Positions 1 through 64,000 of a DNA stretch of 64,000 nt are shown in pieces; position 1 is the stretch's first letter, and every line of letters begins with the position of its first letter. The stretch is taken from the NCBI GenBank assembly GCA_019635775.1, contig JAHBYU010000016.1:1-64000 (forward strand), in the 5' to 3' direction. The stretch is from Rhizobiaceae bacterium (GTDB lineage Bacteria; Pseudomonadota; Alphaproteobacteria; Rhizobiales; Rhizobiaceae). Below the pieces are notes generated by a model. The model was given only the letters and a program-made list of their open reading frames with translations, was not told the origin of the DNA and ran no database searches. The position numbers and the translations under genes are program-made.

Positions 1-463
1 CCACCTGCGCGATGTCGATGCCTGCGTCCTTCGCCACTCGGCGCGCCAGAGGCGATGCGAATACACGTTCGCCGGAGGCACCATTGGCCGAAGCAGCAGG
101 CGCTTTATCGACTTTCGGCTGTTCGGCCTTTGGAGCCTCGGATTTTGGAGCTTCGGCAGTTTTCGGCGCTTCTGCCTTCTTCTCAGCGCCGCCGGCCTTT
201 GCGGCAGCGGCAGCATCTTCGCCGTCACCGGCCAGAACGGCGATCAGCGCGTTGACTCTCACGCCTTCGGTACCCGCCGGCACGACGATCTTCGCCACGG
301 TCCCCTCGTCAACCGCCTCGACTTCCATCGTCGCCTTGTCCGTTTCGATCTCGGCGATCACGTCTCCGGGCGAAACCTTGTCACCCTCCTTGACCAGCCA
401 CTTGGCGAGATTGCCCTCTTCCATCGTGGGAGAGAGGGCCGGCATTGTGATGTTGATCGGCAT
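1..463 (-). CDS. pdhC: Pyruvate dehydrogenase E2, dihydrolipoamide acetyltransferase (N-terminal part)
   Basis: The 3' part of the gene lies outside the window; about 154 N-terminal residues are present. E2 carries acetyl groups on lipoyl-lysine and transfers them to CoA in the cytoplasmic pyruvate dehydrogenase complex. Residues 1-80 form a biotinyl/lipoyl domain with the lipoylation motif ETDKATME (Lys43). An Ala/Pro/Lys-rich flexible linker follows, and then the beginning of the peripheral-subunit-binding domain (segment [18 protein letters not shown]). The lipoyl domain closely resembles the one on the neighbouring E1-beta. It is the last of three pdh genes on this strand, 18 nt after pdhB. 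The start is fixed by the conserved [17 protein letters not shown] opening. Confidence 0.95.
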
Positions 464-481
464 GGCTTCCTCCCTCGCCGC

Positions 482-1912
482 TCAGCGATACGTGACGGCT
501 TTCACCGCCTCGACGACTTCACCGACATTCGGCAAGGCGAGCTTTTCGAGATTTGCCGCATAGGGCATCGGCACATCCTTGCCGGCGATGGTGATCACCG
601 GCGCATCCAGATAGTCGAAGGCCTGGCGCGAAACCTGATTGGCGATGAAGTCGCCGACGGACGACTGCGGGAAGCCTTCTTCGACCACGACGAGACAGTT
701 CGTCTTGCGAACGGAGGCAATCACCGTGTCCAGGTCCATCGGTCGGATCGTCCTCAGGTCGATCACTTCAACGTCGATCCCCAGGCCAGCGAGTTCCGCT
801 TCTGCCTTCAGGGCATAGGTCATGCCGATGCCCCATGAGACCAGCGTCACGTCCTGGCCAGACTTGTGAATGCGCGCCTTGCCGATCGGCAGCACGAAAT
901 CGTCAAGCTTGGGCACATCGAAATGATGACCGTAAAGGATTTCGTTTTCGAGGAAGATGACGGGATTCGGATCGCGGATCGCAGCCTTGAGAAGTCCCTT
1001 CGCGTCGGCCGCCGTATATGGCTGGATCACGCGCAAGCCCGGGATGTGGCTGTACCAAGCCGCGTAATCCTGGCTGTGCTGGGCGGCAACGCGCGCTGCC
1101 GCGCCGTTCGGTCCGCGGAAGACGATCGGAGCACCCATCTGGCCGCCTGACATATAGAGCGTCTTTGCCGCCGAGTTGACGATCTGGTCTATCGCCTGCA
1201 TGGCGAAGTTGAACGTCATGAACTCCACGATCGGCTTCAGACCGGCCATAGCCGCACCGACGCCGACGCCAGCAAAACCGTGTTCGGTGATCGGAGTATC
1301 GACAACGCGGCGCGGGCCGAATTCCTGCAGCAGCCCCTGCGTGATCTTGTAGGCGCCCTGGTACTCGGCGACCTCCTCGCCCATGACGAAGACATCTTCG
1401 TCGCGGCGCATTTCCTCGGCCATTGCGTCGCGCAGAGCCTCTCGAACGGTCATGGAGACCATCTCGGTTCCGGACGGAATGTCCGGATCAGCGGCGGCCT
1501 CGGTCCTGGGGGCAGCGGGAGCCTTCGCGGCTTCCTTCTGCGCGCCCGGCTCATCCGCCGCTTCGCGCGCCTTTCCGCCTGCGGCCTCCGCCTTGTCAGG
1601 TTCGCTCTCGGACTTGGGTGGCTTGGGCGCCTCGCCTTCACCGCCCTTGGCCGCGCTTTCGGCATCCTCACCTTCGGCGGCAAGGACGGCTATGGGCGTG
1701 TTCACCTTCACGCCTTCGGTGCCTTCAGGAACGATGATGCGGGCCAGCGTGCCTTCGTCGACCGCCTCGACCTCCATGGTCGCCTTGTCGGTCTCGATCT
1801 CGGCTATGACGTCGCCTGCAGTGACTTTGTCTCCAACCTTTTTCAGCCATTTGGAGACATTGCCTTCCTCCATGGTCGGGGAAAGCGCGGGCATCAGGAT
1901 TTCGATCGGCAT
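482..1912 (-). CDS. pdhB: Pyruvate dehydrogenase E1 component, beta subunit, with N-terminal lipoyl domain
   Basis: This 476-residue protein is the beta half of the thiamine-dependent E1 that decarboxylates pyruvate. Residues 1-80 are a complete lipoyl domain (lipoylation Lys43 in ETDKATME). An acidic Ala/Pro/Glu linker runs to about residue 150. The transketolase-type pyrimidine-binding and C-terminal domains follow, beginning [14 protein letters not shown]. The extra lipoyl domain makes it longer than E1-beta proteins lacking it (about 325 residues); this architecture is known from rhizobia. The start was placed at [12 protein letters not shown] because the upstream extension of the frame is low-complexity Arg-rich and overlaps pdhA. 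Confidence 0.96.
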
Positions 1913-1923
1913 CTTCGCGCTCC

Positions 1924-2970
1924 TCAATGTACGATGTCGGTCCAGAGCTCGGAAGCTTCCGGCTCGGGATCGGTCTGCGCGAATTCCGCGGCGTCGGCCA
2001 CGATATCCCGTACCTCCTTGTCGATGGCTTTCAGGTCGTCCTCGCTCGCCCACTTCTTCTGGATCAGACGTGCCTTCACCTGCTCGATGGGATCGTGTTC
2101 GGAGCGCATCTTCTGCACTTCGTCCTTCGAACGATACTTGGCGGGATCCGACATTGAATGGCCGCGATAACGATAGGTCTGCATCTCGAGGATGATCGGT
2201 CCGTTTCCGTCACGGCACCACTTGACCGCGATGTCCGCCGCCGATTTGACCGCGCGCACGTCCATGCCATCGACTTGCATGCCGGGAATGCGGAAGGACA
2301 CGCCGCGTTGCGAGAAGTCGGTTTCCGCCGACGACCGCGAAACCGAGGTGCCCATGGCGTAGCGGTTGTTCTCGATGATGTAGATGACTGGCAGCTTCCA
2401 GAGCGAGGCCATGTTGAAGCTCTCGTAGACCTGGCCCTGGTTTGCGGCGCCATCGCCGAAATAGGTCAGCGACACGTTCTTGTTGCCTCGATAGCGGTTT
2501 GCAAAGGCAAGTCCGGTACCGAGCGAGACCTGCGCGCCAACGATGCCGTGGCCGCCATAGAAATTCTTCTCTTTGGAGAACATGTGCATCGAGCCGCCCT
2601 TGCCCTTGGAGTATCCTCCGCGGCGGCCCGTAAGTTCTGCCATGACGCCACGCGGGCTCATGTCCATCGCCAGCATATGGCCGTGATCCCGATAGGCGGT
2701 GATCATCTGGTCGCCTTCTGCCAACGCGAGCTTCATGCCTGTAACGACCGCTTCCTGGCCGATATAAAGATGGCAAAATCCACCAATAAAGCCCATGCCG
2801 TACAACTGTCCGGCCTTTTCCTCGAAGCGGCGGATGAGCAACATGCCTCGATAGGCCGACAGCTCCTGCTCTTTGGTGAAGTTCGCCGGCTTTGGCGTTT
2901 TCGGTCCCTGGAGGGGTTTCGCATCCGGTTTGGCTTTACCAGCGGATGCCTTCTTGGCGGCTACGGCCAT
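1924..2970 (-). CDS. pdhA: Pyruvate dehydrogenase E1 component, alpha subunit
   Basis: A 348-residue E1-alpha. It binds thiamine diphosphate through the motif that begins GDGAANQGQ at about residue 172 and ends in ENN about 30 residues later. The regulatory phosphorylation-type loop ([13 protein letters not shown]) lies near residue 270. The first 30 residues are Lys/Pro/Ala-rich and probably disordered. It is the first of the pdhABC genes, 11 nt before pdhB, and follows the FtsB-like gene on the same strand, as is common in Rhizobiales. Confidence 0.96.
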
Positions 2971-3143
2971 TCATCACTCCCTGTTGGTGTCTCTTTTCGG
3001 ACATTCCCGAGGAGCTATTCGTCCTCGATTTGAACAGACGCTAACATGCCGAGGCAAGTTGAGCCATGCGGAAAAACGCATGGCTGGCATGCGGCTGAAC
3101 CGGCTAAAATCGTTGAAAAATTCCCAAATTAACTGAAATCAGA

Positions 3144-3470
3144 TTAATTTGGCTGGAGCGAGCTGCGCATGATGACAATCTCGTCAGCCTGCGAAAGATT
3201 GAGTGCCCTGCGGGCCTGCTCGTCGAGCATGTCCTTCTCCATCGTACCGTCATGAAGAAGCTGGACCCGCTTCTCGACCGCCATGCGTTGGGCACGCACC
3301 GCATCCAGCCGAGCCTGCAGCTCTACGCCCTGCGCTTCATAACGATACTTGGAGTAGATGCCGTATTCGCCGTGATAGGCGTGGAACCCGAAATAGGCGA
3401 GGAACAGCATTGATATAGCCGGCACGATCAGCCGACCTGTCTTGCGTTGCTTATGCTGGCGCGTCCACAT
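3144..3470 (-). CDS. FtsB/DivIC-type septum formation initiator
   Basis: A 108-residue bitopic membrane protein with a basic cytoplasmic start (MWTRQHKQRKTGR), one transmembrane helix at about residues 14-32 and a periplasmic coiled coil (YRYEAQGVELQARLDAVRAQ). This is the FtsB/DivIC layout; the family links FtsL and FtsQ in the divisome. Its position between eno and pdhA matches the alphaproteobacterial ftsB locus. A start twelve codons upstream is possible, but MWTRQ leaves a normal short cytoplasmic tail. Confidence 0.85.
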   Translation of the reverse strand: MWTRQHKQRKTGRLIVPAISMLFLAYFGFHAYHGEYGIYSKYRYEAQGVELQARLDAVRAQRMAVEKRVQLLHDGTMEKDMLDEQARRALNLSQADEIVIMRSSLQPN

Positions 3471-3547
3471 GGAGCTGCTCCCATTCCACCCGTCCATTTC
3501 GCCCAACTGTGCTTAATGGACGGTTAGCGGGAGCAGCTTTCGGTGCG

Positions 3548-4834
<1,287 letters not shown>

Positions 4835-5021
4835 TCAAATGTGTCGGAAGTCGCGCCCGTCTTAGTCGAAGCGCGACAAAATTCAATCTGAACGGTCGAA
4901 TTATCGATGCCATATGCGTATTTCACGAAAATGACCGGCCTGTCATGAATTGTGAGAGTTCCAGACGGAGTGTTTTCGGCTAACGTCATCTTGCGCGGGG
5001 CGAAACAGAGGGAGTTTCGCC

Positions 5022-5141
5022 ATGTCCGAGTTGTCTGGTATCCTGAGTTTGTTGCTTATCGTTGCGGCGTTCATGACATCGTGCGAGCCGCAGCCCTTGC
5101 AGGGGGACAGCGTAGCCGTCGCGCCGATGTTTTCGGAGTGA
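5022..5141 (+). CDS. Very small lipoprotein-like peptide (39 aa)
   Basis: A 39-codon ORF too short for usual gene calling. A purine-rich ribosome binding site (GAGGGAG) precedes the ATG by 8 nt. It encodes MSELSGILSLLLIVAAFMTS followed by Cys: a hydrophobic helix running into an imperfect lipobox (MTSC), then a short acidic/Pro tail. A strong stem-loop terminator begins 6 nt after the stop codon. RBS, membrane or export signal and dedicated terminator together support a real gene, but no family is recognised. The lipobox lacks the usual Leu at -3, so a plain membrane anchor is possible. Confidence 0.6.
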   Translation: MSELSGILSLLLIVAAFMTSCEPQPLQGDSVAVAPMFSE

Positions 5142-5146
5142 CTAAT

Positions 5147-5189
5147 GCAAAAAAGCCCCGCCGGCGTGATGCTGGCGGGGCTTTTTGCT
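5147..5189 (+). terminator. Rho-independent terminator
   Basis: The sequence reads AAAAAAGCCCCGCC, a short loop region, then GGCGGGGCTTTTTGC: a GC-rich stem with an A run before it and a T run after it, so it could serve both strands. It follows the 39-aa ORF on the plus strand and lies just beyond the end of the PRC-barrel gene on the minus strand. Confidence 0.85.
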
Positions 5190-5215
5190 ATCGGCCGGAT
5201 TTGGCCGACCCGTTT

Positions 5216-5584
5216 TTACCAGTAAGGATCGACGTTATAGTAGCTATAAGACGCGTCGCGCGCGATCGTGCCGTCACCCTTGGTCAGGTCGTTGATCGAG
5301 TAAGATGGCGCGGCTTCGAGTTGGGCCTTGGTGAACGGAACGACGTAGCCTTCCTTATCTTCGTCATAGTCCAGGCTGGACCACGGGATGGCGTGGTATT
5401 TCTCGCCGATGCCAAGGAAGCCGCCGAAACCGATGACTGCGAACATGATGCCATTCGACATCTTTTCCAGCATGACGTCCTCAATGGAGCCGATGCGGTC
5501 GCCGGCAGTATTGTAGACTGTCGTGCCGATGACTTTCGATGCGGTGATGGCGTTGGTGTGTCCGCTAGGTGTATGCATGTTCAT
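5216..5584 (-). CDS. PRC-barrel domain protein
   Basis: A 122-residue cytoplasmic protein with one PRC-barrel. The core TVYNTAGDRIGSIEDVML and the following GGFLGIGEKYHAIPW segment are typical of this family, which occurs in photosynthetic reaction centre H subunits, RimM and many small rhizobial stress proteins. The start ATG is 8 nt after a clear AGGAG; the upstream GTG overlaps that RBS and was rejected. Role unknown. The C-terminus is Tyr-rich (ASYSYYNVDPYW). Confidence 0.85.
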   Translation of the reverse strand: MNMHTPSGHTNAITASKVIGTTVYNTAGDRIGSIEDVMLEKMSNGIMFAVIGFGGFLGIGEKYHAIPWSSLDYDEDKEGYVVPFTKAQLEAAPSYSINDLTKGDGTIARDASYSYYNVDPYW

Positions 5585-5662
5585 GGGAAACACTCCTCGC
5601 TTTTAGTTTGGGACATGCGAGGAGAATGACCGGCGTGCGCGAAAGTTCCGAAGAATTGAGGA

Positions 5663-6496
5663 TCAGGCTGCCTTTGCAACACGGTCCAGCGCGATCAGCT
5701 TTTCCAACAGCGCCGGCATGTCCTTGAACGGAACCATATTGGGTCCGTCGGACGACGCGGAGTTGTCGGGATCCTCATGTGTTTCGATGAAGACACCGGC
5801 CACGCCGACCGCGACGGCGGCACGCGCGAGTGTGGCGACAAAGCGCCGTTCGCCGCCTGATGTCGCTCCCTGCCCGCCCGGTTGCTGCACCGAATGCGTT
5901 GCGTCGAAGATGACCGGCGCGCCAATCTCCTCCATGATCGGAAGGGCACGCATGTCGGACACCAGTGTGTTGTAGCCGAAAGATGCGCCCCGCTCGGTCA
6001 CCAGCACGTTCGGATTGCCCGAATCGGTGACCTTGGCGACCACGTTCTTCATATCCCAGGGGGCAAGGAACTGCCCCTTCTTGACGTTCACCACCTTGCC
6101 CGTCCGGGCTACCGCGACGAGCAGATCGGTTTGTCTGGACAGAAAGGCCGGGATCTGCAGCACATCGACGACTTCCGCGACTATAGCGCATTGTTCCTCG
6201 GTATGGACGTCGGTCAGGACGGGCACGCCGAGTTCCTTGCGAAGATCAGCAAAAACCGGCAAGGCGGCCTCCAGCCCGGCGCCGCGCGTGCTTCCGAGCG
6301 ATGAACGGTTGGCCTTGTCGAAGCTGCTCTTGTAGACGAACCCCAAACCTAGCCGGTCGGTCAATTCCTTGAGCTTGCCGGCCATGTCGAATGCATGCCC
6401 GCGGGATTCGAGCTGGCATGGCCCGGCGATAAGCGCCAGGGGCGCATGATTGGAAAACAGCGCCTTGCCGACGGTGACGGAGTTGTTGGGGGTCAT
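5663..6496 (-). CDS. kdsA: 3-deoxy-D-manno-octulosonate-8-phosphate synthase
   Basis: A 277-residue enzyme condensing phosphoenolpyruvate with arabinose-5-phosphate to give Kdo-8-phosphate for lipid A-core assembly. Recognisable segments are [11 protein letters not shown] near the N-terminus, [24 protein letters not shown], and [12 protein letters not shown] near residue 200. Length is normal. It lies upstream of the PRC-barrel gene and eno on the same strand. Confidence 0.97.
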
Positions 6497-6612
6497 GCAG
6501 CGCCTCTTGCAAAGATCGTGCCGGCCATGTGCATCAAATCCCGCTACGCTTCAAGCCGCGCATACCGGTGTGCGGCGCGCAGGCTTATGGCGATCAGATG
6601 ATTTGCAGGAAA

Positions 6613-6688
<76 letters not shown>

Positions 6689-6764
6689 AAGGCGCGGAAG
6701 CGTTCATTTCACAAAGCCCCGGACGTTTCAAGGCCCTTGTGAAGCACTTCAGGCGACTAAACAG

Positions 6765-6789
6765 AAAGGGCGGCAAACGCCGCCCTTTT
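6765..6789 (-). terminator. Terminator downstream of tuf
   Basis: Perfect 10-bp stem AAAGGGCGGC / GCCGCCCTTT around a 4-nt loop, followed on the minus strand by TCTGTTTAG. It lies 55 nt past the tuf stop codon and separates tuf from tRNA-Trp. Confidence 0.8.
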
Positions 6790-6843
6790 CCAGAAACGAT
6801 ACCGTGGTCCCGTCGGCAGCTTTCGGCATGCCGCGATCATCGA

Positions 6844-8019
<1,176 letters not shown>

Positions 8020-8167
8020 TTTACTTTTCCTAGGGCAGCAAGACAGGAACGGGTTCGAATGCGGGGCGATTAGCGACAAAGGCCATAAAAGACAAGGGCT
8101 TTGTGTCGCTTAACTGTCTCGCGACCGCATCGTCGTCCGGTTCCAAATCTCTTGGGGAATATCCGCT

Positions 8168-8195
8168 CATATAGGGTTTGCCTTGCGTTGCGCAA
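8168..8195 (-). promoter_or_regulatory. Candidate tuf promoter
   Basis: On the minus strand TTGCGC, 16 nt, then TATATG, about 150 nt upstream of tuf. The -10 is good, the -35 modest. The rest of the 386-nt stretch between tuf and xth (8020-8405) contains no convincing ORF or RNA; it should also hold the divergent xth promoter. The palindrome GTTGCGCAAC overlaps the -35. Confidence 0.4.
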
Positions 8196-8405
8196 CAAGC
8201 GAGGCGCAACCACGCAGTCTCGGGAAAAGCGGACACCATCAGGCCCTGCCCTTGCAGCGTTGGCGTATCGGGAACACCCGCGGCTGATCGATGGAAAAAC
8301 GAATCGTCTGCGTGCTTGGGATCCGATAGCCGGCAGACGGACGTACGAACAGTGCTGGCCTGCACGAGGCCGCCCTGATTATTGTGACCGTGAAACGGAC
8401 GTCCC

Positions 8406-9179
8406 ATGATGATCATCGCCACGTTCAATATCAACGGCATCGAACGTCGCCTGCCGAACCTTCTTGATTGGCTTGCGGCGCGCAAACCCGATGTCGCGTG
8501 CCTGCAAGAGCTCAAGGCGGATCAGGGCCGGTTTCCCGAACAGGAACTGGCGGCGATCGGCTACAAGGCCGTCTGGCGAGGGCAAAAGACTTGGAACGGC
8601 GTGGCGATCCTTGCCCGGGGAAAAACGCCGGTCCTCACCAGGGACATGTTGCCGGGCGACACGTCCGAGACTCAGGCGCGCTACATCGAGGCTGCGGTGA
8701 ACGGAGTTCTGATTGCGTCGCTTTACGCCCCGAACGGCAACCCACAGCCGGGTCCGAAATTCGACTACAAGCTTGCATGGCTGGAGCGACTTCGCCTGCA
8801 TGCGACCGCCCTGCGAAAGACCGGAGCGCCGGTCGTTCTCGCGGGCGATTTCAACGTCGTGCCGACGGAGTTGGACATTTATCCAACAAGGTCCTACGCG
8901 GACAATGCGCTTGTGCAGCCCGAAAGCCGCGCGGCGTTCAAGCGGATAGTCGGACGAAGCTGGACTGACGCGCTTCGTGCCCGGTTCCCCGAACAGCGAA
9001 TATACACGTTCTGGGACTACAAGCGGCTGCGCTGGCAGCGCGACGCGGGCCTACGCATCGATCACCTCCTGCTGTCCCCTTCCATCCGGGCCAGGTTTGA
9101 AGATGCAGGGGTTGACCGCGAGGTGCGTGGTGTGGAGGGCGCGTCAGATCATGCGCCGGTGTGGATCAGGCTCGGCTGA
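8406..9179 (+). CDS. xth: Exodeoxyribonuclease III family AP endonuclease
   Basis: A 257-residue exonuclease/endonuclease/phosphatase-fold enzyme for base excision repair. Motifs: NINGIERRLPNLLDWL, the metal ligand Glu in CLQELKAD (about residue 36), GDFNVVPTELDIYP and the terminal SDHAPVWI with catalytic Asp-His. The start has two adjacent ATG codons. It points away from tuf and interrupts the usual tRNA-Gly/tuf neighbourhood. Confidence 0.93.
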   Translation: MMIIATFNINGIERRLPNLLDWLAARKPDVACLQELKADQGRFPEQELAAIGYKAVWRGQKTWNGVAILARGKTPVLTRDMLPGDTSETQARYIEAAVNGVLIASLYAPNGNPQPGPKFDYKLAWLERLRLHATALRKTGAPVVLAGDFNVVPTELDIYPTRSYADNALVQPESRAAFKRIVGRSWTDALRARFPEQRIYTFWDYKRLRWQRDAGLRIDHLLLSPSIRARFEDAGVDREVRGVEGASDHAPVWIRLG

Positions 9180-9207
9180 GGTCGACACGAGACATTGCGA
9201 CGAAAGC

Positions 9208-9281
9208 TGGAGCGGGTGAAGGGAATCGAACCCTCGTATTCAGCTTGGAAGGCTGCTGCTCTACCATTGAGCTACACCCGC
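9208..9281 (-). tRNA. tRNA-Gly (anticodon TCC)
   Basis: A 74-nt cloverleaf, GCGGGTGTAGCTCAATGG at the 5' end, anticodon loop CTTCCAA, T-arm GGGTTCGATTCCC and encoded CCA. It follows tRNA-Tyr by about 100 nt on the same strand and probably shares its transcript. Confidence 0.97.
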
Positions 9282-9384
9282 ACCGCGCTGGTTGCGCGGC
9301 ACCTTCATAATACAGCCGCGAGGAAAAAGCGACTTGTCCTCGGCACGACTGCAGTCTGGCGGTGCTTGGCTTCCGGTGCGGCAG

Positions 9385-9469
9385 TGGTGGAGGAGGTTGG
9401 ATTCGAACCAACGTAGGCTGAGCCAACGGATTTACAGTCCGTCCCCTTTAACCACTCGGGCACTCCTCC
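9385..9469 (-). tRNA. tRNA-Tyr (anticodon GTA)
   Basis: An 85-nt class II tRNA with a long variable arm, 5' GGAGGAGTGCCCGAGTGG, anticodon loop CTGTAAA and encoded CCA. It is the first gene of a Tyr-Gly tRNA pair. Confidence 0.97.
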
Positions 9470-9551
9470 GTACTGCCGCCGGAGCCATGCAACGAGGCTT
9501 TCGCTGGTCTTCGGTGCAGCCTTGCGGCCAACCCTTAAATCAGCGAAGCGC

Positions 9552-9580
9552 CTTATGGCCGCGCGCTTCGGCAGTGTCAA
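9552..9580 (-). promoter_or_regulatory. Promoter of the tRNA-Tyr/tRNA-Gly unit
   Basis: A perfect -35 TTGACA, 17-nt spacer and -10 CATAAG on the minus strand, placing the start of transcription about 75 nt upstream of tRNA-Tyr. Confidence 0.6.
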
Positions 9581-9688
9581 CCACGACAGTCTCGCTCGGC
9601 TCGAAATTTCCCAACGGTTTGTTTTCCGGCGTCGAAGGCCAGAAGGCCGCCATAGGCAACGGTCGGCATTCCCGGTATAGAGCCGGGC

Positions 9689-10546
9689 ATGACAGACGAT
9701 AAGAAATCAGGCACGCCCAAAGACCAGCACTATGCCCGGCTGCGTCGTGCCCATCGCGACCAGAAGACAGGTGTCGCAGGTCATCCGTCTGGGTTTCGGC
9801 CGCGCCAGCCCGTCCCGCCCGGCGAGGCGCCCGCTGAAGGGCTCGTGCGCCTCTACGGCATTCACACTGTGCGGGCGGCAATCGACAATCCGCGCAGGAA
9901 GATCGCGCGCATGCTGGTGACGCGCAACGCTGCCGAGCGGCTTTCCCTGCCCGATCTGGCTACCCTGCCCTTTCCGGCGGAACTGGTGGAGCCGAAGGAT
10001 ATCGACCGCCTGACGGGCAGCGATGCCGTGCATCAGGGCGTACTCGTGGAGGCGCGTCCGTTGAAACCCAAGCCGCTGGACGCGCTTGGGGATACACGGC
10101 TTGTCGTCGTTGTCGACCAGGTGACGGACCCGCACAATGTGGGTGCTATCATCCGCTCTGCCGTTGCCTTCGACGCCGGTGCGCTCATCACGACGTCGCG
10201 TCACAGTCCGACCGAAACCGGTGTGCTGGCCAAGTCGGCGTCTGGCGCGCTTGAACATATCGATCTGATCGAGGTCAGGAATCTTGCCGATGCGCTGACA
10301 AAACTGAGTGACGCGGGCTTCCAGACAATCGGCCTCGATTCGGATGGCCCGGCCGAGATGGAACAGACCTTTGCAGGCGACAAGGTTGCGCTTGTGCTGG
10401 GTGCCGAGGGCAAGGGATTGCGCCAGAAGACGCGCGAAACCGTCGATGCGCTGGCCAGATTGGATATGCCCGGAGCGATTCGTTCGCTTAACGTGTCCAA
10501 CGCGGCTGCGGTGGCCATGTATGCGGCGCGCAAATATCTGGGCTGA
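9689..10546 (+). CDS. rlmB: 23S rRNA (guanosine-2'-O-)-methyltransferase, TrmH/SpoU family
   Basis: A 285-residue SPOUT methyltransferase. The N-terminal 45 residues are basic and probably disordered; an RNA 2'-O-methylase substrate-binding domain follows (LYGIHTVRAAIDNPRRK), then the trefoil-knot domain with VVDQVTDPHNVGAIIRSA, LVLGAEGKGLR and SLNVSNAAAVAMYAAR, the three SpoU motifs. It opposes tRNA-Tyr, an arrangement common in rhizobia. Gm2251 in 23S rRNA is the likely target. Confidence 0.92.
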   Translation: MTDDKKSGTPKDQHYARLRRAHRDQKTGVAGHPSGFRPRQPVPPGEAPAEGLVRLYGIHTVRAAIDNPRRKIARMLVTRNAAERLSLPDLATLPFPAELVEPKDIDRLTGSDAVHQGVLVEARPLKPKPLDALGDTRLVVVVDQVTDPHNVGAIIRSAVAFDAGALITTSRHSPTETGVLAKSASGALEHIDLIEVRNLADALTKLSDAGFQTIGLDSDGPAEMEQTFAGDKVALVLGAEGKGLRQKTRETVDALARLDMPGAIRSLNVSNAAAVAMYAARKYLG

Positions 10547-10556
10547 CATGCAACGG

Positions 10557-10583
10557 ACGGGAGGGACGCATTAGCCCTCCCGT
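10557..10583. terminator. Stem-loop between convergent genes
   Basis: Perfect 9-bp stem ACGGGAGGG / CCCTCCCGT, 9-nt loop, 11 nt after the rlmB stop and before the end of the convergent BA14K gene. There is no T run, so it may stabilise 3' ends rather than terminate intrinsically. Confidence 0.5.
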
Positions 10584-10614
10584 TGCAGATCGCTGCGGTT
10601 CAGGGCCCCAGCGG

Positions 10615-10926
10615 TCAGAGGCGGCAGCGACGTTCGTAACCGTCATACCCGATGTAAGTGTCGGTGTAGGGGTTGTAGCTGCGATAGCGGGCGAAGCAGC
10701 GCTGGACATGAGCGTCCCACGAACTGCGCTGGTAGCCGTAGTAGTCCGGTCCACGATTGGCGTTTGCGATGCCCATTCCGAGCACGAACCCGCCTATTCC
10801 GGCGATGGCGCCGACTTCGCCTCTTGTAAGCCGTCGTGCTTCGGACTGCCCGACTGTGGCGGCCATGGCGCCTGCGACGACGCTGAGCGAAAGCAGGCTG
10901 GAAACGATTTTGGTCTTGAGCGACAT
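10615..10926 (-). CDS. BA14K family secreted protein
   Basis: A 103-residue exported protein. A Sec signal peptide covers residues 1-30 (hydrophobic core SSLLSLSVVAGAMAATVG, cleavage near SEA). A Gly-rich hydrophobic segment (GAIAGIGGFVLGMGIANA) follows, and then the BA14K C-terminal signature HVQRCFARYRSYNPYTDT with paired Cys. The family was named for a Brucella immunoreactive 14-kDa protein and is abundant in Rhizobiales; the function is unclear. A second member is at 44019-44501. Confidence 0.85.
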   Translation of the reverse strand: MSLKTKIVSSLLSLSVVAGAMAATVGQSEARRLTRGEVGAIAGIGGFVLGMGIANANRGPDYYGYQRSSWDAHVQRCFARYRSYNPYTDTYIGYDGYERRCRL

Positions 10927-11036
10927 GATAATCTCCTGGTCGTTGGGAGGCGTCATTTTCGCCTCATGACGATCAGTCGCAGCGACCAGGAAAAAGGTTC
11001 GAAGCCGGTTCAAAAAAATCGGAAAAAATTGCCAAC

Positions 11037-11213
11037 CTAAAATCCGCTACCTATCCCGGTGACATGGCTAAGATAGAATGCGAGCGCGACGAAACCGACG
11101 ATAAACGCCCACCCTTTCCAGTCGATCCGCGCGGCGCGGATATCGCGGGTCAGCTTGAGGATCACGACCCAAGCGAAGATGACAACGAGCGCGATAATGA
11201 CAAACCTGAGCAT
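11037..11213 (-). CDS. Small two-helix membrane protein
   Basis: A 58-residue protein: helix 1 FVIIALVVIFAWVVIL, a basic connector LTRDIRAARIDWKG, helix 2 WAFIVGFVALAFYL. No family recognised. The start was set at MLRFVIIALV; the frame extends 21 codons further upstream but that part is not membrane-like. Confidence 0.6.
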   Translation of the reverse strand: MLRFVIIALVVIFAWVVILKLTRDIRAARIDWKGWAFIVGFVALAFYLSHVTGIGSGF

Positions 11214-11355
11214 TTTGCCAGATGCCTCCCGGCCCCCAATGGCCGCGCAGGGCATATAGGTCGCGTTAAGGGCCATTTAAGGGCCGCATTCGGGCGTTCC
11301 CACTTCTCCACTTTTGGTTTTACTGTTGCCGGAGATGTGCTACGGGGCGCCCGGC

Positions 11356-11430
11356 GCCGGTTTAGCTCAGCGGTAGAGCAGCGGTTTTGTAAACCGAAGG
11401 TCGGGGGTTCAATCCCCTCAACCGGCACCA
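11356..11430 (+). tRNA. tRNA-Thr (anticodon TGT)
   Basis: A 75-nt cloverleaf, 5' GCCGGTTTAGCTCAG, anticodon loop TTTGTAA, T-arm GGGGGTTCAATCCCC and encoded CCA. Its 3' half is partly repeated about 1 kb downstream, which marks it as a probable integration site. Confidence 0.96.
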
Positions 11431-11519
11431 GAAATCTGACGACAATTCAATTAGCGTGGAATGATGTATGGCTTGGTGCCAGTAAACCGGGGCAGAAGCA
11501 CGCGCTGTCGCATCGGCAA

Positions 11520-11762
11520 CTACTCGCCGTCAGAGTTTGAGCTATCCTTGAGAATTCCGAAGTCGGCCGACTTGCTGTTCTGTGCCGCGGTCAGAAAGCC
11601 CTCCGCAGAGAGTCCTCTGCGCAGGAGTTCGCGAACGGCAGCGGCCCTCGTCGGCATTCTCTTATCAAACCGCCAATTGTCCAACGCTTCAAGCTCGTCC
11701 GAGCTCAGCATGACCTGTAATCGGTCGGGACGCTCCAGCGCAGCCATCTTCCTTCCCCTCAT
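11520..11762 (-). CDS. Ribbon-helix-helix-like small DNA-binding protein
   Basis: An 80-residue protein whose core (ERPDRLQVMLSSDELEALDN, then MPTRAAAVRELLRRGL) has the strand-helix-helix pattern of Arc/MetJ/CopG regulators. An alternative start five codons later (MAALERP) has a purine-rich GGAAGGA just before it. No antitoxin partner is evident next to it. It lies inside the putative tRNA-Thr relic; target unknown. Confidence 0.6.
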   Translation of the reverse strand: MRGRKMAALERPDRLQVMLSSDELEALDNWRFDKRMPTRAAAVRELLRRGLSAEGFLTAAQNSKSADFGILKDSSNSDGE

Positions 11763-11974
11763 GAGTAAGTAGCTAACCTCACCGACAATTAGTTGTCTGG
11801 CCAAAAGGTTGCAACGGCTATTGAGGTGCATGTTTGGTAAGCTGCTTGACATGGCCTTGATGACAAACCAACTAACTAATTGATTTAGTTTTGTTTTTTT
11901 ATCATTTGTTATTTCCATGTGGCGGGAGCCGCCATATCTAGAATGGCATGGGGCTAACCCAAATGGAGGTAGCC

Positions 11975-12301
11975 ATGACTCAATCCAATCGATGGATAGA
12001 CAGTGCAAGGCATTCGGTCAGAGAGGCCGCGGAAGCGACAGGAATGGTCAACGTTACCGTTGTCGCGCGCGATGTGCGCGTACTGCATCCGAATATGCCG
12101 CTTCTGGAAATCGAACAGGCGGTTCTCGCGTTCGCCGATTTGATGGGCGTTCCGATCGTTTTCGATGGCGGCAAGGCCGCCCCACCGGTTCCCGAGCATC
12201 TGATAGTCGAATTCATCGGCATCGACGGCAAGGAGATCGGTGACGCTCCGGCACACGCACACAGCCTGGACGGGCTGGATAAGGTGGCCAGCGACATCTA
12301 G
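11975..12301 (+). CDS. Hypothetical protein
   Basis: A 108-residue soluble protein preceded by GGAGG 6 nt before the ATG, which favours this start over two upstream ATGs. It has no signal peptide or membrane segment; the middle part (LHPNMPLLEIEQAVLAFADL) looks helical. Not recognised. It is the second gene inside the putative relic element. Confidence 0.55.
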   Translation: MTQSNRWIDSARHSVREAAEATGMVNVTVVARDVRVLHPNMPLLEIEQAVLAFADLMGVPIVFDGGKAAPPVPEHLIVEFIGIDGKEIGDAPAHAHSLDGLDKVASDI

Positions 12302-12397
12302 AAACTGCGCCATCTTGTCTGGTTACAGACGAACTTGGAGCGGTCGCAGAGTTAATTTGCGATCGAGAGGAACGTCGTCGTCTCGTCCCTCGCAATC

Positions 12398-12449
12398 CGG
12401 TTTTGTGAGCGGCAGGGTCCGCGTCACCGCCATGGCCGGCACCAGAAAT
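12398..12449 (+). repeat. Decayed partial copy of the tRNA-Thr 3' half
   Basis: Starts with CGGTTTTGT (anticodon region of the tRNA) and ends with the 14-nt CCGGCACCAGAAAT (acceptor end plus flank). The sequence between has diverged. It cannot fold as a tRNA and is interpreted as an attachment-site scar. Confidence 0.6.
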
Positions 12450-12519
12450 TAAACAGTTTGCCGCAAAATCTCCACGATGTTGCTGCCACCACCAAGTGGC
12501 GGATGCGGGATTCTATTCA

Positions 12520-12855
12520 ATGCATGGAATGCGTGGAATTGGGATGGTTATTGCGACGGGCGGCGTGCTCCTGTCGCTAACTGCCTGTTCGCGTACCTCC
12601 GACGGAACGATCGTATCCGATCTGCCGATAGAGATGCCCGGAGTGAGCCTCGCGCCTGCCGCCCCGGCTTATGTTCCGTCGTGGTTGAAACGCAAGCCTC
12701 CTGAGCGCGAAGCGGCTCCCAACTTTCCGCCACCGCCGGAAGTTCAGAAGGGCCAACGCCGGAAGGCAGGGCCCCCTGTGATCAAGACGGGATCCGGCAA
12801 TATTGAATGCGAGAACAAGAATGTGGACGGCCGTGTGCGGATGGTCTGCCGTTAA
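12520..12855 (+). CDS. Putative lipoprotein
   Basis: A 111-residue protein. The N-terminus MHGMRGIGMVIATGGVLLSL runs into the lipobox LTAC, predicting a lipid-anchored Cys near residue 23. The mature part is Pro-rich (APAAPAYVPSWLKRKPPERE) and contains two further Cys near the C-terminus (IECENKNVDGRVRMVCR). No family recognised. The hydrophobic segment supports starting at this ATG rather than eight codons earlier. Confidence 0.6.
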   Translation: MHGMRGIGMVIATGGVLLSLTACSRTSDGTIVSDLPIEMPGVSLAPAAPAYVPSWLKRKPPEREAAPNFPPPPEVQKGQRRKAGPPVIKTGSGNIECENKNVDGRVRMVCR

Positions 12856-12926
12856 GCCTTGATCTATCCCCTTGCGGAAGCTCTCTGGACCGGAAAGAAT
12901 TCCGGTTGTCGCCAGGGAGGATTCCG

Positions 12927-13367
12927 ATGCTCCGCCTTTTTCCCAGATGCGGGCAGGTTCTGTCCGCCTTGATCTTCCTATCCGCGCCGGCCCTGGCGCA
13001 GGAGGGAGATACTGGTATTGCGTTCGCCTATGCCCCCGAGCAGGGAAGCGGCATGTGTTCGGGTACAGATCCCGCAAGCACGATCGAGTGCGCGAAGGAG
13101 AAGTGCATTGCCAATGGAGGCAGCGCCGATGACTGTGCACCCGTTGCCTGGTGTTATCCGGCGGGGTGGTCGGTCGGTGTCGGCGTAATGCACAAGGAAG
13201 GTATCCACTGGAGCGAATACAGTTGCGGCTGGCCGACCCGCGAGGCGGCTCTGGCCGCCGGCGCTGTGCTCTGCGACACCCAGTTTCGCGAGTTCATAGA
13301 TCAGTGCTTTGTCGGCCAGCTTTGGGACGAGAACGGGCAGCCGGTGTCTCTTGAGGGCGGGATGTAG
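12927..13367 (+). CDS. Secreted Cys-rich protein, DUF4189-like
   Basis: A 146-residue protein with a Sec signal peptide (LSALIFLSAPALAQ, cleavage about residue 25) and an AGGGAGG ribosome binding site. The mature part has eight Cys and the pattern GIAFAYAPEQG...AKEKCIANGGSADDCAPVAWC...PTREAALAAGAVLC, which resembles DUF4189 proteins. Assignment is by pattern only. It ends 1 nt before the convergent acetyltransferase stop. Confidence 0.6.
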   Translation: MLRLFPRCGQVLSALIFLSAPALAQEGDTGIAFAYAPEQGSGMCSGTDPASTIECAKEKCIANGGSADDCAPVAWCYPAGWSVGVGVMHKEGIHWSEYSCGWPTREAALAAGAVLCDTQFREFIDQCFVGQLWDENGQPVSLEGGM

Positions 13368-13368
13368 C

Positions 13369-13869
13369 TCAGTCTGCCCAGACGATCGCGCGCTCGTAGA
13401 TGTCCGCTGCAATGCCTGAATCGGGCCGGCCGCAAGCGGACGTCTCGCCAGCTTTCGCAAATCCCTGCCCCACATAAAAGCCGACGGCCTTTGCGTTGGC
13501 CGGTTCGACCTCCACCCGGACGGTTTCGGCCTCGGGAAATGCAGCCTCGATCTCGTCGAGCAGCAGGCCGCCTACGCCGTGGCCCTGCATCGGCGGTCGC
13601 ACGTACAGTTGGTGAAGCGCCACCTTTCGCGTGTCCGCATCAAAGGTGGCGAAGGCAACGCCTGCGATCGCCTTGCCGTCGTCGGCAACCAGGAATTCGC
13701 TTCCGGGTTGCGTCACGCGGCCACCCACAGCCTTGGCGGAATGCCAGTCAGCCAGCAGCGCGTCGACCTTGTCCTTACCGTAAATGGTGTCGTAGGTCGC
13801 ATGCCACGTCTCGGCGAGCAGCGAGCGGATGGCAGCCACGTCCCATTCGCCGGCGGTGCGGACGTACAT
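13369..13869 (-). CDS. GNAT family N-acetyltransferase
   Basis: A 166-residue acetyltransferase. The acetyl-CoA binding motif A is LHQLYVRPPMQGHGVGGLLL near residue 95; the C-terminal VEPANAKAVGFYVGQGFA is motif B. It starts 1 nt after the gatB stop on the same strand and is probably co-transcribed. Substrate unknown. Confidence 0.88.
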   Translation of the reverse strand: MYVRTAGEWDVAAIRSLLAETWHATYDTIYGKDKVDALLADWHSAKAVGGRVTQPGSEFLVADDGKAIAGVAFATFDADTRKVALHQLYVRPPMQGHGVGGLLLDEIEAAFPEAETVRVEVEPANAKAVGFYVGQGFAKAGETSACGRPDSGIAADIYERAIVWAD

Positions 13870-13870
13870 G

Positions 13871-15370
13871 CTACTCGATCCCGAGCTTGGCCTTGACCAG
13901 ATCGTTGACGGCCTGCGGGTTCGCCTTGCCACCGGTCGCCTTCATGACCTGTCCGACAAACCAGCCGGCAAGCGTCGGTTTTGCCTTTGCCTGTTCCACC
14001 TTGTCCGGATTGGCAGCGATGATGTCGTCGACCGCCTTTTCGATGGCGCCGGTGTCGGTGACCTGCTTCATGCCGCGGGCTTCAACGATCTGGCGCGGGT
14101 CGCCGCCGTCGTTCCACAAGATCTCAAAAAGGTCCTTGGCGATCTTTCCCGAGATCGTGCCTTCCTTGATGAGGTCGAGGATGGCGCCGAGCTGGGCGGG
14201 CGTGACCGGAGCGTTTTCTATATCTTTCCCGGCCTTGTTCAATGCGCCGAGCAGATCATTGATGACCCAGTTCGCCGCGGTCTTGCCGTCGCGGCCGGAT
14301 GCGACCTGCTCGAAATAGTCGGCAATCGCCTTTTCCGAGACGAGGATCGACGCGTCGTACACGGTAAGGCCGAGGCTCTTCACCAGCCTGTCCTTCTTGA
14401 CGTCCGGCAGTTCAGGCAGGTCTTTCGCCAGCGCATCCACGTAAGCCTGGTCGAACTCGAGCGGCAGCAGGTCCGGGTCTGGGAAATAACGGTAGTCGTG
14501 CGCCTCTTCTTTGGAGCGCATCGAGCGCGTCTCGCCCTTTACCGCGTCGAACAGGCGCGTTTCCTGGTCGATCGAGCCGCCGTCCTCCAGGATGGCGATC
14601 TGGCGGCGGGCCTCATATTCGATGGCCTGGCCGATGAAGCGGATCGAGTTCATGTTCTTGATCTCGCAGCGCGTGCCGAACCCCTCGCCCGGACGCCGAA
14701 CCGAAACATTGACGTCAGCGCGCAGCGAGCCTTCATCCATGTTGCCGTCGCAGGTGCCGAGATAGCGCAGGATCGAACGCAGCTTCGTGACGTAGGCTTT
14801 CGCTTCGTCCGAAGACCGGATGTCCGGCTTGGAGACGATCTCCATCAAAGCCACGCCGGAGCGGTTGAGGTCCACATACGACATCGTCGGGTGCTGGTCA
14901 TGCATCGACTTGCCGGCGTCCTGTTCGAGATGCAGGCGCTCGATGCCGATCTCGACATCCTCGAACTGGCCCTGCCGGTCAGGACCCACGGAGATGGTGA
15001 CGGTGCCTTCGCCGACGATGGGCTGCTTATATTGAGAAATCTGGTAGCCCTGCGGGAGGTCCGGATAAAAATAGTTCTTGCGGTCGAAAACCGATTTCAG
15101 GTTGATCCGCGCGTTGAGGCCGACGCCCGTGCGGATCGCCTGCCTGACGCATTCCTCGTTGATCACTGGCAGCATGCCGGGCATGGCGGCATCGACGAGG
15201 CTTACATTGGCATTGGGGGCGGCACCGAACGCCGTTGAGGCGCCGGAAAACAGCTTGGACTCGGAGGTCACCTGCGCATGGACTTCCATGCCGATGATGA
15301 TCTCCCAGTCTCCGGTCGCCCCCGGTATGAGGCGCTTGGGATCTGGCGTGCGTGTATCGATGATGGACAT
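13871..15370 (-). CDS. gatB: Aspartyl/glutamyl-tRNA amidotransferase subunit B
   Basis: A 499-residue GatB, which activates mischarged Glu-tRNA(Gln)/Asp-tRNA(Asn) for amidation with ammonia delivered by GatA. The N-terminal kinase-like domain opens [37 protein letters not shown] and [17 protein letters not shown] are family signatures, and the C-terminal YqeY-like tail ends the protein. gatC and gatA are not adjacent, as is frequent in Rhizobiales. Confidence 0.97.
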
Positions 15371-15620
15371 ATCAGCCTGTGTGTCGAAAGCGTTCGGTTT
15401 TCGCTAGTCCAAAGCGCCAGCGGAGGCAAGCGCGGGGTTTGCCGCACGATTGCCGCAACGCTTCCAGATTTCGCTCTCGGGGTCGAATAACAGTGCCTTG
15501 CGGCTCGAACACGCGTACCTTCGCTTCCAAGTGCGGGACTGATATGTGCCGAAGGTTGGATTTGGTAACCGAACCGCTCTAGAACGCTGTGCAACGACTG
15601 TGGGGTTCAAGGGACGCCTT

Positions 15621-17942
15621 ATGGATACCGGCAACAACAAGAATTCGCGCTTCGACCTGGAAGAGGCCGCTCTTTTCTTTCACAAATATCCGACGCCCGG
15701 AAAGCTCGAGATCCAGGCAACCAAGCCGCTTGGCAACCAGCGCGATCTTGCGCTTGCGTATTCGCCAGGCGTGGCCGCTCCCTGTCTCGCCATCCGCGAC
15801 GAGCCTGCAATGGCCGCCGACTATACGAGCCGCGCCAATCTGGTCGGCGTGGTGTCGAACGGAACGGCGGTTCTGGGGCTGGGCGATATCGGTCCGCTTG
15901 CGTCGAAGCCCGTCATGGAAGGCAAGGCGGTCCTGTTCAAGAAGTTCGCCAACATCGACGTGTTCGATATCGAGATAGACGCGCCTGACATCGAGCGCAT
16001 GGTGAGCACGATCTCGGCGCTTGAGCCGACCTTTGGCGGCATCAATCTTGAGGACATCAAGGCGCCGGAATGTTTCGAGGTCGAGGAGCGCCTCAAGGCC
16101 AGAATGGGCATTCCGGTCTTCCATGACGACCAGCACGGCACTGCCATCATCGTTGCTGCCGCGGTCCTCAACGGCCTGGAGTTGGCTGGCAAGAAGCTGT
16201 CGGAGGTGAAGATCGTGACCTCGGGCGCGGGTGCGGCGGCGATCGCGTGCCTCAACCTGCTGGTGTCGCTCGGCGCGAAGCTCGAAAACATCTGGGTGAC
16301 CGACCGCTACGGCGTGGCATACAAGGGCCGCGTCGAGGAAATGGATCGCTGGAAGGATCCATACGTCAAGGACACCGAAGCACGCACGCTTGCCGATGTC
16401 ATCGGTGGTGCTGACGTGTTTCTCGGCCTTTCGGCGGCAGGCGTGCTGGGAGCCGAACTGTTGAAGGGGATGGCGGCGCACCCTCTTATTCTTGCGCTTG
16501 CCAACCCGACGCCGGAGATCATGCCCGACGAGGCTCGGGCTGTCAGGCCGGACGCCATGATCTGCACCGGCCGCTCCGACTTCCCCAATCAGGTCAACAA
16601 CGTCCTTTGCTTTCCCTACATTTTCCGTGGCGCCCTAGATTGCGGGGCGCGCGCGATCAACGAGGACATGAAGATGGCGGCCGTCCGCGCCATCGCCGCC
16701 CTCGCCCGCGAGGAGCCCTCGGACGTCGCGGCGCGCGCCTACGCCGAGGAAACACCGACGTTCGGACCGGATTTCCTGATCCCCTCGCCTTTCGATCCCC
16801 GGCTGATCCTGCGGATCGCTCCTGCGGTCGCCAAGGCCGCTTGCGAAAGCGGGGTCGCTGCCCGGCCGATCGAGGATTTCGACGCCTATATCGACAAGCT
16901 GAACCGCTTTGTCTTCCGTTCCGGACTCGTCATGAAGCCGGTATTTTCGATCGCCAAGAGCGCGCAGGCAAAACGCGTCATCTATGCCGATGGCGAAGAC
17001 GAGCGCGTGCTTCGCGCGGCGCAGGTGGTTCTGGAGGAGGGCATCGCCTTGCCCACGCTTGTCGGCCGCCCGCATGTGATCGACGTCCGGCTCAAGCGGT
17101 ACGGTCTGCGCATCCGGCCGGGGACAGACTTTGAACTGATCAATCCTGAAGACGATCCGCGCTACCGGGCTTATGTCGATCTGCTCATCGAACTCATGGG
17201 CCGTCGCGGCGTGACGCAGGAAGCCGCACGTCTTATGGTTCGCGGTAATCCGACGGTGATTGCCGCGCTAGCCGTTCGGCGCGGTGACGCCGATGCCATG
17301 ATCTGCGGCCTGGAGGGGCGTTTTGAGCGTCACCTTCGCAACGTGACGCTCATCGTCGGAAAGCGGGATCTGGTACGTGACCGTGACTTGTCGACCCTCT
17401 CCATGCTGATCACCCAGCGCGGCGTCATGTTCATGACGGACACTTATGTGACGATCGATCCGGGTCCCGAGGAGATCGCCGAGATGACCGTACTGGCGGC
17501 CGAGGAAATACGACGTTTCGGCATAGAGCCGAAGGCCGCGCTGTTGTCGCTTTCCGACTTCGGCTCGCGCGATACTCCTAGCGCGCTCAAGATGCGAAAG
17601 GCCGGCGAGATCCTCCGCGTGATAGCGCCGGATCTCGAGTTCGATGGCGAGATGCATGCCGACACGGCGATCTCCGAAACGCTGCGACAGCGTGTCTATC
17701 CGCACTCACGGCTGAAGGGAGAGGCCAATCTCCTAGTTTTCCCCAGCCTTGACGCGGCAAACATCACGCTGACGGCGCTCAAGCAGATGATGGATGCGCT
17801 GCATGTCGGCCCCATTCTGCTCGGCACACAGAAGCCTGCCCATATTCTCACGCCGTCCGTCACGTCTCGCGGCGTTGTGAACATGACAGCCATTGCGGTC
17901 GCGGAGGGAGCGCATCGGACTCAGGAGCTCTCGCATACGTGA
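15621..17942 (+). CDS. maeB: NADP-dependent malic enzyme with phosphotransacetylase-like domain
   Basis: A 773-residue MaeB/Tme-type enzyme decarboxylating malate to pyruvate. Residues 1-430 are the malic enzyme half ([33 protein letters not shown], and the NAD(P)-binding [15 protein letters not shown]). Residues 440-773 resemble phosphate acetyltransferase and are thought to be regulatory. The start at [11 protein letters not shown] was chosen because the frame upstream is not conserved in character. The 250-nt gap to gatB holds no other feature I can support. Confidence 0.95.
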
Positions 17943-18011
17943 TGTACCGTATCGCGTGCAGCGACAACGACCACACGAATGGTTAACTTGGCGGCCTCTA
18001 GAATCGATGTG

Positions 18012-19250
18012 ATGCAGGACAGACGCAACATGGCGGCAGCGCCACAAAGGCCGGACAGGCGTGGCCCTGCAAAATGGGTGTGGCTGATTGCTGCCGTGCT
18101 GGTCTCGGTATCGCTGATGCCTGACATCGCGTTTGCTGCCTCGCGCGTGTGCCGTCAACTGGAGGCGGAACTTGCATCGGGTGGAACTGCCTCTTCGTCC
18201 CGCTCACGCAGGAACGACGCAGCGATTGCCAAGCAGCGAGAGCAGCTTCAGCTTACCAAAAGCCATGCGCGCAGTGCGGGGTGCGGTTTCCGGCTGTTCA
18301 AGAGCGGGTCAGGAACATGCACGACGTTCGACCGCAAGATCGACCGGATGGAACAGAATCTCTTGGCGTTGGAGCGAAAATCCGGAGGTTCGGCCAAAGC
18401 CGGCCGTTCGCGCGCCAAGATCATGGCGGCCCTGCGCGCCAATGGCTGCCGCGACGACGCCGTTGCCGAGCGTCGGACGCCTCGCGCGCTTGAAGGTCCC
18501 CGAAATCTGATCGACCACATTTTCGGTGGCGGCATTCGTCAGCGCGGCTCCCTGGACGAGCTTGGCCCGGCGGCCGGACGTGGCCAGGAGCAAACGGCAA
18601 GGCGCGTAGCCAGGCAGCCGGAAGGCGGCTGGGTCAACGAAGACGGGCGTATCCGTTTTTCTGCTCCCCCAGGCCGTTACCGAACCCTGTGCGTGCGAAC
18701 CTGCGATGGCTATTACTTCCCGGTCTCGAACGCATCTGCGCCGTCGGATTTCGAACGGGACCAGGCAAATTGCCAGTCGAGCTGTCCCGGAACCGATGTC
18801 CAGATCTACTATCACCGGCAGGGACAAGAGTCCGAGACGATGGTTTCGGGCCTGTCGGGACGTCCCTATTCCGACCTCCCCGCGGCATGGCTCTACAAGC
18901 AACCGGATGTTCCAAACCCCGCCGGGTGTGGCTGCGGAATTCCAAGACGCAACGAGGCTGCCGGCTATAGCGTGATTGCCGGCAATGCGCCGGTGCCCGA
19001 CCAAGCGATCGAACCAGTCACGCCTCAGCCAGGCGAACAACCCGGCCCCGGACTAGATGCCGAAACGCAGGCCCATCCAGATCGAGGCATGGATGCCGAG
19101 GCGCTCGGCGGGATAGCCGTCGCTCCAAAGGTCGGCAAGCCCGGACCGGCGGCCGAGCAACGCCGGATCAGGGTCGTCGGGCCTGTATTCCTGCCGGACC
19201 CAGAAGGGGCAGCAGATCCGCAAGCTCAGGGCCGGACTGAAGTCCAGTAA
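18012..19250 (+). CDS. DUF2865 domain-containing exported protein
   Basis: About 412 residues. An N-terminal hydrophobic segment ([21 protein letters not shown]) acts as signal peptide or anchor. A Lys/Arg-rich helical region with Cys follows, and then the DUF2865 signature [20 protein letters not shown] ... [18 protein letters not shown] ... [14 protein letters not shown]. The C-terminal 130 residues are Pro/Gln-rich. The start is uncertain: an ATG 33 nt upstream and one 18 nt downstream are alternatives. Its last 83 nt overlap the convergent gltX. Confidence 0.8.
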
Positions 19251-20541
19251 GGGCCAGCCTTATCGGTTCGTAGAGAGCCTTGCCCTTCCGCTCCGTCTTT
19301 TCCTTCACCGCGCCGATCCACGTCTTGAACGTGTCCCTGTCCCACGGTTCGGGCGGCAGCATGTCGAAGGCTTCCCGAACGAAGCTCTTGTCGTCGTCGG
19401 ATAGATCGGGGAGCGTATCAGGCCCCTGCTCGACGATCCGCCACCAGTCGGCTGCATCGGAAAGTTTATCCAGATTGCCGCGCACGGCGAGCCAGAAGGG
19501 CTCCGCTTTTTCGCTGAAGATGTCGAGTGCCGACAACCGGTCCTGGGCCTCCCTGAACGGCATCTGGCGCAGCAGGTCGCGGTTCAGCGTCTTCAGGTCA
19601 TCCGGATCGAACTTGGCGGCGGACTTGGATGTCGCAGAAAGGTCGAACAGGTTGGCAAGCTCGGACATGGAGGCAGCCGGTACGACATTTTCAGAAGTGC
19701 CGGTCAGAACCGCGAGAGAGGCGATCGTCATTGGCTCCAGCCCTGCTTCACGCAGGCCGGCTATGGATAATGCTCCCGTGCGCTTGGAGAGTGCCTCGCC
19801 GCTCGCAGCCGTTAGAAGATTGTGATGGCCGAACTCGGGCGGCTCTGCGCCGAGCGCCTGGAAAAGCGCGATCTGGACGCCCGTGTTGGTGACGTGGTCG
19901 TCGCCGCGGATCACGTGGGTTATCCCCATGTCGATATCGTCGGTCACGGATGGCAGCGTGTAGAGAAAGGTGCCGTCTTCGCGGATAAGGATCGGGTCCG
20001 AGAGTGACGCCAGATCAATTGTTTCTTCGCCGCGTACGAGATCGTTCCAGCTGACTTCCGTGCGCTCGGGCTGCATCGGATCTTCGGGGAAATTGGGCAG
20101 CATGAAGCGCCAGTGGGGCTTGCGACCTTCAGCTTCGTATTCGGCGATCTGTGAGTGTGAGAGTGACAACGCCTCGCGCCCATAGACCGGAGGCAATCCA
20201 CGCGTACGCCGGACCTTGCGTCGCAAGTCCAGTTCGGCGGGGGTTTCGTAGCAGGCATAGAGCTGCCCTGCCCGCTTCAACTTGTCTACAGCGTCGTTGT
20301 AAAGCTCGAAGCGCTTCGACTGATATTCGATGGAATCCTGGAATATGCCGAGCCAGTGCAGGTCGTAGAGGATTGCGTCGGCATATTCCTGCTTCGACCG
20401 CGCCTGATCGGTGTCATCGAAGCGTTGCACGAAATTTCCGGCGTTGTTCATGGCAAAGAGCCAGTTGAACAGCGCCGTGCGGGCGTTGCCGATGTGGATA
20501 TTTCCGGTGGGCGATGGTGCGAAACGAACGGTGACGGGCAT
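19168..20541 (-). CDS. gltX: Glutamyl-tRNA synthetase
   Basis: A 457-residue class I synthetase. The HIGH-type motif is in [20 protein letters not shown] at the N-terminus; the KMSKS-equivalent is [12 protein letters not shown] near residue 245. The GALSI sequence places it in the GltX2-like group found in bacteria that lack GlnRS and use GatCAB, consistent with gatB nearby. The start [13 protein letters not shown] is favoured over six codons upstream. Confidence 0.94.
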
Positions 20542-20663
20542 TTGCGGGCCGTAGACCAAGGAAAGGAAAGTTACAACTCAAAAAGGGCCACCGCGGCGGC
20601 AAGACATAGAGCATGGTGCGCCTCTTGGGAAGCCGGCAAGGTTCTTGCGGCAAGAAAGGTCGG

Positions 20664-21893
20664 TCACGAAACGTGATCCGCCATGGCGCGTTTGCGAAGC
20701 CGCCGAGAGATGTGCAGCATCAGAAGCGACACCGCAAAGCAGTAGAGCGCCATGGTGACGAGTTGGTGCGGATAGTCGACGCCATGGTCGATCATGTAGC
20801 CTGTGATGCCAGGTCCTGCGGCTGAGGCGAAAACGATCGCGGAAAAGACCAGCGCGCGGATCGCCCCGAGATTTTTCAGCCCGTAGACCTCCGGCCAGAC
20901 CGCGCCGAACAGCGTGGTGGACAGGCCGTTGGAAAACCCAAGGAAGGCCATGAACAGGAACGGTACCCATTGTGCCTCGAGTATTCCGAGTATCAGGCAG
21001 GCAACGCCGAGCGGGACGAGTACGAAAGGCAGGAGCGCCAACCCTGACAGGCGGTCGATGAGCTGGCCAGACACCAGCGTGAAGATGCTGTTGACCAGCG
21101 CGGCCACGGTAAAAGAAGCCGCGAAGACACCGAGCGACCAGCCGCGAAGCTCTACCAGATAGACCTGGTGGAAGAAGATGGTCGTCACGATGAAGCCTGG
21201 CGCCATGACGCCAAGCATCAACAGGTAGAACATGGGGTCGCGGACAACTTCCGCCCGTGTCCAGTCCCTTGCATCGACAATGCGGGGCGCGGGGTCCGTA
21301 GAGCGTGGTGTGCGACCGACAGCGACAAGCGTGGAAAGAAGCGGCAGCGCGATAACCATCAGCACTGCCGCCGCAATCAGCCAGGTGTTGCGCCACCCGA
21401 ACGCGACAGCCAGCGCCACGAAAAGAACCGGCAACAGGGCGTCCCCGACATTGTGGCCGAGGATGATCACCGAGATCGCCCGTCCGCGCTGTGCGGAAAA
21501 CCAGCGCGCCGTGGCGGTGACCGCGTTGTGAACCATCATCCCCTGTCCGAAGAGGCGCAGCAGGTAGATGGCGGTCACAAGCACGGCAACATGATGCGCC
21601 AGCGCCATCAGGACACAGGCCACCGCAAGCACAGGAACGATAAGAAACGTGACCTGCCGGACACTGTAGCGATCGACGATCGTGCCCAGATAGGGGAGTG
21701 TCAGCGCGCTCCCAAGCGTGGCAATCATGTAGACCATGCCAAACCCGCCATGGGTCAGGCCGAAATCCTCGCGAATGTAACCGGCCGACAGCGAGATGAA
21801 GAACGTCTGCCCGAACGATGAGAAGAAGGTGAAAAGGAGCCCGCCCGCGAGCCAGCGTGCGTTTTCACGGAGGAAGATGAAGAAGCCGGTCAC
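20664..21893 (-). CDS. MFS transporter
   Basis: A 409-residue inner-membrane carrier with about twelve hydrophobic helices and the A-type loop GTIVDRYSVRQV between helices 2 and 3. Substrate cannot be read from sequence. Its ATG overlaps the stop of the upstream acetyltransferase by 4 nt (ATGA), so nadE, the acetyltransferase and this gene look like one transcript. Confidence 0.88.
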   Translation of the reverse strand: MTGFFIFLRENARWLAGGLLFTFFSSFGQTFFISLSAGYIREDFGLTHGGFGMVYMIATLGSALTLPYLGTIVDRYSVRQVTFLIVPVLAVACVLMALAHHVAVLVTAIYLLRLFGQGMMVHNAVTATARWFSAQRGRAISVIILGHNVGDALLPVLFVALAVAFGWRNTWLIAAAVLMVIALPLLSTLVAVGRTPRSTDPAPRIVDARDWTRAEVVRDPMFYLLMLGVMAPGFIVTTIFFHQVYLVELRGWSLGVFAASFTVAALVNSIFTLVSGQLIDRLSGLALLPFVLVPLGVACLILGILEAQWVPFLFMAFLGFSNGLSTTLFGAVWPEVYGLKNLGAIRALVFSAIVFASAAGPGITGYMIDHGVDYPHQLVTMALYCFAVSLLMLHISRRLRKRAMADHVS

Positions 21894-22288
21894 GTGCTGC
21901 GATCAAGCCGCATCTCGTGACCGTCGGTGCACGGGCGGAAACCGTAACGCTTGTAAAGCCCCTGCGCGTCGGCGGTATTGAGCATCCAGGTTTGCACGGT
22001 ACGGAGTTCGGGGTGGCCTAGCAATGCTTCGACAAGCGCCTTGCCGATGCCCTGGCCGCGATGCTCGGGCCACACAATGACGTCCGATATGCGCGCAAAA
22101 AGCGTCTGGTCGCCGTGCGCTCGCGCAAAGCCGACCTGCTGGCCGTCTTCCATCGCAATCACGCAGACCGAATGGCCGAAGGCGCGCCGATCAAGCTCTG
22201 CGGTTCGCTGGCTGCCCCAGTATGTTGCTTTGAGCAAGGCGTGCGTCGCCTCGAAGTCGAGACAATCCAGGTCCGAAGTGATCTGCAC
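21890..22288 (-). CDS. GNAT family N-acetyltransferase
   Basis: A 132-residue acetyltransferase; motif A is ISDVIVWPEHRGQGIGKALV and the C-terminal part NTADAQGLYKRYGFRPC is motif B. The most likely start is a GTG 1 nt after the nadE stop with a G-rich RBS just before it; longer frames overlap nadE. Translational coupling to nadE upstream and the MFS gene downstream is likely. Confidence 0.8.
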   Translation of the reverse strand: MQITSDLDCLDFEATHALLKATYWGSQRTAELDRRAFGHSVCVIAMEDGQQVGFARAHGDQTLFARISDVIVWPEHRGQGIGKALVEALLGHPELRTVQTWMLNTADAQGLYKRYGFRPCTDGHEMRLDRST

Positions 22289-22289
22289 C

Positions 22290-23969
22290 CTATCCCCTGT
22301 CGCGAAAGCGGTTGGTGATCGGATAGCGCCGGTCGCGGCCAAAATTCTTGCGGGTTATCTTCACACCCGGCGCCGCCTGACGGCGCTTGTATTCGGCGAT
22401 GTAGAGCAGATGCTCCACGCGGTGCACCGTGTCGCGGTCGTGGCCGCGCGCGACGATCTCGTCGACGCCCATCTCGTTCTCGACCAGGCATTCCAGTATG
22501 TCGTCCAGCACTGGATAGGGCGGCAGCGAATCCTGGTCGGTCTGGTTCGGGCGCAACTCGGCCGACGGCGCCTTGTCGATGATGTTCTTCGGGATAACCT
22601 CGCCGGACGGGCCGAGGGCTCCGGGCGGCACGGTCGTGTTGCGCCAGGCCGCCAGCGCATAGACCTGCATCTTGTAAAGGTCCTTGATCGGGTTGAAGCC
22701 GCCGTTCATGTCGCCGTAGAGCGTGGCGTAGCCGACCGACATCTCGCTCTTGTTGCCTGTCGTTACCACCATCGAGCCGAACTTGTTGGAGATCGCCATC
22801 AGGATGGTTCCGCGCGCGCGGCTTTGCAGGTTTTCCTCGGTAATGCCCTCCTTCGTGCCTTCGAAGAGCTGCGTCAGCGCGTGGCTGAAACCGTCGACTG
22901 GCTCGAAGATCGGCACGATGTCGTAGCGGCAGCCGAGCGCGCGGGCGCAGTCCTCGGCGTCCTTGAACGAATCCTTGGATGTGTATTTGTAGGGCATCAT
23001 GACGGCGCGCAGACGTTCCTCACCGAGCGCATCGACCGCAAGTGCAGCGCAGATGGCGGAATCGATGCCGCCCGACATGCCGAGCACGACGTTCTTGAAG
23101 CCGTTCTTGTTCACATAGTCGCGCAGGCCCAGCATGCAGGCGCGGTAGTCCGCTTCCTCATTTTCAGGAATGCGCGACATTGGCCCGTCTACGCACCGCC
23201 ACCCTTCGTCCGTGCGCTTCCATTCGGTGATGACCAGCGTTTCCTCGAACTGGCTCATCTGGAAAGCGAGAGTCCGGTCCGCCTGGATCGCAAAGGACGC
23301 TCCGTCGAACACGAGTTCGTCCTGTCCGCCAAGCTGATTGGCGTAGATTAGGGGGAGTCCGCTCTCCACCACCTGCCGGATCACCACCTGCTGGCGAACG
23401 TCCACCTTTCCGCGATAGTAGGGAGAGCCGTTCGGCACGAGCAGGAGTTCGGCGCCGCTTTCGGCCAGTGTTTCACAGACGCCGAGATCGCCCCAGATAT
23501 CCTCGCAAATGGGCACGCCGATGCGCACACCGCGGAAATTAACCGGTCCCGGCAAATCAGGGCCTGCCTGGAAAACCCGTTTCTCGTCGAACTCGCCATA
23601 GTTCGGCAGGTCGACCTTTAGCCGTTCGGCGAGAACCTTTCCGCCGTCCGCGATCAGCACCGCGTTGTGGATGCCGCTGGCGCGTTTCAGGGGCGTACCA
23701 ATCACGACGCCGGGTCCGCCGTCTGCCGTGTCGTGGGCAAAGTCCGTCGCCGCCTTCTCACACGCCTTAAGGAAGGCAGGCTTCAGGACGAGATCCTCCG
23801 GCGGGTACCCGGCAATGAACAACTCGGTGAACAGGATGAGATCGGCGCCCTGCCGCGCGGCATCCGCCCTCGCCTCGCGGGCTTTCGCGAGGTTGCCGGC
23901 GATGTCGCCGACGATCGGGTTAAGCTGGGCGACCGCAATGCGGAGGATGTCGGGTGCTTCGTTTGCCAT
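22290..23969 (-). CDS. nadE: Glutamine-dependent NAD+ synthetase
   Basis: A 559-residue two-domain enzyme making NAD from deamido-NAD, ATP and glutamine. The N-terminal nitrilase-type glutaminase has Glu in ILFTELFIAGYPPEDL, Lys in KVDLPNYGEFDEKR and nucleophilic Cys in VPICEDIWGD. The C-terminal synthetase has the pyrophosphatase loop LGMSGGIDSA and VVTTGNKSEMSVGYATLYGD. The start at MANEAPDILRIAVAQLNP matches the family. Confidence 0.97.
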   Translation of the reverse strand: MANEAPDILRIAVAQLNPIVGDIAGNLAKAREARADAARQGADLILFTELFIAGYPPEDLVLKPAFLKACEKAATDFAHDTADGGPGVVIGTPLKRASGIHNAVLIADGGKVLAERLKVDLPNYGEFDEKRVFQAGPDLPGPVNFRGVRIGVPICEDIWGDLGVCETLAESGAELLLVPNGSPYYRGKVDVRQQVVIRQVVESGLPLIYANQLGGQDELVFDGASFAIQADRTLAFQMSQFEETLVITEWKRTDEGWRCVDGPMSRIPENEEADYRACMLGLRDYVNKNGFKNVVLGMSGGIDSAICAALAVDALGEERLRAVMMPYKYTSKDSFKDAEDCARALGCRYDIVPIFEPVDGFSHALTQLFEGTKEGITEENLQSRARGTILMAISNKFGSMVVTTGNKSEMSVGYATLYGDMNGGFNPIKDLYKMQVYALAAWRNTTVPPGALGPSGEVIPKNIIDKAPSAELRPNQTDQDSLPPYPVLDDILECLVENEMGVDEIVARGHDRDTVHRVEHLLYIAEYKRRQAAPGVKITRKNFGRDRRYPITNRFRDRG

Positions 23970-24145
23970 GGCTTGCGATGTAGCGCGGCCTTCTACGGGC
24001 CGCAATGCCGTTGGTCGCGGGGGTGCTCTTGGGCCAAACCCGCCACGCCTCCGTAGTCTGGCATAAGCACCGATGCCCCGAGCTTGTCAGGCTTCACCGC
24101 GTCTGGTCTATCTCGACGACCACTGGCAGGCTGAGGGAGATTCGT

Positions 24146-24760
24146 TTGTCAGCTTCTCTTAACAGGCGGACTCTGATCGCGGGGTTTGCGTCATATCTGA
24201 TGCTGCCCGGACGCGCGGAAGCCTCACCGCGGAACAAGAGTTGGTACATCGGACGCATTCCGGAAAAGCCCTTCGACATCCCACTTGTCGACATGTCACT
24301 CATTCCAAGCCAGTTTCACCGGCACTCCGTGCCGTATTCGGGCAGGCAAGCCGTCGGATCGATCCTCATAAACAAGGCGGAGCGCTTCCTGTATTACATC
24401 GAAGCTCCCGGAAGGGCGATCCGCTTCGGCATCGCAGTCGGTCGCGACGGGGCTCGGTTCAGCGGGACGACGACCATCCAGCGACGTGCGAAATGGCCGA
24501 CATGGACACCCACCGCGAATATGCGCCGCCGCAATCCCAGCCTGCCAGCACAAGTACCCGGCGGTCCGCAGAATCCCTTGGGAGCCAGGGCTCTCTATCT
24601 CTATCGTGACGGGCGAGACACGCTATTTCGCATTCATGGCACCAACGAACCCTGGTCTATCGGCACCGCCGCGTCGTCAGGCTGCATCCGGATGTTGAAC
24701 GAGCATGTCTTCGAGCTCTTCGGCACGGTTCGGAACCGCGCACAAGTCGTCGTGCTTTAG
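24146..24760 (+). CDS. L,D-transpeptidase (YkuD domain), exported
   Basis: About 204 residues from a TTG start with GAGGGAG 6 nt upstream. The N-terminus SLNRRTLIAGFASYLMLPGR is a signal sequence with an Arg pair, possibly Tat type. The YkuD domain ends with the active-site motif HGTNEPWSIGTAASSGCIRM (catalytic Cys in SGC, preceding His). Such enzymes make 3-3 peptidoglycan cross-links or attach proteins to peptidoglycan in the periplasm. An ATG 141 nt upstream would give a longer product without a good signal peptide. Confidence 0.85.
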   Translation: MSASLNRRTLIAGFASYLMLPGRAEASPRNKSWYIGRIPEKPFDIPLVDMSLIPSQFHRHSVPYSGRQAVGSILINKAERFLYYIEAPGRAIRFGIAVGRDGARFSGTTTIQRRAKWPTWTPTANMRRRNPSLPAQVPGGPQNPLGARALYLYRDGRDTLFRIHGTNEPWSIGTAASSGCIRMLNEHVFELFGTVRNRAQVVVL

Positions 24761-24776
24761 TGCGCGCCCTGAGCCT

Positions 24777-25490
24777 TCAGTCGCCCATATAGGCCTGCAA
24801 CTTTTCGGGCGAATTGTTCTCGCCGATCGACATGGCGAGGATGCGCGAGATGTGGGCACGCGGCAGCCCGGTTTCCTTCGCCCAAGCATTCAACTGGTTC
24901 TGCACCTTCTGCTGATCCTTCTTCGACGTCGGGGTTTCGGCGATGTCCAGCCCCGCGTCGCGCAGCGCAAGAACCATGTCGCGCGAGAAGATGAAGGTGT
25001 CCCAGCCTACCCAGCGCAGGAAGTACTGGCCGGTAGCGCCGCCGAGCCTGCTGCCTTGCTTTCCCAGATAGGTCGTTAGACCCACCTGGTCGTCCGCTGG
25101 CCACTGGGCCAGGAATTTGCCGAAGGAGCCGTGTTCGCCTGCGATCCGCTCCACGAATGCGGCGTTCTCGCGAACCGACAAGATTTTCTGCCCGTTGCGA
25201 ACGATACGCGTGTCCGATGTCAGGGCATGCCAAAAGCCCTCGGGCTGGAACAGCAGCACCTTGGGCTCGAAGCCGAGAAATGCTTCCTCGAAACCCGGCC
25301 ACTTTGCTTCAATGACAGACCACACGAAACCTGCCGAAAATATGCGTTCGGCCATTACCGACAGGATGCGGTCGTCGGTCATCGCGGCTACGGTGGCGTT
25401 GTCGGGCTTCGGGCCAAGCAGTTTTTCGAGCATCGCCTCGCCGCCCTTTCTCTTGGCGGCCCGTTCACGGATTTTCCTGAAGCTCGTCAT
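24777..25490 (-). CDS. DNA-3-methyladenine glycosylase I-like protein
   Basis: A 237-residue protein of the Tag-related helix-hairpin-helix glycosylases as judged from MAERIFSAGFVWSVIEAKWPGFEEAFLGF and the following helical pattern (YLGKQGSRLGGATGQYFLRW). It is longer than E. coli Tag (187 aa) and belongs to a divergent branch, so catalytic activity on 3-methyladenine is inferred. The start MTSFRKIRER lies next to AGGAACGGACA on the coding strand. Confidence 0.6.
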   Translation of the reverse strand: MTSFRKIRERAAKRKGGEAMLEKLLGPKPDNATVAAMTDDRILSVMAERIFSAGFVWSVIEAKWPGFEEAFLGFEPKVLLFQPEGFWHALTSDTRIVRNGQKILSVRENAAFVERIAGEHGSFGKFLAQWPADDQVGLTTYLGKQGSRLGGATGQYFLRWVGWDTFIFSRDMVLALRDAGLDIAETPTSKKDQQKVQNQLNAWAKETGLPRAHISRILAMSIGENNSPEKLQAYMGD

Positions 25491-25567
25491 TGTCCGTTCC
25501 TGCTCTTTCTGGCGACCTCGCATCCTCCTATAAGGATGGTGTTCTGCCAAGCCGGACAGGAAAGCCC

Positions 25568-26119
25568 ATGCACAAAACCGTCGCCGAACTTGCAAGTCGC
25601 TGGTTGCGTCGTCAGCCCGGCGCACTCAGCAGTGAAGAAAATCGCGTCCTGGAAAGCACGGTGGCGCGCAAGCCGATTGCCGTCGACGTCAATCAGGTGG
25701 TGAAGGGTCAATCGGACTACGGAGACCGTCTTGCGGATGCCATTGCACGCATAGGCGGTTCATGGACCTTCATCATATGCGCCATTGTGTTTCTGATACT
25801 CTGGACAGCCGGCAACGCTTTTTTGCTGGGGCGGCAGGGTTTCGACCCGTATCCGTTCATCTTCCTGAACCTGGTCCTCTCGATGGTCGCCGCCCTGCAG
25901 GCGCCGATCATCATGATGTCGCAGAACCGGCAGAGCGAGCGCGACCGGCTTGATGCCTCGCACGACTACGAAGTCAACCTGAAGGCGGAAATCGAGATCA
26001 TGGCGCTGCATGAGAAGCTTGACGAGATGCGACATAGCCAGATCATGACTTTGCGCGACGATCTGACGAAAATGCAAGCACAGCTAGACAGGATAGAGCA
26101 GCTGGTTGCCACTCGGTGA
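25568..26119 (+). CDS. DUF1003 family membrane protein
   Basis: A 183-residue protein with two transmembrane helices (TFIICAIVFLILWTAGNAFL and FIFLNLVLSMVAALQAPIIM) followed by the conserved SQNRQSERDRLDASHDYEVN segment and a C-terminal coiled coil (LHEKLDEMRHSQ ... KMQAQLDRIEQL). This matches DUF1003. Function unknown. Confidence 0.88.
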   Translation: MHKTVAELASRWLRRQPGALSSEENRVLESTVARKPIAVDVNQVVKGQSDYGDRLADAIARIGGSWTFIICAIVFLILWTAGNAFLLGRQGFDPYPFIFLNLVLSMVAALQAPIIMMSQNRQSERDRLDASHDYEVNLKAEIEIMALHEKLDEMRHSQIMTLRDDLTKMQAQLDRIEQLVATR

Positions 26120-26177
26120 TGTCCGGCTGCGCAAGTTTGTCGGTGCTAAAATCCGGACGATCTGCTAGGCCCGCGTC

Positions 26178-27146
26178 ATGAAGACCCCGCTCGTACTTGC
26201 ATGCGACGACAAGTTCATCCCCTATGCCGCTGTCGTCGCCCGCAGGGCTGCTCACCTTGCGGCCGAGAAGTTTCCGATCATCGTGGTTTCCGACGGCGTG
26301 AGCGACGAGAACAAGCGGCTTGCGCAGAAATTCTGCCCTCAGATCAGCTTCATCGAGGCGGGATTTCACCTGCATGGGAAGAGTTTGCCCGAACGTGATG
26401 CTTTTACGCGAGCAGCTTATCTGCGTCTTTTTTTGGACGTGATCCTGTCGGATTTCGAGCGCGCGGTTTATCTCGATTGCGATCTTTCGCCCCTTGTCGA
26501 CCTGTCGCCCTTGCTGGCGATGGTTCCCGAGGCCGCTCCAGTGATAGCTGCCTATGACCTGCCGATCATGATTTCCGGCGATCGTCCAAAGGCACTTGGA
26601 ATGACGGGTGGCTATTTCAACAGCGGCGTCCTTGTTCTCGACCTGAAGGCGCTTCGGACGCAGGCTGTGTTCACGGATGCTCTGTCTTTCGCGCTCGATC
26701 ATGCGGATCTTTGCAGGGGGGCCGATCAGGATCCGCTGAATGCTGTCCTCGACGGGCGTTGGCAGGTTCTCGACTGGCGGTGGAATGTTCTCACCTATAT
26801 GAATGACCTGTTGCCCGAGCAGCCTTTCATCCGTCATTTCGCCGGACGCAAGCCGTGGGGCCGCAACAAGGCTGGCCTCGAAAAACAGTTTGTCGATCAG
26901 TGGCGCGACGACCTTGCGCAGAGTCCTTGGCCGGGACGCCTTTTTGAGGAACCGTTCGAAAAAAGGGTGGCCGGTTTCTATCGACGGGCAGAGTCGCTTT
27001 TGCGAGGTGCCAAGACAATCGCCTTCGCAAACGCTTCAGGAAAGCGAGGCAGGAGATCGCGATTTCTCTCCGACTTTCCGGCGATCCTTTCGGGAATTGA
27101 AGAAGCGGCGCAAGCAGCGAGCCTGGCCAAAAACATCAGCCCGTGA
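26178..27146 (+). CDS. GT8 family glycosyltransferase (copy 1)
   Basis: A 322-residue retaining glycosyltransferase of the LPS galactosyl/glucosyltransferase type. The metal-binding DxD is D100-C-D102 in AVYLDCDLS; YFNSGVLVLDLKALR, ADQDPLNAVLDGRW and the substrate motif IRHFAGRKPW complete the fold. A basic C-terminal tail probably touches the membrane. The next gene is a paralogue 4 nt away. Likely role in surface polysaccharide; donor and acceptor unknown. Confidence 0.87.
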   Translation: MKTPLVLACDDKFIPYAAVVARRAAHLAAEKFPIIVVSDGVSDENKRLAQKFCPQISFIEAGFHLHGKSLPERDAFTRAAYLRLFLDVILSDFERAVYLDCDLSPLVDLSPLLAMVPEAAPVIAAYDLPIMISGDRPKALGMTGGYFNSGVLVLDLKALRTQAVFTDALSFALDHADLCRGADQDPLNAVLDGRWQVLDWRWNVLTYMNDLLPEQPFIRHFAGRKPWGRNKAGLEKQFVDQWRDDLAQSPWPGRLFEEPFEKRVAGFYRRAESLLRGAKTIAFANASGKRGRRSRFLSDFPAILSGIEEAAQAASLAKNISP

Positions 27147-27150
27147 GACC

Positions 27151-28131
27151 ATGAAAAGCGTAGTTGCTCTCGCCTGTGACGACAACTTTATCCCCTATGC
27201 CAGCGTCGTCGCACGGCGCATTGCAATGCTATCTTCTGCTGATTTTCCCATCGTTATTGTGTCCGACGGTGTGTCAGAAGCCAACAAGAAGCTGGCGCGG
27301 GAATTTTGTCCGAAAGTGAGCTTCATCGAAGCTTCCTTCCTGCTCGATGGCAAGAATCTTCCCGTGCATGGGTCGTTCAGCCGTGCGGCGCATCTTCGGC
27401 TCTTTCTCGACGAGATTCTCTCTGATTTCAGGTCGGCCGTTTACATTGACAGTGATGTTTCTGTGCTGGTCGACGTTGCGCCGCTTCTTGAAGTGATGCC
27501 GAGAAATGGACCAATTGCGGCAACCCATGACATTCCCATCACGATCGGAGGTCAGTATCGAAGCCGCCTCGGTATGGATGCGCCATACCTCAACAGCGGC
27601 TTGATGGTCATGGACCTTCAGGCCATCCGCAGTGACGGCATTTTTGTCGACACGAGACAATACGCCTCTACTTATCCTGAACGATGTTTCTTTGTGGACC
27701 AGGATCCGTTGAATGCCGTACTCGATGGTCGCTGGCAGGTTTTGGACTGGCGATGGAATGTTCTGAGTCATTTCACCGACAGGCTGCCCGGAAGGCCGTT
27801 TCTGCGCCATTTCGCGGGCTACAAGCCCTGGGCGAAGAAGAAGGTCGGCATCGAGAAACGCTTTGTCGACGAATGGCGCACGGACCTGTTGGAAAGCCCG
27901 TGGCCTGATCGTTTCCACGAGCAGTCCCTGAAATATCCGATCCGACAGACCTTCAGGCGGCTTTTATCCACCGGTTACATGATGATGCCGGGAATGCGAC
28001 CTGAAGGCGACAGCCGGTGGCTGCGGTATTCAAAAGCGCTTGTTGCGGCCGAGCAGTCCATCGGGGCGGTCGCAGTTCCCCTATTTGCCAAGTCGAGTCT
28101 GCAGTCACTTACACAGTCAGGTAGTTCCTGA
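27151..28131 (+). CDS. GT8 family glycosyltransferase (copy 2)
   Basis: A 326-residue paralogue of the preceding gene. DxD is D100-S-D102 (AVYIDSDVS), with YLNSGLMVMDLQAIR, VDQDPLNAVLDGRW and LRHFAGYKPW. The two copies align along the first 270 residues and share a 23-residue identical stretch around the DGRW motif, but the codons there differ at several third positions, so the duplication is old. C-termini are unrelated. The last 23 nt overlap the convergent urtE. Confidence 0.87.
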   Translation: MKSVVALACDDNFIPYASVVARRIAMLSSADFPIVIVSDGVSEANKKLAREFCPKVSFIEASFLLDGKNLPVHGSFSRAAHLRLFLDEILSDFRSAVYIDSDVSVLVDVAPLLEVMPRNGPIAATHDIPITIGGQYRSRLGMDAPYLNSGLMVMDLQAIRSDGIFVDTRQYASTYPERCFFVDQDPLNAVLDGRWQVLDWRWNVLSHFTDRLPGRPFLRHFAGYKPWAKKKVGIEKRFVDEWRTDLLESPWPDRFHEQSLKYPIRQTFRRLLSTGYMMMPGMRPEGDSRWLRYSKALVAAEQSIGAVAVPLFAKSSLQSLTQSGSS

Positions 28132-28804
28132 CCTCGGCCTTGTCGAGGTCTTCGGCAGGGCCTGTGTGGACGATCAGGCCACGGTCCATGATGTTCACCT
28201 CGTCGGCGAGTTCACGGCAGAAATCGAGATACTGTTCGACTAGCAGGATCGCGATGCCGGCTGTGTCGCGAAGGTAGCGGATCGCCCGGCCTATGTCCTT
28301 GATGATCGATGGCTGGATGCCTTCCGTGGGCTCGTCGAGAACGAGAAGTTCGGGCCGCATCACCAGAGCGCGTCCGATGGCGAGTTGCTGTTGCTGGCCT
28401 CCGGAAAGATCGCCGCCGCGTCGGCCAAGCATCTGCCGTAGAACAGGAAAAAGCTCGTAGACGTACTCGGGCACGTTACGGTCGGCGCGCTTAAGCGGCG
28501 CGTAACCGGATTCGAGATTTTCCCTGACCGACAGAAGCGGGAATATCTCCCGCCCCTGGGGCACGAATGCGATGCCCGACCGGGCGCGATCGTACGCCGC
28601 GCTCCGGTCGAGCGCCTTCCCCTCGAAGGCTACGCTGCCCGACGTCAGCCTGTGGTGGCCGACGATCGATCTCATCAAGCTTGTCTTGCCGACGCCGTTG
28701 CGTCCCAGAACGCAGGTTATCTTTGCAGGCTGCGCGGTCAGCGAGACGCCGCGCAGCGCCTGTGCTGCCCCGTAATGCAATACGGCGTCCGTCACCTGGA
28801 GCAT
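28109..28804 (-). CDS. urtE: Urea ABC transporter, ATP-binding protein UrtE
   Basis: A 231-residue ABC ATPase of the branched-chain amino acid type (LivF-like). Walker A is LGRNGVGKTSL, the signature is DLSGGQQQQLAIGRAL and Walker B LLVLDEPTEG, continuing IQPSII, typical of UrtE. It is the last gene of urtABCDE. A long N-terminal extension of the frame covers the palindromic repeat upstream and was rejected. Confidence 0.93.
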   Translation of the reverse strand: MLQVTDAVLHYGAAQALRGVSLTAQPAKITCVLGRNGVGKTSLMRSIVGHHRLTSGSVAFEGKALDRSAAYDRARSGIAFVPQGREIFPLLSVRENLESGYAPLKRADRNVPEYVYELFPVLRQMLGRRGGDLSGGQQQQLAIGRALVMRPELLVLDEPTEGIQPSIIKDIGRAIRYLRDTAGIAILLVEQYLDFCRELADEVNIMDRGLIVHTGPAEDLDKAEVRNYLTV

Positions 28805-28830
28805 CGCAGCGCCTCGCCTTGCCCGCAACC

Positions 28831-28890
28831 CTGGTCCCCCTCTTCCCCCGCGAAGGGGGTGGCCGGCACCCGCGCAAGCCAGAGGGGGTT
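28831..28890. repeat. Intergenic palindromic element between urtD and urtE
   Basis: Nested inverted repeats: outer CCCCCTCT / AGAGGGGG (8 bp), inner CCCCC / GGGGG around GCGAA. GC-rich elements of this look are scattered between genes in Mesorhizobium-like genomes. It could form a strong hairpin in the urt mRNA just upstream of urtE. Confidence 0.5.
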
Positions 28891-28916
28891 CGTGAAATTC
28901 TTCCGCGTCATCGACG

Positions 28917-29663
28917 TCACCGCCCCAGATAGACTTCGACGACACGCTCGTCCGATGACACGAAGTCGAGCGAGCCTTCCGAGAGCACCGAGCCTTCGTG
29001 CAGGCAGGTCACCTTCACGCCGAGCTCGCGCACGAAATGCATGTCGTGCTCGACCACGATCACCGAGTGCATCTGGTTTATGTCCTTCAGCAGGCGTGCC
29101 GTCTCTTCGGTCTCGGCATCGGTCATGCCGGCGACGGGCTCGTCGACGAGCAGAAGCTTCGGGTCCTGCGCGAGAAGCATGCCGATCTCCAGCCACTGCT
29201 TCTGGCCGTGGCTCAGATTGGCCGCGAGCATGTCGCGTTTGTCGCCGAGGCGCGTAACGCCCAGGATTTCGTCGATCTGTTTTTTTTCCTCCGCCGTGCT
29301 CCTGTGGAACAGCGCCGGAAAAATCGAGCGCGATCCCTTGAGGGACAGCACAAGATTGTCCTCGACCGTGTGGCTCTCGAAAACGGTCGGCTTCTGGAAC
29401 TTCCTGCCGATCCCCATCATGGCGATCTCCGCCTCGTCGTGGCGCGTCAGGTCGGTTTGCCCGTCGAAGTAGACTTCGCCTGCGTCAGGCCGCGTCTTGC
29501 CGGTCACGATGTCCATCATCGTGGTCTTGCCCGCGCCATTGGGGCCGATGATCGCGCGCATCTCGCCCTTGTCCAGCACAAGCGAGAGGTTGTTGATCGC
29601 ACGGAACCCGTCGAATGCAACCGAGACGCCGTCTAGATAAAGGATGGTTCCGGATTTCGACAT
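28917..29663 (-). CDS. urtD: Urea ABC transporter, ATP-binding protein UrtD
   Basis: A 248-residue LivG-like ATPase. Walker A IGPNGAGKTTMMDIVTG, signature NLSHGQKQWLEIGMLL (the SHGQKQWLE variant is characteristic of UrtD), Walker B LLLVDEPVAGM. It pairs with UrtE to energise urea import. It begins 9 nt after the urtC stop. Confidence 0.95.
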   Translation of the reverse strand: MSKSGTILYLDGVSVAFDGFRAINNLSLVLDKGEMRAIIGPNGAGKTTMMDIVTGKTRPDAGEVYFDGQTDLTRHDEAEIAMMGIGRKFQKPTVFESHTVEDNLVLSLKGSRSIFPALFHRSTAEEKKQIDEILGVTRLGDKRDMLAANLSHGQKQWLEIGMLLAQDPKLLLVDEPVAGMTDAETEETARLLKDINQMHSVIVVEHDMHFVRELGVKVTCLHEGSVLSEGSLDFVSSDERVVEVYLGR

Positions 29664-29672
29664 GGACGCGTC

Positions 29673-30905
29673 CTATTCCGCCGGCTGGGGTTCGGGGCCT
29701 CGGTCCGGCCGCTTCCATTCAGGCGATTGCGCGCGCACGACACCGGCTTCGGTGTCGCCCGCTCCGGCATCGTCCGGGTCGGTGCCTTCTTCCCTGGCGA
29801 TGGACGCCTTCCGTTCGGCCCTGCCGCCGCGCCATTGATCCCAAAGACCCACGATGCCTTTGGGCAGGAAGAGGGTTACGGCTACGAAAAGCCCGCCCAG
29901 CGCGAAGAGCCAGAGTTCAGGCAGGGCGCCGGTGAACCAGCTTTTGCCGGCGTTGACCAGCAAGGCGCCGATTATCGGCCCGACGATCGTTCCGCGTCCT
30001 CCGACGGCAGTCCAGACGACCACTTCGATGGAGTTCGAGGGTTCGAATTCGCCGGGATTGATGATGCCGACCTGCGGCACGTAGAGCGCGCCGGCAATGC
30101 CCGCCATCACCGCCGACATGGTGAATGCGAAAAGCTTCACATTCTCTGCACGCCAGCCCAGAAAGCGCGTCCGGCTTTCCGCGTCGCGGACAGCGATGAG
30201 GAGCTTTCCGTATTTCGAGGTGACCACCAGCCAGGTGAGGAACACGCCCAGCGCCAGGGCAAGCGCGCTCGCGGCAAAGAGGGCCGAACGCGTCGCGTCT
30301 GCCTGCACATTGAAGCCCAGTATATCCTTGAAGTCTGTCAGGCCGTTGTTGCCGCCGAAACCCATGTCGTTGCGGAAGAAGGCAAGCAGCAAGGCATAGG
30401 TCATGGCCTGCGTGATGATGGAGAGGTAAACGCCGGTCACGCGGCTCCTGAAGGCGAACCATCCGAAGACGAAGGCCAGCAGACCCGGCACCAGCATGAT
30501 CATGATCGCCGCGAACCAGAACTGGTCGAACCCGAACCAGAACCAAGGCAACTCCTTCCAGTTCAGGAACACCATGAAGTCGGGCAGATCGGGATTGCCG
30601 TAGACTCCGCGGCTGCCGATCTGGCGCATCAGGTACATGCCCATGGCATAGCCGCCGAGGGCGAAAAACGCGCCGTGACCGAGAGAAAGTATGCCGCAAT
30701 AGCCCCATACGAGGTCGAGCGAGAGTGCCAGGAGCGCATAGCAGAGATACTTGCCCACCAGCGCAACCATGTATGGCGGGACGTGGAATGCGCTGTCGGG
30801 CGGAACGGCGAGGTTCAGAACCGGAACGACAATCGCGACGGCGACCAGGATCACCAGCGTGATGAGAATGCGACGATCTGAATCGAAGAGGCGGCCGGAG
30901 ATCAT
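29673..30905 (-). CDS. urtC: Urea ABC transporter, permease UrtC
   Basis: A 410-residue LivM-type permease with about ten membrane helices; LDLVWGYCGILSLGHGAFFALGGYAMGMY is the conserved region, of which GYCGILSLGHG is the core. The tail after helix 10 is hydrophilic and charged. Its ATG overlaps the urtB stop by 4 nt (ATGA). Confidence 0.94.
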   Translation of the reverse strand: MISGRLFDSDRRILITLVILVAVAIVVPVLNLAVPPDSAFHVPPYMVALVGKYLCYALLALSLDLVWGYCGILSLGHGAFFALGGYAMGMYLMRQIGSRGVYGNPDLPDFMVFLNWKELPWFWFGFDQFWFAAIMIMLVPGLLAFVFGWFAFRSRVTGVYLSIITQAMTYALLLAFFRNDMGFGGNNGLTDFKDILGFNVQADATRSALFAASALALALGVFLTWLVVTSKYGKLLIAVRDAESRTRFLGWRAENVKLFAFTMSAVMAGIAGALYVPQVGIINPGEFEPSNSIEVVVWTAVGGRGTIVGPIIGALLVNAGKSWFTGALPELWLFALGGLFVAVTLFLPKGIVGLWDQWRGGRAERKASIAREEGTDPDDAGAGDTEAGVVRAQSPEWKRPDRGPEPQPAE

Positions 30906-32518
30906 GCTTCCACCGCCCTGCCCTTGAGCGCGAACAGGCCGCGCGGCCGCTTCTGGATAAACAGGATGATCAGCACCAGCACGAGGATCTTTCCGAGCAC
31001 CGCGCCGACATAGGGCTCGAGGAACTTGTTGAGCACGCCGAGGGAAAATGCCCCGACCAGGGTACCCCAAAGGTTGCCCACCCCGCCGAACACCACGACC
31101 ATGAAGCTGTCGATGATGTAGCCCTGCCCGAGATTGGGCGAAACGTTGTCGATCTGGCTGAGCGCCACGCCGGCAATGCCTGCAATTCCCGAACCCAGAG
31201 CAAAGGTCAGGGCGTCCACCCAGGGCGTGCGTATTCCCATGGAGGATGCCATGCGGCGATTTGCGGTCACTGCCCGCATCTGCAGGCCCCAGGGCGTACG
31301 CTTCATGATGAAAAGCAGCAGGAAGAAGACCGTGAGCGAGAACACCATGATCCAGAGACGGTTCCAGGTGATCGACAGCTCGCCAAGTTGGAACGCCCCC
31401 GACATCCAGGAAGGATTGCCGACTTCCTTGTTGGTCGGACCGAAGATGGACCGTACGGTCTGCTGCAGGATCAGCGAGATGCCCCACGTGGCCAGAAGCG
31501 TCTCGAGCGGACGGCCGTAGAGGAAGCGGATGATGCCGCGTTCGATAGCAAGCCCTACGCTTCCGGCAACAATGAAGGCGAGCGGCAGCGCAATGGCGAG
31601 CGACCAGTCGAACAGGCCGGGAAACGAGGTACGGATGATGTTCTGCACGACGAAGGTCGTGTAAGCGCCGAGCATCACCATTTCGCCGTGGGCCATGTTG
31701 ATCACGCCCATGACGCCGAATGTGATGGCAAGGCCGATGGCCGCCAGAAGAAGAACCGAGCCGAGCGAAAGGCCGTACCAGACGTTTTGCGCCGCCGCCC
31801 AGATGGCAAGCGAGGCATTGATGGTGGTGATCGCGTCAGCCGCAGCATCCCTCGGTGGACCTTCGGCGCGTGTTTCGTAAGCAGTCAGGAGGGAGAGAGC
31901 GGTGCGGTCCCCGCGTTCGGCGATAATTTCGATAGCGGCGAGCTTGTCTGCGTCGGGCAGATCGGATTGCAGCACTGCCGCCGCCCTCGCCTGCTGGAGC
32001 CTCGCCCTCACGCTGGCGACGGCTTCCTTCTCTATTGCTGCATCCAGTGCGGCGATTGCCTCGGGATCTGGGTTGGCGAACATGGTCTCCGCGGCGGCAA
32101 GCCTTACGCCAGGATCTTTCGATCCTAGCGTCAGCGTGCCCAGCACATCGCGGATCGTACGCCTCAGTCCGTTGTTGACCCGTATCTTGGTGATTGCGGC
32201 TTTTGGCTCCTCTCCCGCTTCCGCACCGGTCAGCGGATCGCTGAGCCGGACCGCCTTTCCGGTCTCCGAGCCGATGAAGACCGCCGCGTCGGATTTGCGA
32301 GAATAGAGGTTGCCATCGGCCAACGCGGCGAGCGGGCGCTCCACGGCCGGATCGCCGGTCGCTGCCAGTTCGCGCACAACCGCTTCAGTTGCCGGGAAGT
32401 TCTTGGCGATAGCGAATTTGGCGATTATGGCGCGTAAAGCAGCGTCGTCGGCAGTGGCCGGAACGGCGCAAGCCATCGTGATCAGCAGCACCGCCAGAAG
32501 CCGTCGAAAAATGAGCAT
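30902..32518 (-). CDS. urtB: Urea ABC transporter, permease UrtB
   Basis: A 538-residue protein. A signal peptide (LLAVLLITMACAVPATA) leads to a periplasmic helical-repeat domain of about 220 residues, then a LivH-type permease with GVMGVINMAHGEMVMLGAYT and about eight helices. The large N-terminal domain is typical of UrtB and absent from LivH. The 106-nt gap from urtA contains two hairpins. Confidence 0.94.
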   Translation of the reverse strand: MLIFRRLLAVLLITMACAVPATADDAALRAIIAKFAIAKNFPATEAVVRELAATGDPAVERPLAALADGNLYSRKSDAAVFIGSETGKAVRLSDPLTGAEAGEEPKAAITKIRVNNGLRRTIRDVLGTLTLGSKDPGVRLAAAETMFANPDPEAIAALDAAIEKEAVASVRARLQQARAAAVLQSDLPDADKLAAIEIIAERGDRTALSLLTAYETRAEGPPRDAAADAITTINASLAIWAAAQNVWYGLSLGSVLLLAAIGLAITFGVMGVINMAHGEMVMLGAYTTFVVQNIIRTSFPGLFDWSLAIALPLAFIVAGSVGLAIERGIIRFLYGRPLETLLATWGISLILQQTVRSIFGPTNKEVGNPSWMSGAFQLGELSITWNRLWIMVFSLTVFFLLLFIMKRTPWGLQMRAVTANRRMASSMGIRTPWVDALTFALGSGIAGIAGVALSQIDNVSPNLGQGYIIDSFMVVVFGGVGNLWGTLVGAFSLGVLNKFLEPYVGAVLGKILVLVLIILFIQKRPRGLFALKGRAVEA

Positions 32519-32550
32519 CACGGAACGGTCGAACCTTGTTTCAGGGAAAA

Positions 32551-32617
32551 GCTCCGGGCGTAAGGAGGGAATGGTCCGCCCGGAGCAGTTGGCGGGTCCG
32601 GGCGGTAAAGCCCGGAC
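32551..32617 (-). promoter_or_regulatory. Two hairpins between urtA and urtB
   Basis: GCTCCGGGCG / CGCCCGGAGC (perfect 10 bp, 16-nt loop) and GTCCGGGC / GCCCGGAC (perfect 8 bp, 6-nt loop) follow the urtA stop directly. No T run follows either. They probably protect the urtA message or reduce read-through, giving more binding protein than permease. Confidence 0.55.
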
Positions 32618-32624
32618 AGTCGCC

Positions 32625-33929
32625 TTAGTTCGTGCCCTTTCCGCCGCACTTGCCGGTGGCGACATTGAAGTTGCCGCACGACATCGGAGCACGCCAGTCG
32701 GAGATCAGGTCCTTGGAGTCGGGCAAGTAGTCGGACCATTCGTCGCCGACGACGAGACCGGAGGTCTGCCAGACGGTTTCCATCTGGCCGTCAGCCTGGA
32801 TTTCGCCGATCAGGACAGGTTTCGTGATGTGGTGGTTGGGCATCATGGCCGAGAAGCCACCTGAAAGGTTCGGAACCGATACACCGATGATGGCGTCGAT
32901 CACGGCGTCAGGATCGGTGGAGCCCGCCTTTTCGACGGCCTTAACCCACATGTTGAAGCCGATATAGGTGGCTTCCATAGGGTCATTTGTCACGCGCTTG
33001 TCGTCCTTGATGAATTCCTTCCACTTGGCGATGAAGTCCGCATTCTCCGGCACGTCAACGGACTGGAAGTAGTTCCACGCCGTCAGGTGGCCAACCAGCG
33101 GACCGGTGTCGAGGCCGGCGAGTTCTTCTTCACCGACAGAGAATGCCACGACCGGGATATCCTCGGCCTTGATGCCCTGGTTGGCGAGTTCCTTGTAGAA
33201 CGGCACGTTGGCGTCACCGTTGATGGTGGAGACAACGGCCGTCTTCTTGCCGGCCGAACCGAAGTTCTTGATATCGGTCACGATCGTCTGCCAGTCGGAA
33301 TGGCCGAAAGGCGTGTAGTTGATCATGATGTCTTCCTTGGCCACGCCCTTGGATTCCAGATAGGCCTGCAGGATCTTGTTCGTTGTCTGCGGATAGACGT
33401 AGTCGGTGCCGGCGAGCACCCAGCGCTCGACCCCCTCGTCGTTCATCAGATAGTCGACGGCCGGTATCGCCTGCTGGTTGGGGGCCGCGCCGGTGTAGAA
33501 CACGTTGCGCTGGCTTTCCTCTCCCTCATACTGGACCGGATAGAACAGCAGCCCGTTCAGTTCCTCGAACACCGGCAGCACGGACTTGCGTGACACCGAG
33601 GTCCAGCAGCCGAAAACGACCGCCACCTTGTTGACCGACAGCAGTTCGCGCGCCTTTTCGGCGAAGAGCGGCCAGTCGGAAGCAGGATCGACGACCACTG
33701 CTTCAAGCTTCTTGCCGAGGACGCCGCCCTTCTTGTTCTGTTCGTCGATCAAGAACAGAACGGTATCTTTCAATGTGGTTTCCGAAATGGCCATCGTTCC
33801 GGACAGAGAGTGGAGGACGCCAACCTTGATGGTGTCCTCCTGAGCCATTGCTGGCGAGGAAAGGCTGATGCCTGCGGCAATTGCGCCAGCGGACAGGAAC
33901 TTGCTCAGTGATGAAAAACGACCCCTCAT
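32625..33929 (-). CDS. urtA: Urea ABC transporter, substrate-binding protein UrtA
   Basis: A 434-residue periplasmic binding protein. Signal peptide residues 1-29 (SKFLSAGAIAAGISLSSPAMA), then the mature start QEDTIKVGVLHSLSGTMAIS. The motif VLFLIDEQNKKGGVLGK and CWTSVSRKSVLPVFEELNGL distinguish UrtA from amino-acid binding proteins. First gene of the urt operon. Confidence 0.95.
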   Translation of the reverse strand: MRGRFSSLSKFLSAGAIAAGISLSSPAMAQEDTIKVGVLHSLSGTMAISETTLKDTVLFLIDEQNKKGGVLGKKLEAVVVDPASDWPLFAEKARELLSVNKVAVVFGCWTSVSRKSVLPVFEELNGLLFYPVQYEGEESQRNVFYTGAAPNQQAIPAVDYLMNDEGVERWVLAGTDYVYPQTTNKILQAYLESKGVAKEDIMINYTPFGHSDWQTIVTDIKNFGSAGKKTAVVSTINGDANVPFYKELANQGIKAEDIPVVAFSVGEEELAGLDTGPLVGHLTAWNYFQSVDVPENADFIAKWKEFIKDDKRVTNDPMEATYIGFNMWVKAVEKAGSTDPDAVIDAIIGVSVPNLSGGFSAMMPNHHITKPVLIGEIQADGQMETVWQTSGLVVGDEWSDYLPDSKDLISDWRAPMSCGNFNVATGKCGGKGTN

Positions 33930-33967
33930 GCAGAATTCTCCCATTGGGTGTTGCACCGCAATAGGTG

Positions 33968-33984
33968 AAGCAACGCGCATGCCA
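33968..33984 (-). promoter_or_regulatory. Sigma-54 promoter of the urt operon
   Basis: On the minus strand TGGCAT-GCGCG-TTGCTT, matching the RpoN consensus TGGCAC-N5-TTGCW at all but one core position, with GG and GC spaced as required. Transcription would begin about 30 nt before the urtA ATG, leaving room for the ribosome binding site (GGGAGAA). Confidence 0.75.
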
Positions 33985-34086
33985 GTTACCGCGATATACT
34001 CAATTATTTTGTTTTTTGCTTTTTTATCAGTCCACTACAAGGAGACGACGACCCATCTCCGCAACTGATGGGCACTGGATGGTCCA

Positions 34087-34101
34087 TTGCGCACCGCACA
34101 A
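34087..34101. promoter_or_regulatory. Possible NtrC enhancer site
   Basis: TTGCGCACCGCACAA, an imperfect dyad resembling NtrC half-sites (GCAC / GTGC), about 105 bp upstream of the sigma-54 -24 box, where an enhancer would be expected. Similarity is weak and the call depends on the context. Confidence 0.3.
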
Positions 34102-34114
34102 ATATATGCCTGCA

Positions 34115-34144
34115 TATTAAGCATTCGAGTGCGTGTGCTTAATA
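34115..34144. repeat. Inverted repeat downstream of the small secreted protein gene
   Basis: Perfect 9-bp dyad TATTAAGCA / TGCTTAATA separated by 12 nt, between the upstream gene's stop and the urt promoter. Without a T run it is more likely an operator or a weak transcript end. Confidence 0.45.
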
Positions 34145-34161
34145 TATGAGCGGATCGATTT

Positions 34162-34470
34162 CTAGCGGTCGCTGCCAAAGCGATTCTGGTCGATGCACTT
34201 GCTTACTCGGCAACTTTTGGTGTCAGCCGTCGGGATGGCTTCCTTTATCGTTATCTGGCCGCCTTGACAGAAAGACTGGTTCGCCACGTATCTATCATAG
34301 AGCGGGGTCCCGGAAGGACCTGCCTTGCGGTAGAGGATCGCGACCCCGTCACGCTCCACTGCGGCCTGCACTTCCGAACATGTCATGTCCTGGACCATGT
34401 AACGGACGATGGCGAAGGCATCCCTCGGCAACAGCGCAAAAACCATCGCAGCTAGCAAAAGTCTTTTCAT
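34162..34470 (-). CDS. Small secreted protein
   Basis: A 102-residue protein with a signal peptide (MKRLLLAAMVFALLPRDAFA). The mature part contains MTCSEVQAAVERDGVAILYR and four Cys (C in DMTC, SFCQGG, KSCRVSKC), suggesting two disulfides in the periplasm. Similar small Cys-containing proteins occur in rhizobia, but no function is known. It precedes urtA on the same strand. Confidence 0.7.
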   Translation of the reverse strand: MKRLLLAAMVFALLPRDAFAIVRYMVQDMTCSEVQAAVERDGVAILYRKAGPSGTPLYDRYVANQSFCQGGQITIKEAIPTADTKSCRVSKCIDQNRFGSDR

Positions 34471-34682
34471 CTTTGTCTCCGCCATACCCGGCTTGCATCG
34501 TACCAGATGTTTTTCTTGCCGCCATCCGCCCGATACTTCGAACTTCACTCGTCAGTTGTCCTTACCCGCTGGGTTGACGGAACGGCAATCAGGGCGGAAA
34601 CTTCAGGAACCTGCAGCTTCCGGTAGCATTCTGTATGGAAGCTTCGGCATATGCTGTGGCGTTTTGTTCGGGAGTAAGGTTC

Positions 34683-35525
34683 ATGGCGTTGCGCGCGGTC
34701 TGGAAGGGCTTTCTGAAATTCGGGGCGATTTCCTGTTCGATCAGGCTGATCAATGCAGCCAGCGATTCCGACAAAATCAGTTTTCGAATCCTCAACCGGA
34801 AAGACCGCCTGCCGGTCAAATCGGTGTATGTCGACGAGGTAACCGGAGATGTCGTTGGCTCGGAAAACCAGCTCAAGGGCTATGAGCTTGCCAGTGGCGA
34901 TTATCTCCTGATCGAGCCTGAAGAGATCAAGAAGCTGAAGCCGACCACCGAGCACACGCTCGAGATCGAGGAAACCGTCGATCTCGCCTCCATAGACCAG
35001 CGATATTTCGACAAGGCATACTACATCGCGCCGGCCGATGCCCTATCGCAAGAGCCATTCGCGGTAATTCAAAAGGCGCTGGCTTCAAAGAAAGCCGCCG
35101 CACGTGCAAGCATTGTGCTCTATCAGCGCGGTCGCGAGGTCGTCATCCAGCCGCATGGAACGGGGCTGCTGATGACGACACTGCGCAACGCCAAGGATGT
35201 CGTTTCCGAAAAGGCGATCTTCGAGGGCATCACAGCGCCGAAGGTGGAGCCTGACATGGTCGAGATCGCGACGCTGCTCATCGACAAGAAGAAGAAGGCA
35301 TTCGATCCGGCCAGTTTCGAGGATCGCTATGAAAATGCGCTGATCGAGATGATCAACGCCAAGAAGGCCGGAAAGGCGCCGCCCAAGCCTGTCGCTGCGC
35401 CGAAGGAAAACGTCGTAAACCTTGCCGACGTGTTGCGAAAGAGCCTGGCAAAGGAAGGCATAGACGCTGCCGCAAAATCAAAGAAAACAGGTACTTCCGG
35501 CTCGAAAAGAAAATCTGCGGCCTGA
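34683..35525 (+). CDS. ku: Ku protein (non-homologous end joining)
   Basis: A 280-residue bacterial Ku, the homodimeric ring that holds broken DNA ends for LigD. Ku core: MALRAVWKGFLKFGAISCSI, VDEVTGDVVGSENQLKGYEL, SIDQRYFDKAYYIAP, and VLYQRGREVVIQPHGTGLLM. The C-terminal extension is basic (KSKKTGTSGSKRKSAA), typical of DNA-contacting tails. An AAGGTT RBS precedes the ATG. No ligD is nearby. Confidence 0.95.
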   Translation: MALRAVWKGFLKFGAISCSIRLINAASDSDKISFRILNRKDRLPVKSVYVDEVTGDVVGSENQLKGYELASGDYLLIEPEEIKKLKPTTEHTLEIEETVDLASIDQRYFDKAYYIAPADALSQEPFAVIQKALASKKAAARASIVLYQRGREVVIQPHGTGLLMTTLRNAKDVVSEKAIFEGITAPKVEPDMVEIATLLIDKKKKAFDPASFEDRYENALIEMINAKKAGKAPPKPVAAPKENVVNLADVLRKSLAKEGIDAAAKSKKTGTSGSKRKSAA

Positions 35526-35611
35526 CGGAACCAAATGCCGAATTGCGCATTTGCCACAGTTAAGGGCGATTGGGCGAATTCGTGACAGACGGTAAAATCT
35601 CAGGTTCCGCA

Positions 35612-36652
35612 ATGACAACAGAAGCGGATTGGCGCCTTGCCGCGATTGTGGATTCTTCCTACGACGCAATCATCGGCAAGGATCTGAACAGCGTTATAAC
35701 GAACTGGAACAAGGCGGCGGAGCGGATGTTCGGCTATTCGGCCGCCGAAGCTGTCGGGAATTCCATCCTTCTTCTGATCCCGGACGGACTGCAGGGCGAG
35801 GAAGCTGACATCATCACGCGTGTCAAACGCGGAGAGATGGTGGCGAGTTTCGAGACAACCCGCCGTCGGAAGGACGGGACCTACTTTGCTGTATCGCTGA
35901 CAATCTCACCCATCAGGGATGCCGACGGGAAGATCGTCGGCGCATCACAGATCGCGCGGGACGTCACAGAAGCAAAGGAAAACGAATACCGCATTCGTCT
36001 GCTGATGCGCGAAGTCAATCATCGGGTCAAAAACCAGTTCGCCGTCATTCTCTCGGTGATAAGCGAGACGAGCCGGCGGGCGACAGACCCGCGTGAATTC
36101 GAGGAACAGGTCCGGGACCGGATCATGGCCCTTTCGCGCTCGCATGACCTGCTGGTCTCCTCGGACTGGTCCGGCGCCAGTCTTGTGGACCTGCTCCAGG
36201 AGCACCTGAGCCCGTTCGGTCACGACGAGCAGATTTCTGTGTCCGGACCTATGGTGACCCTGCAACCCAATGCGGTCCAGCATCTGGGCATGGCGCTTCA
36301 CGAGCTTGCGACCAATTCATCCAAATATGGCGCTCTGGCTGTTGGATTGGGGAGCATTTCGATCAATTGGCATATAGCCAGCTCGACCGCGGGCCGGCGA
36401 GAGTTCGAGATCACCTGGGAGGAGGTGATTCCTGAAACGGCGTCAGGCGGAGAGCCGGATGCTCCGCGTCGGGGGTTTGGCAGCGTGGTGCTGCAGCGCG
36501 TCGCGCCACAGGCACTCAATGGTTCAGCCAAGTTTGAATATGCGCCAGGCAAAGTCAGGTGGTCGCTGACCTCGCCGGTCGAATCCTCGCTCGTCTGCCC
36601 TTTGAATGAGCGCATGATGGCGGAGGCCGCTGGAGCCCCGGCCACCAATTGA
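35612..36652 (+). CDS. PAS-domain sensor histidine kinase, HWE family
   Basis: A 346-residue soluble kinase. Residues 5-120 form a PAS domain (YDAIIGKDLNSVITNWNKAA, then KDGTYFAVSLTISPIRDADG). The phospho-acceptor is H137 in REVNHRVKNQFAVI. The N-box is ALHELATNSSKYGALA, containing the His of the HWE name, and ITWEE provides the W-x-E. A GTG 30 nt upstream is an alternative start. No response regulator is adjacent; HWE kinases in rhizobia often serve the general stress response or light/redox sensing. Confidence 0.87.
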   Translation: MTTEADWRLAAIVDSSYDAIIGKDLNSVITNWNKAAERMFGYSAAEAVGNSILLLIPDGLQGEEADIITRVKRGEMVASFETTRRRKDGTYFAVSLTISPIRDADGKIVGASQIARDVTEAKENEYRIRLLMREVNHRVKNQFAVILSVISETSRRATDPREFEEQVRDRIMALSRSHDLLVSSDWSGASLVDLLQEHLSPFGHDEQISVSGPMVTLQPNAVQHLGMALHELATNSSKYGALAVGLGSISINWHIASSTAGRREFEITWEEVIPETASGGEPDAPRRGFGSVVLQRVAPQALNGSAKFEYAPGKVRWSLTSPVESSLVCPLNERMMAEAAGAPATN

Positions 36653-36711
36653 CGTCACATCCTGGTAACCAGGCTTGGCAAGCCTTGACTGCCCACGATC
36701 AGGCTAAGCTG

Positions 36712-37704
36712 TCAAAGCGGCCTGACCGCCACCGCGACAGGCGCCTCGACTTTCAGCGGGTTGCGCAGCGGCAGTCCGAACTCCGGCGCGGAAATCTCGA
36801 ACACGTCTCCGTCCTCGGGCTTTATGCCGTCCGCAAAAGAAAGCGTGGCGGTGCCGAACATGTGGATGTGCACGTCTCCCGGCTGGCGGAAAACGCTGTA
36901 CTTGAAGTGGTGGTGCTCAAGGTTTCCGATCGTGTGGGACATGTTCGCCTCGCCCGACAGGAACGGCTTTTGCCAGAGTTCCTTGCCGCCGCGAAGGATC
37001 TTCGAAATGCCGTGGATGTCCTCGGGGAGGTCTCCCACCAGTATTTCTGGTCCGTATGAAGCATTCCGTAGCTTGGAATGCGCGAGATAAAGATAGTTCA
37101 CGCGTTCAGTGACGTGGTCGGAAAATTCGTTGGACAGGGCAAAACCAACCCGGAACGGTGTACCGTCGTCACCGATCACATAGATTCCTGCTATCTCGGG
37201 TTCCTCGCCGCCATCCTTGGCGAAGGCAGGCGACAACAACGGTGCGCCCGGTGCAACGGCCATCGTTCCGTTGCCCTTGTAGAACCATTCCGGCTGGACG
37301 CCCTCCTCGCCATTCTTCGGCTTGCCCGCCTCCAGGCCCATGCGGAACATCTTCATGGAGTCGGTCAGGCTCTCTTCGCCGTCCGCCGCCAGCTTCTTGT
37401 GCATTGAATCGCGCGTGGCTGCCGAACCGAGGTGGGTCAGGCCTGTGCCGGTCAGGTGAAGGTGGGCTGGATCAGGGTGATTGATAGGCGCGATAAGCCT
37501 ACCCTGGCGATAGGCCGCCTCCAGGTCGACGGCCTTCCCGAAACCCTTTCGCTCGATGAGCGAGGCGATGCCTACTCCACTGCGCGCTGCCTCCAGGGCC
37601 AGTGCGTAAACGCTTTTGGCGCCGTTGACGACCCGCGGGCCGCCATTGGTGCGCGCAACGACCTGGATCATGTCCGATCCATCGACGATCTGGGAGATAA
37701 GCAT
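36712..37704 (-). CDS. gguC: GguC / AraD1-type FAH-fold protein
   Basis: A 330-residue protein of the AraD1/GguC family (fumarylacetoacetase-like fold), whose members include an L-2-keto-3-deoxyarabonate dehydratase. Segments seen: SVYALALEAARSGVGIASLI, EPEIAGIYVIGDDGTPFRVGFALSNEFSDH (read in part), and LEHHHFKYSVFR. It ends the chvE-gguA-gguB-gguC unit, 27 nt after gguB, which supports a role in pentose or aldose catabolism. Substrate not determined from sequence. Confidence 0.85.
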   Translation of the reverse strand: MLISQIVDGSDMIQVVARTNGGPRVVNGAKSVYALALEAARSGVGIASLIERKGFGKAVDLEAAYRQGRLIAPINHPDPAHLHLTGTGLTHLGSAATRDSMHKKLAADGEESLTDSMKMFRMGLEAGKPKNGEEGVQPEWFYKGNGTMAVAPGAPLLSPAFAKDGGEEPEIAGIYVIGDDGTPFRVGFALSNEFSDHVTERVNYLYLAHSKLRNASYGPEILVGDLPEDIHGISKILRGGKELWQKPFLSGEANMSHTIGNLEHHHFKYSVFRQPGDVHIHMFGTATLSFADGIKPEDGDVFEISAPEFGLPLRNPLKVEAPVAVAVRPL

Positions 37705-37731
37705 CTTCGTACTCCTTGGCAGGTCCTGTCC

Positions 37732-38946
37732 CTAGGCCTTGTTCTTGTTGTAGACGTCAAAGACGACCGCACCGAGCAGGACGAGACCCTTGATGACCTG
37801 CTGCCAGTCGATGTTCACGCCCATGATGGACATGCCGTTGTTCATGACGCCCATGATGAAGGCGCCGATAACCGCGCCGGCTACCTGCCCGACGCCACCT
37901 GCCATGGACGCGCCACCTATGAAGACGGCGGCGATGACATCCAGTTCAAATCCGAGGCCGGCTTTTGGCGTCGCGGTGTTCAGGCGTGCCGCGAAGATGA
38001 GGCCGGCGAGTGCCGCCAGTACGCCCATGTTGATGAACACGAAAAACGTCAGCCGCTCGGTCTTGATGCCGGACAGCGCGGCTGCCTTCACGTTGCCACC
38101 CATTGCGTAGATGCGCCGTCCGATGGTCATCCGCTTTGTAACGAAAACGAACAGCGCGATCAGCACGCCCATCACGATCAGCACGTTTGGAAGGCCCCTG
38201 TAGGACGCCAGCATGAAAATGAGGAAAAGCACCATGCCGCCGATGATGACGTTCTTCGCGACGAACAGCCCGAATGGCTCTGCGGCGTAGCCGTGGCTTT
38301 CGCGCGCCCTACGACTGCGTACGGAAAACCAGAACATCGCTGCGACGATGGCAATTCCGATCAGCAGCGTCGTGGAGTGGAAGGGCGTGCCGAACAGCGT
38401 GACCGGTCCGACGACATCGGGGATGAAGCCGGCTGATAGGAGTTGGAACTCACGCGGGAACGGGCCGACGGACATGCCGCCGAGAATCCACAGGGCCAGA
38501 CCCTTGAACACCAGCATGCCCGCCAGCGTCACGATGAAGGACGGGATCTTCATGTATGCGATCCAGTAACCCTGGCTCGCCCCGATGAGGCCACCCAGCA
38601 CGAGGCAGGCGAGCGTCGTGGTGATCGGATCAATCTTGTATTGCACCATCATGACGGCCGCGACTGCGCCGACAAAACCGGCGACCGAGCCGACCGATAG
38701 GTCGATGTGCCCGCCGACGATCACCAGCAGCATCCCAAGCGCCATGATGATGATGTAGGAGTTCTGGAGGACCAGATTGGTCAGGTTCACCGGCTTGAAC
38801 AGCACGCCGCCCGTCTGCCACTGGAAGAAGACCATGATCGCGATCAGTGCGAGCACTAGGCCGTATTCGCGCAGGTTCTGCTTCAGGGCCGTCTGGGTGC
38901 TTGCCTGGTCGGGCTTGGGCGCAACGCCCGCTGTTTCCGTGCTCAT
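37732..38946 (-). CDS. gguB: Multiple sugar ABC transporter, permease GguB
   Basis: A 404-residue RbsC/XylH-type permease with at least ten helices. [20 protein letters not shown] is the conserved binding-protein-dependent motif and [19 protein letters not shown] the late signature. Overlaps the gguA stop by 4 nt. It partners GguA and ChvE for import of galactose, glucose, arabinose or xylose. Confidence 0.93.
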
Positions 38947-40505
38947 GATGCAGCCCTCACCTTCTCGTCGCCTTCCGTGGCCTTGGCCTCGCCGCGCACG
39001 ATCATGCGCATGATCTTTTCCTGGCTGGCCTCTGCTGCCGGCATCTCGCCTACGATACGCCCCTCGTTCATGACGTAGATGCGGTCGCTGATGCCGAGCA
39101 GTTCAGGCATCTCGGATGAAATCACCAGGATTGCCTTGCCCTGTTCGGCCAGCTTATTGATGATTGTGTAGATTTCATATTTCGCGCCAACGTCGATGCC
39201 GCGCGTGGGCTCGTCGAGGATCAGGACGTCGGGGTCTGCGAACAGCCATTTCGACAGGACGACCTTCTGCTGGTTGCCGCCTGAGAGATTGCCCGTGATC
39301 TGGTAGACGCTGGACGAGCGGATGTTCGTCTTCTTGCGATACTCGTTCGCGACGTTCAGTTCGCGGATGTCGTCGATTACTCCGGCGGAAGACACGCCCT
39401 TGAGGTTGGCCGCGCTGATATTGTGTTTGATGTGATCGATCAGGTTCAGACCGTAGGTCTTTCGATCCTCGGTCGCGTAGGCGAGTCCGTGGTCGACCGC
39501 CCGTCCCACTGTCGAGACGTCGATCGGCTTTCCGTTCAGCAGCACCTCGCCGGAAATCCCGACGCCCCACGAACGTCCGAATACGCTCATTGCGAATTCC
39601 GTGCGACCAGACCCCATCAGGCCGGCTATCCCCACCACCTCGCCGCGGCGAACGTTCAGGTTGACGTTCCTGATCACGGTACGATCGGGGTGGGAAGGAT
39701 GATGCACAACCCAGTCGCGGACCTCGAACACCGTCTCGCCGATCTTCGGCGTTCGGGGCGGAAACCGGTCGTCGAGCGAACGCCCGACCATCGACGTTAT
39801 GATACGATCCTCGCTGATCTGGTCCTGTTCCATCGTCTCGATGGTGCGGCCGTCGCGCAGCACCGTGATCCGGTCGGCGACCTTTCCGACCTCGTTGAGC
39901 TTGTGAGATATCAGGATCGAGGCGATCCCCTGCCCGCGGAACTCGGTCAGCAGGTTGAGCAGTGCCTCGCTGTCCTTTTCGGAGAGTGAAGCGGTGGGCT
40001 CATCGAGAATGAGCAGCTTCACCTCCTTGGCCAGCGCCTTGGCGATCTCCACGAGTTGCTGCTTGCCCACCCCTATGTTCGTAATCAGCGTATCGGGATC
40101 TTCCTCGAGCCCCACCTTGCGTAGGAGTGCCGCGGCCTTCCTGCGCGCTGCGTTCCAGTCGATGACGCCAAAATGCGCCTGCTCGTTGCCGAGGAAGATG
40201 TTTTCGGTGATCGAGAGCAGAGGAACCAGCGCAAGTTCCTGATGGATGATTACAATGCCTTCGCGCTCTGAATCGTGGATGCCTGAGAAACGGCATTCCT
40301 TGCCGAGGAAATTGATCGTGCCTTCGTAGGTTCCAAATGGATAGACGCCCGACAGCACCTTCATGAGCGTTGATTTTCCGGCGCCGTTTTCACCGACGAC
40401 CGCGTGGATCTCTCCCGCGCGAACGGTGAGGTTGACGTCCTGAAGGGCTTTCACCCCCGGAAACGTCTTGGTGATGCCTCGCATCTCCAGAATTGTGTCG
40501 GTCAT
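38943..40505 (-). CDS. gguA: Multiple sugar ABC transporter, duplicated ATPase GguA
   Basis: A 520-residue double ATPase of the MglA/XylG type. First half: Walker [19 protein letters not shown], signature [16 protein letters not shown], Walker [12 protein letters not shown]. Second half has a degenerate Walker A ([14 protein letters not shown]), signature [16 protein letters not shown] and [14 protein letters not shown]. It lies after a 135-nt gap from chvE with a long hairpin. Confidence 0.94.
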
Positions 40506-40584
40506 GTCACTGTCATTGCTTGGCACGGACGCATTGCGTCGATCGGTCAGACGGTCGAATGGAAGAGGCACCCGGCTCACCTGG

Positions 40585-40618
40585 AAGGGTCAGTGGCGCA
40601 GGTGCGCCACTGACCCTT
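40585..40618. promoter_or_regulatory. Perfect 16-bp hairpin between chvE and gguA
   Basis: AAGGGTCAGTGGCGCA / TGCGCCACTGACCCTT around a 2-nt loop, 22 nt after the chvE stop. There is no T run on the transcribed strand, so it probably stabilises the chvE 3' end and limits transcript into gguAB rather than terminating fully. Confidence 0.65.
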
Positions 40619-40640
40619 TCGTTGCTATTGGCCTTGCAGC

Positions 40641-41711
40641 TTACTGCAGATCCTCGGCCTTGATGTAGCCGGAGCCGACCACGATTTCCTCGTAGTTCGA
40701 CTTGTCGACCGACACCGGAACGAGCAGGTAGGACGGAACAACCTTCACACCGTTGTTGTAGGTCTTGGTGTCGTTGATTTCCGGCGTACCGCCCGAAAGA
40801 GCAGCGTCGACGAGGTTCGCCGTCACCTTGGCAAGCTCGCGCGTGTCCTTGAACACGGTCGAGTACTGCTCGTCGGCGATGATCGCCTTGACCGAAGGCG
40901 TCTCGGCGTCCTGTCCGGTCACGATCGGCCACGGCTGGTCGGCCGAACCGTATCCGACGCCGCGAAGCGACGAGATGATGCCACGCGAGAGGCCATCATA
41001 CGGCGCGAGAACGCCATCGACGCGGCTGCCGTCGGAATAGTTGGCCGACAGGATGTTATCCATGCGGGCCTGCGCAACGGCGCCGTCCCAGCGAAGCGTG
41101 CCGACCTTCTCCATGCCCATCTGGCCGGACTTGATGACGATGTCGCCGCTGTCGATCATCGGCTGCAGCACGGACATCGCGCCGTCATAGAAGAAGAAGG
41201 CGTTGTTGTCGTCCGGCGAGCCGCCGAACAGCTCGACGTTCCAGGGCTTCTTGTCGGGGAAGCGCTCCTTGAGCCCCTTCACCAGCGACTCCGCCTGAAG
41301 CACGCCGACCTTGAAGTTGTCGAAGGTGGTGTAATAGTCGACATTGGGGCTATCGCGGATCAGGCGGTCATAGGCGACGACTTTGATTCCCTGGTCGGCG
41401 GCCTGCTGAAGCACGGCCGAAAGCGTGGTTCCGTCGATCGATGCGATGACCAGAGCCTTGGAGCCCTTCGTGACCATGTTCTCGATCTGGGCGAGCTGGT
41501 TCGGAATGTCGTCCTCGGCGTACTGAAGATCGACCGTATAGCCCTTGGCTTCGAGCGCGGCCTTCAGTTCGTTGCCGTCGCTGATCCAGCGCAGGGAGGA
41601 CTTGGTGGGCATGGCGATGCCGACCGCGCCCTTGTCCTGTGCATGAGCGCTGTAGCTCATCGCCGCGAGGCCCAGCGCCAGTGCGCCGACCATTGCCTTC
41701 ATGATTTTCAC
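40641..41711 (-). CDS. chvE: Periplasmic sugar-binding protein ChvE
   Basis: A 356-residue binding protein with signal peptide ([19 protein letters not shown]). The mature part begins [40 protein letters not shown] and [20 protein letters not shown] are ChvE signatures. In Agrobacterium ChvE also relays sugar signals to VirA; here transport is the safe inference. A GTG with GGGAG 6 nt upstream was preferred; an ATG three codons later is the alternative. Confidence 0.92.
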
Positions 41712-41976
41712 TGTTCTCTCCCTTGGTGATGAACATCTTGCGGACAGGCGAGCGCCTGCCCTCTTGTGTCTGGCGCCTGATGCGCCGTTCTGTGTCAATT
41801 ATCCTCCGCACCGCCAGGCCGCAGGCCGGGCGAGCTTTTGCACGCAACAACCCGCAAACGGTGAGGCATGAAAATTGGCTTCAATCGATATAACTGTCAA
41901 ATGCAATTTGTGCTTCCTGACGTAACTAAATAGTATGAATGGATAAGTGACGGGTGTTGTTCGCCCTGGACGGCAA

Positions 41977-42957
41977 ATGATGGAAAAGAGCGGTTACATT
42001 TCCCGCCCGGAAAGCTTCGACGACGATACGGAAGGATTGCTGCGCAGCGCCCTGAAGGTCAGCCACATGCGCATGATCGTGGCGCTCGAGGACACGGGCC
42101 AGATCAGCGCCGCCGCGCAGATGCTCAACATCTCCCAGCCCGGCGCATCGCGCATGATCGCCGACATGGAAAACATCCTCGGTGTCCCGCTTTGCCGTCG
42201 CTTGCCGCGAGGCGTGGAATTGACGCCGTTCGGAGCCGCGCTGGCGCGTCGAGGTCGCACAATGCTTCTGGAGCTTCGGGAAGTAGACCGCGAGATCAAC
42301 GACCTGAAGACGGGCAAGGGTGGCGTCGTCTTCCTCGGCGCCGTGACGGCCCCTGCAATCAGCCTCGCGGTTCCGGCGATCAAGCGGATACGCAAGGATT
42401 ATCCGCGTATAGAGATCAGCATGCAGGTCGATACGAGCGGCGTTTTGGCGCGCGAACTGCTTGCGTCGCGCCACGACTTCATCATCGCCCGCATTCCCGA
42501 TGATCTGAATCCCCGGCTCTTTGATGCCCGCGTCATCGGCATCGAAAAGGCGTGCCTCATCGTGCGCCGTGGCCATCCGCTGGCCGACGGGCGTGTCGTG
42601 CGTCCTGAGGACCTGACCGATTTTGACTGGGTTTTTCAGCCCGGCGGATCGCTTTTGCGACGTGCGATAGAGACCACGTTCATCAGCCAGAATGTGCCCC
42701 TGCCCGACCGCATCCTGAACACGACGTCGCTGCTGCTAACGATGGTCATGGTTTCGCAAACCGACGCGATCGCGCCGGTAGCGCTCGACATGGCAAAGTT
42801 CATCAATGCCGGCGACGGGCTTGCCGGAGCCATCGAAATACTGCCGACCGCGTTTGATATCGACGTGCAGCCCTACAGCATCATCACGGCGCGTAACCGG
42901 GCGCTGTCACCTGCTGCGCGCTTTCTATACGATCATATTCTTGAGGAGATAAGATAG
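41977..42957 (+). CDS. gbpR: LysR-type regulator GbpR
   Basis: A 326-residue LysR regulator; helix-turn-helix ALEDTGQISAAAQMLNISQPGASRMIADME (about residues 36-65, read in part), then the LysR substrate domain. It is divergent from chvE, as gbpR is in Agrobacterium, where it controls chvE in response to sugars. The first of two adjacent ATGs was used. The 265-nt divergent region holds TTGACA on the chvE strand at about 41904-41909 but no clear -10. Confidence 0.87.
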   Translation: MMEKSGYISRPESFDDDTEGLLRSALKVSHMRMIVALEDTGQISAAAQMLNISQPGASRMIADMENILGVPLCRRLPRGVELTPFGAALARRGRTMLLELREVDREINDLKTGKGGVVFLGAVTAPAISLAVPAIKRIRKDYPRIEISMQVDTSGVLARELLASRHDFIIARIPDDLNPRLFDARVIGIEKACLIVRRGHPLADGRVVRPEDLTDFDWVFQPGGSLLRRAIETTFISQNVPLPDRILNTTSLLLTMVMVSQTDAIAPVALDMAKFINAGDGLAGAIEILPTAFDIDVQPYSIITARNRALSPAARFLYDHILEEIR

Positions 42958-43022
42958 AGTCACGTCTCTCATTGCCGCCTCCCTGATGTGCAGACTACGG
43001 CGAAGCAAGGACGCCAGCACAA

Positions 43023-43178
43023 TCAGGTGTTTTCGCGCAACAAACCAAACGTGAAGCCGAAGCCCGCGCCGATCGTGCCACCGAGCAGCGCTCCAACCTG
43101 AGCATCATCGAGCAGAACCATGCCCACAAAAGCAAGCGCCGCTCCACCCAACAGGGCAAGAACGTATTTCCTATCCAT
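43023..43178 (-). CDS. Small glycine-rich membrane protein (51 aa)
   Basis: A 51-residue ORF with GGGGAG five nt before the ATG. It encodes MDRKYVLALLGGAALAFVGM, an acidic turn (LLDDAQ), then a second Gly-rich hydrophobic segment VGALLGGTIGAGFGFTFGLL and a polar end. Two membrane segments predicted; no family recognised. It uses a different frame from a longer, less plausible ORF over the same DNA. Confidence 0.6.
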   Translation of the reverse strand: MDRKYVLALLGGAALAFVGMVLLDDAQVGALLGGTIGAGFGFTFGLLRENT

Positions 43179-43343
43179 GCGAGCTCCCCAGCTATCGCGA
43201 CGTCATTAGACCAGATTCTTGGGGCTTTTGACAACAGCGCCTGAGAGGCGAGCCAAGTGGCAGGCGATCACGAAATCTCGACCGTCATGGTTGGATGGCA
43301 GTCCCTACCTCTTCAGCCGTCGTTTCGCGCATGCAATTGGCGC

Positions 43344-43616
43344 TCAGATTTTTGGCCAGGGCTCATCCCACCTGGCGAGGCATCTGCGCGCTGCGATACG
43401 CAACTGCTCGACATCGATATCCTCCGGCCCCATCAGCGCCGGGTCGGAACAATAGGCGTCAACCTCGTAGAACAACAGGTCCACCGCAAATCGCCCGGAC
43501 AGGCCTGCCTCGATGTCCGCCCTACGAGCTTGAAGGAACGCCTGCTCGAACGTGGGGCCATCCATCCCTCCGGAGGCAAACGTCTCGATCAGGTTTTTCC
43601 AGTCGAACTCACTCAT
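43344..43616 (-). CDS. Colicin-immunity-like small acidic protein
   Basis: A 90-residue acidic protein. The pattern GPTFEQAFLQARR ... AVDLLFYEVDAYCSDPALMG ... EDIDVEQLRIAARRCL matches the bacterial self-protective colicin-D-like immunity family by eye. Its ATG overlaps the stop of an upstream open tail (ATGA), the arrangement of a toxin followed by its immunity gene, but the upstream gene is missing. Likely an orphan immunity gene. Confidence 0.6.
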   Translation of the reverse strand: MSEFDWKNLIETFASGGMDGPTFEQAFLQARRADIEAGLSGRFAVDLLFYEVDAYCSDPALMGPEDIDVEQLRIAARRCLARWDEPWPKI

Positions 43617-43690
43617 TTTTTGACAGGTTTTACCGGCTTGAGTTTGCGACCCGCAGACAATGCAGCATAAAGATCTTCAATGCTGAGTTT
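43613..43690 (-). pseudogene. Possible truncated 3' end of a gene upstream of the immunity gene
   Basis: An open frame without start codon, reading KLSIEDLYAALSAGRKLKPV and ending KPVKK-stop. It begins at the 3' end of tRNA-Lys, and in this frame a stop lies inside the tRNA. The basic tail and the ATGA coupling suggest the C-terminus of a protein whose remainder was lost. Twenty-five codons is short, so chance is possible. Confidence 0.35.
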
Positions 43691-43691
43691 C

Positions 43692-43767
43692 TGGTGAGCG
43701 CGCAGGGATTCGAACCCTGGACCTACTGATTAAAAGTCAGTTGCTCTACCGGCTGAGCTACGCGCTC
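43692..43767 (-). tRNA. tRNA-Lys (anticodon TTT)
   Basis: A 76-nt cloverleaf, 5' GAGCGCGTAGCTCAG, anticodon loop CTTTTAA, T-arm CAGGGTTCGAATCCCTG and encoded CCA. Confidence 0.97.
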
Positions 43768-43802
43768 CCGCGGTCGAAGGGCGACCCCGAAATTGCGGCG
43801 GA

Positions 43803-43830
43803 ACATAGGGAGGCAGGCCATAAGGGTCAA
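43803..43830 (-). promoter_or_regulatory. Promoter of tRNA-Lys
   Basis: TTGAC, 17 nt, CTATGT on the minus strand: one mismatch in the -10 from the alphaproteobacterial consensus CTTGAC-N17-CTATAT. The predicted start is about 30 nt upstream of the tRNA. The rest of 43768-44018 holds nothing I can support. Confidence 0.6.
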
Positions 43831-44018
43831 TCGGAAAATCAGGCTGTAGACGCGTTTCCTGCCTGAAAGACAAATGGAGCTGAAAGGCGTTCGGATTGGC
43901 TGCTTGAACATTACGATTGCGCAATATTCAGTGACGTGCGGGAACAATCGTCCCTATATGCCGTTTTTGACCTGAAGGGACTTGGTCCGCTTGAAGAATG
44001 AAGAATGAGGAATGCGTG

Positions 44019-44501
44019 ATGAGGAAATTCGTATCGGCCATATGCGCTACGGCGATGACTGCAGCCGTAGCGCTTACGGGAGTTGCCCCGGCGGTTGCCG
44101 CGCCGGCGTATATGCCCAAGATGGAGACTGCACAGCGCTCCGATGTCGTGCAGGTTCAGGACTGGCGGTGGAAAAAGAACCGCCGTCATATGCACCGGCG
44201 TGGAGACTGGAATGGTCCCGGTTACAGGGGGCCTCAAAGACACGGCTGGCACAATGGCCATCGCGGATACCGCTACAAGCGCCCAGGTTATCGGTATTAT
44301 AACGGCTGGTGGTTCCCTGCTGGTGCTTTCGTAGCCGGAGCCATCATCGGCGGTGCTATTGCGAACGATGCTCCCGCCTACAGGGGCGGCAATGCGCACG
44401 TACGCTGGTGCTACGATCGTTACCGGTCCTATCGCGCCTATGACAACACGTTCCAGCCTTATAACGGCCCGCGTCGCCAGTGCTATTCGCCCTATAGCTG
44501 A
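44019..44501 (+). CDS. BA14K family secreted protein
   Basis: A 160-residue exported protein: signal peptide (FVSAICATAMTAAVALTGVA, cleavage near VAA), a basic His/Arg/Tyr-rich middle (RRHMHRRGDWNGPGYRGPQR), a hydrophobic Gly/Ala segment (AGAFVAGAIIGGAIA), and the BA14K end HVRWCYDRYRSYRAYDN. The start was set at MRKFVSAIC because the seven codons upstream are not signal-like. Paralogue of the gene at 10615-10926. Confidence 0.85.
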   Translation: MRKFVSAICATAMTAAVALTGVAPAVAAPAYMPKMETAQRSDVVQVQDWRWKKNRRHMHRRGDWNGPGYRGPQRHGWHNGHRGYRYKRPGYRYYNGWWFPAGAFVAGAIIGGAIANDAPAYRGGNAHVRWCYDRYRSYRAYDNTFQPYNGPRRQCYSPYS

Positions 44502-44516
44502 CGCCTTGGCGTTTCG

Positions 44517-44548
44517 AAAAAAGGGCCCGCACATGCGGGCCCTTTTTA
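44517..44548. terminator. Bidirectional terminator
   Basis: AAAAAAGGGCCCGC, loop ACAT, GCGGGCCCTTTTT: an 8-bp GC stem flanked by A and T runs, between the BA14K gene and the convergent glpK, whose stop codon lies at its edge. Confidence 0.88.
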
Positions 44549-46036
44549 TGCCGTAAGGGTTCGCTTGACTGCGTCGCGCCAGCCTTTCAGCTTCCGGGTG
44601 CGCACCTTATCGTCCATCTGAGGCTTGAACCGGTGTTCAAGCGCCCAACTCTTGGCGAACGCGGACGCTTTCGGCCAGACCCCTGCCCTTGATCCGGCTA
44701 GCCACGCTGCGCCAAGCGCGGTGGTTTCCAGTATCTCCGGCCGATCAACGGGAGCATCGAGGATGTCTGCGATGCGTTGCATCGTCCAGTCAGACGCAAC
44801 CATTCCGCCGTCGACCCGCAGCACCGTTCCCGCCGCTGCCCCCTTCCAGTCCTTCTTCATCGCGTCCAGCAGGTCGCGCGTCTGGAAAGCGACGGCCTCC
44901 AGTGCGGCGCGCGCGAACTCGGCAGGACCGGAATTACGCGTCAGGCCAAAGATCGCGCCCCGCGCGTCGGCGTCCCAATAAGGCGCGCCAAGCCCCACGA
45001 ATGCCGGGACGAGATAGACTTCCTGCGCATCGTCCGCCTTTGCGGCCAGTTCGCCGCTGTGCGCGGCCTTCGAGATCATCTTCGCGCCGTCGCGCAACCA
45101 CTGCACCGCAGCGCCGGCGATAAAGATCGAGCCCTCGAGCGCATAGGTCGTCTTGCCGTCCAGCCGGTAGGCGATTGTCGTCAGCAGGCGGTTCCTTGAC
45201 CGGACAATCTCCTCGCCTGTGTTCAGCAGCGCGAAGCAGCCGGTGCCATAGGTGGATTTCATCATGCCGGGCTTGAAGCACGCCTGGCCGATGGTCGCCG
45301 CGTGCTGGTCCCCCGCAACGCCAAGGATCGGAATGGCGGCGCCGAAGATCGACTTCTCGGTCGCGCCGAAATCAGCCGCGCAGTCCTGCACTTCTGGCAG
45401 GAGACTGGCAGGTACGTTCTGGACGTCCAGCAGTTCTGCATCCCACTCGTTCTTTTCAATATTGTAGAGCAGCGTACGGGATGCGTTGGTTGCGTCGGTA
45501 GCGTGGACATTGCCGCCTGTGAGCCGCCAGATCAGGAAGGAATCGATCGTTCCTGCCAGCAATTCGCCTTTCCTCGCACGGCCCCGCGCGCCCTTCACGT
45601 GATCGAGAAGCCAGGCAATCTTGGTTCCGGAGAAATACGGGTCGAGCAGCAGGCCCGTCTTGCGGGTGAAGGTCTTTTCCAGACCCGCCTTCCTCAGCTT
45701 CTGGCACAGGGGTGCGGTTCGCCGGTCCTGCCAGACAATCGCCTTGTGGATCGGCTCGCCGGTCGCCTTGTCCCAGATGACAACGGTTTCTCGCTGGTTG
45801 GTGATTCCAATGGCGGCGATGTCCGCTGCCTTTACCTTGGCCTTTCGCAAGGCTTCCTTGACGGCCCAGACGACGCTTTGCCAGATTTCGTCCGGGTCAT
45901 GCTCGACCCAGCCCGAAGCCGGATAGAATTGCGTGAATTCCTTCTGGCCGACGCCAGCGATTTTCATCTTTCCATCGAAAACGATGGCGCGTGACGAGGT
46001 CGTGCCCTGGTCTATCGCCAGTACGTAGCCGGTCAT
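44546..46036 (-). CDS. glpK: Glycerol kinase
   Basis: A 496-residue FGGY-family kinase phosphorylating glycerol to glycerol-3-phosphate. N-terminal ATPase motif [37 protein letters not shown] and the second signature segment [19 protein letters not shown] are intact. It is the last gene of the glycerol locus, after glpV, so uptake and phosphorylation are coupled. Confidence 0.97.
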
Positions 46037-46059
46037 GTCGTCTCCCCTTCATGGAAACA

Positions 46060-46117
46060 GGGAGGCGGCTCTAAGCCACCTCCCCGCGTTTGGGCGACCC
46101 GGGCGATGTCGCCCGGG
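46060..46117 (-). promoter_or_regulatory. Two hairpins between glpV and glpK
   Basis: GGGAGGCGGCT / AGCCACCTCCC (one mismatch, 3-nt loop) and CCCGGGCGA / TCGCCCGGG (perfect 9 bp, 2-nt loop) lie after the glpV stop. No T run. They parallel the hairpins behind urtA and chvE, also behind binding-protein genes. Confidence 0.55.
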
Positions 46118-46125
46118 CTATGGCG

Positions 46126-47847
46126 TTACTGCCAGCTCTTGACCAGTTCGTCGTAGTTGACGGTCAGCGGCTTTTCCTTCTCGTCAGCGATCTTGAGCTG
46201 GGGTGCGAGGTTGCCCTTGGCGACGGCATCCTTGTTCCAGTATTCGAGATCGTGCTCCTCGGCGAGCTTCGGCCCGATGTCGCCTTGCACGCCTGCCCGC
46301 TCAAGGCGCTCGAGCACCTTTTCCTGCTCGGCGCAAAGCGAGTCCATCGCTTCCTGCGCGGTCTTTGCGCCGGAGGATGCATCGCCGATCGCCTGCCACC
46401 AGAGCTGGGCCAGCTTCGGATAGTCAGGGACGTTCGTGCCGGTCGGCGACCACTGCAGGCGGGCCGGCGAACGGTAGAACTCGACGAGGCCGCCGAGCTT
46501 CGGCGCGCGGTCGGTGAAGCTCTGGTGGTCGAGCGTCGACTGGCGGATGAAGGTCAGGCCGGTGTGGCTCTTCTTCACGTCGACGGTCTTGGACGTCACG
46601 AACTGGGCATACAGCCATGCGGCCTTGGCACGGTCATCGGGCGTCGACTTCATCAGGGTCCAGGAGCCGGCGTCCTGATATCCGAGCTTCATGCCGTCCT
46701 TCCAGTAGACACCATGCGGAGACGGTGCAAAGCGCCACTTCGGCGTGCCGTCTTCGTTGACGACAGGCAGACCCGGCTTCACGAAGTCGGCGGTGAAGGC
46801 GGTATAGGTGAACATCTGCTGAGCAATCTCGCCCTGCGACGGAACCGGGCCGGATTCGGAGAAGGTCATGCCCTGGGCAGCCGCCGGCGCATACTTCTTC
46901 ATCCACTCCAGGTACTTCTCGATAGCGTAGACCGAGGCAGGGCCGTTGGTGTCGCCACCGCGAGCCACGCACGAGCCTACCGGCTGCGACTTCTCGTTCA
47001 CCTTGATGCCCCATTCGTCGACCGGCAGGCCGTTCGGGATACCCTTGTCGCCGTTACCGGCCATGGACAGCCAGGCGTCGGTGAAGCGCCAGCCCAGCGA
47101 CGGATCCTTCTTGCCGTAGTCCATATGGCCATAGACCTTCTTGCCGTCGATCTCGCGGCCGGTGAAGAACTCGGCGATGTCCTCATAGGCCGACCAATTG
47201 ACCGGCACGCCGAGGTCGTAGCCATACTTGGCCTTGAAGTCCGCCTTGTTTTTCTCGTCGTTGAACCAGTCGTAGCGGAAGAAGTAGAGGTTCGCGAACT
47301 GCTGGTCGGGCAACTGGTAGAGATTGCCGTCCGGTGCCGTGGTGAATGACTTGCCGATGAAGTCGTCGATATCGAGGTTCGGGTTCGTCACGTCCTTGCC
47401 GGCGTTGGCCATCCAGTCGGTCAGGTTGCGAGCCTGCTGGTAGCGCCAGTGGGTGCCGATCAGGTCTGAGTCGTTGATATAGGCGTCGTAGATGTTTTCG
47501 CCTGACTGCATCTGCGTCTGCAGCTTTTCGACGACATCGCCCTCACCGATCAGGTCGTGGGTGATCTTGATGCCGGTGATGGCTGTGAAGGCCGGCGCAA
47601 GCACCTTGGACTCATATTCGTGCGTCGTGATCGTTTCGGACACGACCTTGATGTCCATGCCCTGGAATGGCTTGGCCGCGTCGATGAACCACTGCATCTC
47701 CGCTTCCTGGGCTGCGCGGTCGAGCGACGACATGTCGCCGATTTCCGCATCCAGGAAGGCCTTTGCCTCGTCCATTCCGGCATAGGCGTTGCCCGCCGCG
47801 ACGAGCAGGACAAGCGCGGTAGTCGATGTTAGTAGATGCCTTCGCAT
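46126..47847 (-). CDS. glpV: Glycerol ABC transporter, substrate-binding protein
   Basis: A 573-residue periplasmic protein, long for a binding protein. Signal peptide LLTSTTALVLLVAAGNAYAG; the mature part has extracellular-binding features such as ITGIKITHDLIGEGDVVEKL and NLTDWMANAGKDVTNP. It matches GlpV of the Rhizobium leguminosarum glycerol transporter by operon position and size. The 73-nt gap from glpU provides a separate ribosome binding site. Confidence 0.88.
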   Translation of the reverse strand: MRRHLLTSTTALVLLVAAGNAYAGMDEAKAFLDAEIGDMSSLDRAAQEAEMQWFIDAAKPFQGMDIKVVSETITTHEYESKVLAPAFTAITGIKITHDLIGEGDVVEKLQTQMQSGENIYDAYINDSDLIGTHWRYQQARNLTDWMANAGKDVTNPNLDIDDFIGKSFTTAPDGNLYQLPDQQFANLYFFRYDWFNDEKNKADFKAKYGYDLGVPVNWSAYEDIAEFFTGREIDGKKVYGHMDYGKKDPSLGWRFTDAWLSMAGNGDKGIPNGLPVDEWGIKVNEKSQPVGSCVARGGDTNGPASVYAIEKYLEWMKKYAPAAAQGMTFSESGPVPSQGEIAQQMFTYTAFTADFVKPGLPVVNEDGTPKWRFAPSPHGVYWKDGMKLGYQDAGSWTLMKSTPDDRAKAAWLYAQFVTSKTVDVKKSHTGLTFIRQSTLDHQSFTDRAPKLGGLVEFYRSPARLQWSPTGTNVPDYPKLAQLWWQAIGDASSGAKTAQEAMDSLCAEQEKVLERLERAGVQGDIGPKLAEEHDLEYWNKDAVAKGNLAPQLKIADEKEKPLTVNYDELVKSWQ

Positions 47848-47920
47848 TTGGTTTCCTCCACCAGGTTACTTTGCGATCGAGGCGGTCGCAGGCACGCGGC
47901 CGCCTCAACAGTTCCTCCCC

Positions 47921-48334
47921 CTAAACGTAGCGAAACACGCCGATTGCGTAGACTACGGAGAGAGCGAGAGCCCACCACAGGCTGGGGCCAACGAGACCCA
48001 GCCAGGCGAGATTGATGAATGCGGCGCCGAGAAGCGAGATGAAAAGGCGGTCGCCGCGGGTCGTTTCGAAGCGCAGTATGCCGACGCGGGGATTGCCGCC
48101 GGGGCTTGCGTATTCCCACACGGCCATGAGCGCGAGCAGCAGGAAGATCGTCAGAAAGAACAGCGCCGTCGGAAACGACCACGCCATCCAGCCGCCCGGA
48201 ATCAGCGAGCCGAACCAGTCGATCTTGTCGTCCTTGACCGGCAGCTTCAGTGTCAGGAGCCACGCGCAAAGCGCATAGACGAGGACCACGGCCGCGAAAG
48301 GAACCTGCCAGCGACGTGTGCGAGCGACAGCCAT
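47921..48334 (-). CDS. glpU: GlpU, DUF2160 family membrane protein
   Basis: A 137-residue membrane protein with about four helices (VPFAAVVLVYALCAWLLTL, FPTALFFLTIFLLLALMAVW, LFISLLGAAFINLAWLGLVG, LWWALALSVVYAIGVFRYV). Its start lies 2 nt after glpQ. It accompanies this transporter in rhizobia; precise role unknown. Confidence 0.85.
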   Translation of the reverse strand: MAVARTRRWQVPFAAVVLVYALCAWLLTLKLPVKDDKIDWFGSLIPGGWMAWSFPTALFFLTIFLLLALMAVWEYASPGGNPRVGILRFETTRGDRLFISLLGAAFINLAWLGLVGPSLWWALALSVVYAIGVFRYV

Positions 48335-48336
48335 TC

Positions 48337-49254
48337 CTAGACCCTCCCCAGGGCAAAGCCCTTGGCGATGTAGTTGCGGACGAACCAGATCACGAGCGCG
48401 CCGGGAATGATCGTAAGCACGCCTGCTGCGGCCAGAACGCCCCAGTCCATGCCCGAGGCGGAGACGGTACGCGTCATGATGGCCGAGATCGGCTTGGCCG
48501 CCGTCGTCGTCAGCGTCCGTGCGAGCAAGAGTTCCACCCACGAGAACATGAAGCAGAAGAAGGCGGCGACGCCGATGCCCGACGCGATCAGTGGCATGAA
48601 TATCTTCACGAAGAAACGCGGGAACGAATAGCCGTCGATATAGGCCGTTTCGTCGATCTCCTTCGGCACGCCCGACATGAAGCCTTCGAGGATCCACACG
48701 GCGAGCGGCACGTTGAAGAGGCAGTGTGCCAGCGCCACCGCTATGTGCGTGTCGATCAGGCCGAAAGCGGAATAGAGCTGGAAGAATGGCAGCGCGAAGA
48801 CCGCCGGCGGCGCCATCCGGTTCGTCAGAAGCCAGAAGAAGAGATGCTTGTCGCCGAGAAACCGGTATCGGGAGAACGCGTAGGCTGCCGGCAGCGCCAC
48901 CGCAATTGCGATGGTCGTGTTCATGACCACATAGATGATCGAGTTGATGTAGCCCGAATACCAGGATGGGTCGGTGAAGATCACCATGTAGTTGCGGAAG
49001 GTAGGGTCCTGCGGCCAGAACGTGATCGGGCCGACAATCTCCTGGTTGGTCTTGAAGCTCATGTTGACCAGCCAGTAGATCGGCAGCATCAGGAATAGGA
49101 TGTAGATCGTCGGCACCAGCCACCAGAAGCGCGATGGCTCGCCGCGCTTGCGCATGGCGCGGGCGATGGCTTCCGGCGACACGGTTGCGTCTTCTCTTGA
49201 TGCCTGTGCATCGGTGCGGTTCGCAACAGCGGCGTTGTGCTTTGTGTCCGCCAT
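48337..49254 (-). CDS. glpQ: Glycerol ABC transporter, permease GlpQ
   Basis: A 305-residue MalG-type permease with a hydrophilic N-terminal extension of about 40 residues and six helices. The EAA loop is PKEIDETAYIDGYSFPRFFV. It forms the translocation pore with GlpP. The start is 1 nt after the glpP stop. Confidence 0.93.
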   Translation of the reverse strand: MADTKHNAAVANRTDAQASREDATVSPEAIARAMRKRGEPSRFWWLVPTIYILFLMLPIYWLVNMSFKTNQEIVGPITFWPQDPTFRNYMVIFTDPSWYSGYINSIIYVVMNTTIAIAVALPAAYAFSRYRFLGDKHLFFWLLTNRMAPPAVFALPFFQLYSAFGLIDTHIAVALAHCLFNVPLAVWILEGFMSGVPKEIDETAYIDGYSFPRFFVKIFMPLIASGIGVAAFFCFMFSWVELLLARTLTTTAAKPISAIMTRTVSASGMDWGVLAAAGVLTIIPGALVIWFVRNYIAKGFALGRV

Positions 49255-49255
49255 G

Positions 49256-50122
49256 TCAGCTGTCCCGTCCGTAATTGGTCATCACGGTGTAGAACACCCA
49301 CGACAGGAGCAGGACGATCAGGAAGTAGACGATCGACATCGCCGCCGCCGGTCCAAGGTCGAACTGGCCGATCGCCATCTTCACGAGATCGATCGACAGG
49401 AAGGTCGTGGAGTTGCCGGGGCCACCCCCGGTGACCACGAACGGTTCGGTATAGGTCATGAACGAGTCCATGAAGCGCAGGAGCACGGCGATCAGCAGCA
49501 CGCGGTTCATCTTGGGCAACTGGATGTAGCGGAACACCGCCCAGCGTGACGCGCCGTCTATCTTTGCCGCCTGATAGTAGGCGTCGGGGATCGAGACGAG
49601 GCCGGCGTAGCAGAGCAGCACGACGAGGCTCGTCCAATGCCAGACGTCCATGAGGACGAGCGTGATCCACGCCGCGACGGGATCGCTGACATAGTTGTAG
49701 TTGATTCCCAGGGAATTCATCGTGTAGCCGAGCAGGCCGATGTCGATGCGGCCAAACACCTGCCAGATCGTGCCGACGACGTTCCACGGAATAAGCAGCG
49801 GAAGCGCCATCAGCACGAGGCAGACGGGTACGCCCCAGCCCTTGCGGGGCATGTTGAGAGCCACGAAAATGCCAAGCGGTATCTGGATGGCCAGGATAAT
49901 CGCCGAGAATGCGAGGTTGCGGCCCATCGCCTCCCAGAAGCGGGTGGAAGCGAGGATGTCCTCATACCAGGCAGTACCAACCCAGAAGAAAACGTTATTG
50001 CCGAATGTGTCCTGCACCGAATAGTTGACGACTGTCATCAGCGGGATGACTGCCGAGAACGCCACCAGCACGAGCACCGGCAGCACCATGAACCACGCCT
50101 TGTTGTTCCACGGTTTGTCCAT
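49256..50122 (-). CDS. glpP: Glycerol ABC transporter, permease GlpP
   Basis: A 288-residue MalF-type permease with six helices; the EAA loop is PDAYYQAAKIDGASRWAVFR. Three nt separate it from glpT. Confidence 0.93.
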   Translation of the reverse strand: MDKPWNNKAWFMVLPVLVLVAFSAVIPLMTVVNYSVQDTFGNNVFFWVGTAWYEDILASTRFWEAMGRNLAFSAIILAIQIPLGIFVALNMPRKGWGVPVCLVLMALPLLIPWNVVGTIWQVFGRIDIGLLGYTMNSLGINYNYVSDPVAAWITLVLMDVWHWTSLVVLLCYAGLVSIPDAYYQAAKIDGASRWAVFRYIQLPKMNRVLLIAVLLRFMDSFMTYTEPFVVTGGGPGNSTTFLSIDLVKMAIGQFDLGPAAAMSIVYFLIVLLLSWVFYTVMTNYGRDS

Positions 50123-50125
50123 GCC

Positions 50126-51196
50126 CTAGCCTCCCAGCTCAACGCGCCAGGAATCGGCGTAGATGTTGATGCCTGCCGGATCGAAGGCGATCTTCGGCTC
50201 GGAAGGGATTTCTGCGTTCTCGCCGACGATCGCCGCGATCTCGTGACCGTCTACAGTTGCGCGCACGATCTTGTGCCGCCCGATATCCTCGACCTTTCTG
50301 ATGGTTGCCGGAAAGCCTTCGGTGCCGATGCGGACATATTCCGGACGAATGCCGAGTTCGGCATCCACCGACGTTTCGCCGGCCAGCGCGCCGGGTAATT
50401 CGATCGTCTGGCTTCCGAGCCTTGCGCTGCGTCCGGAAACCGATACCGGCATGACGTTCATGCCGGGCGATCCGATGAAGTAGCCGACGAATGTGTGCCT
50501 GGGGCGCTCGAACAGTTCGGCAGGCGTCCCGATCTGGACGATCTCGCCCTCATACATCACCACGACCTGGTCGGCGAATGTCAGCGCCTCGGTCTGGTCG
50601 TGGGTGACATAGACCATCGTGTAGCCGAAGCGGCGGTGAAGCTGCTTCAGTTGCGAACGCAGCACCCACTTCATATGCGGGTCGATAACCGTCAGCGGTT
50701 CGTCGAACAGGATGGCGTTGACGTCGTGGCGCACCAGCCCGCGGCCCAGCGATATCTTCTGCTTCTGGTCGGCGGTCAGGCCGCGTGCGCGACGATCGGC
50801 CATGTCCGAAAGACCGGTCATCTCGAGCGTTTCGCGTACACGTCGGTCGACATCGGCCTCCGGCACCGAACGGTTGCGCAGCGGGAACGCCAGATTGTCG
50901 TAAACGGTCATGGTGTCGTAGATGACCGGAAACTGAAACACCTGCGCAATATTGCGCTCCTGGGTTGACAGGTTGGTCACGTCGCGGCCGTCGAAGCGAA
51001 GCTCGCCGTGAGACGGGTGCAGCAATCCAGATATGATGTTGAGCAGCGTTGTCTTGCCGCATCCAGATGGGCCGAGCAGCGCATAGGCGCCGCCGTCCTC
51101 GAAAATGTGGTTCACTTCCTTCAGCGCATAGTCCTTGGGCGAAGTCGGATTTGCGCCGTAGGCGTGACGGATATGGTTGCACTCGACCCGAGCCAT
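50126..51196 (-). CDS. glpT: Glycerol ABC transporter, ATP-binding protein GlpT
   Basis: A 356-residue MalK/UgpC-type ATPase. Walker A LLGPSGCGKTTLLNIISGLL, Walker B AILFDEPLTVID. The LSGGQ signature is altered to GLTADQKQKISLGRGL, unlike GlpS, so this half may be the degenerate partner in a heterodimer. A C-terminal TOBE-like domain follows residue 240. Not the MFS glycerol-phosphate carrier also called GlpT. Confidence 0.9.
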   Translation of the reverse strand: MARVECNHIRHAYGANPTSPKDYALKEVNHIFEDGGAYALLGPSGCGKTTLLNIISGLLHPSHGELRFDGRDVTNLSTQERNIAQVFQFPVIYDTMTVYDNLAFPLRNRSVPEADVDRRVRETLEMTGLSDMADRRARGLTADQKQKISLGRGLVRHDVNAILFDEPLTVIDPHMKWVLRSQLKQLHRRFGYTMVYVTHDQTEALTFADQVVVMYEGEIVQIGTPAELFERPRHTFVGYFIGSPGMNVMPVSVSGRSARLGSQTIELPGALAGETSVDAELGIRPEYVRIGTEGFPATIRKVEDIGRHKIVRATVDGHEIAAIVGENAEIPSEPKIAFDPAGINIYADSWRVELGG

Positions 51197-51205
51197 CGCC
51201 TCCCC

Positions 51206-52288
51206 CTACGCCGCCAGCTTTTCACGCGAACCGACCGCGCGGCCGCTCGCATCGAACAACATGATGTGGCGAGTATCGAGAAAGACCTCGATCTCCTGAT
51301 CCTGCTCGAACGAATGGATTCCATGGGCGAGCATCACCCAGCGCACGTCCGCGAAGTCCAGATGGATGAAGCTCTCCGAGCCCGTGATTTCGCTTGCCGT
51401 GACCTTCGCACGGATCGGGACAGAGTGGGGTCCCGATCCCGATAAAGAAAGATGGTGGGGCTGAAAGCCGATCGTGTACTCACCGTCGGCAATACCGGCG
51501 AGGTCGTCCGGTACAGGGAGGTTCACCCCACCATCAAGCAGCAGGCTCGATCCGGCTTTCCTGAGCACGATCGTGTTCAACGGCGGATCGGCGAATGTTT
51601 TTGCGGTCACAAGGTCGTCCGGCCGGCGGAACACCTCGATCGTCGGGCCGAACTGGGTCACCCTGCCTTCCGACAGCGTGGCCGTGTTTCCGGCCAGCAG
51701 AAGCGCTTCATGCGGCTCAGTCGTCGCATAGACGAAGATCGTCCCGGCAGCCGCGAAGATCTTCGGCAACTCTTCGCGAAGTTCCTCGCGCAGTTTGTAG
51801 TCGAGATTGGCAAGTGGTTCATCGAGAAGAACCAGCGAGGCGTTCTTGACGATCGCCCTTGCAAGCGCGGTTCGCTGTTGCTGTCCACCGGACAGGTTGA
51901 GCGGCGTCCGGTCGAGATAGGGCGTAAGCCGCAACAGTTCGGCTGCGCGACGAACCTCCCGGTCGATGGTCGCGGCGTCAGCCCGCGCCACGCGCAGCGG
52001 AGATGCGATGTTCTCATACACGGTCATGGCCGGGTAGTTGATGAACTGCTGGTAGACCATCGCGACGTTGCGCTTGCGCACCGGAACGCCGGTCACATCG
52101 ACGCCATCGAACCAGACAGAGCCTTCCGTAGGTTCGTCCAGTCCGGCCATCAGGCGCATGAGGCTGGTCTTGCCCGACAGCGTCGGCCCCAGAAGTACGT
52201 TCAGGGAGCCGTGGCGAAGCACCAGCGACACGTCGCGGATGTGATCCACGGCGCCGACCGTCTTCGTCACGTTACGCAGTTCGAGCAT
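51206..52288 (-). CDS. glpS: Glycerol ABC transporter, ATP-binding protein GlpS
   Basis: A 360-residue ATPase with Walker A LLGPTLSGKTSLMRLMAGL (the usual GSGKS is replaced by LSGKT), canonical signature LNLSGGQQQRTALARAIVKN, Walker B LVLLDEPLANLD and a TOBE-like C-terminal domain. Where the H-loop His is expected the sequence reads YATTEPHEALLLA. First transporter gene, 36 nt after glpD. Confidence 0.9.
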   Translation of the reverse strand: MLELRNVTKTVGAVDHIRDVSLVLRHGSLNVLLGPTLSGKTSLMRLMAGLDEPTEGSVWFDGVDVTGVPVRKRNVAMVYQQFINYPAMTVYENIASPLRVARADAATIDREVRRAAELLRLTPYLDRTPLNLSGGQQQRTALARAIVKNASLVLLDEPLANLDYKLREELREELPKIFAAAGTIFVYATTEPHEALLLAGNTATLSEGRVTQFGPTIEVFRRPDDLVTAKTFADPPLNTIVLRKAGSSLLLDGGVNLPVPDDLAGIADGEYTIGFQPHHLSLSGSGPHSVPIRAKVTASEITGSESFIHLDFADVRWVMLAHGIHSFEQDQEIEVFLDTRHIMLFDASGRAVGSREKLAA

Positions 52289-52324
52289 TTCGCCTCCTCC
52301 CAGGCTGACACTCAGGTCAAGCTT

Positions 52325-53857
52325 CTATTCCGCAGCGGCATTTTGCAAGCCGCGGCCGTTTTCCTTCATGAACCTGTCAAGATCGCCCGCCTCCTGCGGA
52401 GTCAGGACAAGTCCTCGTTTAGTCCTGCGCCAGAGCACGTCTTCAGCGGTTACAGCCCATTCCTGGTCTATCAGGTACCGGACTTCCTTCTCGTAGAGAT
52501 CGGCCCCGAAATTGCGTCCGAGCTGATCGATCGCGGTGGAAGAGCCGAGAACCTTTCTGGCGCGTGTGCCGTAGAGCCTCGTCAGGCGACGGGCGAAGCG
52601 CTCATCGAGGAACGGATAGTCGTCCCGCAAGCGCCTGACCTGTGCGTCGAACCCGGTCGCCGGGAAATCTCCGCCCGGCAAAGGCGCTTCGGCCGTCCAG
52701 GACTTCCCCTTGACGCCAAGCGCGTGCCCGATCTTCTCCAGCATGTGCTCCGAGAGCCGGCGATACGTCGTTATCTTCCCGCCGAAGATGTCGATCAGCG
52801 GAGCCTGCCCCTGCGGATGATCGACCTTCAGCACGTAGTCGCGCGTCGCTTCCTGCGCCTTGGACGCGCCGTCGTCATAGAGCGGTCGCACGCCCGAATA
52901 GGTCCATACGATGTCGGCGGGCGTCACCGGTTCGGCGAAATACTCGCTGGCCGCGTCGCAGAGGTAGTTGATCTCCTCCTCGCTGATCCTCACCTCGTGG
53001 GGATCGCCCGGATAGTCGCGATCCGTGGTGCCAATCAGCGTGAAGTCTTCCTCGTAGGGTATGGCGAAGATGATGCGACCGTCTTCGTTCTGGAAGAAAT
53101 AGGCGCGCGGATCTTCGAACTTCCTGCGAATGACGATGTGGCTGCCCTGAACGAGGCGCACATTGTGCACGTCATTCTGGCCGATCGTCTCCGCCAGGAC
53201 ATGGTCGACCCAAGGTCCGGCCGCATTGACGAGCAACCTCGCCCGGACCGTCTCCAATTCCCCGCTTCGCTCGTCCAGCACGTCGATCGACCAGTGATCC
53301 GCATCGCGCCGCGCTGTCGTCACTTTCGCATGGGTGCGGATGGTGGCCCCACGATCCGCGGCGTCACGCGCATTGAGCGCCACCAATCGCGCGTCGTTTA
53401 CCCAGCCGTCGGAATATTCGAATGCGCGGGCGAAGTTGGGCTTGAGCGGTTTGCCGGCTGGATCGTTGCGCATGTCGAGCGTGCGCGTGGCGGGCAGCAG
53501 CTTGCGACCGCCGATATGGTCGTACAGGAACAGCCCGAGCCGAACCATCCAGGCCGGTCGTGGCCCGCCCTTCGTAAACGGCAGGACGAAGCGGAGCGGC
53601 CAGATGATGTGCGGCGCATTGCGCCAGAGCACTTCGCGCTCCATCAGCGATTCACGCACCAGCCGGAATTCGTAATATTCGAGGTAGCGAAGCCCGCCAT
53701 GAATGAGCTTGGTGGAAGCGGACGAAGTGCCGCTGGCGAGATCGTTCATTTCAGCGAGGTAGACCGAATAGCCACGCCCGGCGGCGTCGCGGGCGATGCC
53801 GCAGCCGTTTATTCCGCCGCCGATGACAAAGACGTCATGGATGGGGGGCGTGTCCAA
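52325..53857 (-). CDS. glpD: Glycerol-3-phosphate dehydrogenase, FAD-dependent
   Basis: A 510-residue membrane-associated flavoenzyme oxidising glycerol-3-phosphate to dihydroxyacetone phosphate. The FAD motif is FVIGGGINGCGIARDAAGRG; SGTSSASTKLIHGGLRYLE and VNAAGPWVDHVLA are family segments. A TTG start is supported by AGGAGGAAGC directly upstream; an in-frame GTG seven codons earlier precedes that RBS. Confidence 0.94.
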   Translation of the reverse strand: MDTPPIHDVFVIGGGINGCGIARDAAGRGYSVYLAEMNDLASGTSSASTKLIHGGLRYLEYYEFRLVRESLMEREVLWRNAPHIIWPLRFVLPFTKGGPRPAWMVRLGLFLYDHIGGRKLLPATRTLDMRNDPAGKPLKPNFARAFEYSDGWVNDARLVALNARDAADRGATIRTHAKVTTARRDADHWSIDVLDERSGELETVRARLLVNAAGPWVDHVLAETIGQNDVHNVRLVQGSHIVIRRKFEDPRAYFFQNEDGRIIFAIPYEEDFTLIGTTDRDYPGDPHEVRISEEEINYLCDAASEYFAEPVTPADIVWTYSGVRPLYDDGASKAQEATRDYVLKVDHPQGQAPLIDIFGGKITTYRRLSEHMLEKIGHALGVKGKSWTAEAPLPGGDFPATGFDAQVRRLRDDYPFLDERFARRLTRLYGTRARKVLGSSTAIDQLGRNFGADLYEKEVRYLIDQEWAVTAEDVLWRRTKRGLVLTPQEAGDLDRFMKENGRGLQNAAAE

Positions 53858-53914
53858 GCTTCCTCCTCGCTTCCGCACTGCACCATTGTGGTATCTACGC
53901 GAAAGCGTTTTGGA

Positions 53915-53930
53915 ATTATTTCGAAATAAT
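53915..53930. promoter_or_regulatory. Palindromic operator candidate upstream of glpD
   Basis: Perfect 16-bp palindrome ATTATTTCGAAATAAT in the 106-nt glpR-glpD gap, followed by AACGAA and AACGAAATAG repeats. It shares the TTTCG/CGAAA core with the site upstream of glpR and is a natural target for the adjacent DeoR-family repressor. Confidence 0.55.
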
Positions 53931-53963
53931 AACGAATGTCAAACGAAATAGCGCGAGATCACA

Positions 53964-54728
53964 TCATTGCGATGTTTCGATCAGTTCAACTTCGGCATCG
54001 CGGCATATATCCCGGATGGGCGCGATCTCGCAGCGGTCGGTTATGAAGGTGTCCACCTGGCTCAGATGACCGATCCGCACAGGGGCCGTTCGCTCGAACT
54101 TGGTCGCGTCGGCGACGAGGATCACGTGCCGCGCATTGGCAATGATCGCTTGCGCGACCTTCACCTCGCGAAAGTCGAAATCGAGAAGCGCGCCGTCATG
54201 GTCGATCGCGGAGGCGCCGATAACGGCGTAGTCGACCTTGAACTGCTTGATGAAGTCTACGGCAGCCTCTCCGACGACGCCGCCGTCCGAGCCGCGAACG
54301 ACACCGCCGGCGATAACCACCTCGATCGACGGATATACCCGCATCCTGTTGGCAACATTGATGTTATTGGTGATCACCATGAGCCCGTCATGGTCGAGCA
54401 GCGCCTTGCTCACCGCTTCCGTCGTGGTGCCGATATTGATGAAGAGCGAGGCGTGGTCGGGAATGAGCCTTGCGGCTGCGTGCCCGATGGCATCCTTTTC
54501 GTCGGCTGCGATCTTGCGTCTGGCCTCATACTCCACATTCTCGATCCCGGACGGGAAAAGCGCCCCGCCGTGGATACGCGTGAGGAGCCGCTGCTCGCAC
54601 AGGTCGTTGAGATCCTTGCGGATCGTCTGGGGTGTTACGGCGAAATGCTGCGCCAGTTCATCGACAAGGACGCGTCCGCGGTCCTTTGCCATCTGGATGA
54701 TTTCGGTATGCCTTGGGGAAAGGAACAT
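53964..54728 (-). CDS. glpR: GlpR, DeoR-family repressor of glycerol genes
   Basis: A 254-residue regulator. N-terminal DeoR helix-turn-helix (RVLVDELAQHFAVTPQTIRK, residues 19-38) and a C-terminal sugar-phosphate sensor domain (LFINIGTTTEAVSKALLDHD). Located directly upstream of glpD on the same strand. In relatives glycerol-3-phosphate relieves repression. Confidence 0.9.
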   Translation of the reverse strand: MFLSPRHTEIIQMAKDRGRVLVDELAQHFAVTPQTIRKDLNDLCEQRLLTRIHGGALFPSGIENVEYEARRKIAADEKDAIGHAAARLIPDHASLFINIGTTTEAVSKALLDHDGLMVITNNINVANRMRVYPSIEVVIAGGVVRGSDGGVVGEAAVDFIKQFKVDYAVIGASAIDHDGALLDFDFREVKVAQAIIANARHVILVADATKFERTAPVRIGHLSQVDTFITDRCEIAPIRDICRDAEVELIETSQ

Positions 54729-54740
54729 GGGACGCCTCCA

Positions 54741-54775
54741 CTTTCGTTTCTAGCACAGGCGAGCATAAACGAAAG
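54741..54775. promoter_or_regulatory. Inverted repeat upstream of glpR, candidate GlpR operator
   Basis: Perfect 9-bp dyad CTTTCGTTT / AAACGAAAG separated by 17 nt, beginning 12 nt upstream of the glpR start codon. Its TTTCG/CGAAA core recurs near glpD, suggesting autoregulation. Confidence 0.55.
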
Positions 54776-54827
54776 CGAATATCCGTCACTTTCCGGACGA
54801 CCGAATTTTATCGCTAATCTTCCGTGG

Positions 54828-56255
54828 CTACCGCGTTGCGTCTGCCGTTATCCGCGCCGCGATCTCGGCGATAACGTCGAAGGCGGTGTCGACATCTGCC
54901 TCCGTCACCTCGAACTGGCCGGTCTGGAAACGGATCGCCAGGCGTCCGTCCACGCGGGTTTGCGTCAGGTAGATGCGGCCGTCGTCGTTGATGGCGTTGA
55001 CCAGCGCCAGGTTGTGCTCGTCGGCGCGGGTTTCGTCGCACGGCTGGTGGCGAAACGAAAAGAGCGAGAGCATAGGCTCCGTGACGATCTCAAATCCGGG
55101 AACCTCAGCCAACCGCGACGCGAGGTTCTCGCTCCAGCGCACATGGTTCCGGATCATCTGGCGAAGCGCCTCCAGCCCATGCGCGCGCAGCAGGAACCAG
55201 AGTTTGAGCGCGCGGAAGCGGCGTCCGAGCGGCACGGTCCATTCGGAATAGTTGATGATCCCGTCCTTGCCGTGCGTCTTGAGGTATTCCGGGCGGATCG
55301 CAAGTGTCCGCACCAGAGATTCGGGATCTCTAATGAAGTGGATGGAGCAGTCGAACTGCGCGCCGAGCCACTTGTGCGGGTTGAAGACAACCGAGTCGGC
55401 GTACTCCACACCAAACCAGAAATGCCTGTATTCCGGGCAGATCATGGCGGAGCCCGCCCACGCGGCATCGACATGGACATATAGTCCGTTCCTGCGCGCT
55501 ATATCGATGACCGCCGCAATATCGTCCGTCCCGCCCACGCTTGTGCCGCCGACGCTGGCGATCACGCCGGCCGGCATGAAGCCAGCGGTGCGATCCGCCT
55601 CGATTGCCTCTTCGAGTGCTGCCGGCACCATCGAACGCCAGCGGCCTCCCGTGGGTATCCGCACGAGGTTTTCCTCGCCGATGCCTGCCACCCAGATGGC
55701 GCGGTCTATGGAAGTGTGGACCTGGTCGGAACAGTAGATGCGAAGTCGCGGCTGGCCAGAAAGCCCTTCGCGATTGCCCGTCCATTGCAGCGCCCGTTCG
55801 CGCATGACCAGCACCGCCGAAAGGGTTGCCGACGATGCCGAGTCCTGGATCACGCCCGAGAAGTCCTCGGGCAGGCCCAGGGCCTGCCGCAGCCAGTCGA
55901 TCACCTTCGTTTCGAGTTCCGTGGCGGCAGGCGATGTCTGCCAGAGCATGCATTGCGCGGCCATGGCGCTGACGAGATATTCCGCCACCACCGAAACCGG
56001 CGCCGCATTGGCCGGAAAATACGCAAAGAAGCGCGGATGCTGCCAATGGGTCATCCCCGGCACGATGTCGCGCTCGAAATCGGCGAATATGTCCTCCATG
56101 GGCTCCGGGGCTTCGGGTGCGGAAAGCGCGATACGCGATCCTGTCTCGCCGGGTTGCACCTTCGAGCGAACTGGCTTGTCGCGCAGGCTGGCCCGGTAGT
56201 CCACTCCCCAGTCGGCTGCACGTCGCGACCAGTCTCGGAACTCTTCGCTGTCCAT
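54828..56255 (-). CDS. Pyridoxal-dependent decarboxylase, aromatic-L-amino-acid type
   Basis: A 475-residue group II decarboxylase. The PLP lysine is K295 in VVFNPHKWLGAQFDCS; the carboxylate/PLP Asp is in GLYVHVDAAWAGSAMI. MTHWQHPRFFAYFPANAAPV is typical of aromatic-amino-acid decarboxylases (Trp, Tyr, DOPA or Phe). Substrate cannot be fixed from sequence. It lies 72 nt downstream of the Anbu gene and could share its transcript. Confidence 0.88.
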   Translation of the reverse strand: MDSEEFRDWSRRAADWGVDYRASLRDKPVRSKVQPGETGSRIALSAPEAPEPMEDIFADFERDIVPGMTHWQHPRFFAYFPANAAPVSVVAEYLVSAMAAQCMLWQTSPAATELETKVIDWLRQALGLPEDFSGVIQDSASSATLSAVLVMRERALQWTGNREGLSGQPRLRIYCSDQVHTSIDRAIWVAGIGEENLVRIPTGGRWRSMVPAALEEAIEADRTAGFMPAGVIASVGGTSVGGTDDIAAVIDIARRNGLYVHVDAAWAGSAMICPEYRHFWFGVEYADSVVFNPHKWLGAQFDCSIHFIRDPESLVRTLAIRPEYLKTHGKDGIINYSEWTVPLGRRFRALKLWFLLRAHGLEALRQMIRNHVRWSENLASRLAEVPGFEIVTEPMLSLFSFRHQPCDETRADEHNLALVNAINDDGRIYLTQTRVDGRLAIRFQTGQFEVTEADVDTAFDVIAEIAARITADATR

Positions 56256-56327
56256 ATCCCCTCCCCGCCGAAGCTCGATCGCTACCAGCCTCTACCGGAT
56301 AACCCCGTTGTCGGGAACGCCAGACGT

Positions 56328-57062
56328 TCAGTCTTCCGCAAAGTCCGGCAGCGCCTTGAAGGCCTGCTTGAGCGCGTTCGACCAGCCGTCCGAGACGGTG
56401 CGGTAGTAGGGATCGTCCTGCGCGATGCGTTTTCTCATCCCAACCTTGAAGCTGTCCGTCTCATAAAAGAGCAGGTCAAGCGGCAACCCGACGGAAAGGT
56501 TCGATTTCAGGGTGGAGTCAAACGAGACAAGTAGCAGTTTCACCGTCTCCGCGAAGCTCATGCCTTTGTCATAGGCCCTTACGATGATCGGTTTGCCGTA
56601 CTTTGTCTCTCCGACCTGGAAGAAGGGCGTATCTTCGCTTGCTTCTATGAAGTTGCCTTCCGGATAGATCATGAAGAGCCGGGGTTCTGTGCCCCTGATC
56701 TGTCCGCCGAGAATGAATGAGGCGTTGAAATAGCTGTCTGCTTTCTGGCCGACGGGCGCGGAATTGGCGATGACCTCCTTGACCACGTTACCGACAAGCC
56801 GCGCCGTCTGGTACATGGACGGCATCTCCAGCAAGGTGGGAGCGCGGTCGCTGACGGCCTTCGTCCGTTCGTCGAGCATGCTGACGACGGATTGGGTGGT
56901 GGCGAGGTTCCCGGCCGACATCAGCACGATGACCCGCTCGCCGGGCTCTTCCCAGACGTGCATCTTGCGGAACGTGGAAATGGAGTCGATGCCCGCGTTG
57001 GTCCGCGTGTCCGACATGAACACGAGTCCCCGATCGATCTTCAATCCAACGCAATAGGTCAT
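56328..57062 (-). CDS. Anbu, proteasome-related Ntn hydrolase
   Basis: A 244-residue protein of the Anbu (ancestral beta subunit) family, related to HslV and proteasome beta subunits. The N-terminus MTYCVGLKIDRGLVFMSDTR exposes Thr2 as nucleophile after Met removal; TNAGIDSISTFRKMHVWEEP and LLLVSFDSTLKSNLSVGLPL are family segments. It ends a tightly packed group with transglutaminase-like, alpha-E and ATP-grasp genes, which is the recurrent Anbu context. Its substrate is unknown. Confidence 0.9.
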   Translation of the reverse strand: MTYCVGLKIDRGLVFMSDTRTNAGIDSISTFRKMHVWEEPGERVIVLMSAGNLATTQSVVSMLDERTKAVSDRAPTLLEMPSMYQTARLVGNVVKEVIANSAPVGQKADSYFNASFILGGQIRGTEPRLFMIYPEGNFIEASEDTPFFQVGETKYGKPIIVRAYDKGMSFAETVKLLLVSFDSTLKSNLSVGLPLDLLFYETDSFKVGMRKRIAQDDPYYRTVSDGWSNALKQAFKALPDFAED

Positions 57063-57091
57063 GGAATCAATTCTGGCTGCGGTAAGCGCGA

Positions 57092-57886
57092 TTACTGCTC
57101 CACCGTGACCGATACGGCAAGCTGTTCTTCAGCCGGTCCCAGGCGTATCCCGGACACCGGCATGGCGTCGCGGTAGTCGCGTCCCACAGCCATGCGCACA
57201 TAGCGCTCATCGGGCGAGATGCCGTTCGAGGGGTCGAATGCAACCCATCCCAGGCCCGGAACGTGCGCTTCAGCCCAGGCATGACCGGCTGCCTGGTCGA
57301 TCGTCTCGTTAAGCATCAGGTAGCCGCTGATGTAGCGCGCCGGAAAGCCCAGCAGCCGCGCGGCAGCCGCAAAGATGTGCGCATGATCCTGGCACACGCC
57401 CGATGCCTGTTTCAGCGCCTGCTCTGCGGTGGTGCCAGGATGCGTGGCGCCGATAGTGTATGCCACCCGAACGCCGATCGTGGTCATCAGCTGGTGCAGC
57501 CTCTCCAGTTCGGACCCCTGCCCCACAGACATGGCGAGTTCACGGACGCCGTCTCCAGGTTCCGTCAGGTCGGTCTGCTGCTGAAAGAGCCAGAGAGGCG
57601 CAAATCCTTTGTGTTCGCCGAACACGCCGGCGGTGTCGAATGTTTCCACCTCGCCCCAGGCGTCAATCCCGATGACGGTGGCATCGCTCGCCACGCTGAC
57701 CAGCCGCGTGTCGTTCTCGAAATGGTCGACGAAGCGGGCCTCTTCGCTGGCGCCTTCTACCTTGAGCGACCAGTTGTGAATGGTCTGTGTCCTGCCGCTG
57801 CGCGGCACCAGCCGCAGGCGCTGCAATGCATACTGCACCGGCGCGTCATAGCGGTATTCGGTCCGGTGCGAGATTTTAAGCCTCAT
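57092..57886 (-). CDS. Transglutaminase-like cysteine protease-fold protein
   Basis: A 264-residue protein. A beta-rich N-terminal domain (MRLKISHRTEYRYDAPVQYA) is followed by the transglutaminase core. The predicted triad is C165 in SGVCQDHAH, H202 in GHAWAEAHVPG and D218 in WVAFDPSNG. In this context it probably cleaves or forms an isopeptide bond. It lies 29 nt upstream of Anbu and 23 nt after the alpha-E gene. Confidence 0.9.
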   Translation of the reverse strand: MRLKISHRTEYRYDAPVQYALQRLRLVPRSGRTQTIHNWSLKVEGASEEARFVDHFENDTRLVSVASDATVIGIDAWGEVETFDTAGVFGEHKGFAPLWLFQQQTDLTEPGDGVRELAMSVGQGSELERLHQLMTTIGVRVAYTIGATHPGTTAEQALKQASGVCQDHAHIFAAAARLLGFPARYISGYLMLNETIDQAAGHAWAEAHVPGLGWVAFDPSNGISPDERYVRMAVGRDYRDAMPVSGIRLGPAEEQLAVSVTVEQ

Positions 57887-57909
57887 GGCCGCCCCATCGC
57901 CTGTGCCGC

Positions 57910-58851
57910 TCAGTGGAAACGATAGCTGGCCGCGACCTCATCGCCGAGCCGGTTGTTGTCGCGGATGAAGTCCGTCAGGAATTCGTGCAGGCCCTCGTCG
58001 AATATCTGCTTGACGGAGCTGACTTTCAGCTTCGTCAGCGTGTTTTCGACGAGCGCGTGGCAAGGCAGCCTCTGGCCGTAGTCTTCCTCGCGAAAGCGCA
58101 GATGCTCGGCCAGGAACCGGTAGCAGAAGGTCAGCGAGCGCGGCATGCGCCCATTCAGGATGAGATAGTCGGCAATATTTGTCGGCTTGTACGCGGCGTC
58201 ATAGACCCAGCGGTAGGAGCGGTGCGCCGACACGGAGCGCAGGATCGATTCCCATTGCGAATTGTCCAGTGTCGAGCCGACCCACGAAACCGACGGCAGC
58301 AACACGTAGTACTTCACGTCGAGGATGCGCGCCGTATTGTCGGCGCGCTCCACATATGTCCCGATCTGCGCGAAGTCGAAGATTTCGTTGCGCAGCATCG
58401 TGCCGTAGAAACAGCCCCTTATCAGCGCCGTCTCGCGCTTGATCGTGTCGAGCACGCTGGGCAGGTCGCGCTCGTCGATCGGGTTGGCGAGCACCCTTTT
58501 CAGCGACATCCACGCTTCGTTGATCGCTTCCCACGTTTCGCGCGTAAGGGCTGTGCGCACCATGCGTGCGTTGAAGCGCGCGGTCTCCATGGATGACAGA
58601 GCACTCGATGGATTGGTCGTGTCGCGGATCAGGAAATCGGACACCGTCTCGGACGTGTACTCGCCATACTTTGCGGCGAAAGCAAAATCCACTCCGGCCG
58701 ACAGCACGACCGACTTCCATTCTTCCTCGGCGCTTTGCGTTCTGGTCAGCGCCATGCGCAGGCCCGCATCGACGAGGCGCGCCATGTTTTCGGCCCGCTC
58801 GATGTAGCGGTTCATCCAGTAAAGACCGTTTGCGACGCGTCCGAGAAGCAT
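57910..58851 (-). CDS. Alpha-E domain protein
   Basis: A 313-residue all-helical protein of the alpha-E (formerly DUF403) family: MLLGRVANGLYWMNRYIERA at the start, then RGCFYGTMLRNEIFDFAQIG and the conserved TYVERADNTARILDVKYYVL. The family always accompanies ATP-grasp/transglutaminase genes and has no established activity. The start is 1 nt after the ATP-grasp stop, indicating coupled translation. Confidence 0.9.
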   Translation of the reverse strand: MLLGRVANGLYWMNRYIERAENMARLVDAGLRMALTRTQSAEEEWKSVVLSAGVDFAFAAKYGEYTSETVSDFLIRDTTNPSSALSSMETARFNARMVRTALTRETWEAINEAWMSLKRVLANPIDERDLPSVLDTIKRETALIRGCFYGTMLRNEIFDFAQIGTYVERADNTARILDVKYYVLLPSVSWVGSTLDNSQWESILRSVSAHRSYRWVYDAAYKPTNIADYLILNGRMPRSLTFCYRFLAEHLRFREEDYGQRLPCHALVENTLTKLKVSSVKQIFDEGLHEFLTDFIRDNNRLGDEVAASYRFH

Positions 58852-58852
58852 T

Positions 58853-60271
58853 CTAGTCGTCCAGCACCCAGGTGTCTTTTGTTCCACCGCCCTGCGAGGA
58901 GTTCACCACCAGCGACCCCTGCTTGAGCGCGACGCGTGTCAGCCCGCCCGGCACGATCTGGATACGGTCCGAAACCAGCACGAACGGCCGAAGGTCGACA
59001 TGGCGCGGCGACAGGCCCGCTTCTGTCATGATGGGGCAGGTCGACAGCGAAAGCGTAGGCTGGGCGATGTAGTTGCTGGGCTTGGCCGCCAGCTTCTTGG
59101 AGAAGTCTTCGCGTTCCTTCTTCGTCGCCGTCGGGCCTACCAGCATCCCGTATCCGCCCGAACCGTGAACTTCCTTTACCACCAGGTCTTTTAGGTTCTC
59201 CTGTACGTATTTCAGACTGTCCGGTTCCGAGCATCGCCAGGTCTGGATGTTTTGCAGGATTGCCTTCCGACCCGTGTAGAATTCCACGATGTCGGGCATG
59301 TAGGAATAGATCGCCTTGTCGTCCGCGATGCCGGTTCCCGGCGCGTTGGCGATGGTTATGTTGCCGGCGCGGTAAACATCCATGATGCCGGGTACGCCGA
59401 GCGCCGAGTCCGGCCGGAACGTCAGCGGATCGAGAAAGGCGTCGTCCACCCGCCGGTAGAGCACGTCGATCTGCTTGTATCCCTCGGTGGTGCGCATCGC
59501 GACGTGACCGTCAACCACGCGCAGGTCGTGCCCCTCCACGAGTTCAACGCCCATCTGGTCGGCAAGGAAGGCATGTTCGAAATAGGCCGAGTTGTAGCTG
59601 CCGGGTGTCAGCACGGCGATGGTCGGCGTCCCGCGCAGGTTTTCGGGGCGCACGGCCGCAAGCGACTGGCGAAGCAACTGCGGATAGTTCTCGACCGGCC
59701 TCACCCGGATCTTCTGGAACAGCTCGGGAAAGAGCTGCATCATCGTTTCCCGGTTCTCCAGCATGTAGGAGACCCCGGAAGGTGTCCGAGCATTGTCCTC
59801 GAGGACGAAGAACTCGTTTTCGGCGGTCCGTACGATGTCGACGCCGATGATATGCGTGTAGACCCCTGCTGGGGGTCGCACCCCGATCATTTCGGGAAGG
59901 AAGGCTTCGTTTTCCGCGATGAGCCGCTTGGGCACGCGACCCGCACGCAAAATTTCCTGACGGTGATAGATGTCGTCGAGGAAGGCGTTCAGGGCCTGCA
60001 CCCGTTGCTCTATGCCCTGGGTAAGGCGCCGCCATTCCGTTCCGGACAGGATACGCGGAACGATGTCGAACGGGATCAGGCGCTCGGCCGCCTCTTCCTC
60101 TCCGTAGACCGCGAACGTAATGCCCGTCTTTCGGAACACGCGTTCGGCGTCGCGCATCTTCTCGCTTAGTCTTGCCGGATCCTGCTGCTGCCACCAACGA
60201 TCATAGGCAGCATATGATTGTCGAACGCCGGTGCTATCCGGCTGCATTTCATCGAACGCTACCAAGCGCAT
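58853..60271 (-). CDS. Circularly permuted ATP-grasp type 2 protein
   Basis: About 472 residues. Family landmarks: RQSYAAYDRWWQQQDPARLS, FVLEDNARTPSGVSYMLENR (metal/ATP-binding region), PTIAVLTPGSYNSAYFEHAF, and DLVVKEVHGSGGYGMLVGPT. These proteins are predicted to ligate amino or carboxylate groups using ATP, possibly making a peptide tag. The start is uncertain: an ATG six codons upstream is possible. First gene of the four-gene cluster. The 318 nt upstream (60272-60589) contain no convincing gene. Confidence 0.9.
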   Translation of the reverse strand: MRLVAFDEMQPDSTGVRQSYAAYDRWWQQQDPARLSEKMRDAERVFRKTGITFAVYGEEEAAERLIPFDIVPRILSGTEWRRLTQGIEQRVQALNAFLDDIYHRQEILRAGRVPKRLIAENEAFLPEMIGVRPPAGVYTHIIGVDIVRTAENEFFVLEDNARTPSGVSYMLENRETMMQLFPELFQKIRVRPVENYPQLLRQSLAAVRPENLRGTPTIAVLTPGSYNSAYFEHAFLADQMGVELVEGHDLRVVDGHVAMRTTEGYKQIDVLYRRVDDAFLDPLTFRPDSALGVPGIMDVYRAGNITIANAPGTGIADDKAIYSYMPDIVEFYTGRKAILQNIQTWRCSEPDSLKYVQENLKDLVVKEVHGSGGYGMLVGPTATKKEREDFSKKLAAKPSNYIAQPTLSLSTCPIMTEAGLSPRHVDLRPFVLVSDRIQIVPGGLTRVALKQGSLVVNSSQGGGTKDTWVLDD

Positions 60272-60589
60272 ACTCCCCTGTGACACCATTTCAAAATGTC
60301 TCGCGCGGGAAAAGCAAGGGCAATCGCCGAAAAAGGCTAGGTTTTGATCATTTGTCGAAATTTGCTGAAAATGCAGGCACGGACCGCGTCAGGACAAGCG
60401 AAAACTGCACACTTGCCATGCAACTCGCCGGGCAGACGTTTTGCCAGGACAGAATTGCGGGGCGGAATCGCCAGGGAAGAGCGTTAAGCCGACATGTCAT
60501 GAGACTGAACCAAACGAGCGCGCTGCGCGTATCACGTTTGAGACTGATTTCCGGATAGCTCCAGATCCGGCCCACAAAGGGGACTGACC

Positions 60590-61009
60590 ATGAGCATAGC
60601 CCGTCCTGCACTGCTCGCATTTGTCGCCCTGCTCCCCTCTCTCGCTTTCGCCGGCGATACGGACGTGCGGGCCGCGCAGGGCACGGTTGAATCTCAGCTC
60701 AGGGCCTTCCAGTCCAACAACGGCGAGCTTGCCTATTCCTTCGCGGCTCCAAGCATCAAGCGGATGTTCCCGACCGTCGACATCTTCATGGGCATGGTCG
60801 ACACAGCCTATCAGCCCGTCCGAAAGCCCCGGAGTTTTTCATTCGGCGAGGCTAAGGAACTGGGCAATGGCAGGATTGAACAGGATGTGCTGCTTACCGG
60901 CCCGGACGGTCTGGAATACGAGGCCGAGTATACGCTTGAGCTGCAGCCTGACGGAATCTACCGCATCACAAGCGTGAGGCTGAAGAAGTCGCAGGCCATA
61001 GGCGCCTAG
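60590..61009 (+). CDS. DUF4864 family exported protein
   Basis: A 139-residue protein with a signal peptide ([20 protein letters not shown]) and the DUF4864 pattern [20 protein letters not shown], then [20 protein letters not shown] and a C-terminal beta-rich part. A GGGGA RBS precedes the ATG. The stop codon region overlaps the convergent tgt by 4 nt. Function unknown. Confidence 0.8.
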
Positions 61010-62136
61010 AGCGCGGGCAGGTCGCCTCGCGCCCAGCCCTCGGAGATTTCTGCGGATCGCTCGGCAAATCTCCCCGCCTCGATCGCGTCACGGATATCGC
61101 GCATCAGCCGCTGATAGTAGGCGAGATTGTTCCAGGTCAGCAGCATCGCACCCAGCGCTTCCTGAGAGCGCACTAGGTGATGCAGATAGGCGCGTGAGTA
61201 GTCCCTAGCGGCGGGGCAATCGCTTTCTTCGTCGAGCGGGCGCGGGTCGTCGGCATGGCGCGCGTTGCGCAGGTTTATCTTGCCGCGCCGCGTGTATGCG
61301 AGGCCATGCCGCCCTGCCCTTGTCGGCATGACGCAGTCGAACATGTCGATGCCCCGCGCCACCGATTTCAGGATGTCGTCAGGCGTACCAACTCCCATCA
61401 GATAGCGCGGTTTTTCATCCGGAAGCTCGGGACAGGTGATGTCGAGCATCTCGAGCATCACCGCCTGCGGCTCGCCGACGGCAAGGCCGCCGACCGCATA
61501 TCCTTTCAGATCCAGCGCCTTCAACGCCTGCGCCGACCGCACGCGCAGATTTGGGACATCGCCACCCTGCACGATGCCGAACATCGCCTTGCCCGGCTGG
61601 TTGCCGAATGCCGTCTTGCAGCGCTCTGCCCATCGCAGCGACAGCTCCATGGCGCGCTCGATCTCCTTCGGCTCGGCTGGCAGCGCCACGCATTCGTCGA
61701 GCTGCATCTGGATATCGGAATCGAGCAGCCCCTGTATCTCGATCGACCGTTCCGGGGACATGTCGTATGCCGCGCCATCGATATGCGAGCGGAAAGTCAC
61801 GCCGTTCTCGGTCAGCTTCCTGAGCTGCGACAGCGACATCACCTGGAAGCCGCCGCTGTCGGTCAGGATCGGATGCGGCCAGCGTGCGAACTCATGCAGC
61901 CCGCCCAGCCGCGCCATCCGCTCCGCGCCCGGCCGAAGCATCAGATGGTAGGTGTTGCCGAGAATGATGTCGGAGCCAAGCTCGCGCACCTGATCGAGAT
62001 ACATTGCCTTGACAGTGCCAGCGGTGCCCACCGGCATGAATGCCGGCGTTCGCACGGTCCCGCGCGGCATCGACACCTCGCCGCGCCTGGCTTTCCCATC
62101 TGTTGCGAGAACCCGGAACGTGAAGGTTTCGCTCAT
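61006..62136 (-). CDS. tgt: tRNA-guanine transglycosylase
   Basis: A 376-residue enzyme exchanging guanine-34 for preQ1 in GUN tRNAs. [35 protein letters not shown] (catalytic Asp) and [20 protein letters not shown] are signatures; [14 protein letters not shown] holds the second Asp. Zinc ligands appear in [20 protein letters not shown], although the expected Cys cluster seems shortened to a single visible Cys there. Overlaps the queA stop by 4 nt. Confidence 0.93.
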
Positions 62137-63215
62137 GACTTTTCCGCCCGGGACAGCAGGCTGCCATCGCCATAGGAATAGAAGCGGTAGCCGCTTGAGA
62201 TAGCGTGAGCATACGCCGCACGCATGCGCTCCAGTCCGGCAAACGCCGAAACCAGCATGAAAAGCGTGGAACGCGGGAGGTGGAAGTTGGTGACCAGCGC
62301 ATCCACCACGCGAAAGCGATAGCCCGGCGTGATGAAGATGTCGGTGGCGCCTGACCATTCGGTCATCGTGCCGTCCTCGCGAGCGGCACTTTCGAGCAGG
62401 CGCAGCGACGTGGTGCCAACACAGACGATCCGGCGACCACTGGCCTTGGCGGTGTTGATTGCTTCGGCTGTCGTGGCAGAGACATGGCCGGTTTCGGCAT
62501 GCATCTTGTGATCGTTCGTGTCGTCCGCCTTGACCGGCAGGAACGTGCCGGCCCCGACATGCAGCGTCACAAAATGCCGTTCCACGCCGCGCGCGTCCAG
62601 CGCCGAGAACAGCTCGGGCGTGAAATGCAGCCCGGCGGTGGGTGCCGCGACCGCGCCTTCCTCGCGCGCATAGATGGTCTGGTAGTCGGAGCGATCGCGC
62701 TCGTCCTCGGCCCGTTTGGAAGCGATGTAGGGCGGCAGCGGCACATGGCCGACCGCTTCGAGCGCCTCATCGAGGAAGGCCCCTGCCACGTCGAAGGCGA
62801 GCAGGACCTCGCCGCCTTCGCGCTTCTCGACCACGGTCGCATCCAGCTTCCCAAGAAAGCAGGAATTGCCGTCATGGCCGAAATGGATGCGGTCGCCGGC
62901 CGAGACGCGCTTGCCGGGTCGGGCAAAGGCGAGCCAGCGATCTGGAGCAGTGCGCATGTGCAGGGTGACGTCTACACGCGCGCTTGCGTCGCCGCGTACC
63001 CGCATGCCGGAAAGCTGCGCCGGGATCACCTTGGTGTCGTTGAAGATCAGCAGGTCGCCGGGGTCGAGCAGCGTCGGCAGGTTGCGCACGATCCTGTCTT
63101 CCAGCTCGCCTTCCGCGCGCACGACGAGGAGCCTGGCTGAATCGCGCGGGCTTGCGGGTCGCAGCGCAATGCGCTCTTCGGGAAGGTCGAAATCGAAAAG
63201 ATCGACGCGCATCAA
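62133..63215 (-). CDS. queA: S-adenosylmethionine:tRNA ribosyltransferase-isomerase
   Basis: A 360-residue QueA, converting preQ1-tRNA to epoxyqueuosine-tRNA. [59 protein letters not shown] and [19 protein letters not shown] are family segments. It overlaps tgt and the upstream YdcZ-like gene by 4 nt each, so all three are translationally coupled. Confidence 0.96.
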
Positions 63216-63661
63216 CTCAGTCGCATCAGGATCGCGCCGGCAAGCACCAGAAGCGCGCCAGAAAGTCGTCCGATCGAGATTTCCCGCACGGCCATTCCAA
63301 GAAATCCGATGCGATCGAGTAACAACGCAGCGAGCAGCTGCCCGGCCACGAGAAACGCCATGACTACAGCCGCGCCGAGACGCGGGATCAGGATCGTGGT
63401 GATCGTCACATAGGAACCGCCAAGGATTCCGCCAGCGACGAACAGCCAGGGGGACGGCGCTTTGAGGTCTATCGACATGCCCTGGCTGCGCATGACGAAC
63501 AGCGTGACGATGCCAAGCACCACCGCGCCGGACAGGAACGAGAAGGCAGCGGCCGCGACCGGCAGGCCAAGGCCGCGCGCCAGTTGCGCGTTGATCGGCG
63601 CCTGGGCGGCGAGGAGCGCACCGGCAAGCATGCCCAGCAAGGACCAGAAAACACCGATCAT
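63212..63661 (-). CDS. DMT-type YdcZ-family membrane protein
   Basis: A 149-residue protein with five hydrophobic helices ([97 protein letters not shown]). The pattern fits the YdcZ (formerly DUF606) small drug/metabolite transporter family. Lies between the cyclophilin gene and queA. Substrate unknown. Confidence 0.85.
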
Positions 63662-63688
63662 CGCGTTCGCGCCCTCAACCCGCCCGTC

Positions 63689-64000
63689 TTACTTGACGTC
63701 TGCGGCTACCTTCATCGAGACGATCTTGTCGGGATCCTGCACCGGTTCGCCGCGCTTGATCTTGTCGACATTCTCCATGCCTTCGATCACCTGGCCCCAC
63801 ACCGTATACTGGCGGTTCAGGAAGCCTGCGTCCTCGAAGCAGATGAAGAACTGAGAGTTTGCCGAGTTCGGGTTCTGGGCGCGCGCCATGGAAGCGGTGC
63901 CGCGTGCGTGGTTCATGTTGGAGAACTCGGCCTTCAGGTCCGGCTTGTCGGAACCGCCCATGCCTGCGCGGGCCGGGTTGAAGTCCTTGCCGTCCGTCTT
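63689..64000 (-). CDS. Cyclophilin-type peptidyl-prolyl isomerase (C-terminal part)
   Basis: The 5' part lies beyond the window end; about 103 C-terminal residues are present. Cyclophilin landmarks: FSNMNHARGTASMARAQNPN, SANSQFFICFEDAGFLNRQY and VWGQVIEGMENVDKIKRGEP. In Alphaproteobacteria ppi genes commonly precede queA-tgt, as here. Confidence 0.93.
   Translation of the reverse strand, partial: KTDGKDFNPARAGMGGSDKPDLKAEFSNMNHARGTASMARAQNPNSANSQFFICFEDAGFLNRQYTVWGQVIEGMENVDKIKRGEPVQDPDKIVSMKVAADVK

Follow-up and report, generated by a model that had tools for sequence, protein, structure and literature searches.

The Anbu gene cluster of the Rhizobiaceae bacterium GCA_019635775.1 is followed, 72 nt downstream and on the same strand, by a gene for a pyridoxal phosphate (PLP)-dependent decarboxylase. 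This raises the question of whether the decarboxylase belongs to the cluster and supplies an amine for it to ligate, as the initial annotation had suggested. We analyzed the locus in the window, that is, the whole stretch of 64,000 nt at positions 1 to 64,000 of contig JAHBYU010000016.1, together with related genomes. Our analysis points, with a probability of roughly 0.8, to an ordinary Anbu operon next to a separate decarboxylase, which is linked in the family to homoprotocatechuate breakdown and is a mere neighbor in the window. In this lineage, the decarboxylase would most likely mislead anyone who took it as a clue to the Anbu substrate.

The Anbu cluster and its flanking genes

Four genes on the minus strand form the cluster. 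They encode a circularly permuted ATP-grasp ligase of 472 aa (CP_ATPgrasp_2; 58853..60271; Pfam 2.5e-166; 3n6x, E 8e-196), an alpha-E protein of about 313 aa (57910..58851; Pfam Alpha-E 5.6e-91) predicted to be all-helical (AlphaFold2, mean pLDDT 89.4), a transglutaminase-like (papain-like) protein of 264 aa (57092..57886; Transglut_core 2.3e-23 and Bact_transglu_N 5.4e-20) carrying C165, H202, and D218, and Anbu, a proteasome-like Ntn hydrolase of 244 aa (56328..57062; Pfam Proteasome 1.2e-7). Among solved structures, this last protein matches those of Anbu (5loy, E 6.9e-96; 5nyj, 1.5e-86). After removal of the methionine, it exposes T1, with D17 and K32, in agreement with the N-terminal Thr, Asp17, and Lys32/33 given in PMC6376114. 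Successive gaps from the ATP-grasp gene to the decarboxylase gene, also on the minus strand, measure 1, 23, 29, and 72 nt. ORF positions, Pfam searches, and residue checks confirmed all coordinates, the strand, the spacings, the families, and the catalytic residues first reported for this locus.

Beyond the decarboxylase gene lie genes for a GlpR-type DeoR regulator (53964..54728, minus strand) and for the glycerol-3-phosphate dehydrogenase GlpD (52325..53878, minus strand), both part of the conserved chromosomal background. On the other side, the background consists of a DUF4864 gene divergent from the cluster (60590..61009, plus strand) and the queuine tRNA-ribosyltransferase gene tgt (61006..62136, minus strand). 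Among the genes identified from glpD to tgt, none encodes an AAA+ unfoldase.

Of 70 Anbu-bearing loci fetched from the family, 68 keep all four genes in the same order and on the same strand, so the arrangement is more than chance and the cluster is conserved, as first proposed; of the two exceptions, L134 is truncated by the end of its contig and L128 is a lone Anbu gene. The four genes are an ordinary copy of the published Anbu operon, which PMC5666114 and PMC6376114 credit to Valas and Bourne 2008 and Iyer et al. 2009. Families, order, single strand, and catalytic residues are the same; nothing of substance differs, and only the flanking genes are lineage-specific. These two papers already present the four-gene context with hypotheses, and report a split-ring or lock-washer assembly of Anbu for relatives.

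Judging from the families and from published work, the ATP-grasp protein would most likely couple a carboxylate with an amine at the expense of ATP, in a peptide or isopeptide linkage, the alpha-E and transglutaminase-like proteins would act on the product, and Anbu would hydrolyze an amide bond in it. The RimK/RimB and RloABC systems presumably use a different class of ATP-grasp protein from that of the Anbu cluster. As described for Pseudomonas in PMC12239564, they resemble the cluster in pairing an ATP-grasp protein with a hydrolase, and one of them has a transglutaminase-fold protein; in that description, however, an aspartic protease replaces Anbu and alpha-E is lacking.

The decarboxylase and its linkage to Anbu

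The decarboxylase (475 aa; 54828..56255, minus strand; Pyridoxal_deC 8.3e-97) matches the aromatic-L-amino-acid/DOPA decarboxylases 7xin, 6eei, and 1js3 over its full length. Its K295, which we take to be the PLP lysine, and its H180, D263, and loop tyrosine Y336, presumably functional as well, fall in the conserved motifs of group II PLP enzymes and are common to these solved relatives. Family match and motif residues agree with the aromatic type proposed earlier, and the protein is most likely, as predicted from its sequence, an aromatic-L-amino-acid-type decarboxylase, an aromatic-amine enzyme separate from the Anbu cluster. Single residues could not decide its substrate, differently named relatives aligning alike in the motifs.

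Once 16 matches at 29–32% identity had been dropped as paralogues, 87 of the 247 family genomes carry the decarboxylase and 148 carry Anbu. The two genes adjoin on the same strand in 33 genomes from 18 genera, by positions that, like those for the co-occurrence counts and for the distances to hpaD, were transcribed manually from tables. Gaps are often below 110 nt, and in 11 Anbu-linked genomes they measure 16–40 nt, which suits co-transcription. The decarboxylase is thus not unlinked in every relative, which the initial annotation had named as grounds for giving up the extended operon; what failed to appear is co-occurrence beyond chance. Both genes are present in 54 genomes versus 52.1 expected (OR 1.15, p = 0.68), in 31 of 109 genera versus 27.7 expected (p = 0.23), and in 24 HpaD-negative genomes versus 20.2 expected (p = 0.17), in tests that treat genomes or genera as independent, though they are related.

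We observed that the adjacency, although real, rides on a conserved tgt–cluster–decarboxylase–glpR background. Of the 54 decarboxylase loci that do not adjoin Anbu, 50 were fetched, with up to 20 kb. Two loci (L164 and L165) read tgt–decarboxylase–glpR with the Anbu cluster gone, and two others (L174 and L175) keep the decarboxylase with glpR while Anbu lies elsewhere in the genome. On a quick tree of the cluster, decarboxylase presence changes 16 times, or at least 12 times by the starred branches; shuffles give 23 changes and only 2 of 500 are as low as 16, so the decarboxylase is still clustered. One locus (L099) was left out of the trees and labeled as lacking Anbu because its Anbu match was lost in the overlap filter.

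Association with homoprotocatechuate genes and an HpaR-type site

The pathway that the decarboxylase accompanies in relatives can now be named as homoprotocatechuate breakdown. After four matches to the homoprotocatechuate dioxygenase HpaD had been dropped for falling under the family cut-off (62 of 66 genomes used), the decarboxylase and HpaD were found together in 54 of the 247 genomes versus 21.8 expected (OR 31, p = 6e-23) and in 33 genera versus 14.9 expected. The decarboxylase gene lies within 300 nt of hpaD in 16 of the 54 genomes with both, and 14 loci out of a list of 55 that were fetched have it inside an hpa gene run. Representatives of HpaR, HpaE, HpaD, HpaI, and HpaH all score above the NCBIfam cut-offs. 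Adjacency to Anbu is nonetheless commoner than adjacency to hpaD (33 versus 16 genomes), and the decarboxylase stands beside Anbu in 20 of 33 HpaD-negative versus 13 of 54 HpaD-positive genomes.

A search of the fetched loci (3.49 Mb) for a palindrome, TTAACATGTTAA, with one mismatch allowed gave 29 sites, of which 13 precede hpaF/hpaR, 13 precede the decarboxylase gene, and 3 lie elsewhere. Exact copies number 18, versus 0.034 expected from base composition. The palindrome fits the published HpaR site, TTAA-XXXX-TTAA (PMC7180172), and is a candidate HpaR-type site. An intact TTAA-N4-TTAA occurs in the Anbu–decarboxylase gap of 11 of 52 linked loci and is missing from the gap of the window (56256..56327, minus strand); counts over both locus sets (such as 28/147 and 11/52) include duplicates, as some genomes were fetched twice (for example, L097 and L222). 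Across 22 genomes of our own choosing, 20 of them Anbu-linked, three (G069, G105, and G136) have their only exact copy in this gap, and the exact palindrome is missing from 3 of the 10 HpaR-bearing genomes checked.

Neither HpaD nor HpaR has a match in the window's genome or in its three fetched genus-mates, so the proposed hpa pathway appears to be missing in this genus; no exact copy of the HpaR-type site was found in the genus either. Only part of the relatives thus shows the hpa/HpaR association. Decarboxylase orthologues adjoin hpaD in 16 family genomes and some share TTAA-N4-TTAA, whereas the window copy stands outside that context.

The rival view is a five-gene operon in which an aromatic amine such as tyramine or dopamine, once produced by the decarboxylase, would be attached by the ATP-grasp protein and removed by Anbu. 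It draws on the same-strand adjacency across 18 genera, on the share of decarboxylases in HpaD-negative genomes that adjoin Anbu (20 of 33), and on the terminator scan, which printed no site in the 72-nt gap of the window. The same scan gave two overlapping terminator-like sites at 56472-56492, near the 3′ end of anbu but still within the gene, and 8 sites in total versus 5.8 in shuffles. Against such a functional unit stand the chance-level co-occurrence, in HpaD-negative genomes too, and the 12 to 16 decarboxylase changes on the tree. Thirty genomes whose Anbu has at least 74% identity lack the decarboxylase; 29 of them were fetched (G240 ends at a contig edge), along with G424 at 71%, and 12 named loci without the gene hold no remnant of it. 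Outside the family, a manual count found the two genes side by side in 0 of the 16 genomes having both. Within it, an HpaR-type site separates them in ten Mesorhizobium-type loci, and one Mesorhizobium locus (L246) keeps the other three cluster genes and the decarboxylase with no Anbu detected. The extended operon as a functional unit and the supply of an amine to it, both put forward by the initial annotation, are not supported, given these results, the copies beside glpR where the cluster is absent or located elsewhere, and the tracking of hpa genes and the HpaR-type site. We consider the five-gene operon very improbable; it could hold only in lineages without the hpa pathway, such as that of the window. 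A less remote, though still rather unlikely, alternative is that the decarboxylase of the window's genome is co-transcribed with Anbu by read-through and would have a role of its own, for instance in making amines or in pH homeostasis. This would be consistent with the 72-nt gap on one strand, with the lack of HpaR and of the exact site in the genus, and with a search limited to the copper amine oxidase family, which found in this genome no such enzyme to degrade an amine.

According to the preferred reading, an ordinary Anbu operon beside a separate decarboxylase, the latter would go with the breakdown of homoprotocatechuate (3,4-dihydroxyphenylacetate) in the family, and its likely substrate would be DOPA or tyrosine, from which it would supply this route. 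Chromosomal rearrangement would have put its gene between anbu and glpR, and in some relatives an hpaR or hpaF gene, or the HpaR-type site, would have moved in with it. In the window's genus it would remain as a neighbor, perhaps on the same transcript as the Anbu cluster. This verdict spares effort on amine ligation and yields a testable prediction of the HpaR regulon.

Upstream region and ATP-grasp/alpha-E junction

Related clusters have been described as being under nitrogen or sigma-54 control (PMC5491218, PMC12316311), and the window has a sigma-54-like sequence, TGGCAAAACGTCTGC, at 60432-60446 on the minus strand, upstream of the ATP-grasp gene. We rejected it as a promoter of a sigma-54/NtrC-controlled operon: such a -24/-12 site is not conserved, and 6 of 68 upstream regions reach p ≤ 0.05 in shuffles, which is near chance.

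In many relatives, an IVS-like element separates the ATP-grasp gene from the alpha-E gene; in the window, this junction is empty. The element consists of a gene for a four-helix-bundle protein, 23S_rRNA_IVP, flanked by arms in which a 7-nt unit is repeated in tandem. It starts at the stop codon of the preceding gene and ends a little short of the start codon of the one that follows. Its arms are reverse complements of each other, and the transcript can therefore fold into a long hairpin. Copies were found at other gene junctions too. The ATP-grasp stop/alpha-E start may tentatively be seen as a recurrent landing site for this small element, a reading to which we give slightly less than even odds. 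In that case, IVS elements, familiar from 23S rRNA, would parasitize protein-coding operons as well, where they are perhaps tolerated because RNase III excises the hairpin from the mRNA. The presence of such an element inside the operon of relatives may merit a separate study.

Composition and conservation of the Anbu operon

A sequence check placed the ATP-grasp (58853–60271), alpha-E (57910–58851), transglutaminase-like (57092–57886), Anbu (56328–57062) and decarboxylase (54828–56255) genes on the minus strand, separated in that order by 1, 23, 29 and 72 nt, as stated in the initial annotation. The families it had assigned were also recovered. All five genes matched Pfam, and structure matches were strong for the ATP-grasp protein (3n6x, E 8e-196), Anbu (5loy, E 6.9e-96) and the decarboxylase (7xin, E 1.3e-115, besides further solved aromatic-amino-acid decarboxylases) and weaker for the transglutaminase-like protein (3isr, 1.1e-12). 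The alpha-E protein had no meaningful match among solved structures (best E 0.0056); its predicted model was confident, and searching gave no usable fold match. The previously noted C165/H202/D218 of the transglutaminase-like protein and T1 (Thr nucleophile) of Anbu were both found, the latter together with D17 and K32. In an alignment, K295, H180, D263 and Y336 of the decarboxylase are in register with conserved motifs of solved relatives.

The four-gene cluster is the published Anbu operon. Passages of PMC5666114 and PMC6376114 describe the identical gene set, so that its conserved context was already known, as had been remarked. They credit the genomic analysis to Iyer et al. 2009 and set out the idea that the genes serve peptide synthesis or tagging, Anbu being the hydrolase. 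The same passages report that Anbu peptidase activity was undetected on proteasome substrates and that one ATP-grasp protein releases phosphate from ATP. Judging from the families and these publications, the ATP-grasp protein would most likely form amide bonds on a peptide-like product in an ATP-dependent manner, the papain-fold protein would perform further acyl transfer or hydrolysis on this product, and Anbu would hydrolyze it. A candidate sigma-54 site for the cluster was rejected because it is not conserved.

All four genes, in identical order and strand, were present in 68 of 70 fetched same-family loci with Anbu; the exceptions were L134, truncated by a contig end, and L128, a lone Anbu. 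The latter gene (genome G413, 9001–9732, 77% identity) lies in a 20-kb stretch where matches to ATP-grasp, alpha-E and transglutaminase were all absent. Anbu was detected in 57 of 80 named alpha-E loci. Most of the remaining 23 come from Burkholderiaceae and Rhizobium and hold ATP-grasp, alpha-E and transglutaminase genes, either alone or followed by a transglutaminase-DUF2126 protein; the trio was seen in L264, L269, L273, L275, L280–L286, L294 and L297–L301. Because of these 23 mostly trio-type loci, Anbu looks like an optional part of the cluster. L280 carries two genes besides the trio, one for a transglutaminase-DUF2126 protein and the other for a second ATP-grasp protein.

The window's own genome carries a second, paralogous locus (G000:C1:220000-229500; L221, L002) with three consecutive genes, whose products are a 1122-aa transglutaminase-DUF2126 protein, an ATP-grasp/alpha-E fusion of ~813 aa and a 292-aa transglutaminase-like protein. 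Anbu was not seen in this locus, and a genome search gave a single Anbu match, with no further copy.

An IVS-like insert within the operon of relatives

In 28 of 147 loci (duplicates counted), the ATP-grasp/alpha-E junction carries an insert, leaving 428–653 nt between the matches of the two genes. These loci include the near relative L097/L222 as well as L099, L103, L106, L112, L117, L121, L140 and others. The insert consists of heptamer tandem repeats, a gene for a 23S_rRNA_IVP (TIGR02436) four-helix bundle, and reverse-complement heptamer repeats. For 21 of 24 distinct inserts, the best repeat lag on each side was 7. The heptamer varies among genomes (GGGAATA, GGCAGTC, GTGAGTA, etc.) and is identical or nearly so in both arms of most inserts. 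One insert with its flanks folded better than 100 of 100 shuffles (z -4.5). On the cluster tree, built quickly from the four cluster proteins of 69 loci, insert presence was near random, with 12 changes against a mean of 14.5 and a minimum of 9 in shuffles. Seven further copies, with such arms by eye, lie at other gene junctions in five genomes. The window's junction is empty (near 58851–58855), and TIGR02436 matched nothing in the window's genome.

Related elements are described in passages of two papers: the Coxiella 23S rRNA IVS, which bears heptamers as well as terminal inverted repeats and is described as selfish (PMC4990558), and Xanthomonas heptamer repeats between ORFs, some as inverted pairs (PMC4692102). 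A narrow literature search found no paper titles on IVS-type elements in protein operons.

The decarboxylase and its chromosomal background

The initial annotation had raised the question whether the decarboxylase travels with the four genes and suggested that it could supply an amine to be ligated. Among 247 family genomes, Anbu was present in 148, a decarboxylase orthologue (≥60% identity; 16 rows at 29–32% excluded) in 87, and both in 54. Adjacency held in part: the decarboxylase follows Anbu on the same strand, 16–700 nt apart, in 33 of these genomes (18 genera), and lies inside the stretch in 22 of 80 named alpha-E loci. Outside the family, adjacency occurred in 0 of 16 genomes with both genes (decarboxylase ≥40% identity, counted by hand, some assemblies fragmented), the closest pair being 24 kb apart.

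Dependence on the cluster did not hold. The 54 co-occurrences compare with 52.1 expected (OR 1.15, p=0.68), the count by genus was 31 versus 27.7 (109 genera, p=0.23), and genomes negative for the dioxygenase HpaD gave a small excess (24 versus 20.2, p=0.17). On the cluster tree, the decarboxylase switches between present and absent 16 times (12 or more judged by starred branches), against a shuffled mean of ~23; 2 of 500 shuffles reach as few. The gene is thus grouped by descent, yet often gained or lost while the cluster persists.

The conserved gene order is tgt, DUF4864, cluster, decarboxylase, glpR, glpD, and glpR lies within 4.5 kb of Anbu in 20 of 37 loci without the decarboxylase and 26 of 32 with it. 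Dissociated loci show that the decarboxylase keeps to this chromosome segment rather than to Anbu. L164 and L165 have tgt-decarboxylase-glpR with the four cluster genes missing; L174 and L175 hold the decarboxylase beside glpR, with Anbu located elsewhere (L127, L128); in L246 (Mesorhizobium), ATP-grasp, alpha-E and transglutaminase genes precede decarboxylase and glpR, and Anbu was not detected. Together with the chance-level co-occurrence and the tree changes, these loci argue against a functional partnership with the cluster.

Co-transcription of Anbu and the decarboxylase is possible in the window. A scan printed no terminator-like site in their 72-nt gap, two overlapping sites inside the anbu 3' end (56472–56492) and another overlapping pair in the 99-nt decarboxylase-glpR gap (54771–54798). 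As the total was 8 against 5.8 in shuffles, no single site is strong evidence.

Association of the decarboxylase with hpa genes

Counting HpaD only over its family cut-off (62 genomes), we found it together with the decarboxylase in 54 genomes versus 21.8 expected (OR 31, p=6e-23), and in 33 versus 14.9 by genus. HpaD was present in 13 of 33 Anbu-linked genomes versus 8 of 160 without the decarboxylase. Among genomes with the decarboxylase, this gene was Anbu-linked in 20 of 33 HpaD-negative versus 13 of 54 HpaD-positive ones. It lies within 300 nt of hpaD in 16 of the 54 genomes with both, and immediately after hpaD within a run of homoprotocatechuate (hpa) catabolic genes in 14 of 55 listed loci, the fullest order being hpaR-hpaF-E-D-[decarboxylase]-G-H-I. 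Representatives of HpaR, HpaE, HpaD, HpaI and HpaH scored above their NCBIfam cut-offs, and the HpaF and HpaG ones matched the correct families with scores under the cut-off.

The palindrome TTAACATGTTAA occurred 29 times (≤1 mismatch) in 3.49 Mb of fetched loci, with 18 exact copies versus 0.034 expected from base composition. Thirteen copies were just upstream of hpaF/hpaR, 13 were 45–105 nt upstream of the decarboxylase and 3 elsewhere, in loci chosen around these genes rather than sampled genome-wide. Mesorhizobium-type Anbu-decarboxylase gaps hold 10 of the 13 decarboxylase-upstream copies. Of 22 hand-picked whole genomes, 10 have HpaR over cut-off; the exact palindrome was present in 7 of these, missing in the other 3, and absent from all 12 remaining genomes. 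A reversed control pattern gave zero copies. In G069, G105 and G136, the genome's single exact copy sits in the Anbu-decarboxylase gap. According to PMC7180172, HpaR of Yersinia pseudotuberculosis has the site TTAA-XXXX-TTAA, with a similar site in E. coli W, and from this sequence likeness we infer that HpaR would bind the palindromes. An intact TTAA-N4-TTAA was present in only 11 of 52 linked loci. L238, a Mesorhizobium locus without the decarboxylase, has a near-match just downstream of Anbu (9545); a decarboxylase remnant was looked for there and not found.

HpaD (E≤1e-60), HpaR (E≤1e-30) and the exact palindrome were all absent from the window's genome and three sampled genus-mates. We therefore attribute the probable hpa role to the family rather than to the window's strain in particular. 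The space between anbu and the decarboxylase is occupied by hpaR itself in three g201 genomes and by an hpaF-like gene in G407, which suggests a route by which the decarboxylase arrived.
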